A stretch of DNA of 64,000 nt from Christensenella timonensis (GTDB lineage: Bacteria > Bacillota > Clostridia > Christensenellales > Christensenellaceae), in assembly GCF_900087015.1 (NCBI RefSeq), contig NZ_FLKP01000001.1, positions 248,001-312,000 on the forward strand, written 5' to 3'. Within the stretch, counting starts at the first letter, position 1; every line of letters starts with the position of its first letter. Positions 1 through 64,000 of this stretch are shown in pieces. The notes under the pieces were generated by a model. It worked only from the letters and a program-made list of their open reading frames with translations, did not search any database and had not been told where the DNA came from. Position numbers and translations under genes: made by a program.

Positions 1-63
1 AAAATCAATGGTTTTGCGGACAGCGGATAGACAGGGAATGTGTTAAAAACTGAATACGCACAC

Positions 64-113
64 AAACGGCGTTACCTTAACCCCTTTGGGGGAGAAAGTA
101 ACGCCGTTTTTTT
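64..113 (+). terminator. Rho-independent terminator
   Basis: A perfect 12-bp stem (64-75 with 98-109) closes a 22-base loop and is followed by a run of seven T on the + strand. It would end transcription entering from the left, before the first ICE gene visible here. Confidence 0.75.
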
Positions 114-142
114 ATGCCCGCAGGAAAGGAGGTGCAGCCGGA

Positions 143-361
143 ATGTATTTCACAAAGGGCAAGCAGCGGGCGTTTGAATTGCTCATGCAGCAGAAGCCGG
201 GATTTGACCGCTATCAATCCGGTTGTGCCGGAGATGATGAAGATTGCGGCACTTGCCGTTTCTACCGCCCCGGGTGGAAATATGAGTTTTGCGTTTTCAA
301 AGAGTGTCCCTATTGCCCCGGCAAAAGGACGCGGAAAACGCACGCCAGCATGGACAAATAG
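143..361 (+). CDS. Small cysteine-rich ICE protein, 72 aa
   Basis: This ORF starts at an ATG nine bases after a strong AAAGGAGG. It is basic at the N-terminus and holds six Cys in the second half, including CGTC and a CPYC pair, so it could bind a metal such as zinc. No catalytic motif is visible. It sits just ahead of the replication-initiator-like gene and is probably an accessory protein of this ICE family. I do not recognise a function. An overlapping frame (114-866) has no comparable start signal and is treated as a shadow. Confidence 0.6.
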   Translation: MYFTKGKQRAFELLMQQKPGFDRYQSGCAGDDEDCGTCRFYRPGWKYEFCVFKECPYCPGKRTRKTHASMDK

Positions 362-439
362 ACGGGCAAAAGCCCTTGTGCCATGCGGCTTTGCAGACGC
401 GAAAACGGCAAAGGGCATATTGCAATACCAAAACAGCCG

Positions 440-465
440 AAAACGGCTTTCTAATTGTCCACGCA
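440..465. repeat. 26-bp repeat, inverted copy at 21611-21636
   Basis: These 26 bases recur exactly, as the reverse complement, at 21611-21636, beyond the terminator that closes the transfer region. The two copies therefore bracket the block from the initiator gene to the transfer-assisting gene. The exact match over 21 kb argues for a functional site (binding, recombination or a past duplication), but its role is unknown. Confidence 0.7.
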
Positions 466-489
466 TACCAAGAGAGGAAGTGAGGAAAT

Positions 490-1434
490 ATGGCAGTTTT
501 CAGAGTGGAGCGAAATACGGGATATACCGTTATGAGCAACCACCACTTGCGAAACAAGGAATTGTCCTTAAAGGCAAAGGGCTTGTTGTCGCAAATGCTT
601 TCGCTGCCCGAAGATTGGGATTATACCCTTGCGGGCTTATCCCATATCAACCGGGAGAAGATCGACGCAATCCGCGAAGCGGTAAAGGAACTCGAAAAAG
701 CCGGATATATCGTGCGCAGCCGGGAGCGCGACGAAAAGGGACGCTTGCGGGGCGCAGATTACGTCATATACGAGCAGCCGCAGCCGCGAGAGCCGGAAGC
801 AGCTACCAGCGGCGGACAGCCGCCTATATTGGATTTACCTACATTGGAAAATCCAACATTGGATAATCCAACGTTGGAAAAACCTACGCAGGAAAAACCT
901 ACGTTGGAAAATCCAACGCAATTAAATAAAGATATATTAAGTAAAGAACAATCAATTACTGATTTATCAAGTACCGATTCCATTCCTTTCCATTCCCTAA
1001 ACCCCTTGCCCTTTGCGCATGGCGAAGCGGCTACGCCGCCGGAAAGGAAAAGAACGGAAGCGAAAAGCAATAGCGCAGTAGAGATTTACAGGGAGATTAT
1101 CAAGGACAATATCGAATACGACCATCTCATTCAAAACTGCAAAATTGACAAAGACCGTTTGGACGAGATTGTTGACCTTATGCTGGAAACCGTCTGCACA
1201 GCCCGAAAGACAATCCGTATTGCCGGGGACGACTACCCCGCCGAATTGGTGAAATCCAAGTTTTTGAAGCTGAACAGCAGCCATATTGAGTTTGTTTTGG
1301 ATTGCATGAGGGAGAACACAACCAAAGTGCGCAACATCAAGCAGTATCTAAAAGCGGTGCTGTTCAACGCGCCGAGTACCATTGACAGCTACTATACCGC
1401 CCTTGTCAATCACGACTTATACGGCGGCGAATGA
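490..1434 (+). CDS. Replication initiator-like protein, DUF6017 C-terminus
   Basis: This 314-aa protein has an N-terminal winged-helix-like region (about 15-95) resembling RepA_N/replisome-organiser proteins, then a low-complexity linker of seven 5-residue units (112-146, PTLEN type), and a C-terminal domain (about 195-314) of the DUF6017 type found in Tn1549-like ICEs. It probably starts replication of the excised circular ICE. The linker DNA consists of tandem 15-bp repeats, described separately as a possible origin inside the gene. Start: ATG after GAGGAAGTGAGG. It heads the transfer operon; PcfB follows after 36 bases. The family is recognised; the replication role is inferred. Confidence 0.75.
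   Translation: MAVFRVERNTGYTVMSNHHLRNKELSLKAKGLLSQMLSLPEDWDYTLAGLSHINREKIDAIREAVKELEKAGYIVRSRERDEKGRLRGADYVIYEQPQPREPEAATSGGQPPILDLPTLENPTLDNPTLEKPTQEKPTLENPTQLNKDILSKEQSITDLSSTDSIPFHSLNPLPFAHGEAATPPERKRTEAKSNSAVEIYREIIKDNIEYDHLIQNCKIDKDRLDEIVDLMLETVCTARKTIRIAGDDYPAELVKSKFLKLNSSHIEFVLDCMRENTTKVRNIKQYLKAVLFNAPSTIDSYYTALVNHDLYGGE
823..985 (+). other. Iteron-like array plus AT-rich stretch (candidate ICE origin)
   Basis: Seven tandem 15-bp units start at 823, 838, 853, 868, 883, 898 and 913. The common form is CCWACRTTGGAWAAW, and several contain the small palindrome CCAACGTTGG or TTGGAAAATCCAA. An AT-rich stretch follows (about 928-985). Iterons next to an AT-rich unwinding region, inside the initiator gene, is the arrangement known for RepA_N plasmids. 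Origin function is inference. Confidence 0.5.
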
Positions 1435-1470
1435 GCATAGCCGCACTTTACCGGGAAAGGAGTTGATACC

Positions 1471-1944
1471 TTGCAGGAGGAAGTAACCCAAAAAACGATT
1501 GCCCTATACGTCAAAGTGGGAAAAGGCGCGGCGCGGCTTACCGAACAGGCGTTACAGAAAGCAATCCAAAAGTTTTTGGAGCAGAAAAGCAAACCCGCGC
1601 ATGGGAAACAGACCATGCGGCAGCTTATGAAGCAGAACGCGGGTGTTTCCAACATCGAGATCACCGACAGCAATATTAAAGCCTTTGAGAGTACGGCGAA
1701 GAAATACAACATAGATTTTTCGCTAAAAAAGGTTAAGGGCGAGCAGACCCGTTACCTTGTGTTTTTCAAAGGCCGGGACGCGGACGTTATGACCGCAGCG
1801 TTTCAAGAGTTTTCCGCAAAGAAGCTGAACCGGGAGAAAAAGCCCTCTATCCGCAAAGCCCTTGCCGCTGCAAAGGACAAGGCGAAGCAGCTTAACGCCG
1901 CCCGCGACAAGGTAAAGAAAATGGACAGGGGGCGCGAGATATGA
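1471..1944 (+). CDS. PcfB family conjugation protein (DUF3801)
   Basis: This 157-aa protein matches the PcfB/DUF3801 family, an accessory of the coupling protein in Gram-positive conjugation. A folded N-terminal region (about 5-120) is followed by a Lys/Arg-rich helical tail. The start is a TTG, supported by GGAAAGGAGTTG upstream and by the lack of a better start. Its end overlaps the first codon of the coupling-protein gene by four bases, implying translational coupling. In pCF10, PcfB assists the VirD4-like PcfC in relaxosome docking; a similar role here is inferred. Confidence 0.8.
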   Translation: MQEEVTQKTIALYVKVGKGAARLTEQALQKAIQKFLEQKSKPAHGKQTMRQLMKQNAGVSNIEITDSNIKAFESTAKKYNIDFSLKKVKGEQTRYLVFFKGRDADVMTAAFQEFSAKKLNREKKPSIRKALAAAKDKAKQLNAARDKVKKMDRGREI

Positions 1945-2421
1945 AGCAGATCAACTACAAAAAGCTGATACTTCCGAATATCCCCTATGTGTTCTTTGTC
2001 TATCTCTTTGATAAAGTCGGACAGGCGGTGCGGCTTGCCCCCGGCGCGGATATTTCTGCAAAGATACTGAATATCACACAAGGATTTTCCGCAGCCTTTG
2101 AAAACGCCTTGCCGAGCGTTTACCCGTTGGATTTGCTTGTCGGCATTGTCGGTGCGGTGATTATCCGCTTGATAGTCTATGTCAAAGGGAAAAACGCGAA
2201 GAAATACCGCAAGGGCGCGGAGTACGGCTCTGCCCGATGGGGAAACGCCGAAGATATAAAGCCCTACATAGACCCGGATTTCCAAAACAACATCATTTTG
2301 ACGCAGACGGAACGGCTTACCATGAACAGCCGCCCGAAGCAGCCGAAGTACGCGAGAAATAAGAACGTCGTCGTGATCGGCGGCAGCGGCAGCGGAAAAA
2401 CAAGATTTTTTGTCAAACCTA
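1941..2421 (+). CDS. VirD4/TraG-type coupling protein, exon 1
   Basis: This is the N-terminal 160 residues of the type IV coupling protein, which delivers the relaxase-DNA complex to the transfer channel. Two membrane segments lie near residues 10-30 and 65-85. The Walker A motif GGSGSGKTR comes near residues 146-154. Exactly after the next few residues (FFVKP) the gene is split by a group II intron. Without splicing, translation runs seven codons into the intron and stops at 2444, leaving a protein without its Walker B. Spliced to 4925, the product is a normal 593 aa. The interrupted gene lies between PcfB and Maff2. Confidence 0.88.
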
Positions 2422-3003
2422 GTGCGCCCGTAAGGGCGGTATAAATCCTACCTTGAGCAAGTAGTAGGTAAAAGTATCAAGCGGCATTGTGCCGCAACCT
2501 ATCATTCCCCGTCTTACCCCAAAAGGGAAACCGGAGGGCGACCATAGCATGACGGAGGACACGGGGCGCTGAAGCCTCAGAAGCGCCGGCGTGACGGAAT
2601 GAAAATCCACGTATGAGGATGGAAGCTAGACTGCTTGAATGACAGCCTGAAATCGGGACCAAGAGCGTACCCCTGACGTAGAGAGGTTGTACTCGTCAGT
2701 GTTCCTGACAGTCGCATTGTTTGGCTATGCGGCTGCTGATACTCGGAGCAGGTTCAGCCACGGGAAAGTGGAAAAAGGCGAACGTCACATACCGACAACG
2801 TGGAACGCTTGTTTATACCGTACTAAACGGGGATTGCCTAAAGTGAAATGCCGAAAGGCTATGAAAACGCTGAAATGCGGGGTTCTGAATATTCACCATG
2901 GCAACAGAGTTCCCATAGTAGTCTGCGGACGGGAAAGCCGTCTACATGGCAAAGGGGAACAGTGAATCATTTTCAAAACAGAAAGGATGGTGTGTGAGAC
3001 ACT

Positions 3004-4821
3004 ATGAGAAATCCGATTCATGTCTTGAAAAGCCTTGAAGAAAAGGCAAGTGTAAGTAACTACAAATATGAAAGATTATATCGCAACCTATACAATCCAG
3101 AGTTCTATCTCCTTGCATATGCGAACATTGCGAAATCGCAGGGGAGCATGACGCAGGGGGTAGACGGGCAGACGCTGGACAACATGAGCCTGCCGAGAAT
3201 TAACCGGATTATTGAATCCATACGCAACAGGACATATCAGCCAAAGCCTGCAAAAAGAAAGTACATTCCTAAAAAGAACGGGAAACTTCGCCCGTTGGGA
3301 ATCACTTCTACTGATGATAAGTTAGTGCAGGAAGTGGTCAGAATGATTCTTGAAGCAATCTATGAGCCGACATTCAGCAACAATTCACACGGTTTCAGAC
3401 CAAAAAGAAGCTGTCACACGGCACTTACGCAAGTGAAGAAAAACTTCACAGGTGTTACATGGATTGTCGAGGGAGACATTAAGGCGTGCTTTGATAACTT
3501 CGACCATCATGTGTTGGTTGAATTACTGCGGAAAAGGATTTCAGACGAGGCTTTTATCGGTCTAATCTGGAAGTTCCTGAAAGCCGGATATATGGAACAA
3601 TGGCAGTACAACTGCACCTACTCCGGTGTTCCGCAGGGCAGCGGTATCAGTCCGATATGTGCAAACATCTACCTCAGCGAACTGGACAACTATATGCAGG
3701 AATACAAAGAAAAGTATGATTGCGAGCCAGAACGCAGAAGGACGACCAGAGAATACGAGCGGGCGTCCCGGAGATACAGAAAGGCACGTAAAGCGTTAAT
3801 GGGCGCAGAAAAATCAACTCCTGAACTGGTAAAAGAATTTAAGGATTCCAGAAGGAAGAAGATGAATCAGCACTATTACAATCCGTTTGAGGAAGGCTTC
3901 AAGAAAATCCAGTACAACCGTTACGCCGATGATTTTGTAATCGGCGTTATCGGCTCCAAAAAGGACGCAGAAAAAATCAAGGAAGATGTAAAAATCTTTC
4001 TCCAAGAAAAACTGCATTTGGAAATGTCCGAGGAAAAGACGAAAGTCACCCATTCCAGTAAGCCGGTACGCTATCTGGGGTACGATTTCAAAGTAATCCA
4101 TTCCAAGAACATGAAGCGTTGTAAAAACGGCGACATGAAACGGGTGTGGTATGGAAAAGTATTCCTGTATATGCCGAAAGAAAAATGGATTAAAAAAGCG
4201 ATGGAACGGGGAGCGATACAGGTGAAACGCAACAATGACACAGGCAAAGAAATGTGGCGGCCTATGCCAAGGAAAGACCTGATGAACCGCAGCGACGCAG
4301 AGATTGTGTCTACTTTCAATTCCGAAATTCGAGGGTTATATAACTTCTATCGGATAGCAGAAAACGTAGGCGCATTGCACAAGTATTACTACATGGTGCG
4401 GTACAGCATGTTAAAAACTCTGGCAGGAAAGCACAGAACGAATGTCAGTGTTATTAAGAAGCGGCACATGGTAAACGGAGTACTGAGAATCCCATACGAT
4501 ACAACTAAGGGACGTAAATACTGCGAATTTTACCATGATGGATTCAGAAAGCACAGCGACGGCTATGACAATGTGGCAGACGTTATGCCGAGTTATAGGA
4601 AATATGACAGCAGGCACACGATAGTAAACCGCATAAAAGCCGGAGTATGCGAGATTTGCGGGGAACATGCAGACTATTTATGTATGCACCACGTAAGAAC
4701 GCTGAAATCGCTGAAAGGCAGGGATATATTTGAGCAGAAAATGCTGAAAATGAGAAGAAAATCTCTGGCTCTCTGCCCTGACTGCTTTGAACTCTTACAC
4801 GAAACCAAAGAATCAAGGTGA
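3004..4821 (+). CDS. ltrA: Group II intron reverse transcriptase/maturase
   Basis: This 605-aa intron-encoded protein helps its intron RNA splice and reverse-transcribes it into new DNA sites. The RT domain has a typical N-terminus (about 60-160, GKLRPLGI), and the catalytic YADD is at residues 307-310. A maturase (X) domain covers about 400-520. A C-terminal HNH endonuclease has two CxxC pairs (C549/C552 and a CPDC near 585) and an HH pair. RT, maturase and endonuclease are complete with no frameshift, which favours mobility. LtrA is used here as a family name; the exact intron class needs a phylogeny. Confidence 0.93.
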   Translation: MRNPIHVLKSLEEKASVSNYKYERLYRNLYNPEFYLLAYANIAKSQGSMTQGVDGQTLDNMSLPRINRIIESIRNRTYQPKPAKRKYIPKKNGKLRPLGITSTDDKLVQEVVRMILEAIYEPTFSNNSHGFRPKRSCHTALTQVKKNFTGVTWIVEGDIKACFDNFDHHVLVELLRKRISDEAFIGLIWKFLKAGYMEQWQYNCTYSGVPQGSGISPICANIYLSELDNYMQEYKEKYDCEPERRRTTREYERASRRYRKARKALMGAEKSTPELVKEFKDSRRKKMNQHYYNPFEEGFKKIQYNRYADDFVIGVIGSKKDAEKIKEDVKIFLQEKLHLEMSEEKTKVTHSSKPVRYLGYDFKVIHSKNMKRCKNGDMKRVWYGKVFLYMPKEKWIKKAMERGAIQVKRNNDTGKEMWRPMPRKDLMNRSDAEIVSTFNSEIRGLYNFYRIAENVGALHKYYYMVRYSMLKTLAGKHRTNVSVIKKRHMVNGVLRIPYDTTKGRKYCEFYHDGFRKHSDGYDNVADVMPSYRKYDSRHTIVNRIKAGVCEICGEHADYLCMHHVRTLKSLKGRDIFEQKMLKMRRKSLALCPDCFELLHETKESR

Positions 4822-4830
4822 TTCATGGAA

Positions 4831-4863
4831 AGCCGGATACGCTGAGAGGTGTACGTCCGGTTT
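4831..4863 (+). other. Group II intron domain V (catalytic hairpin)
   Basis: The segment begins with the catalytic triad AGC. It folds as a 34-nt type hairpin: arm CCGGATAC, bulge and loop, arm GTACGTCCGG. It lies about 60 bases before the 3' splice site, as expected for domain V followed by domain VI. Confidence 0.8.
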
Positions 4864-4924
4864 GGGAGGCGGCTCCCTGAAACCTACTGATGAAAGTCAG
4901 CAAGGCGCAGGGTGCCTACCTCAT

Positions 4925-6225
4925 ATCTAATGCAGCTTCATTCCTCTTACGTCTTAACCGACCCGAAAGGTACGGTTTTGATTGAGTGCGGGAAGCTGCT
5001 GCAACGGGCGGGCTACCGCATTAAGGTACTGAATACGATTAACTTCAAAAAATCTATGCACTACAACCCCTTTGTGTATATCCGCAGCGAGAAAGATATT
5101 TTGAAGCTGGTAAATACGTTGATAGCGAATACCAAAGGTGAGGGAGAAAAAAGCGCGGAGGATTTTTGGGTAAAGGCAGAACGGCTTTTGTATTGCGCGT
5201 TGGTGGGCTACATCTGGTACGAAGCCCCCGCCGAGGAAATGAACTTTATTACCCTGTTGGAACTTATCAACGCCAGCGAAGCCCGCGAGGACGACGAGGA
5301 ATATCAAAGCCCCGTCGATTTGCTGTTTGCCGACTTGGAAGAACGCGACCCCGACCATTTCGCGGTGAAGCAGTACCGAAAATATAAATTGGCGGCGGGC
5401 AAAACCGCAAAATCAATCCTCATTTCTTGCGGTGCGAGGCTCGCTCCTTTTGATATAAAGGAATTGCGCGATCTTATGTCCTACGACGAATTAGAACTTG
5501 ACACGTTAGGCGACAGAAAAACAGCTTTGTTTTTGATTATGAGCGATACGGACAGCACGTTTAATTTTGTTATCGCTATGCTGCAATCGCAGTTATTTAA
5601 TCTCTTGTGCGACAAGGCCGACGACGAATACGGCGGCAAGCTGCCGGTTCATGTTCGCTGCCTGTTAGACGAGTTTGCAAACATTGGACAAATCCCGCAG
5701 TTTGAAAAATTGATTGCCACAATCCGCAGCCGGGAAATCTCGGCTTCTATCATTCTGCAATCGCAGAGCCAGCTAAAAGCCATTTACAAGGACGCGGCAG
5801 AAATCATACTTGACAATGCCGACAGCACCTTGTTTTTGGGAGGGCGCGGGAAAAATGCAAAGGATATTTCGGAGAACTTGGGACGTGAAACAATCGACAG
5901 TTTCAACACTTCCGAAAATCGCGGCACGCAGGTTTCTCATGGCCTCAATTATCAGAAATTGGGAAAGGAGTTGATGACACAGGACGAAATCGCAGTTATG
6001 GACGGAGGAAAATGTATTTTGCAGTTGCGCGGCGTGCGCCCCTTTTTCAGCGATAAGTACGATATAACGCAGCACCCGAACTACAAATACCTTTCCGACT
6101 TCGACAAGAAAAACGCTTTTGACGTTGAACGGTATATGTCCACCCGTCCGGCAATCGTAAAGCCCGACGAACCCTTTGACATATACGAAATAGATTTGTC
6201 CGACGAGGACGCAGCCGCCGAATAA
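4925..6225 (+). CDS. VirD4/TraG-type coupling protein, exon 2
   Basis: This is the C-terminal 433 residues of the coupling ATPase, read in frame only after the intron is removed. The Walker B region reads LLDEFANIG, followed by a conserved LQSQSQLKAIY stretch typical of TraG/VirD4 proteins. The C-terminus is acidic. An ATG at 4912 inside the intron could start a separate fragment, but it lacks an obvious RBS and the product would lack Walker A. Conjugation of this ICE should therefore depend on intron splicing. Confidence 0.9.
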
Positions 6226-6242
6226 AAACGGCGGCATTTTTA
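6214..6242 (+). terminator. Weak terminator after the coupling protein
   Basis: A 7-bp GC stem (GCCGCCG with CGGCGGC) overlaps the 3' end of the coupling-protein gene and is followed by ATTTTTATTT. It may partly insulate the downstream T4SS genes or adjust their level. Confidence 0.5.
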
Positions 6243-6292
6243 TTTCCAACAACATTTTTTGAGCCGTTTTAGCGGCAGAAAGCGAGGTTTAT

Positions 6293-6508
6293 ATGGATTT
6301 TTTCAACAGCGCAGTTGACGTATTGCAGACTTTGGTAATCGCGCTTGGCGCAGGACTTGGCATTTGGGGCGGCATTAACCTCATGGAGGGGTACGGCAAC
6401 GATAACCCCGGCGCGAAGTCGCAGGGCATGAAACAGTTGATGGCGGGCGGCGGCGTTGCCCTTATCGGCCTTACCCTTGTCCCGCTGCTCTCCGGCCTGT
6501 TTGGATAA
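6293..6508 (+). CDS. Maff2 family mobile element protein
   Basis: This 71-aa protein has two hydrophobic segments (about 10-28 and 48-68) separated by a short polar loop (NDNPGAKSQG). This is the Maff2 family, found next to VirB6 in Tn1549-type ICEs. Its size and two-helix layout resemble a pilin-like VirB2 or small channel subunit, but that is inference. The start is the ATG after GCGAGG. It is followed by a GC-rich hairpin and the VirB6-like gene. Confidence 0.82.
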   Translation: MDFFNSAVDVLQTLVIALGAGLGIWGGINLMEGYGNDNPGAKSQGMKQLMAGGGVALIGLTLVPLLSGLFG

Positions 6509-6528
6509 TGCCACAAACTAACACTACC

Positions 6529-6563
6529 CGCCGCGCTCTCCCGCTTCACGCGGGAGGGCGCGG
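6529..6563 (+). other. GC-rich hairpin just before the virB6-like RBS
   Basis: Two arms (around CCGCGCTCTCCCGC and GCGGGAGGGCGCGG) pair with one mismatch, and the AAAGGAGGG ribosome site begins right after. No T-run follows. It may protect the mRNA end or tune translation of the next gene. Confidence 0.45.
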
Positions 6564-6581
6564 GAAAGGAGGGATTAGCTT

Positions 6582-7445
6582 TTGATATGGCAGATGATTG
6601 AAGATTGGTTTCGCGGCATTTTGACAGACGGAATACTCTCTAATCTCTCCGGGCTGTTCGACAGCGTAAATACAGAGGTTGGAGAAATCGCAACGCAAGT
6701 CGGCACAACCCCCGCCGGGTGGAACGCGGGCATATTCAATATGATACGCAGCCTATCGGAAAACGTCATTGTGCCGATTGCGGGCGTTATCATTACCTTT
6801 GTCATGTGCTACGAACTAATCCAGCTTGTAATTGAGAAAAACAATCTGCACGATCTCGACACTTGGATTTTCTTCAAGTGGATTTTCAAAACCTTTGTTG
6901 CGGTGCTGCTGGTAACAAATACTTGGAACATCGTCATGGGCGTATTTGACATTACACAGAGCGTCGTCAACGACAGCGCGGGCGTTATCATATCCGACAC
7001 AAGCATAGATATTGCAACCGTTATCACCGATATAGAAGCAAAGCTGGACGCTATGAGCGTCGGCGGGCTTTTGGGGCTATGGTTTCAATCACTCTTTGTG
7101 GGGCTTACCATGAAAGCGTTGTCTATCTGTATCATGCTGGTGGTGTACGGGCGCATGATTGAAATATACCTTGTAACGAGTATCGCCCCTATCCCCGTTG
7201 CGACAATGGTAAATCGTGAATGGGGCGGCATGGGACAGAACTACTTAAAATCCTTGCTTGCCCTCGGTTTTCAGGCTTTTCTAATTCTTGTGTGCGTCGG
7301 TATTTATGCGGTTTTGATACAGACAATCGCAGCAACCGATGACATATCCGGCGCGATCTGGTCTTGCATGGGCTATACCGTCCTCTTGTGTTTTACGCTT
7401 TTCAAAACGGGAAGCCTTGCAAAATCCGTATTCAGCGCGCATTAA
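6582..7445 (+). CDS. VirB6/TrbL-like conjugation membrane protein
   Basis: This 287-aa protein has at least five hydrophobic helices (about 60-85, 105-125, 155-190, 195-215, 230-280). Its position after Maff2 and before PrgI/VirB4 matches the VirB6/TrbL-like channel protein of Firmicutes ICEs. It should form part of the inner translocation channel. The start is a TTG seven bases after AAAGGAGGG; the internal ATG at codon 5 lacks this spacing. It ends 10 bases before the MT-A70 gene. Confidence 0.8.
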   Translation: MIWQMIEDWFRGILTDGILSNLSGLFDSVNTEVGEIATQVGTTPAGWNAGIFNMIRSLSENVIVPIAGVIITFVMCYELIQLVIEKNNLHDLDTWIFFKWIFKTFVAVLLVTNTWNIVMGVFDITQSVVNDSAGVIISDTSIDIATVITDIEAKLDAMSVGGLLGLWFQSLFVGLTMKALSICIMLVVYGRMIEIYLVTSIAPIPVATMVNREWGGMGQNYLKSLLALGFQAFLILVCVGIYAVLIQTIAATDDISGAIWSCMGYTVLLCFTLFKTGSLAKSVFSAH

Positions 7446-7455
7446 GGGGGTGCAG

Positions 7456-8004
7456 ATGAAGAAATACAAAATCATTTACGCCGATCCCCCTTGGAGATAC
7501 GCGAGAAGCAAGGTACAGGGCGCAGCGGAAAAGCACTATCCCACTATGAGTATTGAGGAACTTTGCGCTTTACCCGTCAAAGAAATTGCGGATAAGGACT
7601 GTATTTTATTCCTATGGGCGACGTTCCCGCAGCTTAAAGAAGCGTTGCAGTTAATCAAGGCTTGGGGATTTACCTATAAATCCGTTGCCTTTGTATGGTT
7701 AAAGCAAAATCGGAAATCGCCCACTTGGTTTTATGGCTTGGGCTTTTGGACGCGAGGAAATGCGGAAATCTGCTTGCTTGCTACCAAAGGACACCCGAAG
7801 CGACAATCAAACAAGGTACATCAATTTATTATTTCCCCTGTTGAGCAGCACAGCAAAAAGCCGGATATAACGCGGGAAAAGATACTTGCCCTTATGGGCG
7901 ACCTACCGCGTATTGAACTGTTTGCAAGGCAGCATACCCCTGGTTGGGACGTATGGGGAAATGAAATCAAAAGCGACATACGGTTTGCCGGAAAGGAGGT
8001 TTGA
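7456..8004 (+). CDS. MT-A70 family adenine methyltransferase
   Basis: This 182-aa protein carries the MT-A70 catalytic motif DPPW at residues 10-13, an SAM-binding core, and the family stretch around LFLWAT. It should methylate adenine in DNA. No restriction enzyme is adjacent, so it is an orphan methylase inside the T4SS operon; masking sites from host restriction is a reasonable inferred role. The ATG at 7456 follows GGGGGTG. A longer frame opening at 7339 overlaps the VirB6 gene and is unlikely to be the start. The stop is one base before the PrgI start. Confidence 0.85.
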   Translation: MKKYKIIYADPPWRYARSKVQGAAEKHYPTMSIEELCALPVKEIADKDCILFLWATFPQLKEALQLIKAWGFTYKSVAFVWLKQNRKSPTWFYGLGFWTRGNAEICLLATKGHPKRQSNKVHQFIISPVEQHSKKPDITREKILALMGDLPRIELFARQHTPGWDVWGNEIKSDIRFAGKEV

Positions 8005-8005
8005 A

Positions 8006-8398
8006 ATGGCGTATGTAACCGTCCCAAAGGATTTAACCAAAATCAAGAGCAAGGTAATGTTCAACCTTACCAAAAGACAATTACTCTGTTTCGGCGCGGC
8101 GGTGGCTATCGGGCTACCGCTATTCTTTTTGACAAAGGACAGCGCGGGAACGACAACGGCGGCTTTGTGCATGGTGCTTGCCATGCTGCCCATGTTCCTA
8201 CTCGCTATGTACGAGAAGAACGGGCAACCGCTGGAAGTGATTATACGGCAATTTGTGGAAGTGAAGTTTCTTCGCCCCAAAGAGCGACCTTATCAGACCA
8301 ACAATTTTTATACCGCCCTTGCGCGGCAGGAGCGATTAGATAAGGAGGTACGGGCGATTGTCAAAGGAAAAGGGAAAGACCCAAAACAAAAAGCGTAA
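8006..8398 (+). CDS. PrgI family conjugation protein
   Basis: This 130-aa protein has a short polar N-terminus, two adjacent transmembrane helices (about 27-45 and 48-67) and a basic C-terminal tail, as in the PrgI family encoded just ahead of VirB4 in Gram-positive T4SS operons. It is thought to act at the membrane with the VirB4 ATPase (VirB3-like). The ATG follows GGAAAGGAGG. Its last 41 bases overlap the VirB4 start. Confidence 0.85.
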   Translation: MAYVTVPKDLTKIKSKVMFNLTKRQLLCFGAAVAIGLPLFFLTKDSAGTTTAALCMVLAMLPMFLLAMYEKNGQPLEVIIRQFVEVKFLRPKERPYQTNNFYTALARQERLDKEVRAIVKGKGKDPKQKA

Positions 8399-10754
8399 AC
8401 TTACGCGGCAGGAAAAGAAACAGATCGACGCGCTTATCCGGCAGTCAAAGGGCGACGGGAAGCCCCATACGGCGCAGGACAGCATACCGTTTGAACGAAT
8501 GTATAAGGACGGGATTTGCCGCCTTGCAAACGGGCGGTATTCCAAGTGCATTGAGTTTGAAGATATTAACTATCAGCTTGCGCAGCCGGACGACAAGACC
8601 GCCATTTTTGAAGCCCTTTGCGATATGTATAACTCTTTTGACGCTTCTATCAGTGTGCAGCTTTCCTTAATCAGCCGCCATGCGAACAAGGAGGATTTCA
8701 AGAGCAGTATCACGATTGCCCCACAGAATGACGACTTTGACAGTATCAGAGCCGAATACACCGAAATGCTGCAAACACAGCTTGAACGCGGCAACAACGG
8801 GCTTATCAAGACAAAGTTTCTCACCTTTACCATTGAAGCAAAAGATATTAAATCGGCGCGGGCGCGGCTTGCCCGTATCGAAACGGACACCCTCAACCAT
8901 TTTAAGGTGATCGGCGCGGCGGCGCGGGTATTGGACGGGAAGCAGCGGCTTGAAGTGCTGCATGGGCTTTTCCACCCGGACGGGGAACGCTTCAACTTTG
9001 CGTGGGAATGGCTACCCGTAAGCGGCCTTTCCGTCAAAGACTTTATTGCCCCGTCCTCTTTCCGTTTTGGCGACGGGCGAATGTTTCAAATGGGCGGGAA
9101 GTTTGGCGCGGTTTCCTTTTTGCAGATTGCCGCGCCGGAACTTTCAGACCGTATGCTTGCCGACTTCATGGAAGCGGAAAACGGGATTGTCGTCAATCTG
9201 CACATTCAGAGTATCGACCACAACGAAGCGATCAAGACGATCAAGCGGAAAATCACCGACCTTGACCGTATGAAAATCGAGGAACAGAAAAAGGCAATCC
9301 GCAGCGGCTACGATATGGATATAATTCCGTCCGACCTTGCCACCTACGGCGGCGAAGCGAAAAACCTTTTGCGGGATTTGCAGAGCCGGAACGAGCGAAT
9401 GTTTTTGCTTACGCTGTTAGTTTTGAATGTGGCAGACACAAAGCAGAAATTGGACAACGACGTATTTCAGGCCGCAAGTATCGCACAGAAATACAACTGT
9501 ATGCTCACCCGCCTTGACTACCGGCAGGAACAGGGGCTTATGTCCTCTATCCCATTGGGCGAAAACCTAATCCAAATCCAGCGGGGCTTGACGACTTCCA
9601 GCACCGCCATTTTCGTCCCCTTTACGGTACAAGAGCTGTTCCAAAGCGGCGAAGCGTTGTATTACGGCTTAAACGCATTATCGAATAACATGATTTTGTG
9701 CGACAGGAAAAGGCTGAAGAACCCTAACGGCTTGATACTCGGCACACCCGGCAGCGGCAAGAGTTTTTCGGCAAAGCGCGAGATCACCAACGCTTTTCTC
9801 ATTACCGCAGACGATATTATCATTTGCGACCCGGAAGCGGAATATTACCCCCTTGTGGAACGGCTGAAAGGGCAGGTTATCAAGGTTTCGCAGAACAGCA
9901 CGCAGTACATTAACCCGATGGATATAAACCTCAATTACAGCGAGGGCGACACGCCCATAGCCTTAAAGAGCGATTTTATCCTTTCCTTTTGCGAGTTGAT
10001 TATGGGCGGCAAAAACGGGCTGGAAGCGGTTGAAAAGACTTTGATTGACCGCGCCGTTATCAGCGTGTACCGCAGCTACCTTGCAGACCCGAAGCCGGAG
10101 AATATGCCGATTTTGGGCGACCTCTACAATGAAATCAAGAAGCAGCCGGAAAAGGAAGCGCAGCGTATCGCGTCGGCATTGGAACTCTATGTAAATGGCA
10201 GTTTGAACGTGTTTAACCACCAAACAAACGTTGACATTCACAACCGCCTTGTCTGCTTTGATATTAAAGAACTCGGCACCCAGCTACGAAAACTCGGTAT
10301 GCTCATTGTCCAAGATCAAGTTTGGAACAGAGTTACCATAAACCGCAGCGAAGGCAAGGCGACGCGGTACTATATCGACGAGTTTCATTTGCTGCTCAAA
10401 GAGGAACAGACCGCAGCGTACAGCGTTGAGATTTGGAAGCGTTTTAGAAAATGGGGCGGTATTCCGACAGGTATCACCCAAAACGTGAAAGATTTGTTAT
10501 CGTCCCGCGAGGTGGAGAACATTTTTGAAAACAGCGATTTTGTGTATATGCTCAACCAAGCCCAGGGCGACAGGGAAATCCTTGCAAAGCAGCTTAACAT
10601 TTCGCAGCAGCAAATGACCTATGTAACCCATTCCGACGCGGGCGAGGGGCTTATCTTCTATGGCAACGTGATTTTGCCCTTTATTGACCGTTTCCCGCAA
10701 GATACGGAACTCTATCGTGTAATGACGACCAAACCCGGCGAGGTGTCGGCATGA
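8358..10754 (+). CDS. VirB4-like conjugation ATPase
   Basis: This 798-aa ATPase powers assembly or operation of the type IV secretion channel. Walker A GTPGSGKS is at residues 462-469 and Walker B is in YYIDEFH near 671-677. The N-terminal half is the CagE/TrbE-like domain. The start is a TTG after AAGGAGG within the end of prgI. The stop overlaps the next gene's ATG by four bases. Length and motifs are normal for the family. Confidence 0.92.
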
Positions 10755-11707
10755 GGATAGAAATGGACAAAATCTATTGCGGCGACAGCTTGCAGGTGCT
10801 TCAAACCTTGCCGGAAAATGCAGTTGATTGTTGCGTAACGTCCCCACCCTACTATGCCTTGCGGGACTACGGCGCAGACGGGCAGATCGGACGGGAAGCA
10901 ACGCCGGAGGAATATGTTTCCCGTATTACGGCGGTATTCCATGAGGTAAAGCGGGTGCTTACGCCGGAGGGTACTTGTTGGCTGAATATCGCGGACACTT
11001 ATTGCGGCACAGGCAGCAAAGCCGACCACCAAGACCCCAAATACCCCAAAGGCAGGAACGGGCAGCAAGTGGCGTTTAACCACCGCGCCCCCGGCTGCAA
11101 GCCCAAAGATTTAATTGGTATTCCGTGGCTTGTAGCCCTCGCCTTGCGGGGCGACGGTTGGTATTTGCGCAGTTCTATCATTTGGCACAAAACAAACCCC
11201 ATGCCGGAAAGCACGCGGGACAGGCCGACCCGCTGCTATGAATATGTGTTTCTGCTTACCAAGTCAAAGAAGTATTATTACGATTGGCAAGCAGTAGCCG
11301 AGCCGATAGCCCCCACAACGGCGGGGCGGCTGAAAAGCGGAGTTAGCAAAGGAAATAAGTATAACGTTACTGTTCCGGGGCAAAACCAACCGCAGAAAAT
11401 CACCCGCCCCCGCGAAAAGGGCGCATACGCCGACGAGTTGATTTCTCCCGTCCGCAGCCGCCGCAACGTTTGGCAGATTAACAATGTCGGCTATCATGGC
11501 GGGCATTTCGCAGCGTTCCCGCCGAAACTTGCGGAAACGTGCATTTTGGCGGGCTGTCCCATCGGCGGGATTGTCCTTGACCCCTTTTTCGGCAGCGGCA
11601 CGACGGGCATGGTAGCAAAACGGCTTAACCGCCGCTATATCGGCATTGAGTTAAACCCCGACTATTGCGAACTTGCAAAACAGCGGATTGGAGGTGATGA
11701 AGATTGA
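10751..11707 (+). CDS. Site-specific DNA methyltransferase (N4/N6 class)
   Basis: This 318-aa protein carries the amino-methyltransferase motif TSPPYY (residues 30-35) and the SAM-binding FGSGTT near 280-285 followed by GIELNPDY. The order of motifs is that of beta-class N6-adenine or N4-cytosine methylases. It has no partner endonuclease here. Start ATGA overlap with virB4 and end overlap with the NlpC/P60 gene show it is a full operon member. It is the second methylase in the transfer operon, which suggests modification of the ICE DNA against host restriction (inference). Confidence 0.88.
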
Positions 11708-13674
11708 GCAAGGAACTGAAAGCCCCCGACAAGGTAACGCAAAAAATGACCCGCGACGGTGCGGTTGCGGAAAACCTCACGACGGGCGAAACGTCCAGTA
11801 TCAGCGAAAGGCCGCAGGAAGAAAACTATTCAGCCCCCGCAGGGGTGGCAGCGGAAAAGGTTGTGCAGCATATCGGCGCAGAGATTGAGCGACACGCAGC
11901 AAAAGGCGCGGAGAAAAAAGCCCTTGACGCGACGCAGCCTAAAACCCATTCTTCCCGCTTGCAGTTTTCCGAAGCGGAACGGGCAACGCCGGAACTTCAA
12001 AAAGCGATCAAGAAATCGGATAAGGCGGCAGACTGTTTAGACGCAGCGCGGGCGGCTATCCCCAAGCAGACCAAAATCAAGAAAGAGCGCGTTTTTGACG
12101 AAGCGAAAGGCAAGGCAAAGACGCGCCTTTCCTTTGAAAAGACGGATAAGCCCCCAAACGGCAAGTTGCGGCATAACCCCTTATCCCGTCCGGCACAGGA
12201 GTTAAACAGTACCGTACATGGGAAAATCTACGAGGTAGAGAAAGAAAACGTCGGTGTGGAAAGCGGGCACCGGGTAGAACTTGCCGGAGAGAAAGCGGGC
12301 GGCATGGCGGCGCGGGCAGTTAAGGGCGGCATACGCCGCCATAAGCTGAAACCCTACCGGGCAGCGGCGGCAGCGGAAAAACAAGCGGTAAAGGCAAACG
12401 CAGATTTTCTCTATCAAAAGGCGTTGCACGATAACCCCGCGCTTGCGCACTCCAACCCCATTTCCCGTTTTTGGCAGAAGCAGCGCATTAAAAAGCAGTA
12501 TGCAAAAACGCTGAAAGCGGGCGGCAAAGCGAAAAAAACCGCTGAAGCCACCGCAAAGGCGGCGAAGAAAACCGCGCAGGAAACCAAACGGGCGACGTTC
12601 TTTGTTGTCCGGCATTGGAAAGGCTGCTTGATTGTGGGCGGGATTGCCTTTATCGTGCTGCTGCTTTTCGGCGGGCTGTCCTCTTGCTCCCTCTTTGGCG
12701 GCAACAGCGGCAGCGGCTTGATTGCGTCGTCCTATCTCTCCGAGGACGCGGATATAACGGGCGCGGAAAGCGCGTATGCCGCTATGGAAGCCGAGTTACA
12801 AGATATGCTGGACAATATCGAAAGCGAATACCCCGGCTATGACGAATACCGGGTAAACGCGGACGAGATCGAGCATGACCCCTATGTGCTAATTTCTATC
12901 CTTTCCGCGTGGCATGAGGGCGTGTTTACACTCGATGAAGTGCAAAGCACCCTTGAAATGCTCTTTGAGAAACAGTATATCTTGACGGTCGAGGAAGAAG
13001 TACAGGTACGCTACCGCACCGAAACAAGGACGGACAGCGAGGGCAACCCCTATACGGTTGAAGTCCCCTATAACTATTACATTCTTCATGTGGATTTGGA
13101 AAACTTCAACCTCTCCCATGTCCCCGTTTACATCATGGGCGAAGAACAGCTATCCATGTACGCTATGTATATGTCGTCGCTGGGAAACAGACCCGACCTT
13201 TTCCCGCAATCCGGCTATGTGTCTAAATACTATGAAAACCCGCCCGCCGATTATGAAGTACCCGCCGCGCTGCTGGGTTCCGATGAAAAGTTTGCGCGGC
13301 TCATGGAGGAAGCAGATAAATACGTCGGTTTTCCCTATGTGTGGGGCGGCAGCACCCCGGAAACCTCTTTTGATTGCAGCGGCTTTGTGAGTTATGTGTT
13401 GACGAACAGCGGCCTATACAATACGGGCAGACTTGGGGCGCAAGGGCTTTACAACATCTCAACCCCTGTTTCTAACCCGCAGCCGGGGGATTTGGTGTTC
13501 TTTACGGGTACATACGACACCCCCGGCGTTTCCCATGTGGGGATTTATGTGGGCGAGGACGGGGACGGAAGCCCCGTCATGCTGCATTGTGGCGACCCTA
13601 TCCAGTATTCAAAGCTGGACACCAGCTATTGGCAATCCCACTTTTACGCCTACGGGCGGTTAAATTACAATTAA
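11704..13674 (+). CDS. CD1108-type NlpC/P60 cell-wall hydrolase (VirB1-like)
   Basis: This 656-aa protein opens with a long Lys/Ala-rich cytoplasmic region (1-300), has one membrane helix (about 307-328) and then an extracytoplasmic part. The C-terminal NlpC/P60 domain (about 535-656) has the catalytic Cys in FDCSGF (C558) and a His in SHVGIY (H611). It should open peptidoglycan for the conjugation machine. The N-terminal domain is of the CD1108 mobile-element type. The TTG start overlaps the methylase stop by four bases and lies after GGAGGTGA. Confidence 0.9.
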
Positions 13675-13687
13675 AAGGAGTTGAAAA

Positions 13688-14410
13688 ATGAATATTGTAT
13701 CTTTTGGCGGCGGCACGAATAGTGCCGCCTTACTTATTGGCCTATACAAGCACAAAATCCCGATTGACCTTATCACCTTTGCCGATACGGGCGCGGAACA
13801 CCCGCATACCTATCAATTTATCGAGATAATCAATCAATGGCTTGCGGAACACGGTATGCCGCAGATTACCGTTGTGCAGTATGTTGACCGCTACGGCAAC
13901 CGCCTATCTCTTGAAACCGAGTGCTTGCGCTCTCATACGCTCCCGTCGATTGCCTACGGGCATAAGCGTTGTTCGCAGAAACACAAAATCGCACCGCAGG
14001 AAAAGTTTTGCAACCACTATGCGCCTTGCCGCGAAGTATGGCAGCGCGGCGAGAAAGTCAACCGCTATATCGGCTATGACGCGGGAGAAGTGAAACGGTA
14101 TGAACATTCCCGCAAGTACAACGAAGCCGACAAAAAATATCATAACCGCTACCCCCTCATTGAAGAATGGGGCTGGAACAGGGACGATTGTATCCGGGAA
14201 ATCAAAGCGGCAGGATTGCCGCAGCCGGGTAAATCGTCCTGTTTCTTTTGTCCGAGCATGAAGAAACAAGAGATTTTATATCTCAAAGAACACTATCCCG
14301 ATCTATTTAACCGGGCGGCGACTTTGGAAGAAAACGCTATGCCCTATCTTAAAACCGTTAAGGGATTGGGGCGCAGCTATTCATGGAAAGAACAGTTTGG
14401 AAAGGAGTAA
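13688..14410 (+). CDS. PAPS reductase-like PP-loop protein
   Basis: This 240-aa protein has an N-terminal PP-loop (SFGGGTNS, residues 5-12), a variant of SGGxDS, so it probably adenylates a substrate. Five or more Cys follow, including CFFCPSMKK near 190-200, as in phage and ICE members of the PAPS-reductase-like family. Sulfate reduction is unlikely since no sulfur genes are near. A role in nucleic-acid modification (as DndC or tRNA thiolases use such domains) is possible but unproven. Start after AAAAGGAG; the next gene follows immediately. Confidence 0.75.
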   Translation: MNIVSFGGGTNSAALLIGLYKHKIPIDLITFADTGAEHPHTYQFIEIINQWLAEHGMPQITVVQYVDRYGNRLSLETECLRSHTLPSIAYGHKRCSQKHKIAPQEKFCNHYAPCREVWQRGEKVNRYIGYDAGEVKRYEHSRKYNEADKKYHNRYPLIEEWGWNRDDCIREIKAAGLPQPGKSSCFFCPSMKKQEILYLKEHYPDLFNRAATLEENAMPYLKTVKGLGRSYSWKEQFGKE

Positions 14411-14683
14411 ATGACTATGGCGAACACGAAACTTGACCGTATCGAAAGGGATATTGAGAAAACGAGGGCAAAAATCCTTGAACAGCAAAAGAAGCTGAAA
14501 GACCTTGAAGCGCAGAAAGTCGAGGAAGAAAACGCGCAGATCGTGCAAATGGTAAAGGCGGTACACCTTGACGGGACGCAGCTTGCCGCGTTCCTCTCCG
14601 CTTACGCCAGCGGCGAAATCACCTTGCCGCAGCCGGAAGCCACTTACCCCGCCGAACAGGAGGACAACGACAATGAAGAATAA
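14411..14683 (+). CDS. DUF4315 family protein
   Basis: This 90-aa protein is a single coiled coil (about 5-45) with an acidic tail, matching DUF4315, which sits before DUF4366 in Tn1549-like ICEs. Function unknown; a structural role in the transfer complex is possible. The stop overlaps the next start by 11 bases. Confidence 0.8.
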   Translation: MTMANTKLDRIERDIEKTRAKILEQQKKLKDLEAQKVEEENAQIVQMVKAVHLDGTQLAAFLSAYASGEITLPQPEATYPAEQEDNDNEE

Positions 14684-15422
14684 AAAGATAATCCGAAAGT
14701 TTACCGTATTGCTTGCCGCACTGGTTATCATGTGCGGCTTTTCTGTTACCGCTTATGCGGGCGGTGGCGATGAAAGCGACGACACGCCTACCCCCGTAAC
14801 CGAGGAAACCCCCGCGCCGGAAACCGAGCCGGAAGAAACGACGGGCGGCTATGAGCCGCAGCCCCTTACCCCGGACGGGAATATGTCCCTTGTGGACGAT
14901 ATAACGGGTGAAGCGTCCGGCGACAAGCAGTTTATCACCGTCGTTACCAAAAGTGGCAACTATTTTTACATCATCATTGACCGCGCCGAGGACGGGGAAA
15001 ATACCGTCCATTTCCTTAACCAAGTGGACGAAGCGGATTTAACCGCCCTTATGGAGGACGGGCAGACCGAAGCCCCCGTTTGTAGCTGCACCGATAAATG
15101 CGTTGCCGGAAGCGTCAACACCGCTTGCCCGGTTTGCAGCGTCAACATGAGCGAGTGCGCGGGTGTGGAAGCCGAGCCGGAGCCGGAAGAAACCGAGCAG
15201 CCGCCGGAAGAAGAAAAAGGCGGCGGCATGGGTATTCTGCTTGTCGTGCTGCTTGTTGCCGCAGCGGGCGGCGGCGCGTTCTACTACTTTAAGATTTTGA
15301 AGCCCAAAAAGGACGCGGCGAAAGGCAGCAGCAGCCTTGACGACCTTGATTTTGACGAGGACGACGAGGAAACGGAAGTAGTCGAAACCGAACAGACCGA
15401 GCAGGAGGACGATAATCTATGA
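14673..15422 (+). CDS. DUF4366 membrane-anchored protein
   Basis: This 249-aa protein has a signal peptide ending near AYA (residue 29), a Thr/Pro/Glu-rich spacer, a globular extracellular part with a Cys cluster (CSC, CPVC and nearby, about 145-175), a C-terminal transmembrane helix (187-209) and an acidic cytoplasmic tail. This is the DUF4366 layout found beside DUF4315. It is probably exposed on the surface as part of the conjugation apparatus. The start at 14673 has GGAGG ten bases upstream; longer frames overlap DUF4315. Confidence 0.82.
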   Translation: MKNKKIIRKFTVLLAALVIMCGFSVTAYAGGGDESDDTPTPVTEETPAPETEPEETTGGYEPQPLTPDGNMSLVDDITGEASGDKQFITVVTKSGNYFYIIIDRAEDGENTVHFLNQVDEADLTALMEDGQTEAPVCSCTDKCVAGSVNTACPVCSVNMSECAGVEAEPEPEETEQPPEEEKGGGMGILLVVLLVAAAGGGAFYYFKILKPKKDAAKGSSSLDDLDFDEDDEETEVVETEQTEQEDDNL

Positions 15423-17494
15423 AACTTGTAATTGCAGAAAAACCGAGCGTCGGGGCGGCGATTGCCGCCGTTATGGGCGCGAATGAAAAGCGCAGCGGAT
15501 ATTTTGAGGGCGGCGGCTACCTTGTGTCGTGGTGTATCGGGCATTTGATTAGCCTTGCAGACGCGGCGACCTACAATGAACAATTCCGTAAATGGAAGTA
15601 CGACGATCTTCCCATTGTCCCGCAGGAGTGGCAGTTTATTGTTGCCAGCGGCAAGGAGCAGCAGTTTTCCATTCTCAAAGACCTTATGCACCGCAGCGAC
15701 GTTACCGAGATTATCAATGCTTGCGACAGCGGGCGCGAGGGGGAACTCATTTTCCGCTTTGTCTATGAACAGGCGAATTGCAAAAAGCCCTTTTCCCGCC
15801 TTTGGATTAGCAGCATGGAAGCAAGTGCAATCCGCGAGGGCTTTTCAAATCTCAAAGACGGGCGCGGCTATGACAACCTCTATCAATCCGCGCTTTGCAG
15901 AGCAAAGGCCGATTGGCTCATTGGCATTAACGCGACCCGCCTTTTCTCTATCCTCTACCATAAAACATTGAATGTCGGCAGAGTGCAAACGCCCACCCTT
16001 GCTATGCTGGTAAACCGCGACTATGCAATCAGCAGCTTTAAGAAAGAGAAATATCATGTCGTCCGGCTGGACGTTGGCGGCGTTGCCGCCCTTTCCGAAA
16101 GGCAGGACGACGAAGCGGCGGCGCGGCAGATGAAAGCGGCTTGCGAGAAATCGCAGGCCGTTTGTACTTCCCTTAAAAAAGAGAAAAAGACCGCAGCCCC
16201 GCCGAAACTGTTTGACCTCACCGCCTTGCAGCGGGAAGCAAACCGTTTGTATGGGTTTACGGCGAAACAGACCCTTGACTATGCGCAAGCCCTTTATGAA
16301 AAACGGCTTTTGACCTATCCCCGCACCGACAGCAAATATATCACTTCCGATATGGAGGGCAGCACAAAGGAACTTATCACCGGCCTTTGCGCTGCTCTCC
16401 CCTTTATGCAGGGCGTGAAGCTGCAAGCCGACCTTGCGAGGATTTGCGACAACAGCAAAGTAACCGACCATCACGCCATTTTGCCGACAGCGGAGTTTGT
16501 GAAAACGGGCTTTTCTTCCCTTGCCGAAAGTGAGAAAAAGCTAATGACCCTTGTGTGCGCAAAACTGCTTTGCGCCGTTGCCGCGCCCTATGAGTATGAA
16601 GCGGTTACGGCGGTTTTCACTTGCGGCGGCTATACCTTTACCGCAAAGGGCAGGACGACGCTTTGCGAGGGTTGGCGCGAGATTGAAAGACTATCCCGCG
16701 CCGCGTCCGGGGAACAGGACGAGGACGCAGAGCCGGAAGCGGTTTTACCCCCGCTTGCCGAGGGGCAGACCTTTGACAATCCGGCAGCGGAGATCTCCGA
16801 ACGTTACACGCAGCCCCCAAAGGCATTTACCGAAGATACGTTACTTTCGGCTATGGAGAGTGCGGGAAAGGAGGACACGCCGGAGGACGCGGAGCGCAAA
16901 GGGTTAGGCACCACCGCGACGCGGGCGGGTATCATTGAAAAACTCATTAGCGCGGGCTTTGCCGAGCGCAAGGGCAAAAAGCTAATCCCCACAAAGGACG
17001 GGTATAACCTTGTCGCTATTCTGCCCGACAGCCTTACGTCCCCGCAGCTTACGGCAGAATGGGAAACGCGCCTTACCGGGATTGCAAAGGGCAGCGACAG
17101 CCCCGCCGACTTCATGCGCGGGATTGAGGAAATGACAGCGGGGCTTGTCAAGACCTATTCCGCGATTTCCGAGGATAAAGCGAAGCTGTTTACCCCGCAG
17201 CGGGAAGCAATCGGCACTTGCCCCCGTTGCGGCGCGGCGGTTTACGAGGGCAAGAAAAACTTTTACTGCTCCGACAGGGCTTGCAGCTTTGTGATGTGGA
17301 AGAATGACCGCTTTTTTGAGCAGCGCAAAAAGGCTTTCACAAAGGCGATTGCCGCCGCCCTTTTGAAAGACGGAAAGGTAAAAATCAAAGGTATGTACTC
17401 GACCAAGACGGGAAAGACCTTTGACGGAGTTGTGCTGCTTGCCGACACAGGCGGCAAGTATGTAAACTTCCGCGTCGAGCAGAACCGAAAATGA
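15419..17494 (+). CDS. topB: DNA topoisomerase III (type IA)
   Basis: This 691-aa protein starts with the TOPRIM sequence KLVIAEKPSV and has the acidic SGREGEL motif. The catalytic Tyr is in YPRTDSKYI (Y300). A zinc-ribbon-like Cys cluster (CPRC to CSDRAC) lies near 600-620. It relaxes or unlinks DNA strands, likely during ICE transfer or replication. Such topB genes are standard in these ICEs and differ from the host housekeeping copy. ATGA overlap links it to DUF4366 upstream and to the Cys-rich VLP gene downstream. Confidence 0.93.
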   Translation: MKLVIAEKPSVGAAIAAVMGANEKRSGYFEGGGYLVSWCIGHLISLADAATYNEQFRKWKYDDLPIVPQEWQFIVASGKEQQFSILKDLMHRSDVTEIINACDSGREGELIFRFVYEQANCKKPFSRLWISSMEASAIREGFSNLKDGRGYDNLYQSALCRAKADWLIGINATRLFSILYHKTLNVGRVQTPTLAMLVNRDYAISSFKKEKYHVVRLDVGGVAALSERQDDEAAARQMKAACEKSQAVCTSLKKEKKTAAPPKLFDLTALQREANRLYGFTAKQTLDYAQALYEKRLLTYPRTDSKYITSDMEGSTKELITGLCAALPFMQGVKLQADLARICDNSKVTDHHAILPTAEFVKTGFSSLAESEKKLMTLVCAKLLCAVAAPYEYEAVTAVFTCGGYTFTAKGRTTLCEGWREIERLSRAASGEQDEDAEPEAVLPPLAEGQTFDNPAAEISERYTQPPKAFTEDTLLSAMESAGKEDTPEDAERKGLGTTATRAGIIEKLISAGFAERKGKKLIPTKDGYNLVAILPDSLTSPQLTAEWETRLTGIAKGSDSPADFMRGIEEMTAGLVKTYSAISEDKAKLFTPQREAIGTCPRCGAAVYEGKKNFYCSDRACSFVMWKNDRFFEQRKKAFTKAIAAALLKDGKVKIKGMYSTKTGKTFDGVVLLADTGGKYVNFRVEQNRK

Positions 17495-17859
17495 TAAGGC
17501 TTGATGAAAAGCAATACCGCGCCGTAAAGAAAATGACCCGCGCCGCTTGTGCAAACAACGATTGCGGGAATTGTCTGCTGCTGGACGACGGGGAAACTTG
17601 CGTTTGTGTGCAGAGTATCAGCTATTCGCTGCTATGCCGCTATTTCCGCGAAGCGGTATTACCCGCCGACAGGCAGCTTTGCGAACAGATCACCCGCAGC
17701 GGGGAAACCGATTTGAAGCGTTGCGCGGTATGCGGCAGCACGTTTGCGGCGGGCAGCAACCGGGCGAAATACTGCCCCGATTGCGCGGCAAAGATACGCC
17801 GCAGACAGAAAGCCCAAAGCGAGAGAAACAGGCGTTTACGGATAAAAACAACTACATAG
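17491..17859 (+). CDS. Cysteine-rich VLP domain protein
   Basis: This 122-aa protein has an N-terminal CxxxxCGNC block, then the VLP segment (AVLPADRQLC), and a C-terminal zinc ribbon (CAVC...CPDC, about 80-100) with a very basic tail. It fits the Cys-rich VLP family in Tn1549-like ICEs. Its role is unknown; zinc-dependent nucleic-acid binding is likely. It closes the transfer operon and is followed by the oriT-like repeat copy A. Confidence 0.8.
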   Translation: MIRLDEKQYRAVKKMTRAACANNDCGNCLLLDDGETCVCVQSISYSLLCRYFREAVLPADRQLCEQITRSGETDLKRCAVCGSTFAAGSNRAKYCPDCAAKIRRRQKAQSERNRRLRIKTTT

Positions 17860-17956
17860 CAAGCACAGCAAACGAGTACCCGTTTGCGAGAAATGCCCGC
17901 GCTTCCCATAGAGAGCGCGGGCATTTTGCTTGTTGGGATAGTCCCAAACCCTTATA
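17856..17956 (+). repeat. oriT-like repeat copy A with an inserted 13-bp hairpin
   Basis: This 101-base segment is the reverse complement of 23391-23458, apart from an insertion of about 33 bases and few substitutions. It holds the hairpin GCAAACG/CGTTTGC and the TTGGGATAGTCCCAA arms (17933-17947). The insertion carries a perfect 13-bp stem (17891-17903 with 17914-17926). It lies between the transfer operon and the antirestriction gene, so the stem may also act as a weak terminator. A second nicking site or single-strand promoter is speculation. Confidence 0.65.
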
Positions 17957-17984
17957 TGACCGAGAAAGGACGTGATGAAAGAAT

Positions 17985-20900
17985 ATGCCGTATTCCTCAT
18001 ACGACCATGACAAATTAGAAGCCGCCGAAACCATGCGGATAGAACGCCGGATATATTTTGAAGCAAAGGACAGGGAGATTGCCCCTTATGCTTCCTTGCC
18101 GATTGCGCAGCTACTTTCCATGCGCAGCGAAAGCGCGGCGGCAGAACAGGCGATTTTTGACGACCTTAAAGAACGCGCCGCCGCATGGGAAGAACAGGCG
18201 GGAAGAACGCTTTTGCTGGATAAAACACTTGAATATGTGAGAACGCCGCACGTCCAGCACACCGCTAACGAGTGGCAGACCACCGAGCATAACCGCCATA
18301 TTCGCAGCAACCGGGTATATCAGATGAATTACTACATTTACGAGAATACCCGCTACGACAAAGAAGCGCAGAAATCTATCCCGTATTCATGGACGCTTAC
18401 ATGGAGCGTGCGCACCAACAGCCCAAGCAGAACCCAAGCGAAGATTGCCGGACAAGATAGAAAGGTTTTCACCGACAAGGCAGCTATGGAAAAGTATCTG
18501 AATGGGCGTATCAAAGCGTATGACCGCTTGTTTACGGAAATCTCCCCGCCTATCCCGCAGGAGTACGCCGACTATTTCAAAGTAAACGGTATGCTCATGC
18601 CGGACTACACCATAGAGGGCGAAGAACCCCCGCAGCAGCAACAGGCGGCAGCTATCCCCGAAAATACCGGGCAGGAAAAGGAGCGTGAACACATGAGCGA
18701 ACAGTTTTCTATTATGATAGGCAACCGCAGCCGCTTTGACGCGGGCGACCCCGGCGGCTATTGGTTGGATATGCCCGCCACAAAGGAGCAGTTGCACGAA
18801 GCTATGCGGAACGTCGGCATTACCGCCGACAACCCGCAGGATTTTTCCATTCGCGGCTATTCCGACGACCCGGAGAAACATATTGCCTTGCCTTATGAAA
18901 TGGTATGCGCCGCCGACGTGGACGAACTCAATTTTCTTGCGGCGCGGCTCGAACAGCTTGACCCCGCCGAGGTTGGCAAGCTGAACGCAGCTTTGCAGCA
19001 GAAAAACGGGCTTGCAAATATTGGACAGGTAATTGACTTCACCTACAACGTGGATTTTTACGTCCATATCCCCGAAGTACATAACTACCACGATTTGGGC
19101 GACTATTACTTAAATCAATCCGGCATGGTACAAATGCCCGAAGAATGGAAAGGCGGCATTGACCTTTCTACTTTTGGCAGGAACGCTGCCGCGCAGGAAA
19201 AAGGCGCGTTTACCGAGTACGGCTATATCGTGGAAAGCGGCGACGAGTGGGAACGGCAGTTTGAGGGGCGCGAAGTGCCGGAAGAATACCGCATTATGAG
19301 TTACCCGCAGCCGGAGCGCGGCGAACAGGACAAAGCCTATATGGACGCAGCCGAAACGCAGCAAGCAGACGCACAGGCCGCAGAGCCGCAGCAGCCCCGC
19401 CCCGTCGTCCCCATTATCCTTACTTCCGAAAAGCCCGCCGAAAAGGTAAAGGAGATCACCGCGCGTTTGGAACAGGGCGTACAGGCGTTTTTTGACAGCG
19501 ACCGCTACAAAGAGTTTCTAACCGCTATGTCAAAGTTCCATGATTATAGTTTGAATAACACTATCCTAATTGCTATGCAGGGCGGCAATTTGGTAATGGG
19601 CTTCCGTCAATGGGAAAAGGAGTTTGACCGCCATGTAAAGAAAGGCGAGAAAGGCATTAAAATCTTTGCCCCCGCGCCCTACAAGGTGAAAAAGCTGGTT
19701 GATAAAATCGACCCCGAAACGAGAAAGCCCATGCTTGACCGCGAGGGAAAAGTGGTAAAGGAAGAAAAGGAAATCACCGTCCCCGCCTTTAAGGTTATAA
19801 CCGTCTTTGATATTTCGCAGACCGAGGGCAAGGAGTTTCCCGACCTTTCCGTTAAACCGCTGCTTGCCGATGTGGAGCAGTACGAGGATTTTTTCGCCGC
19901 CCTTGAAAAAGCGTCCCCCGTCCCGATTGCATTTGAGCAGATCACAAACGGCGCAAATGGGTATTTCAGTTTGACCGACAAGCGTATTGCAATCAAAGAG
20001 GGCGTGAGTGAATTACAGGCGGTAAAGACCGCCATTCACGAAATCGCCCATGCGAAGCTGCACGACGTAGACTTAAACGCCCCGCCGGAGCAGCAAAACC
20101 GCGTTGACCGCCATACCTGCGAGGTAGAAGCGGAAAGCGTCGCTTATACGGTTTGCCAGCATTTCGGCCTTGATACTTCCGATTACTCTTTCGGCTATGT
20201 GGCTGGTTGGAGCAGCGGCAAGGAAATGACCGAGTTAAAAGCGTCCCTTGAAACAATACAGACCACCGCAAAGGAACTCATTACCGAGATTGAGGGGCAT
20301 TTTACCGAGTTGCAGCAGCAGCGGCAAGCCGAGCAGGAGCAGGGCGATACCTTTTCCATTTATCAGTTAAAGCGCGGGGACGAAACAAGGGACTTGCGCT
20401 TTGAGCCTTATGACCGTCTGCAAGCGGCTGGACTTACCATTGACCGGGTAAATTATGAACTCGTCTATACTGCACCGCTTACAAAGGATATGACGCTGGG
20501 CGACATTTGGGAAAGGTTTAATATCGACCACCCCGCCGACTTTAAGGGGCATAGCCTTTCCGTTTCCGACATTGTTGTGCTTCATCAGAACGACGAGGAC
20601 ACCGCCCACTATGTAGACAGTATCGGTTTTCAGCAAGTGCCGGAGTTTTTGCAGGAGCAGCAGACCCCCGTATTTGACAAGCTGCCGCCCGAACAGCAGC
20701 AAGCCTTGTCCGACACCGTACAAGACACTTTGCAAATGCTGGTTGACGCAGACAAGCGGATTTATGGCGACGTTACGGGCAAGACCCTTGAAGCAATCGC
20801 GGCGCAAGGATATTCCTACAAGGACGGGCAGCTTGAAAAGCAGCAGCCGGAAGCGACCCCCGACAGCCTTTTGACGGGTGAAACCGTTAGAACGCCGAGG

Positions 20901-21332
20901 GGCAATTTTCATATTACCGATATGAGCCGTGAACAGATCGAAGCGGCGGGATTTGGTTTTCACCATGCGTCGGAGGACGGGAAGTATCTCATTATGGGGA
21001 ATGGCACACAGGCTTATGCCATAGCCGCCGAGCAGCCGCAGCGGGATAATCCCTTAAAGCACGTCGAGGACACCATAGAGCAGAACGACAACAATTTTGA
21101 CGGGCTTATCAACAATACGCCGCAAACGCCCACCGTTGCAGATTTTGAGCAGCGGGCAAAGGCGGGGGAAGCGATTTCCGTTACCGACCTTGCAAAAGCG
21201 GTAAAAGCCGAGAAACGGGAACAGCCGCAGAAAAAACCGTCCATTTTGAAGAAGCTGGACGAATACAAGAAACAGGCGGCGCAGCAGCCGAAAGATAAAC
21301 AGAAAGAGCATAAAAAGGATTTGGAGGTTTGA
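17985..21332 (+). CDS. Giant antirestriction fusion: ArdA-like + ArdC-like metalloprotease + YodL
   Basis: This 1115-aa protein joins several anti-defence modules. Residues 1-230 are of a DUF3849-like type. From 237 (MSEQFSIMIGNRSRF) to about 435 it resembles ArdA, a DNA mimic that blocks type I restriction. From about 480 to 620 it resembles the ArdC single-strand-DNA-binding domain, with a zinc-protease motif HEIAHAKLH at 685-693. A YodL domain follows (about 789-860), and the C-terminus is basic. An internal AAAAGGAG at 18676-18683 precedes an ATG at 18693, so a shorter ArdA-starting product may also be made. It should protect incoming ICE DNA. Confidence 0.83.
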   Translation: MPYSSYDHDKLEAAETMRIERRIYFEAKDREIAPYASLPIAQLLSMRSESAAAEQAIFDDLKERAAAWEEQAGRTLLLDKTLEYVRTPHVQHTANEWQTTEHNRHIRSNRVYQMNYYIYENTRYDKEAQKSIPYSWTLTWSVRTNSPSRTQAKIAGQDRKVFTDKAAMEKYLNGRIKAYDRLFTEISPPIPQEYADYFKVNGMLMPDYTIEGEEPPQQQQAAAIPENTGQEKEREHMSEQFSIMIGNRSRFDAGDPGGYWLDMPATKEQLHEAMRNVGITADNPQDFSIRGYSDDPEKHIALPYEMVCAADVDELNFLAARLEQLDPAEVGKLNAALQQKNGLANIGQVIDFTYNVDFYVHIPEVHNYHDLGDYYLNQSGMVQMPEEWKGGIDLSTFGRNAAAQEKGAFTEYGYIVESGDEWERQFEGREVPEEYRIMSYPQPERGEQDKAYMDAAETQQADAQAAEPQQPRPVVPIILTSEKPAEKVKEITARLEQGVQAFFDSDRYKEFLTAMSKFHDYSLNNTILIAMQGGNLVMGFRQWEKEFDRHVKKGEKGIKIFAPAPYKVKKLVDKIDPETRKPMLDREGKVVKEEKEITVPAFKVITVFDISQTEGKEFPDLSVKPLLADVEQYEDFFAALEKASPVPIAFEQITNGANGYFSLTDKRIAIKEGVSELQAVKTAIHEIAHAKLHDVDLNAPPEQQNRVDRHTCEVEAESVAYTVCQHFGLDTSDYSFGYVAGWSSGKEMTELKASLETIQTTAKELITEIEGHFTELQQQRQAEQEQGDTFSIYQLKRGDETRDLRFEPYDRLQAAGLTIDRVNYELVYTAPLTKDMTLGDIWERFNIDHPADFKGHSLSVSDIVVLHQNDEDTAHYVDSIGFQQVPEFLQEQQTPVFDKLPPEQQQALSDTVQDTLQMLVDADKRIYGDVTGKTLEAIAAQGYSYKDGQLEKQQPEATPDSLLTGETVRTPRGNFHITDMSREQIEAAGFGFHHASEDGKYLIMGNGTQAYAIAAEQPQRDNPLKHVEDTIEQNDNNFDGLINNTPQTPTVADFEQRAKAGEAISVTDLAKAVKAEKREQPQKKPSILKKLDEYKKQAAQQPKDKQKEHKKDLEV

Positions 21333-21336
21333 TAGC

Positions 21337-21546
21337 ATGAATACCCGCTTTACCATTGAGGAAGAAAACATTGTTGCGATCTACGCCGAGGACAGCCGGG
21401 AAACAACGCTTGAAAATATCCTTGCCGCCATGCCCTACATGGACGAGGATATGCGCCAGCTTGCCGCCGCAGCGGTGAACAAGCTGCAAGCCATGACGGA
21501 CAGCGAGTTTTCCGAAAGGGAGTTTATCTTGACCGACGAGGAATAG
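21337..21546 (+). CDS. Transposon-transfer assisting protein (TnTAP family)
   Basis: This 69-aa acidic protein opens with TRFTIEEENIVAIY and has a helical second half, matching the transposon-transfer assisting family that ends this operon in related ICEs. The exact role is unknown. It starts four bases after the antirestriction gene and is followed by a strong terminator. Confidence 0.8.
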   Translation: MNTRFTIEEENIVAIYAEDSRETTLENILAAMPYMDEDMRQLAAAAVNKLQAMTDSEFSEREFILTDEE

Positions 21547-21554
21547 CCCATAGA

Positions 21555-21605
21555 GAACAGGGGCGCGGTTGCCGATTTCCGGCACCGCGCCCCTGTTCTT
21601 TTTTT
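21555..21605 (+). terminator. Strong Rho-independent terminator
   Basis: A perfect 15-bp GC-rich stem (21555-21569 with 21584-21598) is followed by eight T. It ends the + strand operon before the convergent relaxase gene. Confidence 0.88.
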
Positions 21606-21610
21606 GTCCT

Positions 21611-21636
21611 TGCGTGGACAATTAGAAAGCCGTTTT
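21611..21636. repeat. Inverted copy of the 26-bp repeat at 440-465
   Basis: An exact reverse-complement match to 440-465, immediately after the operon terminator. Confidence 0.7.
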
Positions 21637-21747
21637 TGCGGGTTTGAATATACTTTATCGTCTATGTCGTTTTCATGCGCTGGAAGCCGCAGAAACACAG
21701 GCGTTTTCAGCCCTTAACATTCCACTTGCCACCCCATGTTTTGCGCC

Positions 21748-23082
21748 TTATCGCTCCTGCTCCCGCGCCCTGCTTTGGGACGGGTAAAGAATACTATCGA
21801 CGTTCTTTTTGACAACGCCGTATTCCTGCATTTGCTTCTTGGCTTGCCGATAATCTTCATACAATTTGGTTTTCCTGTCGTTTAAGCTTCTATACTCCTT
21901 GCGCAGCGCGGCGAGATCGGGCAGCTTCTTTATCTGCATTTCCTTTAATGCCCTTGCCGCAGCTTCAAACAGGATAATTTCGCTTTCATGCCCCCGCAGA
22001 TACTTTTCCTTGTCCGGCGATTTTCGGTATTCATCGTAAATCGGTTTTAACTGTCGGTATGTGGTGGTGTGCTTGATAAGCAGCGACAAATCAGACATAC
22101 GCTGTTCCACTTCCTTAATCGCCTTTGCCGCCGCGTCATGAGCGGTCATAATATCGGCTATCTTGCTTTCAAGTTCGCTATAATACTCAATCTTGTTTTC
22201 GGTTAGGAAGTTCATGCTTTTAGCAGCCTGTTTCAGATTATGGATTTTTGCCCACCGTTCATAGCCCGCCGACTGTTGGGCTTTGATACTGTTTTCAAGA
22301 TCGACGACAAGCCGGATTTTCTTATCTTCCCGCAGCGTTTTTGTTTTGGCAACATACACGCCCTTGATACGCTCCTTTATCGCTTCTTCCGTATAGGCCG
22401 CGCCGAGCGTCTTTGTGCGGGTAAACCGTTCCTGTCCGGCAGCGCGAAAGGAAATGTATTTGCCCTGTTTGATTTCATACCCCATTTCCTGCAAGCGGCG
22501 CAGCAGTTCGTCAAAATCTTTCACTTGGGGAATGAGAGTATCTATCGCCGTTTTCAGCTTTGCTTTGTAGCTTGTCCCTTGCTTTTCGGCGGTGTATTCT
22601 GCATAGCTTTTTCCCTTGTCCTGTCCCGGTACGACGACGGATAGCCCATGCTCTTTACATATCCTGTCGCTGGTGCGCCGGATAAAGTGATAGCTTTGCT
22701 TGTTGGAATGGTACTTTTTGTAGTCAACGAAGCTAACCGCGTTGAAAATCAAGTGATTATGCAGATGGTCTTTATCGACGTGAGTTGTCAAAACAAACTC
22801 ATACTTGCCGCCTAATACCGCCCCGGCAAGTTCCATGCCGATTTTGTGCGCTTCTTCCGGTGTGGTTTCTCCCACCGCAAAGGATTGTATCAAGTGCCGC
22901 CCTAAATGTGTGCCGCGATCTCCGGCAGCTTCCCGCGTCCATGCAAACTCAATATCGGCGGTTTCCAGCCCGCAGCCGAAAGAGGACGCAAGCAGCTTCC
23001 CGTCTGTCTTTTCGGGATTTAAGATATAGTCTATCGCAGCCTTTAAGGTTGATTTAATAGGGTGCGTCTTTGTAACCGCCAT
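21748..23082 (-). CDS. MOBP-type relaxase
   Basis: This 444-aa relaxase nicks oriT and pilots the strand. A candidate nucleophile Tyr is in IDYILNPEK (Y19), and the metal-binding His triad is in HVDKDHLHNH (H101, H106/H108, H110). The C-terminal half is helical and probably contacts the coupling protein. It reads away from the candidate oriT at 23.4 kb, and its start overlaps mobC by 40 bases. No truncation is apparent, so the ICE should be able to process its own DNA. Confidence 0.92.
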   Translation of the reverse strand: MAVTKTHPIKSTLKAAIDYILNPEKTDGKLLASSFGCGLETADIEFAWTREAAGDRGTHLGRHLIQSFAVGETTPEEAHKIGMELAGAVLGGKYEFVLTTHVDKDHLHNHLIFNAVSFVDYKKYHSNKQSYHFIRRTSDRICKEHGLSVVVPGQDKGKSYAEYTAEKQGTSYKAKLKTAIDTLIPQVKDFDELLRRLQEMGYEIKQGKYISFRAAGQERFTRTKTLGAAYTEEAIKERIKGVYVAKTKTLREDKKIRLVVDLENSIKAQQSAGYERWAKIHNLKQAAKSMNFLTENKIEYYSELESKIADIMTAHDAAAKAIKEVEQRMSDLSLLIKHTTTYRQLKPIYDEYRKSPDKEKYLRGHESEIILFEAAARALKEMQIKKLPDLAALRKEYRSLNDRKTKLYEDYRQAKKQMQEYGVVKKNVDSILYPSQSRAREQER

Positions 23083-23372
23083 ATCTCGTCCACCGCCTTT
23101 TTAATGTCCTCTATATCCTGCCTGTAAACCGTCCCCGTCGCATTGGCGCGTTTTGCAATTTGGTTGATGTTCCGGCTCACCGCTTGCAGTTCCCGGATAT
23201 ATGCTTTTGTGTCGCTTCGGTCAACGACAAGAATATACCCGTCTATCGCCATTTTACGGAAGTATGCCCCATACTGCTTTATGGGAAGCTGCTTCATCTT
23301 CTCGTCGATCAGCCGCTTTTCTTCTTCCGTAACGTAAAACTTCATCTGTATATTTCTCTTTCGGTTTTCCAT
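23043..23372 (-). CDS. mobC: MobC-like relaxosome accessory protein
   Basis: This 109-aa protein has a ribbon-helix-helix-like N-terminus (about 8-50) and the MobC C-terminal stretch with LQAVSRNINQIAKRAN. It should bind oriT and help the relaxase melt and nick. It starts seven bases from the oriT-like element and overlaps the relaxase start. The ATG follows AAGGCGG. Confidence 0.88.
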   Translation of the reverse strand: MENRKRNIQMKFYVTEEEKRLIDEKMKQLPIKQYGAYFRKMAIDGYILVVDRSDTKAYIRELQAVSRNINQIAKRANATGTVYRQDIEDIKKAVDEIWRLQRRTLLNQP

Positions 23373-23378
23373 TTCCGC

Positions 23379-23486
23379 ACCGCCTTTCGGTATAAGGGTT
23401 TGGGATTATCCCAACAAGCATTTTCCGCAAACGGGTACTCGTTTGCTGTGCTTGCTATCTACTCCATACCCCCACCGAAAGGCGGT
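23379..23486. other. Candidate oriT
   Basis: Outer 13-bp inverted repeats (23379-23391 with 23474-23486) enclose a 68-base core. The core has the arms TTGGGAT/ATCCCAA (23400-23414) and a hairpin GCAAACG/CGTTTGC. It lies directly upstream of mobC and the relaxase, the usual place for oriT. The core is repeated in inverted orientation at 17856-17956. The nick position cannot be read from the sequence alone. Confidence 0.65.
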
Positions 23487-23517
23487 ATTTGTTGCGCGTT
23501 CCTTTGATTTTGGACGC

Positions 23518-23551
23518 AAAAAAAGATTGCAGCCGCCATGCGCTGCAATCT
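23518..23551 (-). terminator. Terminator of the XRE gene
   Basis: On the - strand a 10-bp stem (AGATTGCAGC with GCTGCAATCT) runs into seven T. It lies just past the stop of the XRE gene and separates it from the oriT region. Confidence 0.8.
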
Positions 23552-23573
23552 CCCGATTTCTCATATTGTGAGG

Positions 23574-23936
23574 TTAATCCTCTGCTTTTTCGACTTCCGT
23601 TATCTCCCTTGCTGTTGCGGTTACAATCCGTATGCCTTTATCGCTCATACCGTCCAGCAGCGCGTCAAGCTGCCGCCGCCCGGTGGATTTCTCCGCATTG
23701 CTGTTCGGGAAGAAAAATTGATCTACCGAAATATGATACCGGGTTACAAGGTCATAGAATACCTGTAAACTCGGCTGTTGTCCCTTGTTCTCGATATTCG
23801 CAAGGTAGCGCGGGGAAATATATAACTCGTCGCTTACCTTTTTGCGGCTCTCGCCGTATTCATTTCTCGCGGCTTTTATAGCTGCCCCGAAAGCCTTAAA
23901 GTCGTACAATGGTACGGGTCTTTTTGCCATTTTCAT
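23574..23936 (-). CDS. XRE family transcriptional regulator
   Basis: This 120-aa protein has an HTH_3-type DNA-binding domain (about 14-70, with SRKKVSDELYISPRYLANIENKGQQPS) and a helical C-terminus. It likely controls ICE mobilisation or the divergent cargo promoter that begins about 90 bases away. Two close starts exist (23936 and 23930); the first is listed. Its own terminator follows. Confidence 0.85.
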   Translation of the reverse strand: MKMAKRPVPLYDFKAFGAAIKAARNEYGESRKKVSDELYISPRYLANIENKGQQPSLQVFYDLVTRYHISVDQFFFPNSNAEKSTGRRQLDALLDGMSDKGIRIVTATAREITEVEKAED

Positions 23937-24023
23937 TCACCCTGTTACATTTTACAGTTCACCTTTCTTTTTGGATATGTCCACACAATTCATATCATTA
24001 GGTTAAATACTTCCTGTTGTGTA

Positions 24024-24052
24024 TTGACAGTAGACTGATTTTCTGATAAAAT
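24024..24052 (+). promoter_or_regulatory. Sigma-A type promoter of the KTR/Cfr-like cargo
   Basis: TTGACA (24024-24029) and TAAAAT (24047-24052) are spaced by 17 bases, a near-consensus promoter. It points at the leader peptide and attenuators that follow. Confidence 0.85.
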
Positions 24053-24080
24053 AAAATTTATGTAAAAGGAGGCGGCGTTT

Positions 24081-24107
24081 ATGTTGCATAGCATGCGTAT
24101 TAGATAA
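24081..24107 (+). CDS. Leader peptide (8 aa, MLHSMRIR)
   Basis: A short ORF starts ten bases after AAAAGGAGG and ends just before a terminator-type hairpin. Its coding DNA (around TAGCAT) can pair with ATGCTA at about 24169-24176, giving an alternative fold. This is the layout of ribosome-stalling leader peptides that control resistance genes such as tet(M) and erm. Induction by an antibiotic is inferred. Confidence 0.7.
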   Translation: MLHSMRIR

Positions 24108-24113
24108 GCATTG

Positions 24114-24152
24114 AAAAAAAGGATTTTCCCATTTTCAACATGGGCTTTTTTG
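24114..24152 (+). terminator. Attenuator hairpin 1 after the leader peptide
   Basis: CCCAT/ATGGG closes a 7-base loop. Outer A and T runs extend the pairing, and CTTTTTTG follows. It begins seven bases after the leader stop, so ribosome position on the leader could decide whether it forms. Confidence 0.68.
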
Positions 24153-24258
24153 TCATGCTTATTTTGCGGATGCTATACAAAAAACTAACGACGTATAGAT
24201 ATAGTATAGACATAGTGCAAGCATGCCTTAGTTTTGTTGTACTGCTCTGTGCATTATA

Positions 24259-24302
24259 AATGCAGGTCAATGCTCATGTTGAGGATTGACCTGCATTTTT
24301 TT
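24259..24302 (+). terminator. Attenuator/terminator hairpin 2 before the KTR gene
   Basis: A perfect 13-bp stem (24259-24271 with 24285-24297) merges into a run of seven T. It lies between the promoter and the cargo genes, so it must be passed for expression. Two terminators in one leader point to tight control. Confidence 0.85.
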
Positions 24303-24327
24303 GTGTAAAAAGGACGAGTGAAATATA

Positions 24328-24513
24328 ATGCTTAAAAAATATTGGATAAAATGTCCGATTTGTAACGGAAAGACGAGAGTTCAAGTATTTCATAATACTG
24401 TATTAAAAGATTTTCCTCTTTTCTGCCCTAAATGCAAATTGACGCATATCATTGATGTAGAAAAATTAGAGATTGTAATCAAAAATACAGAAAAACAAAC
24501 TTTTATTATTTAG
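24328..24513 (+). CDS. Cysteine-rich KTR protein, 61 aa
   Basis: This small zinc-ribbon protein has two CPxC pairs (CPIC near 9-12, CPKC near 33-36) and the KTR tripeptide (NGKTR). Proteins of this family are often carried beside tet and other ribosomal-protection or resistance genes on Firmicutes ICEs; the function is not known. It is cotranscribed with the Cfr-like gene, 16 bases downstream, under the same attenuators. Confidence 0.82.
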   Translation: MLKKYWIKCPICNGKTRVQVFHNTVLKDFPLFCPKCKLTHIIDVEKLEIVIKNTEKQTFII

Positions 24514-24529
24514 AAGAAAGGATATAAAA

Positions 24530-25513
24530 ATGAAACGTTTACCTAAATATACGCCTGCGGAAGTACGGAATGATCCATACGGATTTACTTACAAAGAAAT
24601 GTCGGAAGTTATTGGCGAGAATGAAGCAAAAGCCTTATATGAAGAATTATATAAGCAATTACCACGCAAAAAAAATCTATCAATGTTGGTAAAAAATATT
24701 TGCAAAAGCAGTGATACTGAAAAGTATGTTTACGAACTGAAAGACAACAAATACATTGAAACGGTTTTTATCAAGCGGCGAGATGGTGGAACTGTTTGCG
24801 TGAGCACACAAGTCGGTTGTCCTGTTGGTTGTATTTTTTGTGAGTCCGGGCGAAATGGCTTTGTTCGTAATCTAACATCGTCAGAAATCGTACAACAGAT
24901 TATATTGTTGCGTCGAAAAGTAAACCGTATCGTTTTTATGGGTATGGGAGAGCCTTTATTCAATTATGACAACTTGATAAAAGCAATCCATATTCTCCGA
25001 GATAGATATGGGCTCAACTTTCCAACCGACGGCATTACCATATCAACAGTTGGTCCGGTCGATCAATTAAAAAAATTGCGCGAGGAACATCTTAAAATTC
25101 AGTTGACAATATCTTTACACGCAGCAACACAATCTGCAAGAAATCGTATTATTCCTCACATGCGCATATATGCTATTGAAGATGTTGTTAAGCAAGCCTT
25201 ATCCTATTCTGAAAGGCATAATCGCAAAATTGTCTTTGCGTATTTGCTTTTACCGGGTATAAATGACCGGCCCTCAGATGTAAGACAACTTGCAAAATGG
25301 TTTCGGGGCAAAAAAGTTATGATTAACGTGTTACAATACAACCCAACAAGCAATTCAAGAATTAAAGCACCACAGAAACGGGAAATAGTTGCATTCAAAC
25401 ATCAATTAGAGCAAGCAGGACTTGAAGTTACTATGAGAGTTTCTCATGGCAGAGAGATTAACGCGGCTTGTGGACAGTTAGCTAACACATATAATAAATT
25501 CAAAAAAAAATGA
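24530..25513 (+). CDS. Cfr/RlmN-family radical SAM 23S rRNA methyltransferase
   Basis: This 327-aa enzyme has the radical-SAM cluster CPVGCIFC (C97, C101, C104), the motif GMGEP (about 142-146), TISLHAAT, and the methyl-carrying Cys in AACGQL (C314), all shared by RlmN and Cfr. These enzymes methylate A2503 of 23S rRNA at C2 (RlmN) or C8 (Cfr, giving multidrug resistance). GMGEPL is RlmN-like, while the ICE location, AT-rich codons and attenuated leader are Cfr-like. RlmN is a chromosomal housekeeping gene, so a mobile, inducible copy suggests resistance. I cannot decide C2 versus C8 from sequence. Start after AAAGGAT. Confidence 0.85.
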   Translation: MKRLPKYTPAEVRNDPYGFTYKEMSEVIGENEAKALYEELYKQLPRKKNLSMLVKNICKSSDTEKYVYELKDNKYIETVFIKRRDGGTVCVSTQVGCPVGCIFCESGRNGFVRNLTSSEIVQQIILLRRKVNRIVFMGMGEPLFNYDNLIKAIHILRDRYGLNFPTDGITISTVGPVDQLKKLREEHLKIQLTISLHAATQSARNRIIPHMRIYAIEDVVKQALSYSERHNRKIVFAYLLLPGINDRPSDVRQLAKWFRGKKVMINVLQYNPTSNSRIKAPQKREIVAFKHQLEQAGLEVTMRVSHGREINAACGQLANTYNKFKKK

Positions 25514-25541
25514 TTAAAAGTGCCAGACGCATAGACGCAGA

Positions 25542-25588
25542 GCCGATAACGCATTAGGTCAAAAAACCTATGTGTTATCGGCTTTTTT
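25542..25588 (+). terminator. Terminator of the Cfr-like gene
   Basis: A long stem (GCCGATAAC...ACCTATGTGTTATCGGC, with few mismatches) is followed by TTTTTT. It ends the cargo transcript 28 bases after the stop. Confidence 0.85.
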
Positions 25589-25666
25589 ATTTAATATTGC
25601 GCAAAAGCCGCTGTTCCCTATTATAGAATGGATTGCGGGTAGTGTATTAAAGTCGCCCTTTTTTAA

Positions 25667-25709
25667 GGATACGGCGGTATCGGGGAGGTATCGCCGTGTC
25701 CATTTTTAT
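25667..25709 (+). terminator. Hairpin with weak T-run
   Basis: GGATACGGCG pairs with CGCCGTGTCC (one G-T), and ATTTTTATTT follows. It lies in the roughly 470-base gap between the Cfr-like gene and the sigma-like gene, which otherwise shows no gene. Confidence 0.55.
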
Positions 25710-25823
25710 TTACTGTAACCCGCCTAATGCTTTGCGGTCAAAAAAAGCTATGCTCCGCAAGCGGGATATTCCGGCTATGAATGTGAACTGTCAATACATT
25801 TAGCTACTGCTTACATTTCCTTT

Positions 25824-25866
25824 GCGCCCGTCCGCGTCTTGCGGACGGGCGCATTTTGCTTTTTTC
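25824..25866 (+). terminator. GC-rich terminator-like hairpin
   Basis: A perfect 12-bp stem (GCGCCCGTCCGC with GCGGACGGGCGC, 5-base loop) is followed by ATTTTGCTTTTTTC. It isolates the right-end regulatory genes from the cargo. Confidence 0.75.
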
Positions 25867-25986
25867 AACTTTTTTCTGAAAAGCGCACTCAAGAGCCATC
25901 TCCCGAACGGGTACGGAGCGAAAGGGGCAGAGAGGACAAGCCCTTAACTCCCGTCCTCTACTCCACGCGGGAAGGAGGTGAACTCT

Positions 25987-26424
25987 ATGGAGCTATCTTC
26001 TTCCGACAAGGAAAGAATACAACATCAGTACGACGCATTAGCAAAGAAAACTTTGGTCGGCGAAGCGAAAAGCCACCGTCGCACTCTTGCGAAACGCGCA
26101 GCACGCGAAGTTACTTTTTCGGATTTGAGCGAAAGCGAACTCGCGCAGCTTTTCACAACGGACGAATACGAAAGCGATTATTTCCGTTTTCAAGTGTCCG
26201 GCTTTGATGTACTCGTCAAAAATGAACTGCTTGCCGAAGCCCTTAACGCTTTGCCCGAAAGGAAACGCGACATTATCCTTTTGTCCTACTTCTTGGATAT
26301 GAGCGACGCGGAAATTGGCGAACTGCTGAATGTTGTACGCACGACGGTTTTCCGGCACAGGAAATCCGCGCTTGCGAAAATCAAACAGTATTTGGAGGGA
26401 AAAGCAGATGATGAATACCGTTAG
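25987..26424 (+). CDS. Sigma-70-like regulator (Tn916 Orf7 type)
   Basis: This 145-aa protein ends in a sigma region 4-like HTH (about 80-135: LPERKRDIILLSYFLDMSDAEIGELL and an RTTVFRHRK recognition helix). It lacks other sigma regions, as do the Tn916 Orf7-like regulators of excision and transfer. It probably drives right-end genes. ATG at 25987 is chosen for its spacing from GGAGG (25974-25978); an upstream GTG overlaps the RBS. It overlaps the next gene by 17 bases. Confidence 0.82.
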   Translation: MELSSSDKERIQHQYDALAKKTLVGEAKSHRRTLAKRAAREVTFSDLSESELAQLFTTDEYESDYFRFQVSGFDVLVKNELLAEALNALPERKRDIILLSYFLDMSDAEIGELLNVVRTTVFRHRKSALAKIKQYLEGKADDEYR

Positions 26425-26650
26425 GAAGTCTGAAAATCTGTTGCCGTTCCCTGTCATTTCCGCAGCGGCAAACGGCGACACAACCGCCATGTGCGCGATC
26501 TTGAAGCACTACGAGGGTTACATAGCGAAACTTTGTACCCGCACGCTGAAAGACGACGCGGGCAATACCTATTCCTATGTGGACGAGGAAATGCGTAACA
26601 GGCTGCAAGTGCGCCTTATTACCCGCACCCTTGCTTTTCATGTAGGATAA
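26408..26650 (+). CDS. Small helix-turn-helix protein (Tn916 Orf8 type)
   Basis: This 80-aa protein has the run LPFPVISAAANGDTTAMCAILKHYEGYI, as in the small HTH proteins next to the sigma-like gene in many conjugative transposons. It is likely a regulatory partner of that gene. The ATG at 26408 overlaps the sigma-like gene end; an earlier start would overlap much more. Confidence 0.78.
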   Translation: MMNTVRKSENLLPFPVISAAANGDTTAMCAILKHYEGYIAKLCTRTLKDDAGNTYSYVDEEMRNRLQVRLITRTLAFHVG

Positions 26651-27070
26651 TCTTTTAGCCCATGCGGGGAGCGTGTCCCCTTTCCACGCTTCCCGTTATG
26701 GGCTATTTGTCGTTCCGCAAAAGCATATCCGCTGTTGATGTGCTTTTGCAGGCCGACAAAGCCTATTGTTCCTTGACAAAGAAAGCGGCCTTTGGTGCGC
26801 AGCATAACAGGCAAACGGGTACATTCCGTCTGTACCGAGCCAGTCGGCGGGTACGCCATGACAGCTTTTCCCCATAGGGGAAAAGCCGAGCGAGAACTAC
26901 CGCGCCGTAAAACAGGTTTAGCAGCTTGTGGGCGACGACATACAAGGCGGCACAATGATACTCCCGCGTTGAACACCCTCAAAGTATTGCGCGGCGCACC
27001 CATAAGCATGGGCCGGGGTGAAACTCCCGTGAGGTTGCAGCTAACAACCGCCCGTTTTTGCCTTTTGACG
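26651..27070 (+). ncRNA. Possible structured non-coding RNA or long leader before tnpW
   Basis: No convincing gene fills these 420 bases; small ORFs overlap each other in three frames without good RBS. The DNA carries several local hairpins: CTTTTCCCCATAGGGGAAAAG near 26869-26889, GGGTACA/TGTACC, CCCAT/ATGGG near 27000-27013, and GGTTG/CAACC near 27032-27048. It ends in CCGTTTTT and sits upstream of tnpW and the recombinase. A structured RNA controlling excision is inferred; a decayed gene is the alternative. Confidence 0.4.
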
Positions 27071-27108
27071 AATATAGTTTATCCATACAGGAAAAGGAGG
27101 TTTTTCTA

Positions 27109-27282
27109 ATGGATAAAAAACAGACAATTACAACCGAACGCAAAATAGGGAAAATCACCTATCTTGTTCAAGCGTTGCCGAGTGAAAAGGCAACCGATAC
27201 AATCCATAAAAAGATTGAGAAACTCATTGTAAAGGATTTGCAGAAAAAGCCCGGAAATCCGGGCTTTTTAGCGTCCGAGTAG
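27109..27282 (+). CDS. tnpW: TnpW-like transposon protein
   Basis: This 57-aa basic protein matches TnpW, a small protein encoded beside the serine recombinase in Tn4451-like elements (IGKITYLVQALPSEKATDTIHKKIEKLI). It might act as an excision factor, which is not proven for the family. The ATG at 27109 is eight bases after AAAAGGAGG. The last codons form a terminator hairpin. Confidence 0.75.
   Translation: MDKKQTITTERKIGKITYLVQALPSEKATDTIHKKIEKLIVKDLQKKPGNPGFLASE
27244..27269 (+). terminator. Terminator embedded in the 3' end of tnpW
   Basis: A perfect 11-bp stem (AAAAAGCCCGG with CCGGGCTTTTT) lies inside the reading frame, encoding the KKPGNPGFL tail. Transcription would tend to stop before the recombinase unless ribosomes or another factor prevent folding. 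Confidence 0.72.
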
Positions 27283-27359
27283 TGCATTAGGCGGCGGGAT
27301 ATGGTATAATGATAGCAACACATTATACCTGTTTATTCGGCTGTCGGAAAGGAGGACTA

Positions 27360-29435
<2,076 letters not shown>

Positions 29436-29460
29436 GGGTTCCTTTCCGTTTTGTGATAGA

Positions 29461-29600
29461 CTAGAGGGGTTTGGGGATTCTCCCCAAGGGTCTGCCCCAG
29501 CAGGCGTTAGCCTGTGAGGGCACAAGCAATTTTGAATCATGGACGCGCAAGCGCACATGATTCAAAAGGTGGAAGTGTTAATACACTTCCTATGCTTGCT
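29461..29600. other. Hairpin cluster in the resident element (oriT-like)
   Basis: Several inverted repeats lie close together: TTGGGGA/TCCCCAA (29471-29487), CAGGCGTTAGCCTG near 29510-29524, a perfect 12-bp pair TTTTGAATCATG/CATGATTCAAAA near 29530-29567, and GGAAGTGT/ACACTTCC near 29571-29591. The first, with GGGGTT before it, resembles the GGGTTTGGGATTATCCCAAC core of the ICE oriT. A mobilisation origin or a regulatory RNA is possible. Confidence 0.45.
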
Positions 29601-29681
29601 GGTAGACCGAATATCCCGTATATGTCCCCTCACTACTAACACAATCCGAAACACCCAAAAAGGAACCTTTTTCAGAAATGT

Positions 29682-30038
29682 TTACAATTTATTTTGCTTT
29701 TTCAATTTACGCAGACGCTTGATTCTCTTGTCCCATTGATTTTTTTCTTCGGTCAAAATATCTGTCACGCGATCAACGATCTGCCGACCGCCGATTTCCT
29801 GTAATTTCTCACTATATAGTTGGAGCAAAAGACGCTTACCTGTTCGCTCAATGACAGGGTCATCTGTCGATATAAGCATGACAGGTAATAAAGCTTCATA
29901 TCCATTAAAATGATCTAAGTTGATTTCCAACATAAGATCGCTGTATATGAGATGGTCTTCAAACCGCATTAGGTTTTGGATTCTTTCTAATCCCTCAACA
30001 TTTTGCTCTAAACATTCCAATACTTTTTTATTTGACAT
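29682..30038 (-). CDS. Unknown 118-aa protein of the resident element
   Basis: This protein is mostly helical, acidic at first and very basic at the end (KRIKRLRKLKKQNKL). No domain was recognised. Divergent from the XRE gene, it shares a 119-base intergenic region with it. The start follows GGAGAAAT. A role as a partner of the defence-like genes is possible but has no direct support. Confidence 0.6.
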   Translation of the reverse strand: MSNKKVLECLEQNVEGLERIQNLMRFEDHLIYSDLMLEINLDHFNGYEALLPVMLISTDDPVIERTGKRLLLQLYSEKLQEIGGRQIVDRVTDILTEEKNQWDKRIKRLRKLKKQNKL

Positions 30039-30157
30039 GATTATTTCTCCTTAGATAAAATCAGAGTCCCATTGGACTCCATTATATCATAGAGATAATT
30101 ATATAATCAAGAAAAAGATGTGTCTAATTAGGCACAATTTTTTAAAGGGGTACTGTT

Positions 30158-30406
30158 ATGAGAAATATGATTCTTCAAAATGTGAGTTTATCTACAAATT
30201 TAAAACGGTTGCGGGCTGATTCTGGTTTGTCACAAAGCAAAGTAGTTGCACAAATGAATTTATTAGGGAGTCCTCTTGATCGTCCAGCCTATGCAAAAAT
30301 AGAACTTGGGAAACGCAATATAAAGGTGACGGATTTGGTTGCGCTCCAGCAAGTTTATAATGTGGATTTTGCAGAGTTTTTTAAAGGAATTAAGCCGCAC
30401 GAGTAA
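30158..30406 (+). CDS. XRE-family regulator, 82 aa
   Basis: A short HTH protein (about 14-75: LKRLRADSGLSQSKVVAQMN and ELGKRNIKVTDLVALQQVY). It ends one base before the end of the convergent SIR2-like gene. A near-palindrome TGTCTAATTAGGCA lies at 30119-30132, about 25 bases before the ATG, and could be its own operator. AT-rich like its neighbour, it probably controls this small island. Start after AAAGGGG. Confidence 0.78.
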   Translation: MRNMILQNVSLSTNLKRLRADSGLSQSKVVAQMNLLGSPLDRPAYAKIELGKRNIKVTDLVALQQVYNVDFAEFFKGIKPHE

Positions 30407-31723
30407 TTAATTAAACATGACACCAAAATAGTCTTTTAGAACATCTTTGGAACCCAAAAACAAGAGTTCAATAGATTTTACATATTCAGAAACATCTTCT
30501 CGAAATGTAATTGAGGCATCATACCAATATTGGAAACTCTTTTTGTCGTCTTCGTCCCAAAAACAGTAAATGAATTTAGGATTTTCCGCCTGTTGATCAT
30601 AAAACGCAAGCATCAAATCTCTTAAAATGTGCTGGTCATTATTAATATTCAAGCCAAAAATTATAACTGTATTTATTTCTCTATCTGCAAGACCGCTGTC
30701 AATATTTTCATGGATTTTAGGAATTGCTTTATTAATTTTGTCATTAGATTTTTGTATAGTAGCTACGTTATTGAAGAACCCTTTACTAATAAAGTAATCC
30801 CCTATTAGAATATCGGAAAAATCATACCATTTTTTATTACATTCAATTCCAAAATTTTGATAATTTACATATGCATGAGTATTTTCATCATATTTGCCAT
30901 GTAAATGGATTATTTCTTTTTTTACTAGATTTTCGAGAATATTATCATAATTCAAAGTATAAATAGTTTCAAAGAGATCAAGAAAATTTTTAAGTTTATT
31001 TATATCTAAACTATCCCACTTATCTAAATCATTTATACAAACGGCTTTTCCATTGCAAAATATTGCAGTTGAAAATAATATTCTATAGTAAGTATTAAAT
31101 CCATTCATTAGTACATTTTGACAAACAATATAAGATTTATTCTTTTTAGCAACTGATGGAATCGGAAACGGATATTTATTTCCAGCTTCTATAAGTGATA
31201 TAAAATCATTATCTTTTGGGCATGAATAATAATTTTGTTTGACTTCTTTAATAGCAAAATATAAGTAAATTAATACGGGCCAATATTCAATATTGACAGA
31301 TTTGTAACCATGTTTATGTCCGTGCTCTGAAATTAGTTCAACTAAGCTAATTTGGCTCTTTTTAAAAATCAATTCATTAATTAGGCCTTCTTTTTTTAGG
31401 ATATCAACAATATGCTCGCTTTCTAAAATTGTATCCGCAAATTGAATTCCGCTCTCAAATAAGGAATCAAATTGACCCTGATTGGCATTAACCATAATAT
31501 TAAATGCAGCTTGATAATTGGTTTCAAGAATGCGCGCAAAATTTTGATTTTGTGCGTTTGTTTGATATACAATTTTAGTTTTTACGAGCTTGTTTGCGGC
31601 CGTTAATCGGTCATAAATATTTCCAAAATCCGTATCAAAATTCATGCTGAATCCATTGCCACATAAAAATGCGCATCTATTATTATGAATTATCTTGTCA
31701 AAGCTTTTTATATCAATATCCAT
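30407..31723 (-). CDS. SIR2/DUF4917-like protein, candidate antiphage effector
   Basis: This 438-aa protein has three blocks that fit the SIR2-like/AbiH/DUF4917 nucleotide-binding fold: CGNGFSMNF (21-29), TLNYDNIL (256-263) with HLHG (273-276), and FGLNINNDQHI (356-366). Such proteins often deplete NAD+ on phage infection or act as nucleases; no experimental function is implied. It is strikingly AT-rich compared with both flanks, a sign of transfer. It has no second domain and is convergent with an XRE gene. Start after TTTGGAGATC; TATAAT lies upstream on the - strand. A DUF4917 household role remains possible. Confidence 0.7.
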   Translation of the reverse strand: MDIDIKSFDKIIHNNRCAFLCGNGFSMNFDTDFGNIYDRLTAANKLVKTKIVYQTNAQNQNFARILETNYQAAFNIMVNANQGQFDSLFESGIQFADTILESEHIVDILKKEGLINELIFKKSQISLVELISEHGHKHGYKSVNIEYWPVLIYLYFAIKEVKQNYYSCPKDNDFISLIEAGNKYPFPIPSVAKKNKSYIVCQNVLMNGFNTYYRILFSTAIFCNGKAVCINDLDKWDSLDINKLKNFLDLFETIYTLNYDNILENLVKKEIIHLHGKYDENTHAYVNYQNFGIECNKKWYDFSDILIGDYFISKGFFNNVATIQKSNDKINKAIPKIHENIDSGLADREINTVIIFGLNINNDQHILRDLMLAFYDQQAENPKFIYCFWDEDDKKSFQYWYDASITFREDVSEYVKSIELLFLGSKDVLKDYFGVMFN

Positions 31724-31896
31724 TTTCTGATCTCCAAATATTTATTTATATATAAATATTATATCACCCCTATATGTTTTTTGTTACCCTTTAGAGCACT
31801 TTGGGGCCTTTAACCATGCGGGGTTCAGAGTGCAGTTTTAGGGAGCCAAGGTGTTTGTACCTAAATCACTAAAAACAGGGTCTAAATGTCGACGTA

Positions 31897-31937
31897 ATAA
31901 AAAGACCAATGAGTTAAATTCTCCTCATTGGTCTTTT
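31897..31937. terminator. Bidirectional terminator between mobile DNA and tetR
   Basis: AAGACCAATGAG pairs with CTCATTGGTCTT. T-rich tails occur on both strands (CTTTTC on +, CTTTTTATT on -). It ends the MATE-tetR transcript and marks the chromosomal side. The stretch 31724-31896 shows no gene and must contain the right end of the resident element. Confidence 0.82.
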
Positions 31938-32001
31938 CATGCCAATCCTGTTTGACAGCTATTCCTTTCGGTTTCCTGTTTTATGGATAACGCCGATTGG
32001 G

Positions 32002-32637
32002 TCAGCTCTTTTTCTTTTCTTTTGCTTTGGCCGGTTTTTTCGGCGCTTTGCTTTTATGCCGGTCTGCCTCTTTTTCCGCATAGGCGATCAGCATATCGAA
32101 CACCAACCTCGAACGCTCGTCCACGTTTCCTACGCCGTAAAGCGAGATCGAATTGAGCATGCCGAACAACAGCTCTGACAGCACTTCCGCGTCCTTTTCC
32201 GTGATATTCACCTTATATTCCATGAATACCCGCGTGATCAGTTCCACAAAGAGCTGCTGCACCTGCTTGCGGATCCCGAACAGCGTACGTTCGATGTATT
32301 CCTTGTCCGATTCAAAATTGACGACCTGGTTGATCACATCCTCCGGCGTTTCCACCATGCGGCCGATAAAGCAATAGATCGCGCCGTAAAGCGCTTCCTT
32401 CGGTTCCTTGCCGAACACGGTTTCCATAAACTGCGTCATGATCTGCTCGATCTCGCCGGCAAGTACCTGTGCCAGCAGCGCTTCCTTGTCTTCAAAGTGG
32501 GTATACACCGTACCTACGGCGAGCCCGCTCACCTCGGCGATACGGCGCATGGAAAGGCTGTCGTACCCTTCCTTGTGGTAGATCTCCAAAGCTGCATTGA
32601 TGATCTTCTGTGTAACGTCTTCGATTTTCTTAGGCAT
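32002..32637 (-). CDS. TetR/AcrR family regulator
   Basis: This 211-aa repressor has the N-terminal TetR HTH (about 10-55: IINAALEIYHKEGYDSLSMRRIAEVSGLAVGTVYTHF) and a helical ligand domain, ending in a Lys-rich tail. It follows the MATE gene by 19 bases and so is cotranscribed; it likely represses its own operon through the palindrome at 34089-34102. The start at 32637 has AAGGGGAA upstream; a longer reading overlaps the MATE gene. Confidence 0.88.
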   Translation of the reverse strand: MPKKIEDVTQKIINAALEIYHKEGYDSLSMRRIAEVSGLAVGTVYTHFEDKEALLAQVLAGEIEQIMTQFMETVFGKEPKEALYGAIYCFIGRMVETPEDVINQVVNFESDKEYIERTLFGIRKQVQQLFVELITRVFMEYKVNITEKDAEVLSELLFGMLNSISLYGVGNVDERSRLVFDMLIAYAEKEADRHKSKAPKKPAKAKEKKKS

Positions 32638-32656
32638 AGTATTCCCCTTCTGCGCG

Positions 32657-34054
32657 TCATTGCTCAACGCACGTATCGACAAGTCCCAACGCATATTCTT
32701 CTTCCCTGCGGCGGATATAGCCGAAAATCCGCACGGCAAGGATCACAGCGATGATCCCCGAAATGACATCCGCCACCAGCGGCGAGATCATGATCCCGAT
32801 CAGGCCGAGTACGTTCGCCAATACAAGCACTGTTGGGATCAGGCATACGCCCTGCCGCGAAATGGATAATACCAACGCGCCCGTCGCGCGGCCAAACGCC
32901 TGGTGCGTCATCATCATGATCAGTGTAAAAGCGGTCAGCGTGAACCCTGCCGTAAACCAACGAAGCGCCGGGATCCCGATTTGCGTCACATAATCGTCGG
33001 TGGTAAAAATATGCATCATTTGCGGCGCCAGGAAATAGCACAGCAGCGTCACGCAGGCGCCGATCGCCAGGGCGACCGCGATGCCGAACTTCATGGCCGA
33101 TTTCAGCCGCTTGAATTTATAAGCCCCAAAATTATACCCGGCGACCGGTTGATAGCCTTGTGCAAACCCAAAGATCAGCGCAAACCCTAAAAATTGTATG
33201 CGATTCACAATGCCAAAGGCGGCAATTGCCGCATCCCCATACGGTTTAGCACACACATTGATGACTGCAAATCCCACTGCTGCCAAAAGCTGCGTCAAAA
33301 ACGTAGAAGAACCGATCCGCGTAATATAGGAAATAATTTCCCTGTCAAAACGGAAGCCTTTCAGCCGGAAAGGCGCTACCGTTTTTTTACGCCAGTAATT
33401 CGAGGACAGGATCAGGAAGGCAACGACCTGCGAGATCGCGGTCGCGACTGCCGCACCCATCACGCCCATGTTGAACGTAAAGATGAAAATCGGATCCATG
33501 ATGATATTCAGCACAGCGCCGATGACCATCCCCGTCATGGACTGTAGCGCGCTCCCTTCCGCGCGCAGCAGGTTGTTGAAAGCCATATTGGTAAGCTGCA
33601 CCGGCGAAGCCAGGAACATCACGATCGCATAATCCATTGCAAGCTCGATCGTACTGTCCGAAGCCCCCAGCCACAAAAGCATGGGCCGCGCAGCGATACA
33701 GCCGGCTACCGCCACAAATACGCCCATCAGAAACGCGAGCGTGATCGTCGTTGTCGCGGTTTTCCCCGCCTTTTCAAGCTCCTTGGCGCCCAGCAGGCGG
33801 GAAAGATAGGCCGCGCCGCCCGCGGCGAACAAAATAGAAAGCGCTTGTGTCGTGAGCATGATCGGCATAAACACGGACACCGCCGCTGTTCCCAGATAGC
33901 CTTCCGGCGAGATGCTGACAAAGTATGTGTCCGCCATATTGTAGATCGCCATGACCACCATACTGATGATCGCAGGGATCGCCAGACGGATGATCGCTGT
34001 CGGAATTTTGGCCGTACCCATCATTTGTGCACGCAGGTCTATTTTCTCTTCCAT
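32657..34054 (-). CDS. MATE family multidrug efflux transporter
   Basis: This 465-aa protein has 12 hydrophobic helices and the MATE repeats (AIPAIISMVVMAIYNMADTYF, and a second copy starting near residue 240). It exports drugs or metabolites using a cation gradient. It heads an operon with the TetR gene and has a palindromic operator at its promoter. Length and start (ATG at 34054 after GAGGCGAGG) are normal. Confidence 0.92.
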   Translation of the reverse strand: MEEKIDLRAQMMGTAKIPTAIIRLAIPAIISMVVMAIYNMADTYFVSISPEGYLGTAAVSVFMPIMLTTQALSILFAAGGAAYLSRLLGAKELEKAGKTATTTITLAFLMGVFVAVAGCIAARPMLLWLGASDSTIELAMDYAIVMFLASPVQLTNMAFNNLLRAEGSALQSMTGMVIGAVLNIIMDPIFIFTFNMGVMGAAVATAISQVVAFLILSSNYWRKKTVAPFRLKGFRFDREIISYITRIGSSTFLTQLLAAVGFAVINVCAKPYGDAAIAAFGIVNRIQFLGFALIFGFAQGYQPVAGYNFGAYKFKRLKSAMKFGIAVALAIGACVTLLCYFLAPQMMHIFTTDDYVTQIGIPALRWFTAGFTLTAFTLIMMMTHQAFGRATGALVLSISRQGVCLIPTVLVLANVLGLIGIMISPLVADVISGIIAVILAVRIFGYIRRREEEYALGLVDTCVEQ

Positions 34055-34088
34055 TCCTCGCCTCGTACTTGCATTTCCAGAATTTTAC

Positions 34089-34107
34089 TGAACGTACGTT
34101 CATTATA
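34089..34107 (-). promoter_or_regulatory. MATE-tetR promoter -10 and palindromic operator
   Basis: The perfect 14-bp palindrome TGAACGTACGTTCA (34089-34102) abuts the - strand -10 box TATAAT (34102-34107). Bound there, the cotranscribed TetR would block initiation. The matching -35 is poor. Confidence 0.75.
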
Positions 34108-34229
34108 ACAATACCATCTTAATCTCAAAAAAAGCGTATGTCAATGCGTTATATAAAGTTTTTTCCTTGTATAAGGCGGGTCGTTCCGATATAATAAATG
34201 TTGTAACAATCAAGGATGGAGTGTGAATC

Positions 34230-35075
34230 ATGTTCAAAATTTTAGAAAAAGCAGAACTGGCAAGAGGGATCACGAAAATGGTGATCGAAGCGCCGCTGAT
34301 CGCAAGGAAAGCGCAAAGCGGACAGTTTGTTGTGCTCCGCACCCATGATAAAGGGGAGCGTTTCCCGCTGACCATCGCGGACTTTGACCGTGAGGCCGGG
34401 ACGATCACCATCATCTTTGCGCAGATCGGCAGATCCACGCAGCAGCTGGGTACGCTGGGACAGGGCGAGGCGATCCGGGACGTGGTGGGGCCTCTTGGCG
34501 TGGCGTCGCACTTTGACCCATCCATCAAAAAAGCGGCGGTGATCGGCGGCGGTCTGGGATGCGCGATTGCGCTGCCGCAGGCCAGGCACTTAAAGGCAAT
34601 GGGCGTGAGCGTCGACATGATCGCGGGCTTCAAAACAAAGGATATCATTATATTAGAGGACGAGATGAAGGCAGCGAGCGATAAGCTGATCATCACAACG
34701 GACGACGGTTCGTTCGGGGTGCACGGCTTTGTGACGGACGCTTTAAAGCAGCAGATCGAAAGCGGCGCGGAATATGACGTGGTGGTGGCGATCGGGCCCA
34801 TCCCGATGATGAAATTCGTTTCGGCGCTCACTAAAGAATATGGGATCAAAACCATCGTGAGCATGAACCCTGTGATGATCGACGGCACGGGCATGTGCGG
34901 GGGCTGCCGGCTGGTGGTGGGCGGCAAAACGAAGTTTGCGTGCATCGACGGGCCGGACTTTGACGGCCACGAGGTGGATTTTGACGCGGCGATGCGCCGC
35001 CTCGCCATGTACGACGGCTTGAAGGAACGCAGTGAAGACTGCCGGCTTGTGCAGATGGCGGATAAGGAGAACTGA
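34230..35075 (+). CDS. nfnA: NfnA: NAD/FAD subunit of ferredoxin:NADP+ transhydrogenase
   Basis: This 281-aa protein has an FAD/NAD(P)-binding ferredoxin-reductase fold (GQFVVLR; GGGLGCAIALP near 107-117) and a C-terminal [2Fe-2S] site with C223, C226 and C238 (MCGGC...FAC). With the next gene it forms NfnAB, which bifurcates electrons between NADH, NADPH and ferredoxin. A TATAAT at 34190-34195 lies 35 bases before the ATG, with a weak TTGTAT -35. The two genes are four bases apart. Confidence 0.88.
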   Translation: MFKILEKAELARGITKMVIEAPLIARKAQSGQFVVLRTHDKGERFPLTIADFDREAGTITIIFAQIGRSTQQLGTLGQGEAIRDVVGPLGVASHFDPSIKKAAVIGGGLGCAIALPQARHLKAMGVSVDMIAGFKTKDIIILEDEMKAASDKLIITTDDGSFGVHGFVTDALKQQIESGAEYDVVVAIGPIPMMKFVSALTKEYGIKTIVSMNPVMIDGTGMCGGCRLVVGGKTKFACIDGPDFDGHEVDFDAAMRRLAMYDGLKERSEDCRLVQMADKEN

Positions 35076-35078
35076 CGG

Positions 35079-36473
35079 ATGGATAGGAATATGTCGCTTG
35101 AGAAGGTAAAGATGCCAGAGCTCGACGCAGCGGAGCGCGCCAAAAACTTTGAAGAGGTGGCGCTGGGGTATACGGCCGCGATGGCACAGGAAGAAAGCCA
35201 GCGGTGTTTGGAGTGCAAAAACCGCCCGTGCGTAGCGGGGTGTCCGGTACAGGTCAACATCCCGGAGTTCATCCACGAAATCAAGGAAGGGAACTTCCTG
35301 GAAGCATATAACGTGATCACGGCAACCAACGGCCTGCCGGCCGTATGCGGCAGGGTATGCCCGCAGGAGAGCCAGTGCGAGAAATACTGCGTGCGCGGTA
35401 AAAAGGGCGAGCCGGTCGGCATCGGGCGCCTGGAGCGCTTCGCAGCGGACTTCGCGATGTCGCAGGGTGCGCTGGGGGTCAAGGGGCTGCCGCCCAAGAA
35501 CGGCAAAAAGGTAGCGGTGATCGGCAGCGGCCCGGCAGGGCTGACGTGCGCTTCGGACCTTTTGAAGCGCGGCTACGATGTGACGGTGTTCGAGGCCTTC
35601 CATACGGCGGGCGGCGTGCTCAAATACGGCATCCCGCAGTTCCGCCTGCCCAAGGAGATCGTCGACCTGGAGATCAACGTCTTAAAGGAGATGGGGGCGG
35701 ATATTGAGCTTGACATGGTGATCGGCAAGATACTTACCATAGACGAGCTGAAGGAGCAGGGCTATGAGGCCGTATTCATCGGCAGCGGGGCCGGGCTGCC
35801 CTCCTTTATGAATATCCCGGGCGAGAACCTGAACGACGTATACTCGGCAAATGAATTCCTGACGCGCATCAATTTGATGCACGCGTACCAATACCCGTCT
35901 TACGATACGCCCATCAAGCCGTATTCCAACGTAGCGGTGATCGGCGGCGGGAACGTGGCGATGGACGCGGCGCGCTGCGCGAAGCGCCTGGGCGCGGGCA
36001 ACGTATACATCATCTACCGCCGGAGCGAGGCAGAGATGCCTGCGCGGCTTGAGGAAGTGCACCACGCAAAGGAAGAGGGCATCGACTTCCGGCTGCTGGA
36101 AGCGCCGGTGGAGATCCTGGGCGACGAAAAGGGCAATGTGACGGCGCTGAAGAACGTGCACATGGAACTGGGAGAGCCGGATGCCTCCGGGCGCAGGCGG
36201 CCGGTGGTCATAGAAGGCAGCGAATACACACTGCCCATGGATGCGGTGATCGTGGCTATCGGCCAGTCTCCCAACCCTATGATCAAGAACTCGACGCCGG
36301 CACTCAAGACGCAATCGTGGGGCGGGATCATCACGGACGAGGAGACAGGCGCGACGTCCATCCCCGGCGTATATGCGGGCGGCGATGCTGTGACCGGCGC
36401 TGCCACCGTGATCCTTGCCATGGGCGCGGGCAAAACCGCTGCTAAGAGTATCGATGAGTATTTGAGCAGATAA
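35079..36473 (+). CDS. nfnB: NfnB: NADPH-binding flavin/iron-sulfur subunit (GltA-like)
   Basis: This 464-aa protein has two [4Fe-4S] Cys clusters at the N-terminus (C43, C46, C51, C55 and C90, C94, C100, C104). It also has FAD-binding GSGPAGL and an NADPH-binding GGGNVAMDAAR. It resembles the glutamate synthase small chain, but adjacency to NfnA and the lack of gltB point to NfnB. It supplies NADPH in fermentative metabolism. The ATG follows GGAGAACTGACGG. A terminator follows. Confidence 0.88.
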   Translation: MDRNMSLEKVKMPELDAAERAKNFEEVALGYTAAMAQEESQRCLECKNRPCVAGCPVQVNIPEFIHEIKEGNFLEAYNVITATNGLPAVCGRVCPQESQCEKYCVRGKKGEPVGIGRLERFAADFAMSQGALGVKGLPPKNGKKVAVIGSGPAGLTCASDLLKRGYDVTVFEAFHTAGGVLKYGIPQFRLPKEIVDLEINVLKEMGADIELDMVIGKILTIDELKEQGYEAVFIGSGAGLPSFMNIPGENLNDVYSANEFLTRINLMHAYQYPSYDTPIKPYSNVAVIGGGNVAMDAARCAKRLGAGNVYIIYRRSEAEMPARLEEVHHAKEEGIDFRLLEAPVEILGDEKGNVTALKNVHMELGEPDASGRRRPVVIEGSEYTLPMDAVIVAIGQSPNPMIKNSTPALKTQSWGGIITDEETGATSIPGVYAGGDAVTGAATVILAMGAGKTAAKSIDEYLSR

Positions 36474-36487
36474 ATATTTAACACATC

Positions 36488-36521
36488 AAAGGACTATCCA
36501 TTGAATTGGATAGTCTTTTTT
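36488..36521 (+). terminator. nfnAB terminator
   Basis: GACTATCCA pairs with TGGATAGTC around a 6-base loop, with A-run before and TTTTTT after. Confidence 0.88.
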
Positions 36522-36541
36522 GATGTTTTTCAGGAAAGCTC

Positions 36542-36570
36542 TTGCCTGAAAAGCAAAAAGAATTTATAAT
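36542..36570 (+). promoter_or_regulatory. Promoter of the alcohol dehydrogenase gene
   Basis: TTGCCT (36542-36547) and TATAAT (36565-36570) with a 17-base spacer. The ATG lies 65 bases downstream. Confidence 0.75.
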
Positions 36571-36634
36571 AAAACCAAAATAACCACGTTAAAACATATG
36601 TACAATCAACATTTTTTATGGAAAGAGGCCTGGC

Positions 36635-37810
36635 ATGGCAAGATTTACAGTTCCAAGGGACGTATTCTTCGGACACGGTTCCATGGATGAAATACGAAAT
36701 CTCAAGGGGTATAAGCGTGCTTTTGTAGTAGCCGACCGCATCATGGAACAGCTCGGTATAGTGGAAAAACTGGCCGATATCTTAAACGACTGCCATATGG
36801 AGGATATCCGCTGTTTCTTTGACGTAGAAGCGGAGCCCTCGGTGGAAACAGTCATGAAAGGTGCGGCGCAGCTTTCAGAAGCCCGGTCTGATATCATCTT
36901 TGCCATCGGCGGCGGGAGTGTGATCGATGCGGCCAAGGCAATGTGGATCTTCTATGAACATCCCCAGCTCACTTTTGAACAGATCGTGAAAGCCCATGAG
37001 CTTCCTCCGCTGCGGGAAAAAGCGATCTTGGTGGCGATCCCTTCCACCAGCGGTACAGGCAGCGAGGTAACCTCTTTTGCCGTGATCACAGACCATCAAA
37101 GCAAGACCAAATACCCGATCGCCGATTTTGCGATCACACCGGATGTGGCGATCCTCGACAGCCAGATCACGGCGACCATGCCGCCCAAGCTCGTTGCCTA
37201 TACGGGTATGGACGCCTTGACGCACGGTATCGAAGCTTACGTGGCAAAAAACCGTTCCAGCTTTACGCGTCCCCTGTCCATCCATTCTATTGCCATCATC
37301 ATCGGCTATCTTGAGGATTCTTATTATGGGGACATGGAAGCAAAAGACGAGATCCATGTCGCTTCCTGCCTTGCCGGTATGGCTTTCACCAATGCACAGC
37401 TCGGCATCAACCATTCCATCGCCCATAAAGCGGGAGCGCTTTTCGGGGTTCCGCACGGATTGTGCAACTCCATCCTTCTTCCGTATGTCATAGATTACAA
37501 CCGCCGCGACCATACTGCCCTGCGCCGTTATGCGCGCATTGCAAAGCGCATCGGTTTTGAGGGCGACCGCGACAAGCTGTTACTCAATTCCCTGCTCCAG
37601 ACCATTGCAACGCTTACCCACAACCTGCGCCTGCCCATTAGTTTTGAGGAAGCGGGCGTCAACGAGTTCAAATACAATATGTACAAGCGTGAGATCGCCG
37701 AGAACGCTTTCCTCGACCCATGTACGCTGTCCAACCCGCGTGAAACCAGCGCCGATGATCTGGAACGGATTTTGGAATGTGCATATTATGGAAAAAAGGT
37801 GGCCTTCTGA
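36635..37810 (+). CDS. Iron-containing alcohol dehydrogenase
   Basis: This 391-aa enzyme has the class III ADH signature: NAD-binding GGGSVIDAAK (about 90-99), STSGTGSEVTSF, TGMDALTHGIEAY and the metal site HSIAHKAGALFGVPHG. It interconverts alcohols and aldehydes with NAD(P)H, probably as a fermentation step; the exact substrate (ethanol, butanol or a diol) cannot be read. Single gene with its own promoter and terminator. Confidence 0.9.
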   Translation: MARFTVPRDVFFGHGSMDEIRNLKGYKRAFVVADRIMEQLGIVEKLADILNDCHMEDIRCFFDVEAEPSVETVMKGAAQLSEARSDIIFAIGGGSVIDAAKAMWIFYEHPQLTFEQIVKAHELPPLREKAILVAIPSTSGTGSEVTSFAVITDHQSKTKYPIADFAITPDVAILDSQITATMPPKLVAYTGMDALTHGIEAYVAKNRSSFTRPLSIHSIAIIIGYLEDSYYGDMEAKDEIHVASCLAGMAFTNAQLGINHSIAHKAGALFGVPHGLCNSILLPYVIDYNRRDHTALRRYARIAKRIGFEGDRDKLLLNSLLQTIATLTHNLRLPISFEEAGVNEFKYNMYKREIAENAFLDPCTLSNPRETSADDLERILECAYYGKKVAF

Positions 37811-37927
37811 CCTATACATTTTTATGCATAAAAAACGCTTGTTCCTGCTTAAATATGCACGCTTTCCTTTCCTGCCTATTTTAGCCGTTTGATCTGTTTT
37901 TCTGCGCAACCACGCATTTTCCGCGAT

Positions 37928-38038
37928 TGTGGATAACTTCGGCTAACTTTCCTTTCCCCGGTTTTTACAAACCGCATTATAAAGCCTTTTTTGTGATGTA
38001 AAGTTATCCACATCCATTGGTGGATAACTTTGATTTTT
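37928..38038. terminator. Terminator hairpin made of DnaA-box-like sequences
   Basis: AAAGTTATCCAC (38000-38011) and GTGGATAACTTT (38020-38031) form a perfect 12-bp stem followed by GATTTTTTG. The arms include TTATCCACA, the consensus DnaA box, and a further TGTGGATAA lies at 37928-37936. It is a good terminator for the ADH gene, but the DnaA sites may also titrate DnaA. The 450-base gap (37811-38260) has no gene otherwise. Confidence 0.6.
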
Positions 38039-38213
38039 TGCTTTGTTACGCGCTTTTCGCTTTGAGGATAACTCCTCTTTGCCCCCTCCTGCCCCGTTGC
38101 TTTTTTCCTCCCGTACCCATTATGCATACAGCGCTTTATTTTATACATTTTTAGCGTTTTCCCGCACTTTCGCCAATCTTGCGGAAGCACTGTAAAATAT
38201 TGCTTTCCTGTTG

Positions 38214-38219
38214 TATAAT
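38214..38219 (+). promoter_or_regulatory. -10 box before the beta-propeller gene
   Basis: TATAAT lies 41 bases before the ATG at 38261. The -35 (TGTAAA at 38191) is poor, so the assignment is tentative. Confidence 0.45.
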
Positions 38220-38260
38220 GAAACGTAAGATGAACGATATTGAATTGAAGGAGTCTTTCT

Positions 38261-39970
38261 ATGCAACGTCAATATAACAGGCCCTATCGCAGGCCCACCT
38301 CTGTAAACCGGCCACGTCCACGCGGCTACCGCAGGCGGCGCGGGCGTTTGCGTATTGGGCGGTTGGTTATCCTGATCCTGATTTTTGCCGCTATCGTAGT
38401 GGGCATCGTTTTGGGGATCATGTTCCTGGCCAAATCCGGTATATTCGGCGCGGCGGCTCCAGACCGTGTTTCCGTTGTCCTGCCCTCCGCCCAGCCTTCT
38501 TCTTCCGCAGGGGATCTTGCGGTAGCGGCGGTTGACGCGACACAGCCCGCTGCTTTTGGGCTGCAAACGGAAATCCAGCAAAACGGGGAGACCCTTACGG
38601 GGTTCAACCGTGCTTATCCAATTTCTTTCCCTGCCGGAAGCGCCTATACCCCGCTTAGCGGCGTATCCGCTTTCCGCGGCAATAACTATCGTGACGCCGC
38701 CCAGTTTGGCGGGATGGAAAATGCTCCGACAAAGCTGGACGAGCTCTGGTCTGTCGATATCGGGCTTGCCTCGCCGGAAATACAGCCGCTCATGATCCGC
38801 TGGGACGCGGATATGCGGCAGGTAATGAATTTATACGACAATAAAAAATCGAAAGAGGACTTGACCGAGGTCATCGTGCCCGGCGCGGACGGCAAGCTAT
38901 ATTTCCTTGACTTGTCGGACGGCCAGAATACGCGAGACCCGCTGGAGCTTGGTTTTACGGCCGGGGGCACGCCTGCCCTTGACCCGCGCGGTTATCCCCT
39001 CTTGTATGTGGGGGCCGGCGGCGACGGTACAGGCGCCTGTTATATGAACGTCTACAGCCTGATCGACGGCCAGCTTTTATACCGCTGCGGCGCGGAACAA
39101 AAGGATGCTTTTGCCTACCGCAGCACATACCAGCGTTTCGGCGCTTCCCCGCTCGTCGCAGCGGAGGCGGATACGCTCATATGGCCGGGCGAAAACGGTA
39201 TTGTCTACACGATACGCCTGAACACGGATTTTGACCGGGCGGCGGGAACGGTTTCCGTTTCTCCCGACGAGCCTGTAAAATACCGCTATACCTCCGACCA
39301 ATATGCGGACGACGCGCAGGCAAACGGGCAAGCGTCCCGCATTTATGGCTTCAAGAGCTCGCCCGCCGCCTGGAAGAACTATCTTTTCCTTACGGACAAC
39401 GGCGGCCTCCTGCAATGCCTGGACCTCAATACCATGTCTCCCGTTTATGTCCAGGATACCGGCGGCATCCCGGACGCTTCCCCGCTCTTTGAGCAGGCAG
39501 GCGACAGCGCCTCTTTGTATACGGCTTCCTACGATGCGTCGGGCATGTCGCACATCCGCAAGCTGAACGCCCTTTCCGGTGAGACCGTATGGCAGAAGGA
39601 CAGCACGGGAAGCATACAGTCCTCCCCCGCCCTTGGCTCCGGCAGCCTGGAAGGTATGGTGTTTTTCAATGTAGCCGGGACGGAAAGCGGTGAGCTTGCA
39701 GCATATGACAGCGCCACGGGCGACATCCTCTGGCAGCATACCCTGCCGCGGCCGGGGGCGTCCTCGCCCGCTGCGGTATATGCTGCGGACGGCAGCGGGT
39801 CTATCCTGCAATGCGACGGCGGCGGCCAGCTTTTCCTGGTCGACGGGAAAACCGGGGAAGCAAAGGCATCGCTCGCTTTAAACGGCGATACGCAGGGTTC
39901 TCCTGCCGTATTCGGCAACACTGCCGTCCTGCAAAGCGGGGAAAAACTTTTCGGCATATTGCTTTCCTGA
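38261..39970 (+). CDS. Membrane-anchored PQQ-like beta-propeller protein
   Basis: This 569-aa protein starts with an Arg/Pro-rich cytoplasmic tail (1-30), has one transmembrane helix (about 32-56), then a Ser/Ala spacer and a large outside domain. That domain has repeats of the PQQ-like propeller type (DGKLYFLDLSDG, LNALSGETVWQKDSTG, YDSATGDILWQHTLP, VDGKTGEAKASL). It probably scaffolds a cell-surface process. The Arg-rich tail is unusual and could contact membranes or nucleic acid. ATG after GAAGGAG. Confidence 0.78.
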   Translation: MQRQYNRPYRRPTSVNRPRPRGYRRRRGRLRIGRLVILILIFAAIVVGIVLGIMFLAKSGIFGAAAPDRVSVVLPSAQPSSSAGDLAVAAVDATQPAAFGLQTEIQQNGETLTGFNRAYPISFPAGSAYTPLSGVSAFRGNNYRDAAQFGGMENAPTKLDELWSVDIGLASPEIQPLMIRWDADMRQVMNLYDNKKSKEDLTEVIVPGADGKLYFLDLSDGQNTRDPLELGFTAGGTPALDPRGYPLLYVGAGGDGTGACYMNVYSLIDGQLLYRCGAEQKDAFAYRSTYQRFGASPLVAAEADTLIWPGENGIVYTIRLNTDFDRAAGTVSVSPDEPVKYRYTSDQYADDAQANGQASRIYGFKSSPAAWKNYLFLTDNGGLLQCLDLNTMSPVYVQDTGGIPDASPLFEQAGDSASLYTASYDASGMSHIRKLNALSGETVWQKDSTGSIQSSPALGSGSLEGMVFFNVAGTESGELAAYDSATGDILWQHTLPRPGASSPAAVYAADGSGSILQCDGGGQLFLVDGKTGEAKASLALNGDTQGSPAVFGNTAVLQSGEKLFGILLS

Positions 39971-40036
39971 AAAGATTGCATAAGTCCTGACCTTTTGTGG
40001 TATCAATACATATATTAAAAACAGGGGGAATTTTTC

Positions 40037-41371
40037 TTGAACGATCCGATATGGTGGCAGCTTTTGCTGCAGGTAGTGCTCATTGCTTTGAACGCTTTTT
40101 TTGCTTCTACGGAAATCGCCGTGATTTCCCTCAACGCAAACAAGATCCGACGCCTGGCGGAAGAGGGAGATAAGAAAGCAAAACAGATGCTCAAAATGGT
40201 GGAAACACCCGCCGGGTTCTTGTCCACGATACAAATCGGGATCACGCTTGCCGGTTTTCTGGGAAGCGCGTTTGCCGCCGATAATTTTGCCAGCAAACTG
40301 ACGGACTGGATGGTGAGCGTACAGGGCTTCACCGCGGTCTCGCCCGATACGCTCAATACCATTGCCGTTATCATCATCACGCTCATCCTTTCCTACTTCA
40401 CGCTCGTATTCGGCGAGCTCGTACCCAAACGGATTGCCATGCAGCGTCCCGAAAAGGTCGCGCGGGCGTCGGCCAGCGTGATCACCGTGCTCTCTGTTGT
40501 GATGAAACCCATTATCTGGCTTTTAAGCGTTTCAACCAACGGCATTTTGCGCCTGCTGCGCATGAATCCCAACCAAAAGGAAGACGAAGTGACCGAAGAA
40601 GAGATCCGCTTGATGGTGGATATCGGCGAAGAAAAAGGCGCGATCGAACCGACGGAAAAAGAAATGATCGAAAATATTTTCGAGTTCAACAATACGACGG
40701 CGCGCGATGTGATGACGCACCGCACAGATGTGATCGCCATCCAAAGGGACGAAACAGAGGAGGATATCCTGCAGCTAATCCAGGAAAGCGGGCTTTCGCG
40801 CTTCCCCGTGTATGACGAGGACATCGATGATATTATAGGTATTTTGAATACGCGCGCTTACCTGCTCAACCTGCGCTCCGACGCACCCAAATCCCTCGAA
40901 CGGCTGCTCCGGCCTGCCCATTGCGTCCCCGAATCCGTGCATACGGACGTGCTCTTCCGCTCCATGCAAAAATCTAAAGACCACATTGCCGTGGTCGTGG
41001 ACGAATATGGCGGCACGAGCGGTATCGTGACGATGGAAGACCTCCTGGAAGAGATTGTGGGAAATATTTACGACGAATACGATCCGCAGGACGAGCAGGA
41101 GATCATGCAGCTTAAAGATAATCTGTGGCGCATCGCGGGCGGCACCAGCATCGACGCGTTGAACGAAGCGCTTTCACTTGAAATTCCCGAAGAAGCGGAT
41201 TTTGATACGCTTGGCGGGCTGGTATTCAGCAAGCTTGAAAGCATCCCGCAGGACGGCAGCCATCCGGACGTCGACGCCTACGGGCTGCATATCCACGTGG
41301 AAGAGATCGTAGAGCGCCGTGTGGAATGGGCGCTCGTATCGAAAATAACTGCCGGGGAATCAGTTACATAG
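40037..41371 (+). CDS. CNNM/CorC (hemolysin-type) CBS-domain transporter
   Basis: This 444-aa protein has a DUF21/CNNM membrane domain (four helices within about 1-180), a CBS pair (about 215-335) and a CorC_HlyC C-terminal domain. Relatives act in magnesium or cobalt efflux and heavy-ion resistance. The start is a TTG after AGGGGGAAT; no ATG fits. Its end overlaps the convergent YhhN gene by eight bases. Confidence 0.88.
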   Translation: MNDPIWWQLLLQVVLIALNAFFASTEIAVISLNANKIRRLAEEGDKKAKQMLKMVETPAGFLSTIQIGITLAGFLGSAFAADNFASKLTDWMVSVQGFTAVSPDTLNTIAVIIITLILSYFTLVFGELVPKRIAMQRPEKVARASASVITVLSVVMKPIIWLLSVSTNGILRLLRMNPNQKEDEVTEEEIRLMVDIGEEKGAIEPTEKEMIENIFEFNNTTARDVMTHRTDVIAIQRDETEEDILQLIQESGLSRFPVYDEDIDDIIGILNTRAYLLNLRSDAPKSLERLLRPAHCVPESVHTDVLFRSMQKSKDHIAVVVDEYGGTSGIVTMEDLLEEIVGNIYDEYDPQDEQEIMQLKDNLWRIAGGTSIDALNEALSLEIPEEADFDTLGGLVFSKLESIPQDGSHPDVDAYGLHIHVEEIVERRVEWALVSKITAGESVT

Positions 41372-42056
41372 GATGCAGGCTTAGCGCCAGCAAAAACATG
41401 CCGGAAAAATACGTGATCCAGTTGAGGTTCGCGTGGATCCGCTTGTCCGTGTGGTAATTCCATATGCCCAAAAACAGGTCCGAAACGAGGAACAGTACCG
41501 CGCCTGCGGCCATCACCAGCGTGCGCCCGGCAATCGCCTGCGGCGAAAATACGCTTACCGCGGCCTTGGCGGCCATCAATACGAGCAGCACCGTATAAAC
41601 AGTCAGCGGCACCTGCGCTTTTCCCAGCTGCCAGTCCTGTTTTTTCATCAGGAGCAGCACCAACAGCAAAACGGCTGCTGTGACCACGAACTCCTGCCAG
41701 CCGATCCCAAAGCGCATGAACATGGAAATGAGTAAAAAGCACTGGGTCAGCGCAAAAAAGAAAATCCCGGCGTTGAACTTTTTGGCGTCCAGCCGGATAA
41801 ACTGCAAAAAATAATCCCCGCCGACCGCGCACAAAAGCCCGCAGAAAACAAGGATATCCGGGATTTCCACGCTTCCATCCAGCGTTAAGAGCAACAGTCC
41901 CGCAATGCCTGTGATGCAAAAAAGCGCGCCCAGCGTAAGCTTCAGCGTCGTCGCCCGGACAAAATTATGCCGTGCTTCCATACGGATATACTGCCACAGC
42001 AGTATCACATAACAAACAGCGATCACCACCGGCAGGACAACCGATAATACAGCCAT
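41364..42056 (-). CDS. YhhN family membrane protein (lysoplasmalogenase-like)
   Basis: This 230-aa protein has about eight hydrophobic helices and the YhhN pattern (VFCGLLCAVGGDYFLQF, GAVLFLVSDLFLGIWNYH). YhhN/TMEM86 proteins hydrolyse vinyl-ether lysolipids; plasmalogens do occur in anaerobic Clostridia, so the role is reasonable. It is the last gene of a - strand set. Confidence 0.8.
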   Translation of the reverse strand: MAVLSVVLPVVIAVCYVILLWQYIRMEARHNFVRATTLKLTLGALFCITGIAGLLLLTLDGSVEIPDILVFCGLLCAVGGDYFLQFIRLDAKKFNAGIFFFALTQCFLLISMFMRFGIGWQEFVVTAAVLLLVLLLMKKQDWQLGKAQVPLTVYTVLLVLMAAKAAVSVFSPQAIAGRTLVMAAGAVLFLVSDLFLGIWNYHTDKRIHANLNWITYFSGMFLLALSLHPM

Positions 42057-42088
42057 ATCCCCATACCGCCTTTCGCTAAGACTACCTT

Positions 42089-42850
42089 TTACTTCTTATT
42101 ATTTTTTCCTTCCAGCCTTGCCATGTGCTTTTCTTCACGCAGGCGTCCCAGGTCGTCCTCCGGGGTGAATAATGTGAAAATATCCTGCAGCCGTCCAAAC
42201 AGCAAAAGCTGGTCGCCCGTCAAAAGCACCGTATCCTTGGTGATATATTCGAGCATCTCGTCGTTCCTCTTGACCATGACGATGTGCAGTCCATACTTTG
42301 TAGTCAGGTCGGCTTCGGCCAGCGTCTTCCCATCAAGCTCGCGTGGAAGTTCCCGGATGTCCACCCCGGCAACGACGCCGCGCGCGTACTCGTCCATCAC
42401 GCTGATGATATTACCCTTCCCCTGAAACATCCATTTCTGGCCCAATTTTTCGATAAATGCATTGAAACGCACCTTCATATGGGTGACTTTTTTCACCAAC
42501 ATAAAGACGATAAAGATAATGGCTAAGATGATGACAAGCGTCCACAGGTCTTCCTGGATCGCTTTGGGAAGCGCGAGTACGACGTTTACGAACACCGTGA
42601 TGATAGTCACGGAAAAGACATACCCAAACAGCATGACCGTGCGCGCCAGCTTACGGCGCAGCAGCTTGCCCACCACCAGTTCGCTTTCTTTTGTCGTATA
42701 CCCGCTGTTGGTAAGCAGGGATATGACCTGGAATTTTGCCTTTTCCTCCGTCATCCCCGTCATGCGGAACAGGATGGTGAAGATATCGATAATCAGGATA
42801 TATGCGACTGTCACTGCAAAAAACAAGGCCAGAGCCACCGACATATTCAA
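42089..42850 (-). CDS. TrkA-C domain membrane protein
   Basis: This 253-aa protein has three N-terminal helices (about 5-28, 68-90, 100-120), a linker, and a C-terminal RCK/TrkA-C domain (about 160-235, GVDIRELPRELDGKTLAEADL). The layout suggests an ion transporter sensor or gating protein, but no transport module is present. It is followed by YhhN after a 32-base gap; start at 42850. Confidence 0.78.
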   Translation of the reverse strand: MNMSVALALFFAVTVAYILIIDIFTILFRMTGMTEEKAKFQVISLLTNSGYTTKESELVVGKLLRRKLARTVMLFGYVFSVTIITVFVNVVLALPKAIQEDLWTLVIILAIIFIVFMLVKKVTHMKVRFNAFIEKLGQKWMFQGKGNIISVMDEYARGVVAGVDIRELPRELDGKTLAEADLTTKYGLHIVMVKRNDEMLEYITKDTVLLTGDQLLLFGRLQDIFTLFTPEDDLGRLREEKHMARLEGKNNKK

Positions 42851-42886
42851 CGTTAGATTCCCCCTTGCTTTTTATAACATACCCTC

Positions 42887-43390
42887 TTAGTGATCCAGAT
42901 AATCCAAAATATGCGACCATTCCGCCAAAAGGAACGGAAGCCCTGCCGCCGCGTTTGCCGGACTGGTGGAGGGAAGCGCGATACATTCCCTGCCCGTCGC
43001 CGGGAAACACAAAGTTTGATAAAGCCTATACGCCTTCTTCCCGTTCGCAAATACCATGCGTATATCTGCGGCGGAAAAAATCTCTGAAAAATCGTTGGGT
43101 ACAGCATTTTTAATGGATGCATCCGAGCTCCCCTCGATATCGCACGCAGCGAGTACATCGAAAAGCGCGATGCCCGCGCCTTTTAACATTTCTTCTTTTT
43201 GCGGAACCGTCGCAGGCAGCGGACACGCCAGCAGCGTGCTTAGCACCTCCCAGAAACGGTTACGCGGATTGGCATAATAAAAGCCTTCCCGGCGCGATTT
43301 GACAGAGGGGATGCTTCCCAGTATCAAGATCCTGGATTGGTCGTCAAAAACCGGCCCAAACGAATGTGTAACGCGTCCCGCCTGCATCAT
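42887..43390 (-). CDS. DNA-deoxyinosine glycosylase (UDG superfamily)
   Basis: This 167-aa enzyme fits the hypoxanthine-DNA glycosylase branch (GSIPSVKSRREGFYYANPRNRFW, with the UDG motif A region at ILGSIPSV and a C-terminal LPSTSPAN). It removes deaminated adenine from DNA. The start overlaps the upstream HAD gene stop. Confidence 0.85.
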   Translation of the reverse strand: MMQAGRVTHSFGPVFDDQSRILILGSIPSVKSRREGFYYANPRNRFWEVLSTLLACPLPATVPQKEEMLKGAGIALFDVLAACDIEGSSDASIKNAVPNDFSEIFSAADIRMVFANGKKAYRLYQTLCFPATGRECIALPSTSPANAAAGLPFLLAEWSHILDYLDH

Positions 43391-44253
43391 CAGCCGCAGA
43401 TCGCGCGGTAGATATCGTACACGCTGTCCAAAATATAATCCGGTTCCACATCGCCTTCCACGATATCCCCATAGCTGATCTCCCCGGAAAGCACGGCGAT
43501 CCCGACAATACCTCCGTTTTTCGCCGTTTTAATGTCTGTGTACAGACGGTCGCCCACCATAGCGGTCTTTTGGGCTTCCATCCCTGTTTTACTCAAAATA
43601 TAATCCACCGTTTCCTTAAACGGTTTCCCTACAAATTTAGGTTCTACGCCCGTGGCATACGTGATCATGCTTGCCATGGATGCGCAATCCGGCCAGAACC
43701 GTCCCCCATCCAGGGGGCAGACCCGGTCAATATTCGTTGCCACAAAGGGAACGCCGCCGGAAACCAACCGGCACAGGGTGTCCGCTTTTTTAAAGTGAAA
43801 CGTCGTATCAAAGCCCAAAACCGCAAAATCTGCCGTTTGCGTATCTTCACCTAAAAGTGTGATGCCTGCCTCGCGGAACTGCACCTCCAGCTCGGGCGTC
43901 CCCGCAAGGTACACCTTGGGGTCGCTTCCGTGTGTTTTCAGGTAATGGATCATCACGTCCCCGGACGTCATGATATGCTTGCGCGTCATTCCCGTAAACC
44001 CCAGCCGCTCCAGCTTTTTGACGTAATCAAGCGGCGCCTTGGAAGAATTATTGGTAAAGAAATAAAACTGCGTGCCTTTTTGCTGCATACATTCGATATA
44101 TTCCTTTGCACCATCGATCAGCCGGTCGCCCAAATTGATCGTCCCGTCCATATCCAGCACAAAACATTCGATCTCCTGCAGGTCAACCGCTCCCGCGTTC
44201 ACTTTTCCCCTTTTTTCTGCTCCCACCGCATCAGCCCCCATAAACTGCATCAT
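43390..44253 (-). CDS. HAD-IIA phosphatase (NagD/AraL-like)
   Basis: This 287-aa protein has DMDGTINLGD (motif I, about 33-42), TNNSSKAP (motif II), and GVEPKFVGKPFKETVD with MVGDRLYTDI (motifs III/IV) typical of the NagD/AraL family. It dephosphorylates small sugar or glycerol phosphates. It overlaps the end of egsA by 23 bases, suggesting coupling; the AraL-AraM pairing is known in Bacillus. Confidence 0.88.
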   Translation of the reverse strand: MMQFMGADAVGAEKRGKVNAGAVDLQEIECFVLDMDGTINLGDRLIDGAKEYIECMQQKGTQFYFFTNNSSKAPLDYVKKLERLGFTGMTRKHIMTSGDVMIHYLKTHGSDPKVYLAGTPELEVQFREAGITLLGEDTQTADFAVLGFDTTFHFKKADTLCRLVSGGVPFVATNIDRVCPLDGGRFWPDCASMASMITYATGVEPKFVGKPFKETVDYILSKTGMEAQKTAMVGDRLYTDIKTAKNGGIVGIAVLSGEISYGDIVEGDVEPDYILDSVYDIYRAICG

Positions 44254-45274
44254 AAATCTGTTTCAAATGGCCATCGTCCAAAGAAATCTCGTCCAGGATC
44301 GTGTAACGGTTCTTCCTTGTCGTAGGCGCGAGCCGCATCACTTCTACATAATCCTCATAAGTAAGCCCCAGGTCTTCAAAGCTTGCCGGAATCCCGAACC
44401 GCTTCAAAAAGCTGCGGATCAATTCGTAGTCGCCGCCGTGCAAATATTCCACCAATACGCTGGCCATTGCCGCCTGCAGCCCGTGGAAAGTACCTTTCCC
44501 GAGCGCGTCTATCCCGTGGCTGATCAGGTGCTCCGCCCCGCTCGAGGGGCGCGTATCGCCCGTGATGTTCATGGCGAGGCCCGACAATACGATGGATTCC
44601 GCTAGCTGCGTCAAAAACGCGGTGTCCTCTAGGCTCGGCTGCGTATACTGCAAGATCGCACGTACTGCCGTACCCGAAATGATGTAAGCAAAGTCATCCA
44701 TTTTCGCTTTTCCGGCGCGTACCGCCAGCTCCCAGTCTTTCAGCGCCGTGATATTGGAGATCAGGTCGCCAAGGCCCGCAACGACCATCTGGCGCGGCGC
44801 ATTGCGGATGATATCCATATCCATGATGATATACGCAGGGATTTCCGCCATCAGCGTCCGTACTTCGCCGTGGTCGCATTTCAATACCGCCATCGGGGAA
44901 GCCACGCCGTCGTGCGACATGGATGTCGGAATACTGATAAACGGCCGCTTTGACATGGTGGACGCATACTTGCCTACGTCCAGCACCTTGCCGCCGCCCA
45001 TCGCGATGACCGCGTCAAAATCGCGGTTTACGATATAATATGCCATCAGCAGCGCTTCGCGCAGGCTGCCTGCATGGACAAATTCCCGTTTGATGTCCTT
45101 TAAATAGGAGGACAGGTTTTCATATACCTCGTTTCCGTATAACTCGTCCACTGTCTTATCGACAATGAGCATCACCCTGTCTGTCGGTTTTAAAAATTCC
45201 TTGAGCTTCGGATACAGGATCCCGCTCCCTATCTTTACGCCTTCCGGCACCGCAAAAGTATTGATATCCCTCAC
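44231..45274 (-). CDS. egsA: sn-glycerol-1-phosphate dehydrogenase (AraM/EgsA)
   Basis: This 347-aa protein has the family blocks: AMGGGKVLDVGKYAST and SIPTSMSHDGVASPM near 95-130, and metal ligands in SGAEHLISHGID. It reduces DHAP to glycerol-1-phosphate, the enantiomer used in archaeal lipids, and in bacteria is known as AraM. With the HAD-IIA gene it may produce and dephosphorylate G1P. A weak terminator lies upstream of its start, between it and pfkA. Confidence 0.9.
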   Translation of the reverse strand: MRDINTFAVPEGVKIGSGILYPKLKEFLKPTDRVMLIVDKTVDELYGNEVYENLSSYLKDIKREFVHAGSLREALLMAYYIVNRDFDAVIAMGGGKVLDVGKYASTMSKRPFISIPTSMSHDGVASPMAVLKCDHGEVRTLMAEIPAYIIMDMDIIRNAPRQMVVAGLGDLISNITALKDWELAVRAGKAKMDDFAYIISGTAVRAILQYTQPSLEDTAFLTQLAESIVLSGLAMNITGDTRPSSGAEHLISHGIDALGKGTFHGLQAAMASVLVEYLHGGDYELIRSFLKRFGIPASFEDLGLTYEDYVEVMRLAPTTRKNRYTILDEISLDDGHLKQIYDAVYGG

Positions 45275-45305
45275 GCCCCTCTAATCATGATTGTGTAAAT
45301 ACAAC

Positions 45306-45333
45306 GAAAAGGCCTTACCAGCAAGACCTTTTC
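45306..45333 (-). terminator. Weak terminator after pfkA
   Basis: GAAAAGGTCTT pairs with AAGGCCTTTTC on the - strand (one G-T), with only a short T-run. It separates pfkA from egsA. Confidence 0.6.
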
Positions 45334-45369
45334 CAGTATACCTTATTTATAGCAAAATTTCAAAACCGC

Positions 45370-46341
45370 CTACAGGTTTTCCGACATGATCAAAAATTCT
45401 TCGTACATGTCTTTTTTAAACACCAGCTCTTTTGCCAGTGCCTCGTCGATATCCTCGTCGATCGTCTTGTTGTCGTGGATACCCACCACCCGGTTGCCGA
45501 TCCCCTTGGAAAGGAGCTGGACTGCGCGCACGCCCATTTGCGTCGCACGGATACGGTCCGCCGCACTCGGCGTGCCGCCGCGCTGCGTATATCCGAGTAC
45601 GATCGCCTTGGCGTCGAGGTTCGCTTTTGCACGCATATAGTTTGCAACCGCCTCGCCCTTGCCCGCGCCTTCCGCAATCAGCACGATGCTCGTCATCTTG
45701 CCTTTGATACGGTCGCTCATGATCTTCTCGCAGATATGGTCGATATCAAATTCCACTTCCGGAATGATGATATGCTCCGCGCCGCCCGCAATGCCCGCGT
45801 AAAGCGCGATATCGCCGCATTTGTTGCCCATGACCTCGATCACGCCCACGCGTTCGTGGGAATTCATCGTGTCGCGGATCTTGGACATCTCGCTCGTTAC
45901 GCCGTTGACCGCCGTATCGAACCCGATCGTGAAGTCCGTATACGCAAGGTCGTTGTCGATCGTCCCCGGGATACCGATCGTCGGCACACCCAGGTGCGAA
46001 AGCACCTTTGCTCCCTGGAACGAACCGTCGCCGCCGATCACGACCACGCCCGAGATATCGAATGCCTTGATGACCTTCAGGGCCTTTTGCTGGCCCTCCG
46101 GCGTTTTGAACTCTTCGCAGCGCGCCGTCTTTAAGATCGTGCCGCCTTCTTCGACGATGCCGTCCACATCTTCCGTCTTGATACGCTCAACGCGTCCCTC
46201 GATCATACCGGCATATCCTTTTTTGATGCCCATGACCGAGAATCCCGCAGCATCCGCCGCCATGACCACGCTGCGGATCCCAGCGTTCATGCCCGGCGTA
46301 TCTCCCCCGCTTGTCAAAATACCAATTCTCTTTTTCATCAC
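45370..46341 (-). CDS. pfkA: 6-phosphofructokinase
   Basis: This 323-aa enzyme makes fructose-1,6-bisphosphate from fructose-6-phosphate and ATP. It has GGDTPGMNAGIR (about 12-23), GGDGSFQGA and the catalytic PGTIDNDL(A)YTDFTIGFDTA. Length and motifs are those of bacterial ATP-dependent PfkA. It follows mtrB by 27 bases and dnaE upstream, a dnaE-pfkA neighbourhood common in Firmicutes. Confidence 0.95.
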   Translation of the reverse strand: MMKKRIGILTSGGDTPGMNAGIRSVVMAADAAGFSVMGIKKGYAGMIEGRVERIKTEDVDGIVEEGGTILKTARCEEFKTPEGQQKALKVIKAFDISGVVVIGGDGSFQGAKVLSHLGVPTIGIPGTIDNDLAYTDFTIGFDTAVNGVTSEMSKIRDTMNSHERVGVIEVMGNKCGDIALYAGIAGGAEHIIIPEVEFDIDHICEKIMSDRIKGKMTSIVLIAEGAGKGEAVANYMRAKANLDAKAIVLGYTQRGGTPSAADRIRATQMGVRAVQLLSKGIGNRVVGIHDNKTIDEDIDEALAKELVFKKDMYEEFLIMSENL

Positions 46342-46368
46342 ACTACCACCATATATAAAAAATTATCT

Positions 46369-46608
46369 TTAAACTTCTTCGTCGCCTGAAAAAACCTCGC
46401 CGTGTTTGGTTAGGATTTGTGCACGGCCGGAAATCTTGATCGCAGAGATATTGTCAGTAAACTGGGCGAGAAGCACATCGCCCGAAGTGAGCTTTTCCGT
46501 ATGCTGCAGCCTTGTATCTTTGCCGCGCGTCATACCGATCACGTTGACGCCATTTTCAAGCGCCTTTATGACCACATATTCTTCTGTGTTTTTATCGTTT
46601 GATTCCAC
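46369..46608 (-). CDS. mtrB: TRAP, tryptophan-sensing RNA-binding attenuation protein
   Basis: This 79-aa protein aligns through its length with Bacillus TRAP (VVIKALENGVNVIGMTRGKDT...EKLTSGDVLLAQFTDNISAIK). Trp-pocket residues corresponding to Thr25, Thr30, Gln47 and Thr49 are kept (here T27, T32, Q49, T51). RNA contacts Lys37 and Lys56 are kept (K39, K58), but Arg58 is Ser here (S60). It should form an 11-mer ring binding (G/U)AG repeats. It sits between dnaE and pfkA rather than beside folE. Start after AGGAGAAGAC. Confidence 0.92.
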   Translation of the reverse strand: MESNDKNTEEYVVIKALENGVNVIGMTRGKDTRLQHTEKLTSGDVLLAQFTDNISAIKISGRAQILTKHGEVFSGDEEV

Positions 46609-46722
46609 GCCCTGTCTTCTCCTTCAGCATTCACGTTACCAAACCACAATACAGCTAATATTCTATCAAAAGCCGTCTTAAAATACAATAACATTTGTGA
46701 AATTGCCTAATTTCCCCCGCCG

Positions 46723-49700
46723 CTATTTTACCACGACGTTCTCTTTTCCGAGGTATTCTACCAGCTCGCTTAACAGTTCCGCACGGTAAGCGACACTGCG
46801 CCCCCCTGTCAGCTTGTATTTCTGCCCTGTCTTTTCCACATATACGACGACACTGCTGCCGCCGGGATAACGCGATGTGATGCGTATCAGCCCATCCACA
46901 TCGCACGGCATATCCTGCGCGATTTTCACATACATCTGTTTCCCTGCAAAAAACGCATCGTCCGGTACGAACACGCCCACTTTTTCCGCCAGCAGCTCGA
47001 TCCCGCTCTGCGCCGTCACTGTGATCTTCCCGCCGACCACCACGATACTGTCGTTGTGGATCAGCGCCTCCGCTTCTGAAAACACATTCGGGAAAGCAAT
47101 CACATTGATCTGCGCGTACAAATCTTCCAGCACAAAATTCGCCATCATCTTTTTCTGCTTGGTAGGACGGATACGCGCAGAGGTAATGATGCCCAGAAGC
47201 TCCACCTGCTTCCCGTCGTATTCATACATGGTCATCTCGTCGCTTTCCGTCTGCATGATGTCGCCGATATTGACCGGCCGTGCTTCCAGCGCCCCCGCTA
47301 CCTCATCCAACGGATGCCCGCTGATATAAAGGCCCGTCATTTCCTTTTCATACGAAAGCTTTTGCGTTTCATCAAACTCCGGGATGTCCGGCAGCGCGAT
47401 ACCGAGCGCCTCAAATTCGCCCTGTGCACTGTCAAAAAGCGACATCTGCCCGCTGGCCTGCCTCTTCTTTAGCTGTACCGCGTCCGCGAGCACCTGCTCA
47501 TATACCGCCGCAAGCTGCGAACGCTTATCGCCAAAGCAGTCGAAGCAGCCCGAGAGGATCAGGCTTTCCAGCCTCTTTTTGTTGAGTACGTCCGCATTTT
47601 TATCGACAAAGTCCTCAAAGCTTTTATATCCGACGCCGCGCCGCGTGATCACTTCTTCGATCGCCTCGCCCACATAGGTGATGGCTGAAAGACCAAAGCG
47701 CACGCCGCCTTCTTCCGTCGTAAAACGCATATCCGAACGGTTGATGTCCGGCGGCAGGATCGCGATGCCCGCATGCTTTAAGGACTGAATATATTCCGCA
47801 AGCTTTTGCTTGCTCGTGATAAAGCTGTTGAGCAGCGCGGTCATAAATTCGACCGGGTAATAACACTTCAAATATGCCGTCTGGTAGGCGACCACCGCAT
47901 ACGCACACGCGTGCGATTTGTTGAACGCATAGTTGGCAAACGCCATCATCTGGTCGAAAAGCGCTGTCGCCGTTTTTTCGTCCATGCCGCGGCGCACCGC
48001 GCCTTCAACGGTCACTTCCCCGTCCTTTTCTTCCCCATAAATAAAGATCCTGCGCTCTTCTTCCAGCACATCCTGTTGTTTCTTGCTCATGGCGCGGCGC
48101 ACAAGGTCGCTCCTGGCCATGGAATAGCCCGCCACGTCGCGGACGATGCGCATGATCTGTTCCTGGTACACCATACAGCCGTATGTATCGCTTAGGATCG
48201 GCTCCAACATGGGGTGCGCGTAATGCACGTTTTTGTGGTCGTTCTTGCTGCGGATATATTCCGGGATGCTCTCCATCGGGCCCGGCCGGAACAGCGATAT
48301 CCCGACCATGATCTCGTTTAAGTCGGATGGTTTCAAGTCCTGCATCAGCCGGCGCATGCCGCCGCTTTCAAGCTGGAACATCCCGTCCGTTTCCCCTGCC
48401 GAAATCAGCTCGTATACCCTTTGATCCTTTAGGTCGATATTGTCGATGTCAATATCGACCCCGTGGTTTTTCTTGATCATGGCCAGTGCGTCACGGATGA
48501 CCGTCAGCGTCCTAAGCCCTAAAAAGTCCATCTTCAGCAGGCCGAGGCTTTCCAGCTTCTTCATCGTGTACTGCGTCATCACGCTCTCGTCCTTGGGGTT
48601 CTTTTGCAGCGGGACATAGTCCGTGATGGGCGCGTCCGCGATCACCACGCCCGCCGCGTGTGTGGATGCATGCCGCGGCATGCCCTCCAGCTTGCGCGCC
48701 ACGTCGATGACTTGCTTTGCCTCCGGGTTGTTTTGGTATTCCGCCTGCAGCTTGGGATTGCGCTCCATCGCTTTATCGATGGTCATTTTCAGTTCAAAGG
48801 GAACCATTTTCGCGATCTTGTCCGCGTCGGCAATGCTCATGCGCATCACGCGCGCCACATCGCGGATCACCAGCCGCGCGCCCATCGTGCCAAAAGTGAT
48901 GATCTGCGCGACCCTGTCCTGTCCATATTTTTGCGTAACGTAATCGATGACTTCCTGCCGCCGTTCATAACAGAAGTCGATATCGATATCCGGCATGCTG
49001 ATACGCTCCGGATTCAAAAAGCGCTCAAACAGCAGGTTGTATTCGATGGGATCGATATTCGTGATCCCCAGCGTGTACGCGATGATGCTGCCCGCCGCAC
49101 TGCCGCGTCCGGGGCCCACCATGATGCCGTTCGTTTTGGCAAAATTCACAAAGTCCCATACGATCAAAAAATAGTCCGTGAACCCCATGTCATGGATCGT
49201 ATTCAGCTCGTAATCAAACCGCTCCCTGATTTCGGGCGTGATGTGCGCATAATGCTTCTCAAGGCCCTCTTCGCCCAAATGCTTCAGGTATTCAAAATTC
49301 GTATAGCCCTCCGGCACATTGAATTCCGGCAGGTGGTTGCTGCCGAATTCAAATTCCAGGTTGCATTTTTCCGCGACCTCACGCGTATTGATGATCGCAT
49401 CCGGCACGTTGGAAAACAGTTGGAACATCTCCTTGGGGGACTTCAAATAGAATTCCTGCCCCTCAAAGGCCATCTTGCTGGGCGCGTCTATCGTCGTGAC
49501 CGTCTGGATGCACATCAACACCTGCTGGGCATACGCGTCCTCTTTGTCTACATAATGCACGTCGTTGGTCGCTACGAGCTTGATACCCGTTTCGTCCGCC
49601 AGCTTTAAGATCATCGGGTTGATACGCCGCTGCGCCTCGATCCCGTGATCCTGTATTTCCAGGTAAAAGTCTTCGCCGAACATCCCGCGCAGCGTTTCCG

Positions 49701-50172
49701 CCATCTTTTTTGCGCCCTTGTAGTCGTTTTGCGAGAGCAGGCGCTGCACATCTCCCGCGAGGCAGGCTGCAAGGCACACGAGCCCCTCCGTATGCTTTGC
49801 GAGCAGGTCATAATCGATGCGGGGCTTATAGTAAAATCCTTCCAGCGAACCCGCCGAAACGAGCTTCATCAGGTTTTTATATCCCGTCATATCCTTACAC
49901 AGCAAAACGAGGTGCGCGTATTCCTTGGTAACGGCATTCTTTTCAAACCTGCTCCCCTGCGCGACATAGACCTCGCAGCCGATGATCGGTTTGATGCCCG
50001 CTTTTTTCGCAGCCGTATAAAAATCGAGTACGCCGTACATCACGCCATGGTCTGTAATGGCGAGCGCGTCCATCTTCATTTCCTTTGCGCGCGCGACCAG
50101 GTCGCCTAAGCGGCCGGCGCCGTCCAGTAGGCTGTATTCCGTATGAACATGCAAATGTGTAAAATCAACCAT
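46723..50172 (-). CDS. dnaE: DNA polymerase III alpha subunit
   Basis: This 1149-aa replicative polymerase has the N-terminal PHP domain (HLHVHTEYSLLDGAGRL), the active-site PDIDIDFCYERR, the HhH region and a C-terminal OB-fold (from about 970). Length and motifs fit DnaE1/DnaE3-type Firmicutes enzymes. The - strand upstream region holds a TATACT-like -10 and an inverted ATGGG/CCCAT, shared with the divergent HAD gene region. Confidence 0.95.
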   Translation of the reverse strand: MVDFTHLHVHTEYSLLDGAGRLGDLVARAKEMKMDALAITDHGVMYGVLDFYTAAKKAGIKPIIGCEVYVAQGSRFEKNAVTKEYAHLVLLCKDMTGYKNLMKLVSAGSLEGFYYKPRIDYDLLAKHTEGLVCLAACLAGDVQRLLSQNDYKGAKKMAETLRGMFGEDFYLEIQDHGIEAQRRINPMILKLADETGIKLVATNDVHYVDKEDAYAQQVLMCIQTVTTIDAPSKMAFEGQEFYLKSPKEMFQLFSNVPDAIINTREVAEKCNLEFEFGSNHLPEFNVPEGYTNFEYLKHLGEEGLEKHYAHITPEIRERFDYELNTIHDMGFTDYFLIVWDFVNFAKTNGIMVGPGRGSAAGSIIAYTLGITNIDPIEYNLLFERFLNPERISMPDIDIDFCYERRQEVIDYVTQKYGQDRVAQIITFGTMGARLVIRDVARVMRMSIADADKIAKMVPFELKMTIDKAMERNPKLQAEYQNNPEAKQVIDVARKLEGMPRHASTHAAGVVIADAPITDYVPLQKNPKDESVMTQYTMKKLESLGLLKMDFLGLRTLTVIRDALAMIKKNHGVDIDIDNIDLKDQRVYELISAGETDGMFQLESGGMRRLMQDLKPSDLNEIMVGISLFRPGPMESIPEYIRSKNDHKNVHYAHPMLEPILSDTYGCMVYQEQIMRIVRDVAGYSMARSDLVRRAMSKKQQDVLEEERRIFIYGEEKDGEVTVEGAVRRGMDEKTATALFDQMMAFANYAFNKSHACAYAVVAYQTAYLKCYYPVEFMTALLNSFITSKQKLAEYIQSLKHAGIAILPPDINRSDMRFTTEEGGVRFGLSAITYVGEAIEEVITRRGVGYKSFEDFVDKNADVLNKKRLESLILSGCFDCFGDKRSQLAAVYEQVLADAVQLKKRQASGQMSLFDSAQGEFEALGIALPDIPEFDETQKLSYEKEMTGLYISGHPLDEVAGALEARPVNIGDIMQTESDEMTMYEYDGKQVELLGIITSARIRPTKQKKMMANFVLEDLYAQINVIAFPNVFSEAEALIHNDSIVVVGGKITVTAQSGIELLAEKVGVFVPDDAFFAGKQMYVKIAQDMPCDVDGLIRITSRYPGGSSVVVYVEKTGQKYKLTGGRSVAYRAELLSELVEYLGKENVVVK

Positions 50173-50292
50173 AACCGTTCTCCTTACTTATATCCAGTAT
50201 AACATGGGCGCTTCCCATATTGTGCAAAAATTGTGTTAATTTTTCCAGCCCTTTCGGGCGCTTCCGTATCGTAGCGTGCCGGGAAGTTTATT

Positions 50293-50321
50293 TTGAAAAA
50301 AAATCCCTTATACGGTATAAT
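50293..50321 (+). promoter_or_regulatory. Promoter of the HAD-hprK-murB-rapZ-whiA operon
   Basis: TTGAAA (50293-50298) and TATAAT (50316-50321), spacer 17, followed 49 bases later by the first ATG. Confidence 0.85.
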
Positions 50322-50369
50322 GTTGGTGTATCTAATTTTTATCCCGGAAAGGAACGGCAGAAAGATTTT

Positions 50370-51164
50370 ATGGCTTACAAACTGATTGCACTCGACCTTG
50401 ACAACACACTGCTCAACGCAAAGAAGGAGGTAACTCCCGAAAACCGCAATGCGCTTAAGGCGGCACAGGAAAAAGGCGTACATATCGTGCTTGCTTCCGG
50501 CAGGGCTTTCCCCGGCATCAGCCCTTTGCAAAAGGAGCTCGGCCTCGCAGACTATACGATCGCCTGCGGCGGCGCACAGGTCATCGACCCGTGGGGGAAT
50601 GTGATCCATTCCACTTACCTTCCGCCCATCGGCGCGAAACAGGTGATGCGCTGGGCGGCGGTGCGCGATATCCACTTCCAGGTCTACCTGGATGAGGGCA
50701 TCTATTACCTCAAGGAAAACAAGTATGCCGACCTGTACCGTAAATTGTGTACGTACGGCGGTGTTGCCAACCCGGATATCATGGATATGGAAACGGTTTT
50801 AACTTCCAAGATCATCATGGTTGACGAGGAGGAAAAGGTACAGGAATATGAAAAAGAGCTTCGCATCACCTTCCCTGAATTCGCTTATCCCAAATCCCAG
50901 AAGGGCTTCCTTGAAGTATTGAGCCCGGAGGCGACAAAAGGAAATGCGCTTGCGTTCATCGCCGCCAAACTGGGCATCGAGCCGGGCCAGGTCATCGCCA
51001 TGGGCGACAATACCATCGACGAAAGCATGGTAGAATATGCGGGCCTTGGCGTAGCCATGGAAAACGCGACGGATGATTTAAAGAATATCGCCAATTTTGT
51101 TTGCGGTTCCTGTGAGCAGAGCGGCGTTGCGGAAGTGGTCAACAAATACATTTTGGGGGTATAG
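50370..51164 (+). CDS. Cof-type HAD phosphatase
   Basis: This 264-aa protein has motif I DLDNTLLNAKK (about 9-19), a C2B-type cap, and motif IV GDNTIDESM near 213-221. Such enzymes dephosphorylate sugar phosphates or flavin nucleotides; the substrate is unknown. It opens the operon five bases before hprK. ATG at 50370 after GGAAAGGAACGG. Confidence 0.88.
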   Translation: MAYKLIALDLDNTLLNAKKEVTPENRNALKAAQEKGVHIVLASGRAFPGISPLQKELGLADYTIACGGAQVIDPWGNVIHSTYLPPIGAKQVMRWAAVRDIHFQVYLDEGIYYLKENKYADLYRKLCTYGGVANPDIMDMETVLTSKIIMVDEEEKVQEYEKELRITFPEFAYPKSQKGFLEVLSPEATKGNALAFIAAKLGIEPGQVIAMGDNTIDESMVEYAGLGVAMENATDDLKNIANFVCGSCEQSGVAEVVNKYILGV

Positions 51165-51168
51165 CGTC

Positions 51169-52089
51169 ATGAAACGTGTCATCAAAATAGCTGATCTGGC
51201 ACAGGCCATCAATTTGAATATTATCTACGTCGGCAAGAGGGATACCGCAGAAATCGATTCGAGCGACCTGAACCGCCCCGGCCTCCAGATGAGCGGCTTC
51301 TTTGAATACTTTGCCGTCAACAGGATCCAGCTCTTTGGCATGGTGGAAATGACGTACCTGCAGACGCTCGACCCACAGACGCGCCTCGTACGCCTCGACC
51401 GTTTCTTTTCGCATCCGATCCCTTGCGTGCTTATCGGGCGTAACTTGACGCCCCCCGATGAATTTTTGGAATGCGCGCGCAAATATGACGTGCCGGTGCT
51501 GATGTCCGGCCTCACCACGACAAAGTTGAGCCACAAAACGTCTATCTATCTTGACGAGCTGTTGGCCCCCGTCATCTCCCGCCACGGCGGACTGATGGAC
51601 GTTTACGGTGTGGGTATGTATATCACAGGCGACAGCGGGGTCGGCAAAAGCGAGACTGCGCTTGAGCTTGTGAAACGCGGCCACCGTTTTGTCGCGGACG
51701 ACGTCGTAGAGATCCACAAGCTTTCAGACGATACGCTCGTCGGCCAGTCGCCGGATATCATCCGCCACATGATGGAGATCCGCGGACTGGGGATCATCGA
51801 CGTTTCCGTCCTTTACGGCATGGGCAGCGTCGTGCGCGAAAAATCGATCACGCTTTCCATTCACTTAGAGCCGGGCGATGTACGCGATATCGACCGTTTA
51901 GGTACGGCGGACAACCACATCACGCTGCTGGGGATCAAGGTTCCGCAGATCACGCTTCCCGTGCGTCCCGGCCGCAACCTCGCTATCGTCATGGAGGTCG
52001 CAGCCATGAATTTCCGTTTAAAAAGCATCGGGCAGGGCGGCGGCGAATGGCTGGCGCAGAATATTATGGACGTGGTACAGCAATCATGA
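51169..52089 (+). CDS. hprK: HPr kinase/phosphorylase
   Basis: This 306-aa enzyme phosphorylates Ser46 of HPr-type proteins and so controls carbon catabolite repression. An N-terminal domain (1-125) precedes the kinase with Walker A GDSGVGKS (154-161) and the HprK signature near 195-215 (EIRGLGIIDV). ATG at 51169 is seen seven bases after GGGGGT; the stop overlaps murB. Its partner, a Ser46-only HPr-like protein, is at 55584. Confidence 0.92.
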   Translation: MKRVIKIADLAQAINLNIIYVGKRDTAEIDSSDLNRPGLQMSGFFEYFAVNRIQLFGMVEMTYLQTLDPQTRLVRLDRFFSHPIPCVLIGRNLTPPDEFLECARKYDVPVLMSGLTTTKLSHKTSIYLDELLAPVISRHGGLMDVYGVGMYITGDSGVGKSETALELVKRGHRFVADDVVEIHKLSDDTLVGQSPDIIRHMMEIRGLGIIDVSVLYGMGSVVREKSITLSIHLEPGDVRDIDRLGTADNHITLLGIKVPQITLPVRPGRNLAIVMEVAAMNFRLKSIGQGGGEWLAQNIMDVVQQS

Positions 52090-53003
52090 CACAAAACGAA
52101 CTGGTTTCCGTATTTGTTTCCATCCTGAATACGGACAGGGTGCTTGCGGAAGAACCCATGTCAAACCATACGACATTCAAGACGGGCGGCAATGCCGAGC
52201 TGCTGCTTGTCCTCCATGCCGAAGAAGAGCTGAAAGCCGTCCTGGAAATATTGGGGCGGGAACAGCTTCCTTATACCCTCATCGGCCGCGGCTCCAACCT
52301 GCTGGTTTCGGATGAGGGCCTTCCGGGCGTTGTCTTAAAGCTCGCAGACGGGTTTGACGAGGTCTGTGTCAGGGAAGGCGGGCTCGTCTATGCACAGGCA
52401 GGCGCAACGCTGCGCTCCGCGTGTTTGGGCGCCATCCATGCAGGGCTTTCCGGCCTCGAATTCGCAGGGGGCATCCCCGGCTGTGTCGGCGGCGGCGTGG
52501 CCATGAATGCGGGCGCTTACGGCGGCGAATTAAAAGATGTTGTGGAGTATGTACGCATACTGACGCCCGCACGCAAAGTGCAGACGTTCACGAATGAACA
52601 GATGCGGTTCTCTTACCGCAAAAGCGCGGTACAGGGCAGCGGCTCCGTGATCCTCGGCGCGGCTTTCCGCCTGCAGCCGGGCGACCGAGATCAAAGCATG
52701 GAGACATTCAACTGCCTAAACGCACGGCGCAAAGAAAAACAGCCGCTGAATTTCCCCAGCGCGGGCAGCACGTTCAAGCGCCCGCAGGGAAATTATGCAA
52801 GCGCGCTCATAGACCAGTGTAATTTAAAAGGGTTCACCATCGGCGGGGCGCAGGTTTCGGAAAAACACGCGGGGTTTATTATAAACTTAGGGAATGCTTC
52901 GTCGCGCGATATCTATGAGCTGATTTGTTATGTGCGGCAGGAGGTTATGAAAAAAACCGGGATATTGCTGGAGCCTGAAGTGAGGCTGCTGGGTGAATTT
53001 TGA
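52086..53003 (+). CDS. murB: UDP-N-acetylenolpyruvoylglucosamine reductase
   Basis: This 305-aa FAD enzyme finishes UDP-MurNAc synthesis. It has TTFKTGGNAELL (near 25-36), the FAD-binding GRGSNLLVSD, EFAGGIPGCVGGGVAMNAGAYGGE and the catalytic SAGSTFKRP. It is of the single-domain type II MurB length. ATGA overlap with hprK. Confidence 0.94.
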   Translation: MTQNELVSVFVSILNTDRVLAEEPMSNHTTFKTGGNAELLLVLHAEEELKAVLEILGREQLPYTLIGRGSNLLVSDEGLPGVVLKLADGFDEVCVREGGLVYAQAGATLRSACLGAIHAGLSGLEFAGGIPGCVGGGVAMNAGAYGGELKDVVEYVRILTPARKVQTFTNEQMRFSYRKSAVQGSGSVILGAAFRLQPGDRDQSMETFNCLNARRKEKQPLNFPSAGSTFKRPQGNYASALIDQCNLKGFTIGGAQVSEKHAGFIINLGNASSRDIYELICYVRQEVMKKTGILLEPEVRLLGEF

Positions 53004-53724
53004 AATGATTGAGATAGCTTGGGATACGCATACGCATACCTTGCACAGCCACGGGACAGGTACGGTCGAGCAAAACGTACGGGCCGCGATCGAAAAGGGC
53101 TTTACCAAGATCGTGATCAGCGACCATGGCCCGCAGCATCTTTTTTATAACATTAAAGATGTGGATGCTTATTTAAAAGACATCGATGCAATGCGTAAAA
53201 AATATAAAAATGACATCGAAGTGCTTGCGGGCGTGGAATTCAACCTTTTATCCGAAGATGGCGATATGGACTTGCCGCCGCAATACGCGGACGCGTTTGA
53301 TATCCATTTGATGGGTTACCACAAACTGGCGCGGTTCCTCGGCTTGCGCAACAACGTGCATTTCCTTCTTCCCAAAAGCCACAGTGAAAAGGCTGTCAGG
53401 CGCAATACACAGGCATATATCAACGCGATGGACAAAAACCGCATTGATATCATTACGCACATCGGCTATGGTATCCCGGTCGATAAGCTGGCTGTGGCAA
53501 AGCACGCCGCAAAGGTCGGTACTGCGCTTGAGATCAATGCCAAGCATCCTGAATTTACGACAGGGGAACTGATGGAATGTGCCAAAACGGGCGTACTGTT
53601 TTCCATCGGAAGCGACGCCCACTCCATAGACCGCATCGGCGATTTCGCTCCTGCCCTGAAAAAGGCGGAGGAAGCGGGACTCATGCCGGAGCAGGTCATC
53701 AACGCAAGGAGAAACGAACTATGA
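52993..53724 (+). CDS. PHP-domain phosphoesterase
   Basis: This 243-aa (or 239-aa) protein has DTHTHTLHSHGTGT, SDHGP, a later THIGYG and SDAHSID, the metal ligands of PHP phosphoesterases (YcdX-like). The substrate is unknown. GTG at 52993 with GAGG seven bases upstream is listed; ATG at 53005 is an alternative. The gene sits between murB and rapZ, and its stop overlaps rapZ. Confidence 0.85.
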   Translation: MNFEMIEIAWDTHTHTLHSHGTGTVEQNVRAAIEKGFTKIVISDHGPQHLFYNIKDVDAYLKDIDAMRKKYKNDIEVLAGVEFNLLSEDGDMDLPPQYADAFDIHLMGYHKLARFLGLRNNVHFLLPKSHSEKAVRRNTQAYINAMDKNRIDIITHIGYGIPVDKLAVAKHAAKVGTALEINAKHPEFTTGELMECAKTGVLFSIGSDAHSIDRIGDFAPALKKAEEAGLMPEQVINARRNEL

Positions 53725-54584
53725 AATTTACGATCGTAACGGGGCTTTCGGGGGCGGGCCGTTCTTCCGCCCTGAAGCGCCTGGAAGACCTCGGATACTA
53801 TTGTGTAGATAATTTAATGCCCGAGCTGATCCCCCAGTTTGCGCGCCTGTGCATGCAAAGCCAGCATATCCGCGACAAAGTCGCTGTCGCTGTGGATACG
53901 CGCATGGGAGACTTTTTCGATTCGATCTATGCGACGATCGACGAGTTAAAGTCCATGGACTTGGAGCTTGATATCCTCTTTTTAGACGCTTCCGACGCTG
54001 TTCTTGTCAAGCGCTTCAAGGAAGTGCGCCGCAAACACCCCGTTTCGGGCAGCGGCGAGATACTGGCAGGCATACACTTAGAGCGCCGCAAGCTGCAGCA
54101 AATCAAGGATATGGCCAACCACGTCATCGATACATCGTCTTATAACGTCATGAAGCTGCGCCAGATGATCGACTTGATGTATGCGGAGGAAGGCGAAAAA
54201 GGCCTGCTCGTTTCCATCATTTCCTTTGGCTATAAGCGCGGCATCCCGCTTGATGCGGACATGGTGTTCGATATGCGTTTCATCCCCAATCCGTTTTATG
54301 TGGAGGGCATGCGCGACCATACCGGCCTCGAGCAGGATGTGCGCGATTTCGTGCTTTCGTTTGAACCGACCAAATTCTTTCTGCACGAGCTGGTCACGAT
54401 TGTTGAAAAACTTGCGCCCTGCTTCATCAGCGAGGACAAAAACCAGCTTGTGATCGGCATCGGCTGTACAGGCGGCATGCACCGCAGCGTCGTTATGGCG
54501 GAGGAGCTGTTCCGCATGCTTTCCGACCAGGGCCTGCGCGTCACGCTCGAACACCGCGACATCAACCTGGAAAAGAACCGCTGA
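53721..54584 (+). CDS. rapZ: RapZ/YvcJ nucleotide-binding protein
   Basis: This 287-aa protein has an N-terminal P-loop GLSGAGRSS (8-16), with Arg where many have Lys, a VDNL region, and the C-terminal IGIGCTGGMHRSV (about 250-262). Relatives act in cell-wall amino-sugar regulation or competence. It overlaps the PHP gene by four bases. Usually yvcK stands between rapZ and whiA; here whiA follows directly after 18 bases. Confidence 0.92.
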   Translation: MKFTIVTGLSGAGRSSALKRLEDLGYYCVDNLMPELIPQFARLCMQSQHIRDKVAVAVDTRMGDFFDSIYATIDELKSMDLELDILFLDASDAVLVKRFKEVRRKHPVSGSGEILAGIHLERRKLQQIKDMANHVIDTSSYNVMKLRQMIDLMYAEEGEKGLLVSIISFGYKRGIPLDADMVFDMRFIPNPFYVEGMRDHTGLEQDVRDFVLSFEPTKFFLHELVTIVEKLAPCFISEDKNQLVIGIGCTGGMHRSVVMAEELFRMLSDQGLRVTLEHRDINLEKNR

Positions 54585-54602
54585 TAAAAACGGAGGGCGC
54601 TT

Positions 54603-55517
54603 ATGTCGTTTTCATCGACTGCCAAGGACGAGATCTGTACATTGCAGGTAACGGACGACTGCTGTATCATGGCGGAGCTGTGTGCCTTGACGCTCGTATG
54701 CGGAAATCTGAAAATCAATTCGACCGGTGTACATATCCACTATAATACGGAAAATATGGCGGTGGCCAAACGGATATACGGCACGCTCACACGGGTCTTA
54801 AAAATCGAGGCGGACATACAGGTAAAGGATAACCTGCTGAAAAAAAAGCATTCCTACGCCATTGCCGTGGACGACGCACCGCTTTTGCTTTCCGCGCTGG
54901 GCCTGGAGGGAAACCTTTTGACGGACGCAGTCCCCCCTTCCTATATGCTGGAAAAAGAATGTTGCGGTATCTGCGTTTTGCGCGGCGCGTTTTTGGGCGG
55001 CGGAACCGTTTCCAATCCCAAAAAGAATTACCATCTGGAATTTGTGGTAAATTCGGAGGCTTATGCCAATGTACTCTGTAAATTATTGAAAAACAACCAA
55101 ATCCACGCAAAAACTATTCCCCGCAAGCAAAATTTTGTGGTATACTTAAATGAAGGGGATAGTATTGCCGCTTTTCTTGCCTTGGTAGGTGCATATTCTT
55201 CTATATTGAATTTTGAAAATGTACGTATCTTAAAGGAAATGCGCAATAATGTAAATCGCGCGGTCAATTGTGAAACGGCAAACATCAGCAAGACTGTAAA
55301 CGCCGCGATGGCGCAACTTAAGAGCATCCGACTGATCGATCGGCAGGTCGGTCTTGAAAACTTGAGCGATACGCTACGCGAGGCGGCCCAGTTGCGTTTA
55401 TCCCATCCGGAAGCGACCTTGCAGGAATTATGCGAACTGAATGGGACGACCAAATCCGCGATGAACCACCGGCTTCGCAAGTTGAACGCAATCGCGGAAG
55501 ACTTAAAGAACCACTGA
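54603..55517 (+). CDS. whiA: WhiA DNA-binding protein
   Basis: This 304-aa protein has an N-terminal LAGLIDADG-like fold (about 1-195; GAFLGGGTVSNPKKNYHLE) and a C-terminal HTH (about 215-304, ATLQELCELNGTTKSAMNHRLRKL). WhiA affects cell division and chromosome segregation in Gram-positive bacteria. ATG after CGGAGGGCG. Confidence 0.92.
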   Translation: MSFSSTAKDEICTLQVTDDCCIMAELCALTLVCGNLKINSTGVHIHYNTENMAVAKRIYGTLTRVLKIEADIQVKDNLLKKKHSYAIAVDDAPLLLSALGLEGNLLTDAVPPSYMLEKECCGICVLRGAFLGGGTVSNPKKNYHLEFVVNSEAYANVLCKLLKNNQIHAKTIPRKQNFVVYLNEGDSIAAFLALVGAYSSILNFENVRILKEMRNNVNRAVNCETANISKTVNAAMAQLKSIRLIDRQVGLENLSDTLREAAQLRLSHPEATLQELCELNGTTKSAMNHRLRKLNAIAEDLKNH

Positions 55518-55583
55518 CTGCAAAACAGCTTTATAAGGCTCACGGCAAATGATTGCCGTCCATCACAGCAAGGAGGTTTTGGT

Positions 55584-55847
55584 ATGATTTACAAAGAATT
55601 GGTGATTAGAAGCAACGATGGTCTAAAGGCAAAGGCTGCGGCGAGCTTTGTACAGGTCGCAAACCAGTTCGACGCCCAGATCCTGATCGAATTTTCCAAC
55701 AAAAAAATCAACGCAAAAAGTATTATGGGGCTTCTTTCGCTGGGGGTAAAATCCGGCGAGTCCATTTATGTCTTTGCGAACGGCGCGGACGAAAAAGAAG
55801 CGATCGAAGCGCTGGCGGAGCTTGTGGATAACAACTTCGGCGAATAA
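55584..55847 (+). CDS. HPr-like/Crh-like phosphocarrier homologue without active His
   Basis: This 87-aa protein has the HPr fold, but the active-site motif reads GLKAKAA: His15 is replaced by Lys (K15), Arg17 by Lys and Pro18 by Ala. Ser46 with its context (NAKSIMGLLSLG) is intact. It cannot take phosphate from enzyme I but could be phosphorylated by HprK, encoded in the same operon, so it is probably a Crh-type regulator. AAGGAGG lies eight bases before the ATG. Confidence 0.88.
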   Translation: MIYKELVIRSNDGLKAKAAASFVQVANQFDAQILIEFSNKKINAKSIMGLLSLGVKSGESIYVFANGADEKEAIEALAELVDNNFGE

Positions 55848-55860
55848 AAAGTAAAACAAA

Positions 55861-55892
55861 AACGGTATGGCCAATGGCCGTACCGTTTTTTT
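55861..55892. terminator. Bidirectional operon terminator
   Basis: A perfect 12-bp stem (AACGGTATGGCC with GGCCGTACCGTT) with A-run before and TTTTTTT after. It ends the hprK operon and, on the other strand, the VOC gene. Confidence 0.9.
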
Positions 55893-55896
55893 GTGC

Positions 55897-56316
55897 TTAT
55901 TTGTTATGTTGCCCGTCACCGTGCATAATATGCCACTGCACGCCGAATCGGTCGGTCACCATGCCGTAAAGCCCGCTCCAGAACGTCTCTTCAAGCTCCA
56001 TGCCCACGGTTCCGCCTTCCTTGAGCGCGTTAAACAGCCGCCTTACCTCTTCTTTATCAGGAACGCTTAGCGTAAGCTGGATGTTGTTCCCCTTCACACA
56101 TTCCATATCGGATGGGAAATCCATGAACATCACATTACAGCCGCCGATCATCAGGTCGGTGTACATGATGCGATCCCGGTCTTTTTCGCTGGTATTTGCG
56201 CCCGGCGCCTCGCCGTACGTCATCATGCGCGGCGTTTCAGCCCCAAACACCTCCGCATAAAACTCCACCGCCTCACGGCAGTTTCCGTCAAAGTTCACAA
56301 AAACACTGAATGTCAT
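55897..56316 (-). CDS. PhnB-like VOC family protein
   Basis: This 139-aa protein has the VOC fold with FVNFDGNCREAVEFYAEVFG and a C-terminal DRFGVQWHIMHG. It belongs to the PhnB-like group annotated as 3-demethylubiquinone methyltransferase-like, though that activity is not expected here. Stand-alone gene. Confidence 0.85.
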   Translation of the reverse strand: MTFSVFVNFDGNCREAVEFYAEVFGAETPRMMTYGEAPGANTSEKDRDRIMYTDLMIGGCNVMFMDFPSDMECVKGNNIQLTLSVPDKEEVRRLFNALKEGGTVGMELEETFWSGLYGMVTDRFGVQWHIMHGDGQHNK

Positions 56317-56379
56317 AGTACGTTCTCCTTTTCTGTTTTTAGTATGCTTCCTATAACACCCATAGGCCGGGCCGAAACA

Positions 56380-58206
56380 TCAATCCTTCCCATCCGGGTG
56401 AAAATGCCGGTATACCGTTTCCGCGACACTGCGCGGCACGCCTTTTACAGCCTCGATATCTTTAAGCGACGCTTCCTTTAGCCGTTTTATACTGCCGAAT
56501 GTCTTGAGCAGCGTGCGCTTTCTCGTACCTCCTACGCCTTCGATCAGGTCGAGCTCGCCCGTATGGTGCCGCTTTTCGCGCAGTTTGCGGTGGTATGTGA
56601 TCGCGAACCGGTGCGCTTCGTCGCGGATCCCCGTCACGAGGCGGTATTCAGGGCTGCCTACCCGCAGCAATATGCTTTCTTCCCTGCCGGGTACAAATAT
56701 CTCTTCCTGCTTTTTGGCCAGGCTCACGATGGGAATATCTTCACACCCCAGTGCAAACAATGCGTCGCGCGCCGCGCTGAGCTGTCCTTTGCCGCCGTCG
56801 ATAATGATGAGGTCTGGCATAGGCAAAAAGCTCTCATCCCCCTGAAGGCCGCGCATCAGCCTGCGTTCCAGCGTTTCATTCATGGAGGCAAAATCGTTCG
56901 CGCCCTCAAAGCTCTTGATCCTGAAATGCCGGTATTTCTTGCGGTCGGGTTTCCCGTCCGTAAAAACGACCATCGAAGCAACGTTGTTCGTCCCCTGCGT
57001 ATTGGAAATATCGTAACATTCGATACGCCCAGGCGTTTCGGGCAGCCCCAGCGCCTTGGCAAGGTTGCCTGCCGCTGCCTGCCGCTGCTTTTTCGCGCCT
57101 TCCTTGATCTTGACCGCGTCGAGCGCGTTCTTGCGCGCGAGCTCCGCCAGCTTGCGGTTATCGCCGCGCACCGCCTCTTTGATCTCCACCTTGGAACCGC
57201 GCTTTGCGCTCAGCCATTCCTCTAAAAGCTCGTGGTCGTCCGGCCGGGGCAGCGTATAGATATGCTTGGGTATCCCGCTTTGATCCGTATAGTACTGTTG
57301 CAGGAATTCACGCATCATTTCAGGAAGCGGTTCGTTATGATAATCGAGGTAATATTTCTGTGCGTAATTCAGCTTGCCGTTACGAAACAAAAATGCCTGC
57401 ACTACCGCCGTTTCCAGCCCCTTTTCGATTGCGAACACGTCCTTATCGTTTAAGTTGGGGAAGCCGGCCCGCTGTTTTTCGCGGATACGGTCGATGAGCG
57501 CAAGCCGGTCGCGCAGCAGCGCCGCCTGCTCAAAGTTAAGCTCTTCCGCCGCCTTTTCCATCTTGCGCACCATCTCCTTTTTCAGCGCATTGTTGCTGCC
57601 GGAGATGACGCTGATGACCTCTTTGACAAGCTCGCCGTATTCCTCTTTTGAAACCCTGCCCGTGCACGGCCCGATACACCGTCCCATTTCGTAATTGAGG
57701 CACGGGCGCTCTCCCCGCGCGATCATGCGGGCAATATCGTTGTTGCAGCTCCGAAGCGGGTAAAGCCGCCCGATCTGGTCGAGAACATCGCGGATGATGT
57801 GCGCCGCAATAAACGGCCCGTAATATTTGGCGCCGTCGTCCTTTACCTTGCGCACCACGGTAAAACGCGGAAAATCCTCCCGCAGGTCCACCCGTACATA
57901 CGGGAAATGCTTGTCGTCCTTTAAGAGGATATTGTAATACGGCCGGAATTTCTTGATCAGGTTACATTCCAGGATCAGCGCTTCCAGCTCCGTATCGGTG
58001 ATGATATATTCAAAGTCGTCGATGTGCGACACCATAGCCGCGACCTTGGTATATTTCTGCGCTTCCTTGCGGAAATATTGGCTGACGCGGTTTTTCAGCA
58101 CCCGCGCCTTGCCCACATATATGACCTTGCCATCCACATCGCGCATGATGTACACGCCCGGATTTTGCGGCAGGTTTTTGATTTTTTTCTCCAGTTTTTT
58201 GTTCAT
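56380..58206 (-). CDS. uvrC: Excinuclease ABC subunit C
   Basis: This 608-aa nuclease makes the incisions in nucleotide excision repair. It has the GIY-YIG domain (PGVYIMRDVDGKVIYVGKA, about 17-35), a Cys cluster with CLNYEMGRCIGPC, the UVR motif (about 205-240), the RNase H-like endonuclease region (IECYDISN; LIIDGGKGQL) and a C-terminal HhH pair. It abuts the PBP gene. Confidence 0.95.
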   Translation of the reverse strand: MNKKLEKKIKNLPQNPGVYIMRDVDGKVIYVGKARVLKNRVSQYFRKEAQKYTKVAAMVSHIDDFEYIITDTELEALILECNLIKKFRPYYNILLKDDKHFPYVRVDLREDFPRFTVVRKVKDDGAKYYGPFIAAHIIRDVLDQIGRLYPLRSCNNDIARMIARGERPCLNYEMGRCIGPCTGRVSKEEYGELVKEVISVISGSNNALKKEMVRKMEKAAEELNFEQAALLRDRLALIDRIREKQRAGFPNLNDKDVFAIEKGLETAVVQAFLFRNGKLNYAQKYYLDYHNEPLPEMMREFLQQYYTDQSGIPKHIYTLPRPDDHELLEEWLSAKRGSKVEIKEAVRGDNRKLAELARKNALDAVKIKEGAKKQRQAAAGNLAKALGLPETPGRIECYDISNTQGTNNVASMVVFTDGKPDRKKYRHFRIKSFEGANDFASMNETLERRLMRGLQGDESFLPMPDLIIIDGGKGQLSAARDALFALGCEDIPIVSLAKKQEEIFVPGREESILLRVGSPEYRLVTGIRDEAHRFAITYHRKLREKRHHTGELDLIEGVGGTRKRTLLKTFGSIKRLKEASLKDIEAVKGVPRSVAETVYRHFHPDGKD

Positions 58207-59597
58207 TAATATCCCTTATCGACCGCTTTGCCCAGGATGCTTCCCGCAAGCGGCGTCGCGTATGCCGAACCAAAGCCCCCGCCTTCACCCAGGACTGCGA
58301 TCGCCAGCGGATGATCCGCGTCCTCTATGAAGCCGACGAACCATGAATGGTTGTCCGTTTCTCCCGTATCCGGGTTCACGTATTCCGCCGTACCCGTTTT
58401 GCCGCATACCGTCACGCCCGATACATCCGCCTTCGTCGCCGTACCGCTCGCAACCGTCTGCCGCATATACTCCCCGATCGTGGAAGCAACGCCTGCGGAC
58501 GTCACCGTCCGAAACTGCGTAGGCGTGTAGGTATACGAGCTGTTGCCGCCATAGCGAACGTCGAGCAGCGTATTTGGCTGCATCATCACGCCGCCGCCCG
58601 CGATACCCGCAGAGATCATCATGTTGTGCATGGGCGTCAGCAGGTCGTGGTATTGGCCGATCCCCGCCCACGCAAGGTCGCCCTTGTTGCCAGACACCTC
58701 AAACACACTGTTGTTCATACGGAAATCCGGGAATTTGAAGTTATAGTTGAATCCAAACTCATCCGCCGTCTTAAGCATCGCGTCGCCGCCGACCTCCACC
58801 GCAAGCTCGCCGAAATAGATGTTGCAGGATTTCTCAAACGCCGTCGCCAGGTCGACATGCCCGTGCCCGCCATCCTTGGGGCAGGTGACCTTTTGTCCCT
58901 CGATAATGGCCTCTCCTGTACAGTCGATCTCGAGATCCGTTACGCCGTTTTCGAGCGCCGCTGCCGTGGTGACGATCTTCATCGTCGACCCCGGCGGATA
59001 CAGCCCCTGCGTCACACGGTTGACGAATTTGGAACCGCTCTCATCCGTATCCTCTTTAACGGTATTCGGGTCAAAGGTCGGCTTGCTCACGCTTGCGAGG
59101 ATCTCGCCCGTTTTATAGTTCATGAGCACCACAGCCCCGTCTTTTTCCATGTTGTCGTAAATATATTCGCACAGCTCCGCGTCGATCGTCAGGTATACGT
59201 CGCCGCCCTTCTGTCCGCTCTGCACACTGGCAAATTTGTCCGCAACATTTTGGTCGTACCCGTACAGGTATTTGGCAAAATACGTTTCCGCCCCCAATGT
59301 ACGCCCGTAAATATCGCCCACGATATGGCTCACCGCGCGGCGCATATCTTCACTCTGCGCATATTTGCGCGTTTCCCCATCCGAATAGGCAAGTACGATT
59401 CCGTTGCGGTCATAAATGCTTCCCGCGTCCTTGACGTTGTTTTTGGAGGCGATCCGCGGGTTAAAAGGCGTGGTGAACCATTGGTCTCCGTACGCCACCG
59501 TGGAATACAAAAGGTATGTGCCGAGCAACACGAACAGGCAGCAGAACACTGCCAGCATGGCGCGCATATTCTTCTTGATGTTGGTTTGCTTTTTCAT
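58206..59597 (-). CDS. pbpA: PBP2-type transpeptidase (PbpA-like)
   Basis: This 463-aa class B PBP has an N-terminal membrane helix (about 12-33), a short dimerisation region and a transpeptidase domain with SxxK in GSTMK, SCN and KTGTAEY. It is shorter than division PBPs and resembles PbpA that works with RodA in elongation or sporulation. It overlaps the RodA/FtsW gene. Confidence 0.92.
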   Translation of the reverse strand: MKKQTNIKKNMRAMLAVFCCLFVLLGTYLLYSTVAYGDQWFTTPFNPRIASKNNVKDAGSIYDRNGIVLAYSDGETRKYAQSEDMRRAVSHIVGDIYGRTLGAETYFAKYLYGYDQNVADKFASVQSGQKGGDVYLTIDAELCEYIYDNMEKDGAVVLMNYKTGEILASVSKPTFDPNTVKEDTDESGSKFVNRVTQGLYPPGSTMKIVTTAAALENGVTDLEIDCTGEAIIEGQKVTCPKDGGHGHVDLATAFEKSCNIYFGELAVEVGGDAMLKTADEFGFNYNFKFPDFRMNNSVFEVSGNKGDLAWAGIGQYHDLLTPMHNMMISAGIAGGGVMMQPNTLLDVRYGGNSSYTYTPTQFRTVTSAGVASTIGEYMRQTVASGTATKADVSGVTVCGKTGTAEYVNPDTGETDNHSWFVGFIEDADHPLAIAVLGEGGGFGSAYATPLAGSILGKAVDKGY

Positions 59598-60844
59598 TCT
59601 ACCGCGCCTCCCATCTCTGCAAGCTCCGCCTCTTCATATTCGCCGTTTTTGAGGGCAACGCCTTCGATGATCCCCAGCTGCATCATTGATGCGACCATAG
59701 AACTGCCGCCCGCACTCACAAAAGGCATGGTGATGCCCGTTAAGGGGATCAGCTTGATAACCCCGCCGATGATGATGAAGCTTTGCAGCGACAGCATGAC
59801 CGTCGCGCCGAACACCAGTAATTTATCGAACGTCGTGCGCGCGTCCATGGCAATGAGGATACCGCGGATGATGAACACGAGATAAAGCGCAATGATCGCG
59901 ATGGCTACGATAATACCGAATTCTTCGGAGATCGCGGCAAAAATATAGTCGGACGTCCCCACGGGAATGACCTCCGGCATGCCGAGCCCAAGCCCCGTGC
60001 CAATCAGGCCGCCGCTGGCGATGGCTAAAAGCCCCTGCACGATCTGGTAACCCTTGTCGTTGTACGTCGCCCACGGATCCTGCCACACCTCCACGCGCGT
60101 TTTTACGTGGTCGAACATCTTATAGCTCAAAAAGGCGCCAAGAGCGAACGCGCCCAGCGCGCCCAGGGTGATCCCCACGCTTCCCGTACCAACATAAAAC
60201 ACGATCAGGAACGTACCCGCAAAAAGAAGCGCCGCCCCCAGGTCTTTGGAAAGCACCAAAATGCCCACGCACGCGATTGTAAACACAAAATACGGCCACA
60301 TGTCGCGCTTACGGTTTTTAGACGACAGGAAGTAAGCCGTCACGATCAAAAACAATATTTTGGCGAATTCGCTCGGCTGTACACTGATCCCGCCGATCCT
60401 GATCCAGTTTTTCGCGCCGCCGATCGTACTGGCAAGCACCAGCGTCAAACCCAGCATGCCGACCGCCAAGATCATAAAGGCCCAATTGGCTTTACCGAAA
60501 TCGTGCGCGCGCTTGATGACGAGCATCACGATCACCATCGCCACATTGCCGATCAGTATCCACATGAACTGCTTCATCGCCGTATCCGGGTCGAGCCGGT
60601 ATAGGATCACCATGCTGATGATGCACAAAAAATCCGCGATCAACAGCGTAAATCGCTCAAAATGTTTGAATATTTTGCGCAGGATGTTGTATTGCAGGAT
60701 AATGAACACCGCAAAGAGGATGCCGATCAGCATAGGCTGCATGTCAAACGCGCTGCCCGCAAAGGAAAGCAGCGCCATGCCCGACAGCAAAAATAATATC
60801 ATAAATGTAAGCACGATCCCCGCGCCGTATCTTTTAATGATCAT
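59594..60844 (-). CDS. RodA/FtsW/SpoVE family glycosyltransferase
   Basis: This 416-aa SEDS protein has about ten helices and the conserved block around GGAKNWIRIGGISVQPSEFAKI and GTSDYIFAAISEEFG. It polymerises peptidoglycan with the adjacent PbpA. It overlaps FHA upstream by 11 bases. Confidence 0.92.
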   Translation of the reverse strand: MIIKRYGAGIVLTFMILFLLSGMALLSFAGSAFDMQPMLIGILFAVFIILQYNILRKIFKHFERFTLLIADFLCIISMVILYRLDPDTAMKQFMWILIGNVAMVIVMLVIKRAHDFGKANWAFMILAVGMLGLTLVLASTIGGAKNWIRIGGISVQPSEFAKILFLIVTAYFLSSKNRKRDMWPYFVFTIACVGILVLSKDLGAALLFAGTFLIVFYVGTGSVGITLGALGAFALGAFLSYKMFDHVKTRVEVWQDPWATYNDKGYQIVQGLLAIASGGLIGTGLGLGMPEVIPVGTSDYIFAAISEEFGIIVAIAIIALYLVFIIRGILIAMDARTTFDKLLVFGATVMLSLQSFIIIGGVIKLIPLTGITMPFVSAGGSSMVASMMQLGIIEGVALKNGEYEEAELAEMGGAVE

Positions 60845-61298
60845 TGCCTATCCCTATCCTCGTCCTTTTGAAGTAGATGCGCATGCTGACGTCCCCAAAG
60901 GAAAGCTTGTCCCCCGTCTTCAGCTTATGCGTACTTGTCGCGCGGCGGTCGTTGATCTTTGTCTCCGCCCTGTCCGACGGCTTAATATAATAGTCGTCAT
61001 CTTCAAAAAAAATTACCGCGTGCCGGGGTGCGACCGTTCTGTCCGGCAGGACGATATCGCAGGCATCCGCACTGCCGATACTGTTTTCCTGCGTCAATCC
61101 GAACCGGTCGCCGATAAATTCCTGCGGCCCAGCAATGATCTGCATATACCCGCCAAACTGGCCGACCTGTGTCATGACCTGCCTTTTCTGCTGGTATTCT
61201 TTATACGAAATATAGATCACCGCGATGAGTATCACAAGCACCAGGGCGATAAACCAATAGCGCATCGCGTATGAGGCGACTTCAAAAGCCTGTTCCAT
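60834..61298 (-). CDS. FHA-domain membrane protein
   Basis: This 154-aa protein has one helix (about 12-32) and an FHA domain (about 70-145: NSIGSADACDIVLPDRTVAPRHAVIF...LKTGDKLSFGDV). FHA domains bind phosphothreonine. The FHA-RodA-PbpA order is like that of Actinobacteria, where a kinase regulates wall growth. Confidence 0.85.
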   Translation of the reverse strand: MEQAFEVASYAMRYWFIALVLVILIAVIYISYKEYQQKRQVMTQVGQFGGYMQIIAGPQEFIGDRFGLTQENSIGSADACDIVLPDRTVAPRHAVIFFEDDDYYIKPSDRAETKINDRRATSTHKLKTGDKLSFGDVSMRIYFKRTRIGIGNDH

Positions 61299-61359
61299 AC
61301 CTGTCTCCTAAATCGATTCTTCTGTTTGTTTGACGCAGGTCGCCGCGGGAAAGTTCCCT

Positions 61360-61902
61360 TTAAAACCTGCTGCTGCCGACCAGCCTGCTGCGCAGTGCGC
61401 CATAATACCAATGCGCGGCCTTGGAAAACAGCCAATCGTAGAACAAAAAGATGAGTTCTCCCGCAACTACGAGGCCCCACCACGGGATATTGAAGGGGAT
61501 CTGGGCAATCATCCAGCCGTCTGTAAAGAAGTATATCAGCGCCGCGCAGACATTGAAATAAACGAGCTTCACGATGACCGCGCCCGCACCCTGCCGACTG
61601 CCGTCAACATAAAATTTGAAAATAGCGTAATGTCCAAAGAAAAAGAGATAGGGCAGCATGCCGAGCTTTACCGGAACGATCAAAAAACCGAGGAACAGGA
61701 CGGCTGTGAACGTAACAAACGCCGTTACCGTCCTGCGCTCCATCATGATCCCCATCAAAAAGACCGACGATATAAAATAAAATGTGATACGAAGCGCCGG
61801 CAGCACGTTGGCCAGGTACACGCACAGCAGCGTGAGCGCCGCGAACATCACTACCAGGCTCCCTTTGTTGGAGCTTCGCTTGTAACCTCTTCCTCTGACC
61901 AT
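61360..61902 (-). CDS. Multi-pass membrane protein of unknown function
   Basis: This 180-aa protein has five hydrophobic segments (about 15-32, 35-55, 58-80, 108-130, 135-160) with basic ends. No family was recognised; it lies in the cell-wall cluster and could aid export or wall assembly. Confidence 0.65.
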   Translation of the reverse strand: MVRGRGYKRSSNKGSLVVMFAALTLLCVYLANVLPALRITFYFISSVFLMGIMMERRTVTAFVTFTAVLFLGFLIVPVKLGMLPYLFFFGHYAIFKFYVDGSRQGAGAVIVKLVYFNVCAALIYFFTDGWMIAQIPFNIPWWGLVVAGELIFLFYDWLFSKAAHWYYGALRSRLVGSSRF

Positions 61903-61913
61903 TCCTTATCCTC

Positions 61914-62492
61914 TTAAATACAACAGAACATGCCGCGCCCACAGCACAGGCTGAGGCCCGCGCACGCGCAAATCCCGCAGGGAACGCACATTTTCCCGTT
62001 CATCTGTATGCCGCCTTCCGGCATATCCCCAAAATCCATATACGCGCCTGCCTGCTGTGACATCGCGCGCATCGCGTTTTCGTATTCCCTGTTTCCCGGC
62101 TCCATCTGGTACGCGCGCGTAAAATGCTCCGCCGCACCGTCGTACCATCCGCGCCGCAAAAGGACGATCCCCATCAAAAAATGCCATTCCGCCGGACGCT
62201 CGCTCATGCGGTTGAGCATCGCTTCCGCTTCGCCGATCGCTCCGCGCTGGATCGCCGCGCGCACCGAGGCAAACTCCGGCGTACTGCTCCACTGGTAATT
62301 TCCCTGCCGTATCTTTGTGACCATATCATAGGCCGCGTTTACCTGTTTTAGCTTCTCGCTCGCCGCAGCCTGTTTTTGCGGATCGTTCGCAAAGCGATCC
62401 GGATGGTATTTTTTTACCAGCTTCCGGTACGCCGCCTTGATCTCTTCATCCGTAGCGTTTTCCGTAACGCCCAGTACCTCGTATGGGTTCAT
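61914..62492 (-). CDS. J-domain protein with Cys-rich tail
   Basis: This 192-aa protein begins with a J domain (NPYEVLGVTENATDEEIKAAYRKLVKKYHPDRF, HPD present), followed by a TPR-like helical segment (about 80-150) and a C-terminus with eight Cys (CVPCGICACAGLSLCC...CC). It likely recruits DnaK to a client; the Cys cluster may bind a metal or a membrane. Confidence 0.85.
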   Translation of the reverse strand: MNPYEVLGVTENATDEEIKAAYRKLVKKYHPDRFANDPQKQAAASEKLKQVNAAYDMVTKIRQGNYQWSSTPEFASVRAAIQRGAIGEAEAMLNRMSERPAEWHFLMGIVLLRRGWYDGAAEHFTRAYQMEPGNREYENAMRAMSQQAGAYMDFGDMPEGGIQMNGKMCVPCGICACAGLSLCCGRGMFCCI

Positions 62493-62509
62493 TCAAATTC
62501 CCTTCGTAT

Positions 62510-63346
62510 TTACCTGATCTGTGCAGTAAGGCGCGGCTGTCCGCAGACGATCCGTTCCGTCTGTTCCCGCAGCCCCAAATAGATGATATTCTGCAGCAGT
62601 TCCTTATTCTTTTGCAGCGACAGCTTTTCCAGCGCCTGCGCCGCCTGTGCCAGCGAATACTGCATGCTGCGCAATATCTCCTGCTGCGCGCTTTGCGTCC
62701 TCTTTTCATAGCGGCACGCATAGACGTTGTATTCCCCGGCGGCCTCATCCTTTTCCCAGTCCTCCGCCGCGTCGATCAGGTAGACCCACCGCCCGAGGCT
62801 GTAGCCAAGGTCGTAGAGGACATGCGACTGCAAAACGTCTACATCCTCGAACACCGTGCCCAAAAGCCGTGCATAAGTATCCGCGACCGCATCCGTACTG
62901 TCTGTTTTTCCATCCTCTAACCGGTGCAGCTCATCGATCGTCTTTTCCGCGACCTCCACGATATGCGGGTGTTTGTCCGCCGCCTTGCGGTAGGCCTTCT
63001 TTAAAAAAAGTTGCAGCAGACGGCCCTTTCCTTTGTCGCGCACATCGTCCGCCGCCTTGAAGTAAGCCATCAGGATATTGACGTCCGCCGCATACCCTGC
63101 CGCGTCCGAGACGACCTTGCTCCTTTTCTCAAAAGGATGCAGGCCGCATTTGCATGGCTGCACCACCGTCCCGCCTTCGCACAGGCTGTCCGCAAGCAGA
63201 TATAAAAAAACGCTGTCAAAATTGAGCACTGCCGTTTTCCTGTAACCACTTTTCAAGGCCTTGCACAGCCCGCAGTAGTACGCCCGGAACAGTTCGTATT
63301 CCCGCACTTTGAGCTCGCATACCTTTGGGACGATATATCCAAACAT
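62510..63346 (-). CDS. DUF5685 family protein
   Basis: This 278-aa protein has the N-terminal FGYIVPKVCELKVREYELFRAYYCGLCKAL block with Cys pairs, then a helical remainder with DVLQSHVLYDLGYSLGRWVYLIDAAED. It matches DUF5685; function unknown. It precedes the J-domain gene and may be cotranscribed with it. Confidence 0.8.
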   Translation of the reverse strand: MFGYIVPKVCELKVREYELFRAYYCGLCKALKSGYRKTAVLNFDSVFLYLLADSLCEGGTVVQPCKCGLHPFEKRSKVVSDAAGYAADVNILMAYFKAADDVRDKGKGRLLQLFLKKAYRKAADKHPHIVEVAEKTIDELHRLEDGKTDSTDAVADTYARLLGTVFEDVDVLQSHVLYDLGYSLGRWVYLIDAAEDWEKDEAAGEYNVYACRYEKRTQSAQQEILRSMQYSLAQAAQALEKLSLQKNKELLQNIIYLGLREQTERIVCGQPRLTAQIR

Positions 63347-63391
63347 ACGGATATTATATCATCAAACCCTGCCCGTTTCCATGTTTCCCAT

Positions 63392-63423
63392 AAAAAAAGG
63401 CTTTCATCCAGACGACAAAAGCC
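63392..63423 (-). terminator. trpS terminator
   Basis: On the - strand GGCTTT pairs with AAAGCC and runs into seven T, 24 bases past the trpS stop. Confidence 0.75.
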
Positions 63424-63446
63424 AAATTTTCAGAGTTTGTTAACAT

Positions 63447-64000
63447 TTACAGCTTCCTTGGTGCGAGGCCGATCTTCTTCTGCACTTTGAAAAGCGTTTT
63501 GCGCGCCGCCTGCGACGCCTTTTCCGCATTCCGCATCATGATCTGCTCCAAATATGCCTTGTCCCCGCGCACCTGCTTATAGCGCTCCTGCAGCGGCTTA
63601 AGCTCCGCGATCACCGCGTCGGCCACACGCTGCTTTAACACCCCATAGCCTTGCCCCGCAAATTCCGCTTCCGCCTGCGCGATCGTTTTCTCCGTGATCG
63701 CCGAATAGATAGAAAGCAGGTTGGATACACCCGGTTTTTCATCCGCAAAGCGGATCTCTCCATCGCTGTCCGTCACCGCCCGCTTGAATTTGCGCGTGAT
63801 CACCTCCGGCGGATCGAGGAGCGCGATGGACGCGTTGTCGTTCCCGTCCGATTTCGACATTTTTTTCTCCGGCTCCTGCAGGCTCATGATCTTGGCGCCC
63901 GCTTTGGGGATATATGGCTCGGGAACGGTAAACACATCGCCGTAAAGATTGTTAAGCCGTATCGCCAAATCACGGGTCAGCTCCAAATGTTGCTTCTGGT
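63447..64000 (-). CDS. trpS: Tryptophanyl-tRNA synthetase, C-terminal part
   Basis: The - strand frame is open to the window edge (HLELTRDLAIRLNNLYG...). It holds the KMSKS loop (EKKMSKSDGND) and the TrpRS C-terminus (VRGDKAYLEQIMMRNAEKASQAARKTLFKVQKKIGL). The N-terminus and any T-box or TRAP control lie outside the window. Confidence 0.93.
   Translation of the reverse strand, partial: QKQHLELTRDLAIRLNNLYGDVFTVPEPYIPKAGAKIMSLQEPEKKMSKSDGNDNASIALLDPPEVITRKFKRAVTDSDGEIRFADEKPGVSNLLSIYSAITEKTIAQAEAEFAGQGYGVLKQRVADAVIAELKPLQERYKQVRGDKAYLEQIMMRNAEKASQAARKTLFKVQKKIGLAPRKL

Follow-up and report, generated by a model that had tools for sequence, protein, structure and literature searches.

What would TRAP, a Trp-activated RNA-binding protein, control in a bacterium whose trp operon has apparently been lost? 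The question is raised by an mtrB (TRAP) gene at positions 46369–46608 (minus strand) of a 64,000-nucleotide stretch of the Christensenella timonensis genome, referred to below as the window. The genome that carries the window (G000; 2,650,850 bases in 2 contigs) was compared with a second TRAP-bearing species of the genus (G002) and with TRAP-less congeners, two of which (G003 and G004) have an orthologue of the ligase gene discussed below.

The TRAP gene and its location

The gene extends from a GTG start codon at 46606–46608 to a stop codon at 46369–46371 and encodes 79 amino acids. A likely Shine-Dalgarno sequence, AAGGAGA, was read by eye at 46618–46624 of the minus strand, 9 nt upstream of the GTG. 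The protein scores 116.4 bits against the Pfam profile TrpBP (PF02081; gathering threshold 21.3) and 116.7 bits against NCBIfam NF009724, which is 0.3 short of the cut-off of 117, with 72 of 76 profile positions covered. Solved TRAP structures also match it (1c9s with E = 1.5e-23 and the tandem construct 9bds with E = 8.4e-43), and all 15 solved-structure sequences with E of 0.001 or better carry the TRAP or MtrB name. On sequence grounds the ORF is identified as TRAP, in agreement with the original prediction, and its product presumably forms an 11-subunit ring that binds Trp and, when Trp is bound, RNA. The two neighbours named in that prediction are also there, both on the same minus strand and recognized from their ORFs and profile matches: dnaE upstream (46723–50172, 114 nt from the TRAP start) and pfkA downstream (45370–46341, 27 nt from the TRAP stop when the mechanical ORF start is used). 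TRAP and pfkA are possibly co-transcribed.

This location had been regarded as noteworthy, a view that comparison with relatives led us to drop. In a sample of 61 genomes of the order, TRAP is present in 15, and in all 15 dnaE lies upstream and/or pfkA downstream of it (both neighbours in 7 genomes, dnaE alone in 3, and pfkA alone in 5, two of them at contig ends). A wider comparison used 80 named TRAP loci, retained as the best from an alignment-based search of genome contigs that gave at least 573 relatives; a scan of the contigs with the single protein found nothing. Among these best 80 of at least 573 loci, 55 have one or both neighbours (both in 24, dnaE alone in 24, pfkA alone in 7), a folE-like gene is directly upstream of TRAP in 7, and dnaE, pfkA and folE are all absent within the set distances in 18, some of which are on short contigs. 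Placement between dnaE and pfkA is an ordinary clostridial arrangement, unlike the location beside folE in B. subtilis. In the family, TRAP was found in 2 of 18 genomes, both within the genus Christensenella. The four TRAP-less congeners still have dnaE and pfkA adjacent to each other, and tblastn found no TRAP between the two genes in any of them, which looks like a clean loss.

Residues of the RNA-binding surface and the Trp pocket

Alignment places residues T41, D44 and S60 of the window TRAP at the positions of Asp39, Glu42 and Arg58 of the B. subtilis protein, whose numbering is used here. Residues were counted in 94 rows (14 from the order and 80 named loci) comprising 91 distinct cores. 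The TRAPs of G024 and G053 are the same and form a single entry; three row pairs have an identical core, and in two of these the contig itself is identical (G038 = L153 and G023 = L155).

The alignment upholds the prediction of Ser at the Arg58 position and of Lys at positions 37 and 56, but not the claim that a single RNA-contact residue is changed. Position 39 is changed from Asp to Thr and position 42 from Glu to Asp, both changes being confined to G000 and G002 among the 94 rows, and Ser58 occurs in the same two species only among the 91 distinct cores. According to the available part of a study of the solved complex, Glu36 binds G3, Asp39 binds G1, Phe32 stacks on G3 and Lys37 on G1, and Glu42 and Arg58 form a salt bridge (PMC4854314). 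The three replacements would therefore leave this pair of species without the usual first-base contact and with both sides of the bridge altered. Glu36, Lys37, Lys56 and His34 are kept in C. timonensis, and Phe32 is replaced by Leu in the pair, as in 12 of the 91 distinct TRAPs.

Position 58 is Arg in 80 of the 91 distinct TRAPs and some other residue in 11 (Asn in 6, Ser in 2, Lys in 2, His in 1). Three genomes with His or Lys at this position (G023, G035 and G042) nevertheless contain strong NAG tracts, so that a TRAP without Arg58 may still be functional, and the weaker activity once suggested from this replacement does not follow. With 11 of 91 distinct TRAPs lacking it, some of them in strong-tract genomes, Arg58 would not seem to be a defining TRAP feature.

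We take positions 25, 26, 27, 29, 30, 33, 47, 49, 51, 52 and 53 to be adjacent to the Trp pocket. The expectation that pocket residues are kept holds at 25, 26, 27, 29, 30, 47, 49 and 53, where the common letter is present, and Asn at position 51 is also common (34 of 94 rows); it fails at position 33, which is Gln, and at position 52, where Ile is found in 3 of 94 rows.

Tryptophan genes and NAG tracts

No trpE match was found in G000 or G002, the two TRAP species of the genus. trpE is present in all four TRAP-less congeners and is preceded in three of the four by a T-box that scores above the gathering threshold. In the order sample, in which some genomes are incomplete, trpE matches were obtained for 5 of 15 TRAP genomes and for 8 of the 46 without TRAP; TRAP therefore often outlives trpE in this order. 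G000 and G002 both possess a trpB2-trpB tandem (with the families named for G000), preceded by a T-box (RF00230; L104 with 93.9 and L105 with 99.7 bits, against a gathering score of 93) whose specifier, judged by eye in the printed alignments, is UGG. A TRAP site before trpB2 was considered for C. timonensis and rejected because the T-box is located there and just a weak NAG tract is present at trpB. That tract covers the trpB start in both species with a chain score of 3.0; the 928,000 nt of background contain 36 chains of at least 2.9. TrpX was likewise rejected as a target in G000, where no homologue was found at E 1e-30.

NAG tracts were evaluated with a chain scorer for runs of NAG triplets separated by 2–3 nt spacers, whose weights and gap rules were made here with knowledge of the TRAP motif. 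The highest-scoring tract in the C. timonensis sequence scanned is at a gene for a 411-aa PaaK-like ligase, in the order iorA, iorB, NAG tract, ligase. Seven NAG triplets with 2–3 nt spacers extend from the iorB stop, across an AGGAG, to 2 nt before the ATG. The orthologous ligase of G002 has eight triplets, and the chain score is 6.3 in both species. Elsewhere in G000, over 928,000 nt (the window and 20 further stretches, both strands; the scorer covered about 19% of the genome), the best score is 4.6, and no chain reached 5 in 2.0 Mb of simulated sequence. The tract differs in length between the two species by indels and keeps its triplet rhythm, and, with regard to the variant RNA suggested in the original prediction, its composition is still that of NAG triplets. 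In the TRAP-less G003 and G004 the same ligase gives best scores of 3.0 and 2.6, and the tract segment is absent from the alignment. An orthologous ligase (at least 59% identity) is present in 7 of 61 genomes; no ligase tract was detected in the TRAP-less G030 and G040 or in G034, which has both TRAP and the ligase. Because the tract is found in just two related species, the co-occurrence of tract and TRAP rests on a comparison of two congeners with two. The original prediction had directed attention to such tracts near trp genes. Looking for them is informative: there is no trpE leader to bear one, as trpE was not found, and a tract is present on the ligase gene, along with the weak one on trpB.

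Other methods rank the ligase site less clearly. In a covariance-model search of 19 genomes, with 150 of 398 first-look candidates scored, the G000 site (G000:C2:674384) had E = 1.06, third in its genome behind two coding-frame hits, and the G002 site (G002:C1:2559406) had E = 3.36 and was the sole site listed for that genome. Of the two sites, a five-triplet pattern recovered that of G002 but not that of G000, which contains a CAG triplet and 3-nt spacers; total matches were below those of a backward-pattern control (4 versus 10 in G000 and 2 versus 10 in G002). The predicted centroid structure leaves the ligase tract unpaired, and the leader folds neither more nor less strongly than shuffled sequences (z = −0.16).

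The other inspected model and pattern matches in G000 and G002 were set aside, as they fall within mechanical ORFs. One of them (L141, G000:C2:818928) consists of five AAG triplets immediately followed by an internal, in-frame ATG that could be the true start of a possible membrane protein; the run may be due to chance or may be a weak TRAP site. In the window itself, a five-triplet NAG-like run with a score of 4.6 (24196–24221, plus strand) lies about 310 bases upstream of an ORF (at 24530) whose product looks, by eye, like a radical SAM methyltransferase of the RlmN/Cfr type. Relaxase-like and MobC-like ORFs, again recognized by eye, at 21748–23372 (minus strand) perhaps belong to a mobile element.

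Among the genes around the tract, IorA passes TIGR03336 (771 bits, cut-off 650.9), the IorB-like protein reaches 173.4 bits against TIGR03334 (below 205.8), and the ligase reaches 384.6 bits against the PaaK model TIGR02155 (below 646.3), which is why it is called PaaK-like only. With the ligase under the PaaK cut-off and IorB under its own cut-offs, the substrate is a guess; the ligase would be Trp-related. A similar arrangement of iorAB next to a PaaK-like ligase occurs in Bacteroides. In the available part of PMC13285125, an AMP-forming ligase beside IOR in Bacteroides was assayed as an arylacetate-CoA ligase and proposed to have a biosynthetic role, the reverse direction is proposed for IOR in a methanogen, and AMP-forming ligases are said typically to favour acyl-CoA synthesis. 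C. timonensis differs from these systems in that a NAG tract separates iorB from the ligase gene, and that part of the source makes no link to TRAP.

Tracts also occur at Trp-related genes of other TRAP genomes in the order. A chain of at least 4.5, a line chosen after the scores were seen, is present at trpE, trpB2, trpX or the ligase in 11 of 15 TRAP genomes. Counted by rows, the proportions are 12 of 39 for TRAP genomes and 0 of 17 for TRAP-less genomes, where rows are non-independent and some of the sites built the motif model. The scored stretch was fixed at oriented positions 1001–1560, which is misplaced for loci with cut flanks (for example L046, L052, L059, L066, L122, L135 and L252). 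The weak TrpB-like loci L056, L067 and L068 and matches without a locus, including trpB2 of G001, were omitted from the counts; six loci of ligase paralogues with about 40–44% identity were scored. No chain over 4.5 was found at the genes scored in TRAP genomes G032, G034, G039 and G051, and short tracts seen by eye at L059 (4.3), L255 (3.2) and L055 (3.0) fall under the line and were not counted.

Long tracts precede trpE in G021, G035 and G038. Six TRAP genomes (G023, G024, G038, G042, G049 and G053) have tracts over the 4.5 line near the start of trpB2 (L050, L051, L053, L054, L058 and L060), a paralogue of TrpB with a possible part in indole salvage. In G018 a NAG tract at oriented positions 1266–1298 of L253 precedes a trpX-like gene and is followed, by eye, by a hairpin and a T run, likely an attenuator through which TRAP controls a Trp transporter gene. 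The leader of a trpX-like gene in G051 (L080/L101, G051:C3, near 90580; NF041285 252 bits, under the cut-off of 390) has a T-box followed by a short NAG tract, and putatively combines two Trp-sensing devices.

Some further sites were noted in the same genomes. About 13 NAG triplets, counted by eye, at about 1492–1551 of L084 (G023:C84) precede a gene for a 478-aa membrane protein that is weakly NhaC-like (52.5 bits, under the cut-off) and is perhaps an unrecognized Trp transporter. A NAG tract covers the start of an amidohydrolase-like gene in G018 (L076/L102, G018:C3, near 121343; 374 bits, against a cut-off of 500, with the Xaa-Pro dipeptidase model NF051886). In G038 a Cyclic di-GMP-II riboswitch match (57.4 bits, gathering score 53.5) is located at 3243–3326 of L030 on the plus strand, opposite to and upstream of trpE.

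A possible role in tryptophan salvage

TRAP in C. timonensis seems to have shifted from control of Trp synthesis to control of Trp salvage. Specifically, we give a probability of roughly 60% to the reading that Trp-activated TRAP was retained after loss of the trp operon and represses an arylacetate (indoleacetate)-CoA ligase that serves Trp salvage. With ample Trp, TRAP would bind the 7–8 NAG triplets that span the Shine-Dalgarno sequence up to the ligase AUG and block access of the ribosome to the ligase. When Trp is scarce, the ligase would be made and would activate indoleacetate to its CoA ester, which IOR running in reverse would carboxylate to indolepyruvate, and transamination would then yield Trp. 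The gene, the tract, its co-occurrence with TRAP in the genus, the lack of a trpE match and the T-box are observed; we infer the RNA binding, the translational block, the substrate of the ligase and the direction of the ligase and IOR reactions. In the biosynthetic direction, the three genes together would make Trp from indoleacetate under Trp shortage. Salvage of indole by trpB2-trpB would be set by the Trp (UGG) T-box, perhaps with a weaker TRAP site on trpB.

The scheme has precedents in part. In B. subtilis, TRAP acts at a NAG tract over the ribosome-binding site, with trpG and trpP named as targets in reference titles; a single repeat at that site is described as sufficient and 9–11 repeats are usual, in the part of the source available (PMC4347634). 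C. timonensis shares the protein family and the position of the tract over the ribosome-binding site, and differs in the lower number of triplets, in the changes at Asp39, Glu42 and Arg58, in that trpE was not found and in the putative target, an arylacetate-CoA-ligase-like gene. The T-box before trpB2-trpB resembles known Trp T-box leaders (RF00230), except that it coexists with TRAP and is on an operon other than that of the strong NAG tract. TRAP and Trp T-boxes are both mentioned in PMC2494555, the available part of which contains nothing on a ligase target. A literature search joining TRAP with indolepyruvate returned nothing, which is weak evidence of absence because most subscription journals were outside its scope, and titles on TRAP with Clostridia, trpB2, auxotrophy, salvage or comparative genomics, or on Christensenella with Trp, included none on point among the matches listed.

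Repression of the ligase by TRAP could have a different purpose if the iorAB-ligase operon serves general arylacetate metabolism (phenylacetate, hydroxyphenylacetate) or Trp breakdown. The ligase, being just PaaK-like, would suit a general role. We nevertheless consider this unlikely: Trp-dependent repression of a catabolic enzyme would have the wrong sign, AMP-forming ligases typically favour acyl-CoA synthesis in the part of the literature available (PMC13285125), and trpE was not found in G000. A Trp-making role, by comparison, fits because Trp would repress it. It is still less probable that TRAP is a relic with an RNA surface damaged by R58S, E42D and D39T and that the tract is a leftover or due to chance. 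The letters at these three RNA-side positions are unique to the G000/G002 pair among the 94 rows, and most of the family has no TRAP (2 of 18 genomes do), as a relic would suggest; but the gene has been kept open in two species at 89% protein identity, Glu36, Lys37, His34 and Lys56 are retained, the triplet rhythm of the tract survives the indels between the two species, and the tract is absent from both TRAP-less congeners with the ligase.

The least probable alternative, to which we give very little weight, is that the main target is another RNA, such as that of a Trp transporter or trpB, and that the ligase tract is minor. The limited coverage of the searches (about 19% of the genome by the chain scorer and 150 of 398 model candidates), the weak conserved tract on trpB, the AAG-only run at C2:818928 directly before an in-frame ATG, and the relatives with tracts at trpX or an NhaC-like gene all leave room for such a target. 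Against it, G000 yielded no TrpX homologue at E 1e-30, and its remaining inspected matches, like those of G002, sit in mechanical ORFs. Repression of a salvage ligase by TRAP is the reading we prefer. We are more tentative, at somewhat short of even odds, about a more extended version, in which TRAP has been re-aimed to gate reverse-IOR conversion of indoleacetate to Trp while its RNA surface is changed at Asp39 and at the Glu42–Arg58 bridge, and in which TRAP repeatedly outlives trpE across the order by way of trpB2, trpX or the ligase.

If the preferred reading is true, the known targets of TRAP would come to include a salvage pathway fed by indoleacetate, which is known to occur in the gut, and the genus would offer a natural experiment on which of its RNA contacts TRAP can do without. 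The existence of congeners with and without TRAP makes the idea directly testable. It would also predict a source of Trp for a human gut bacterium.
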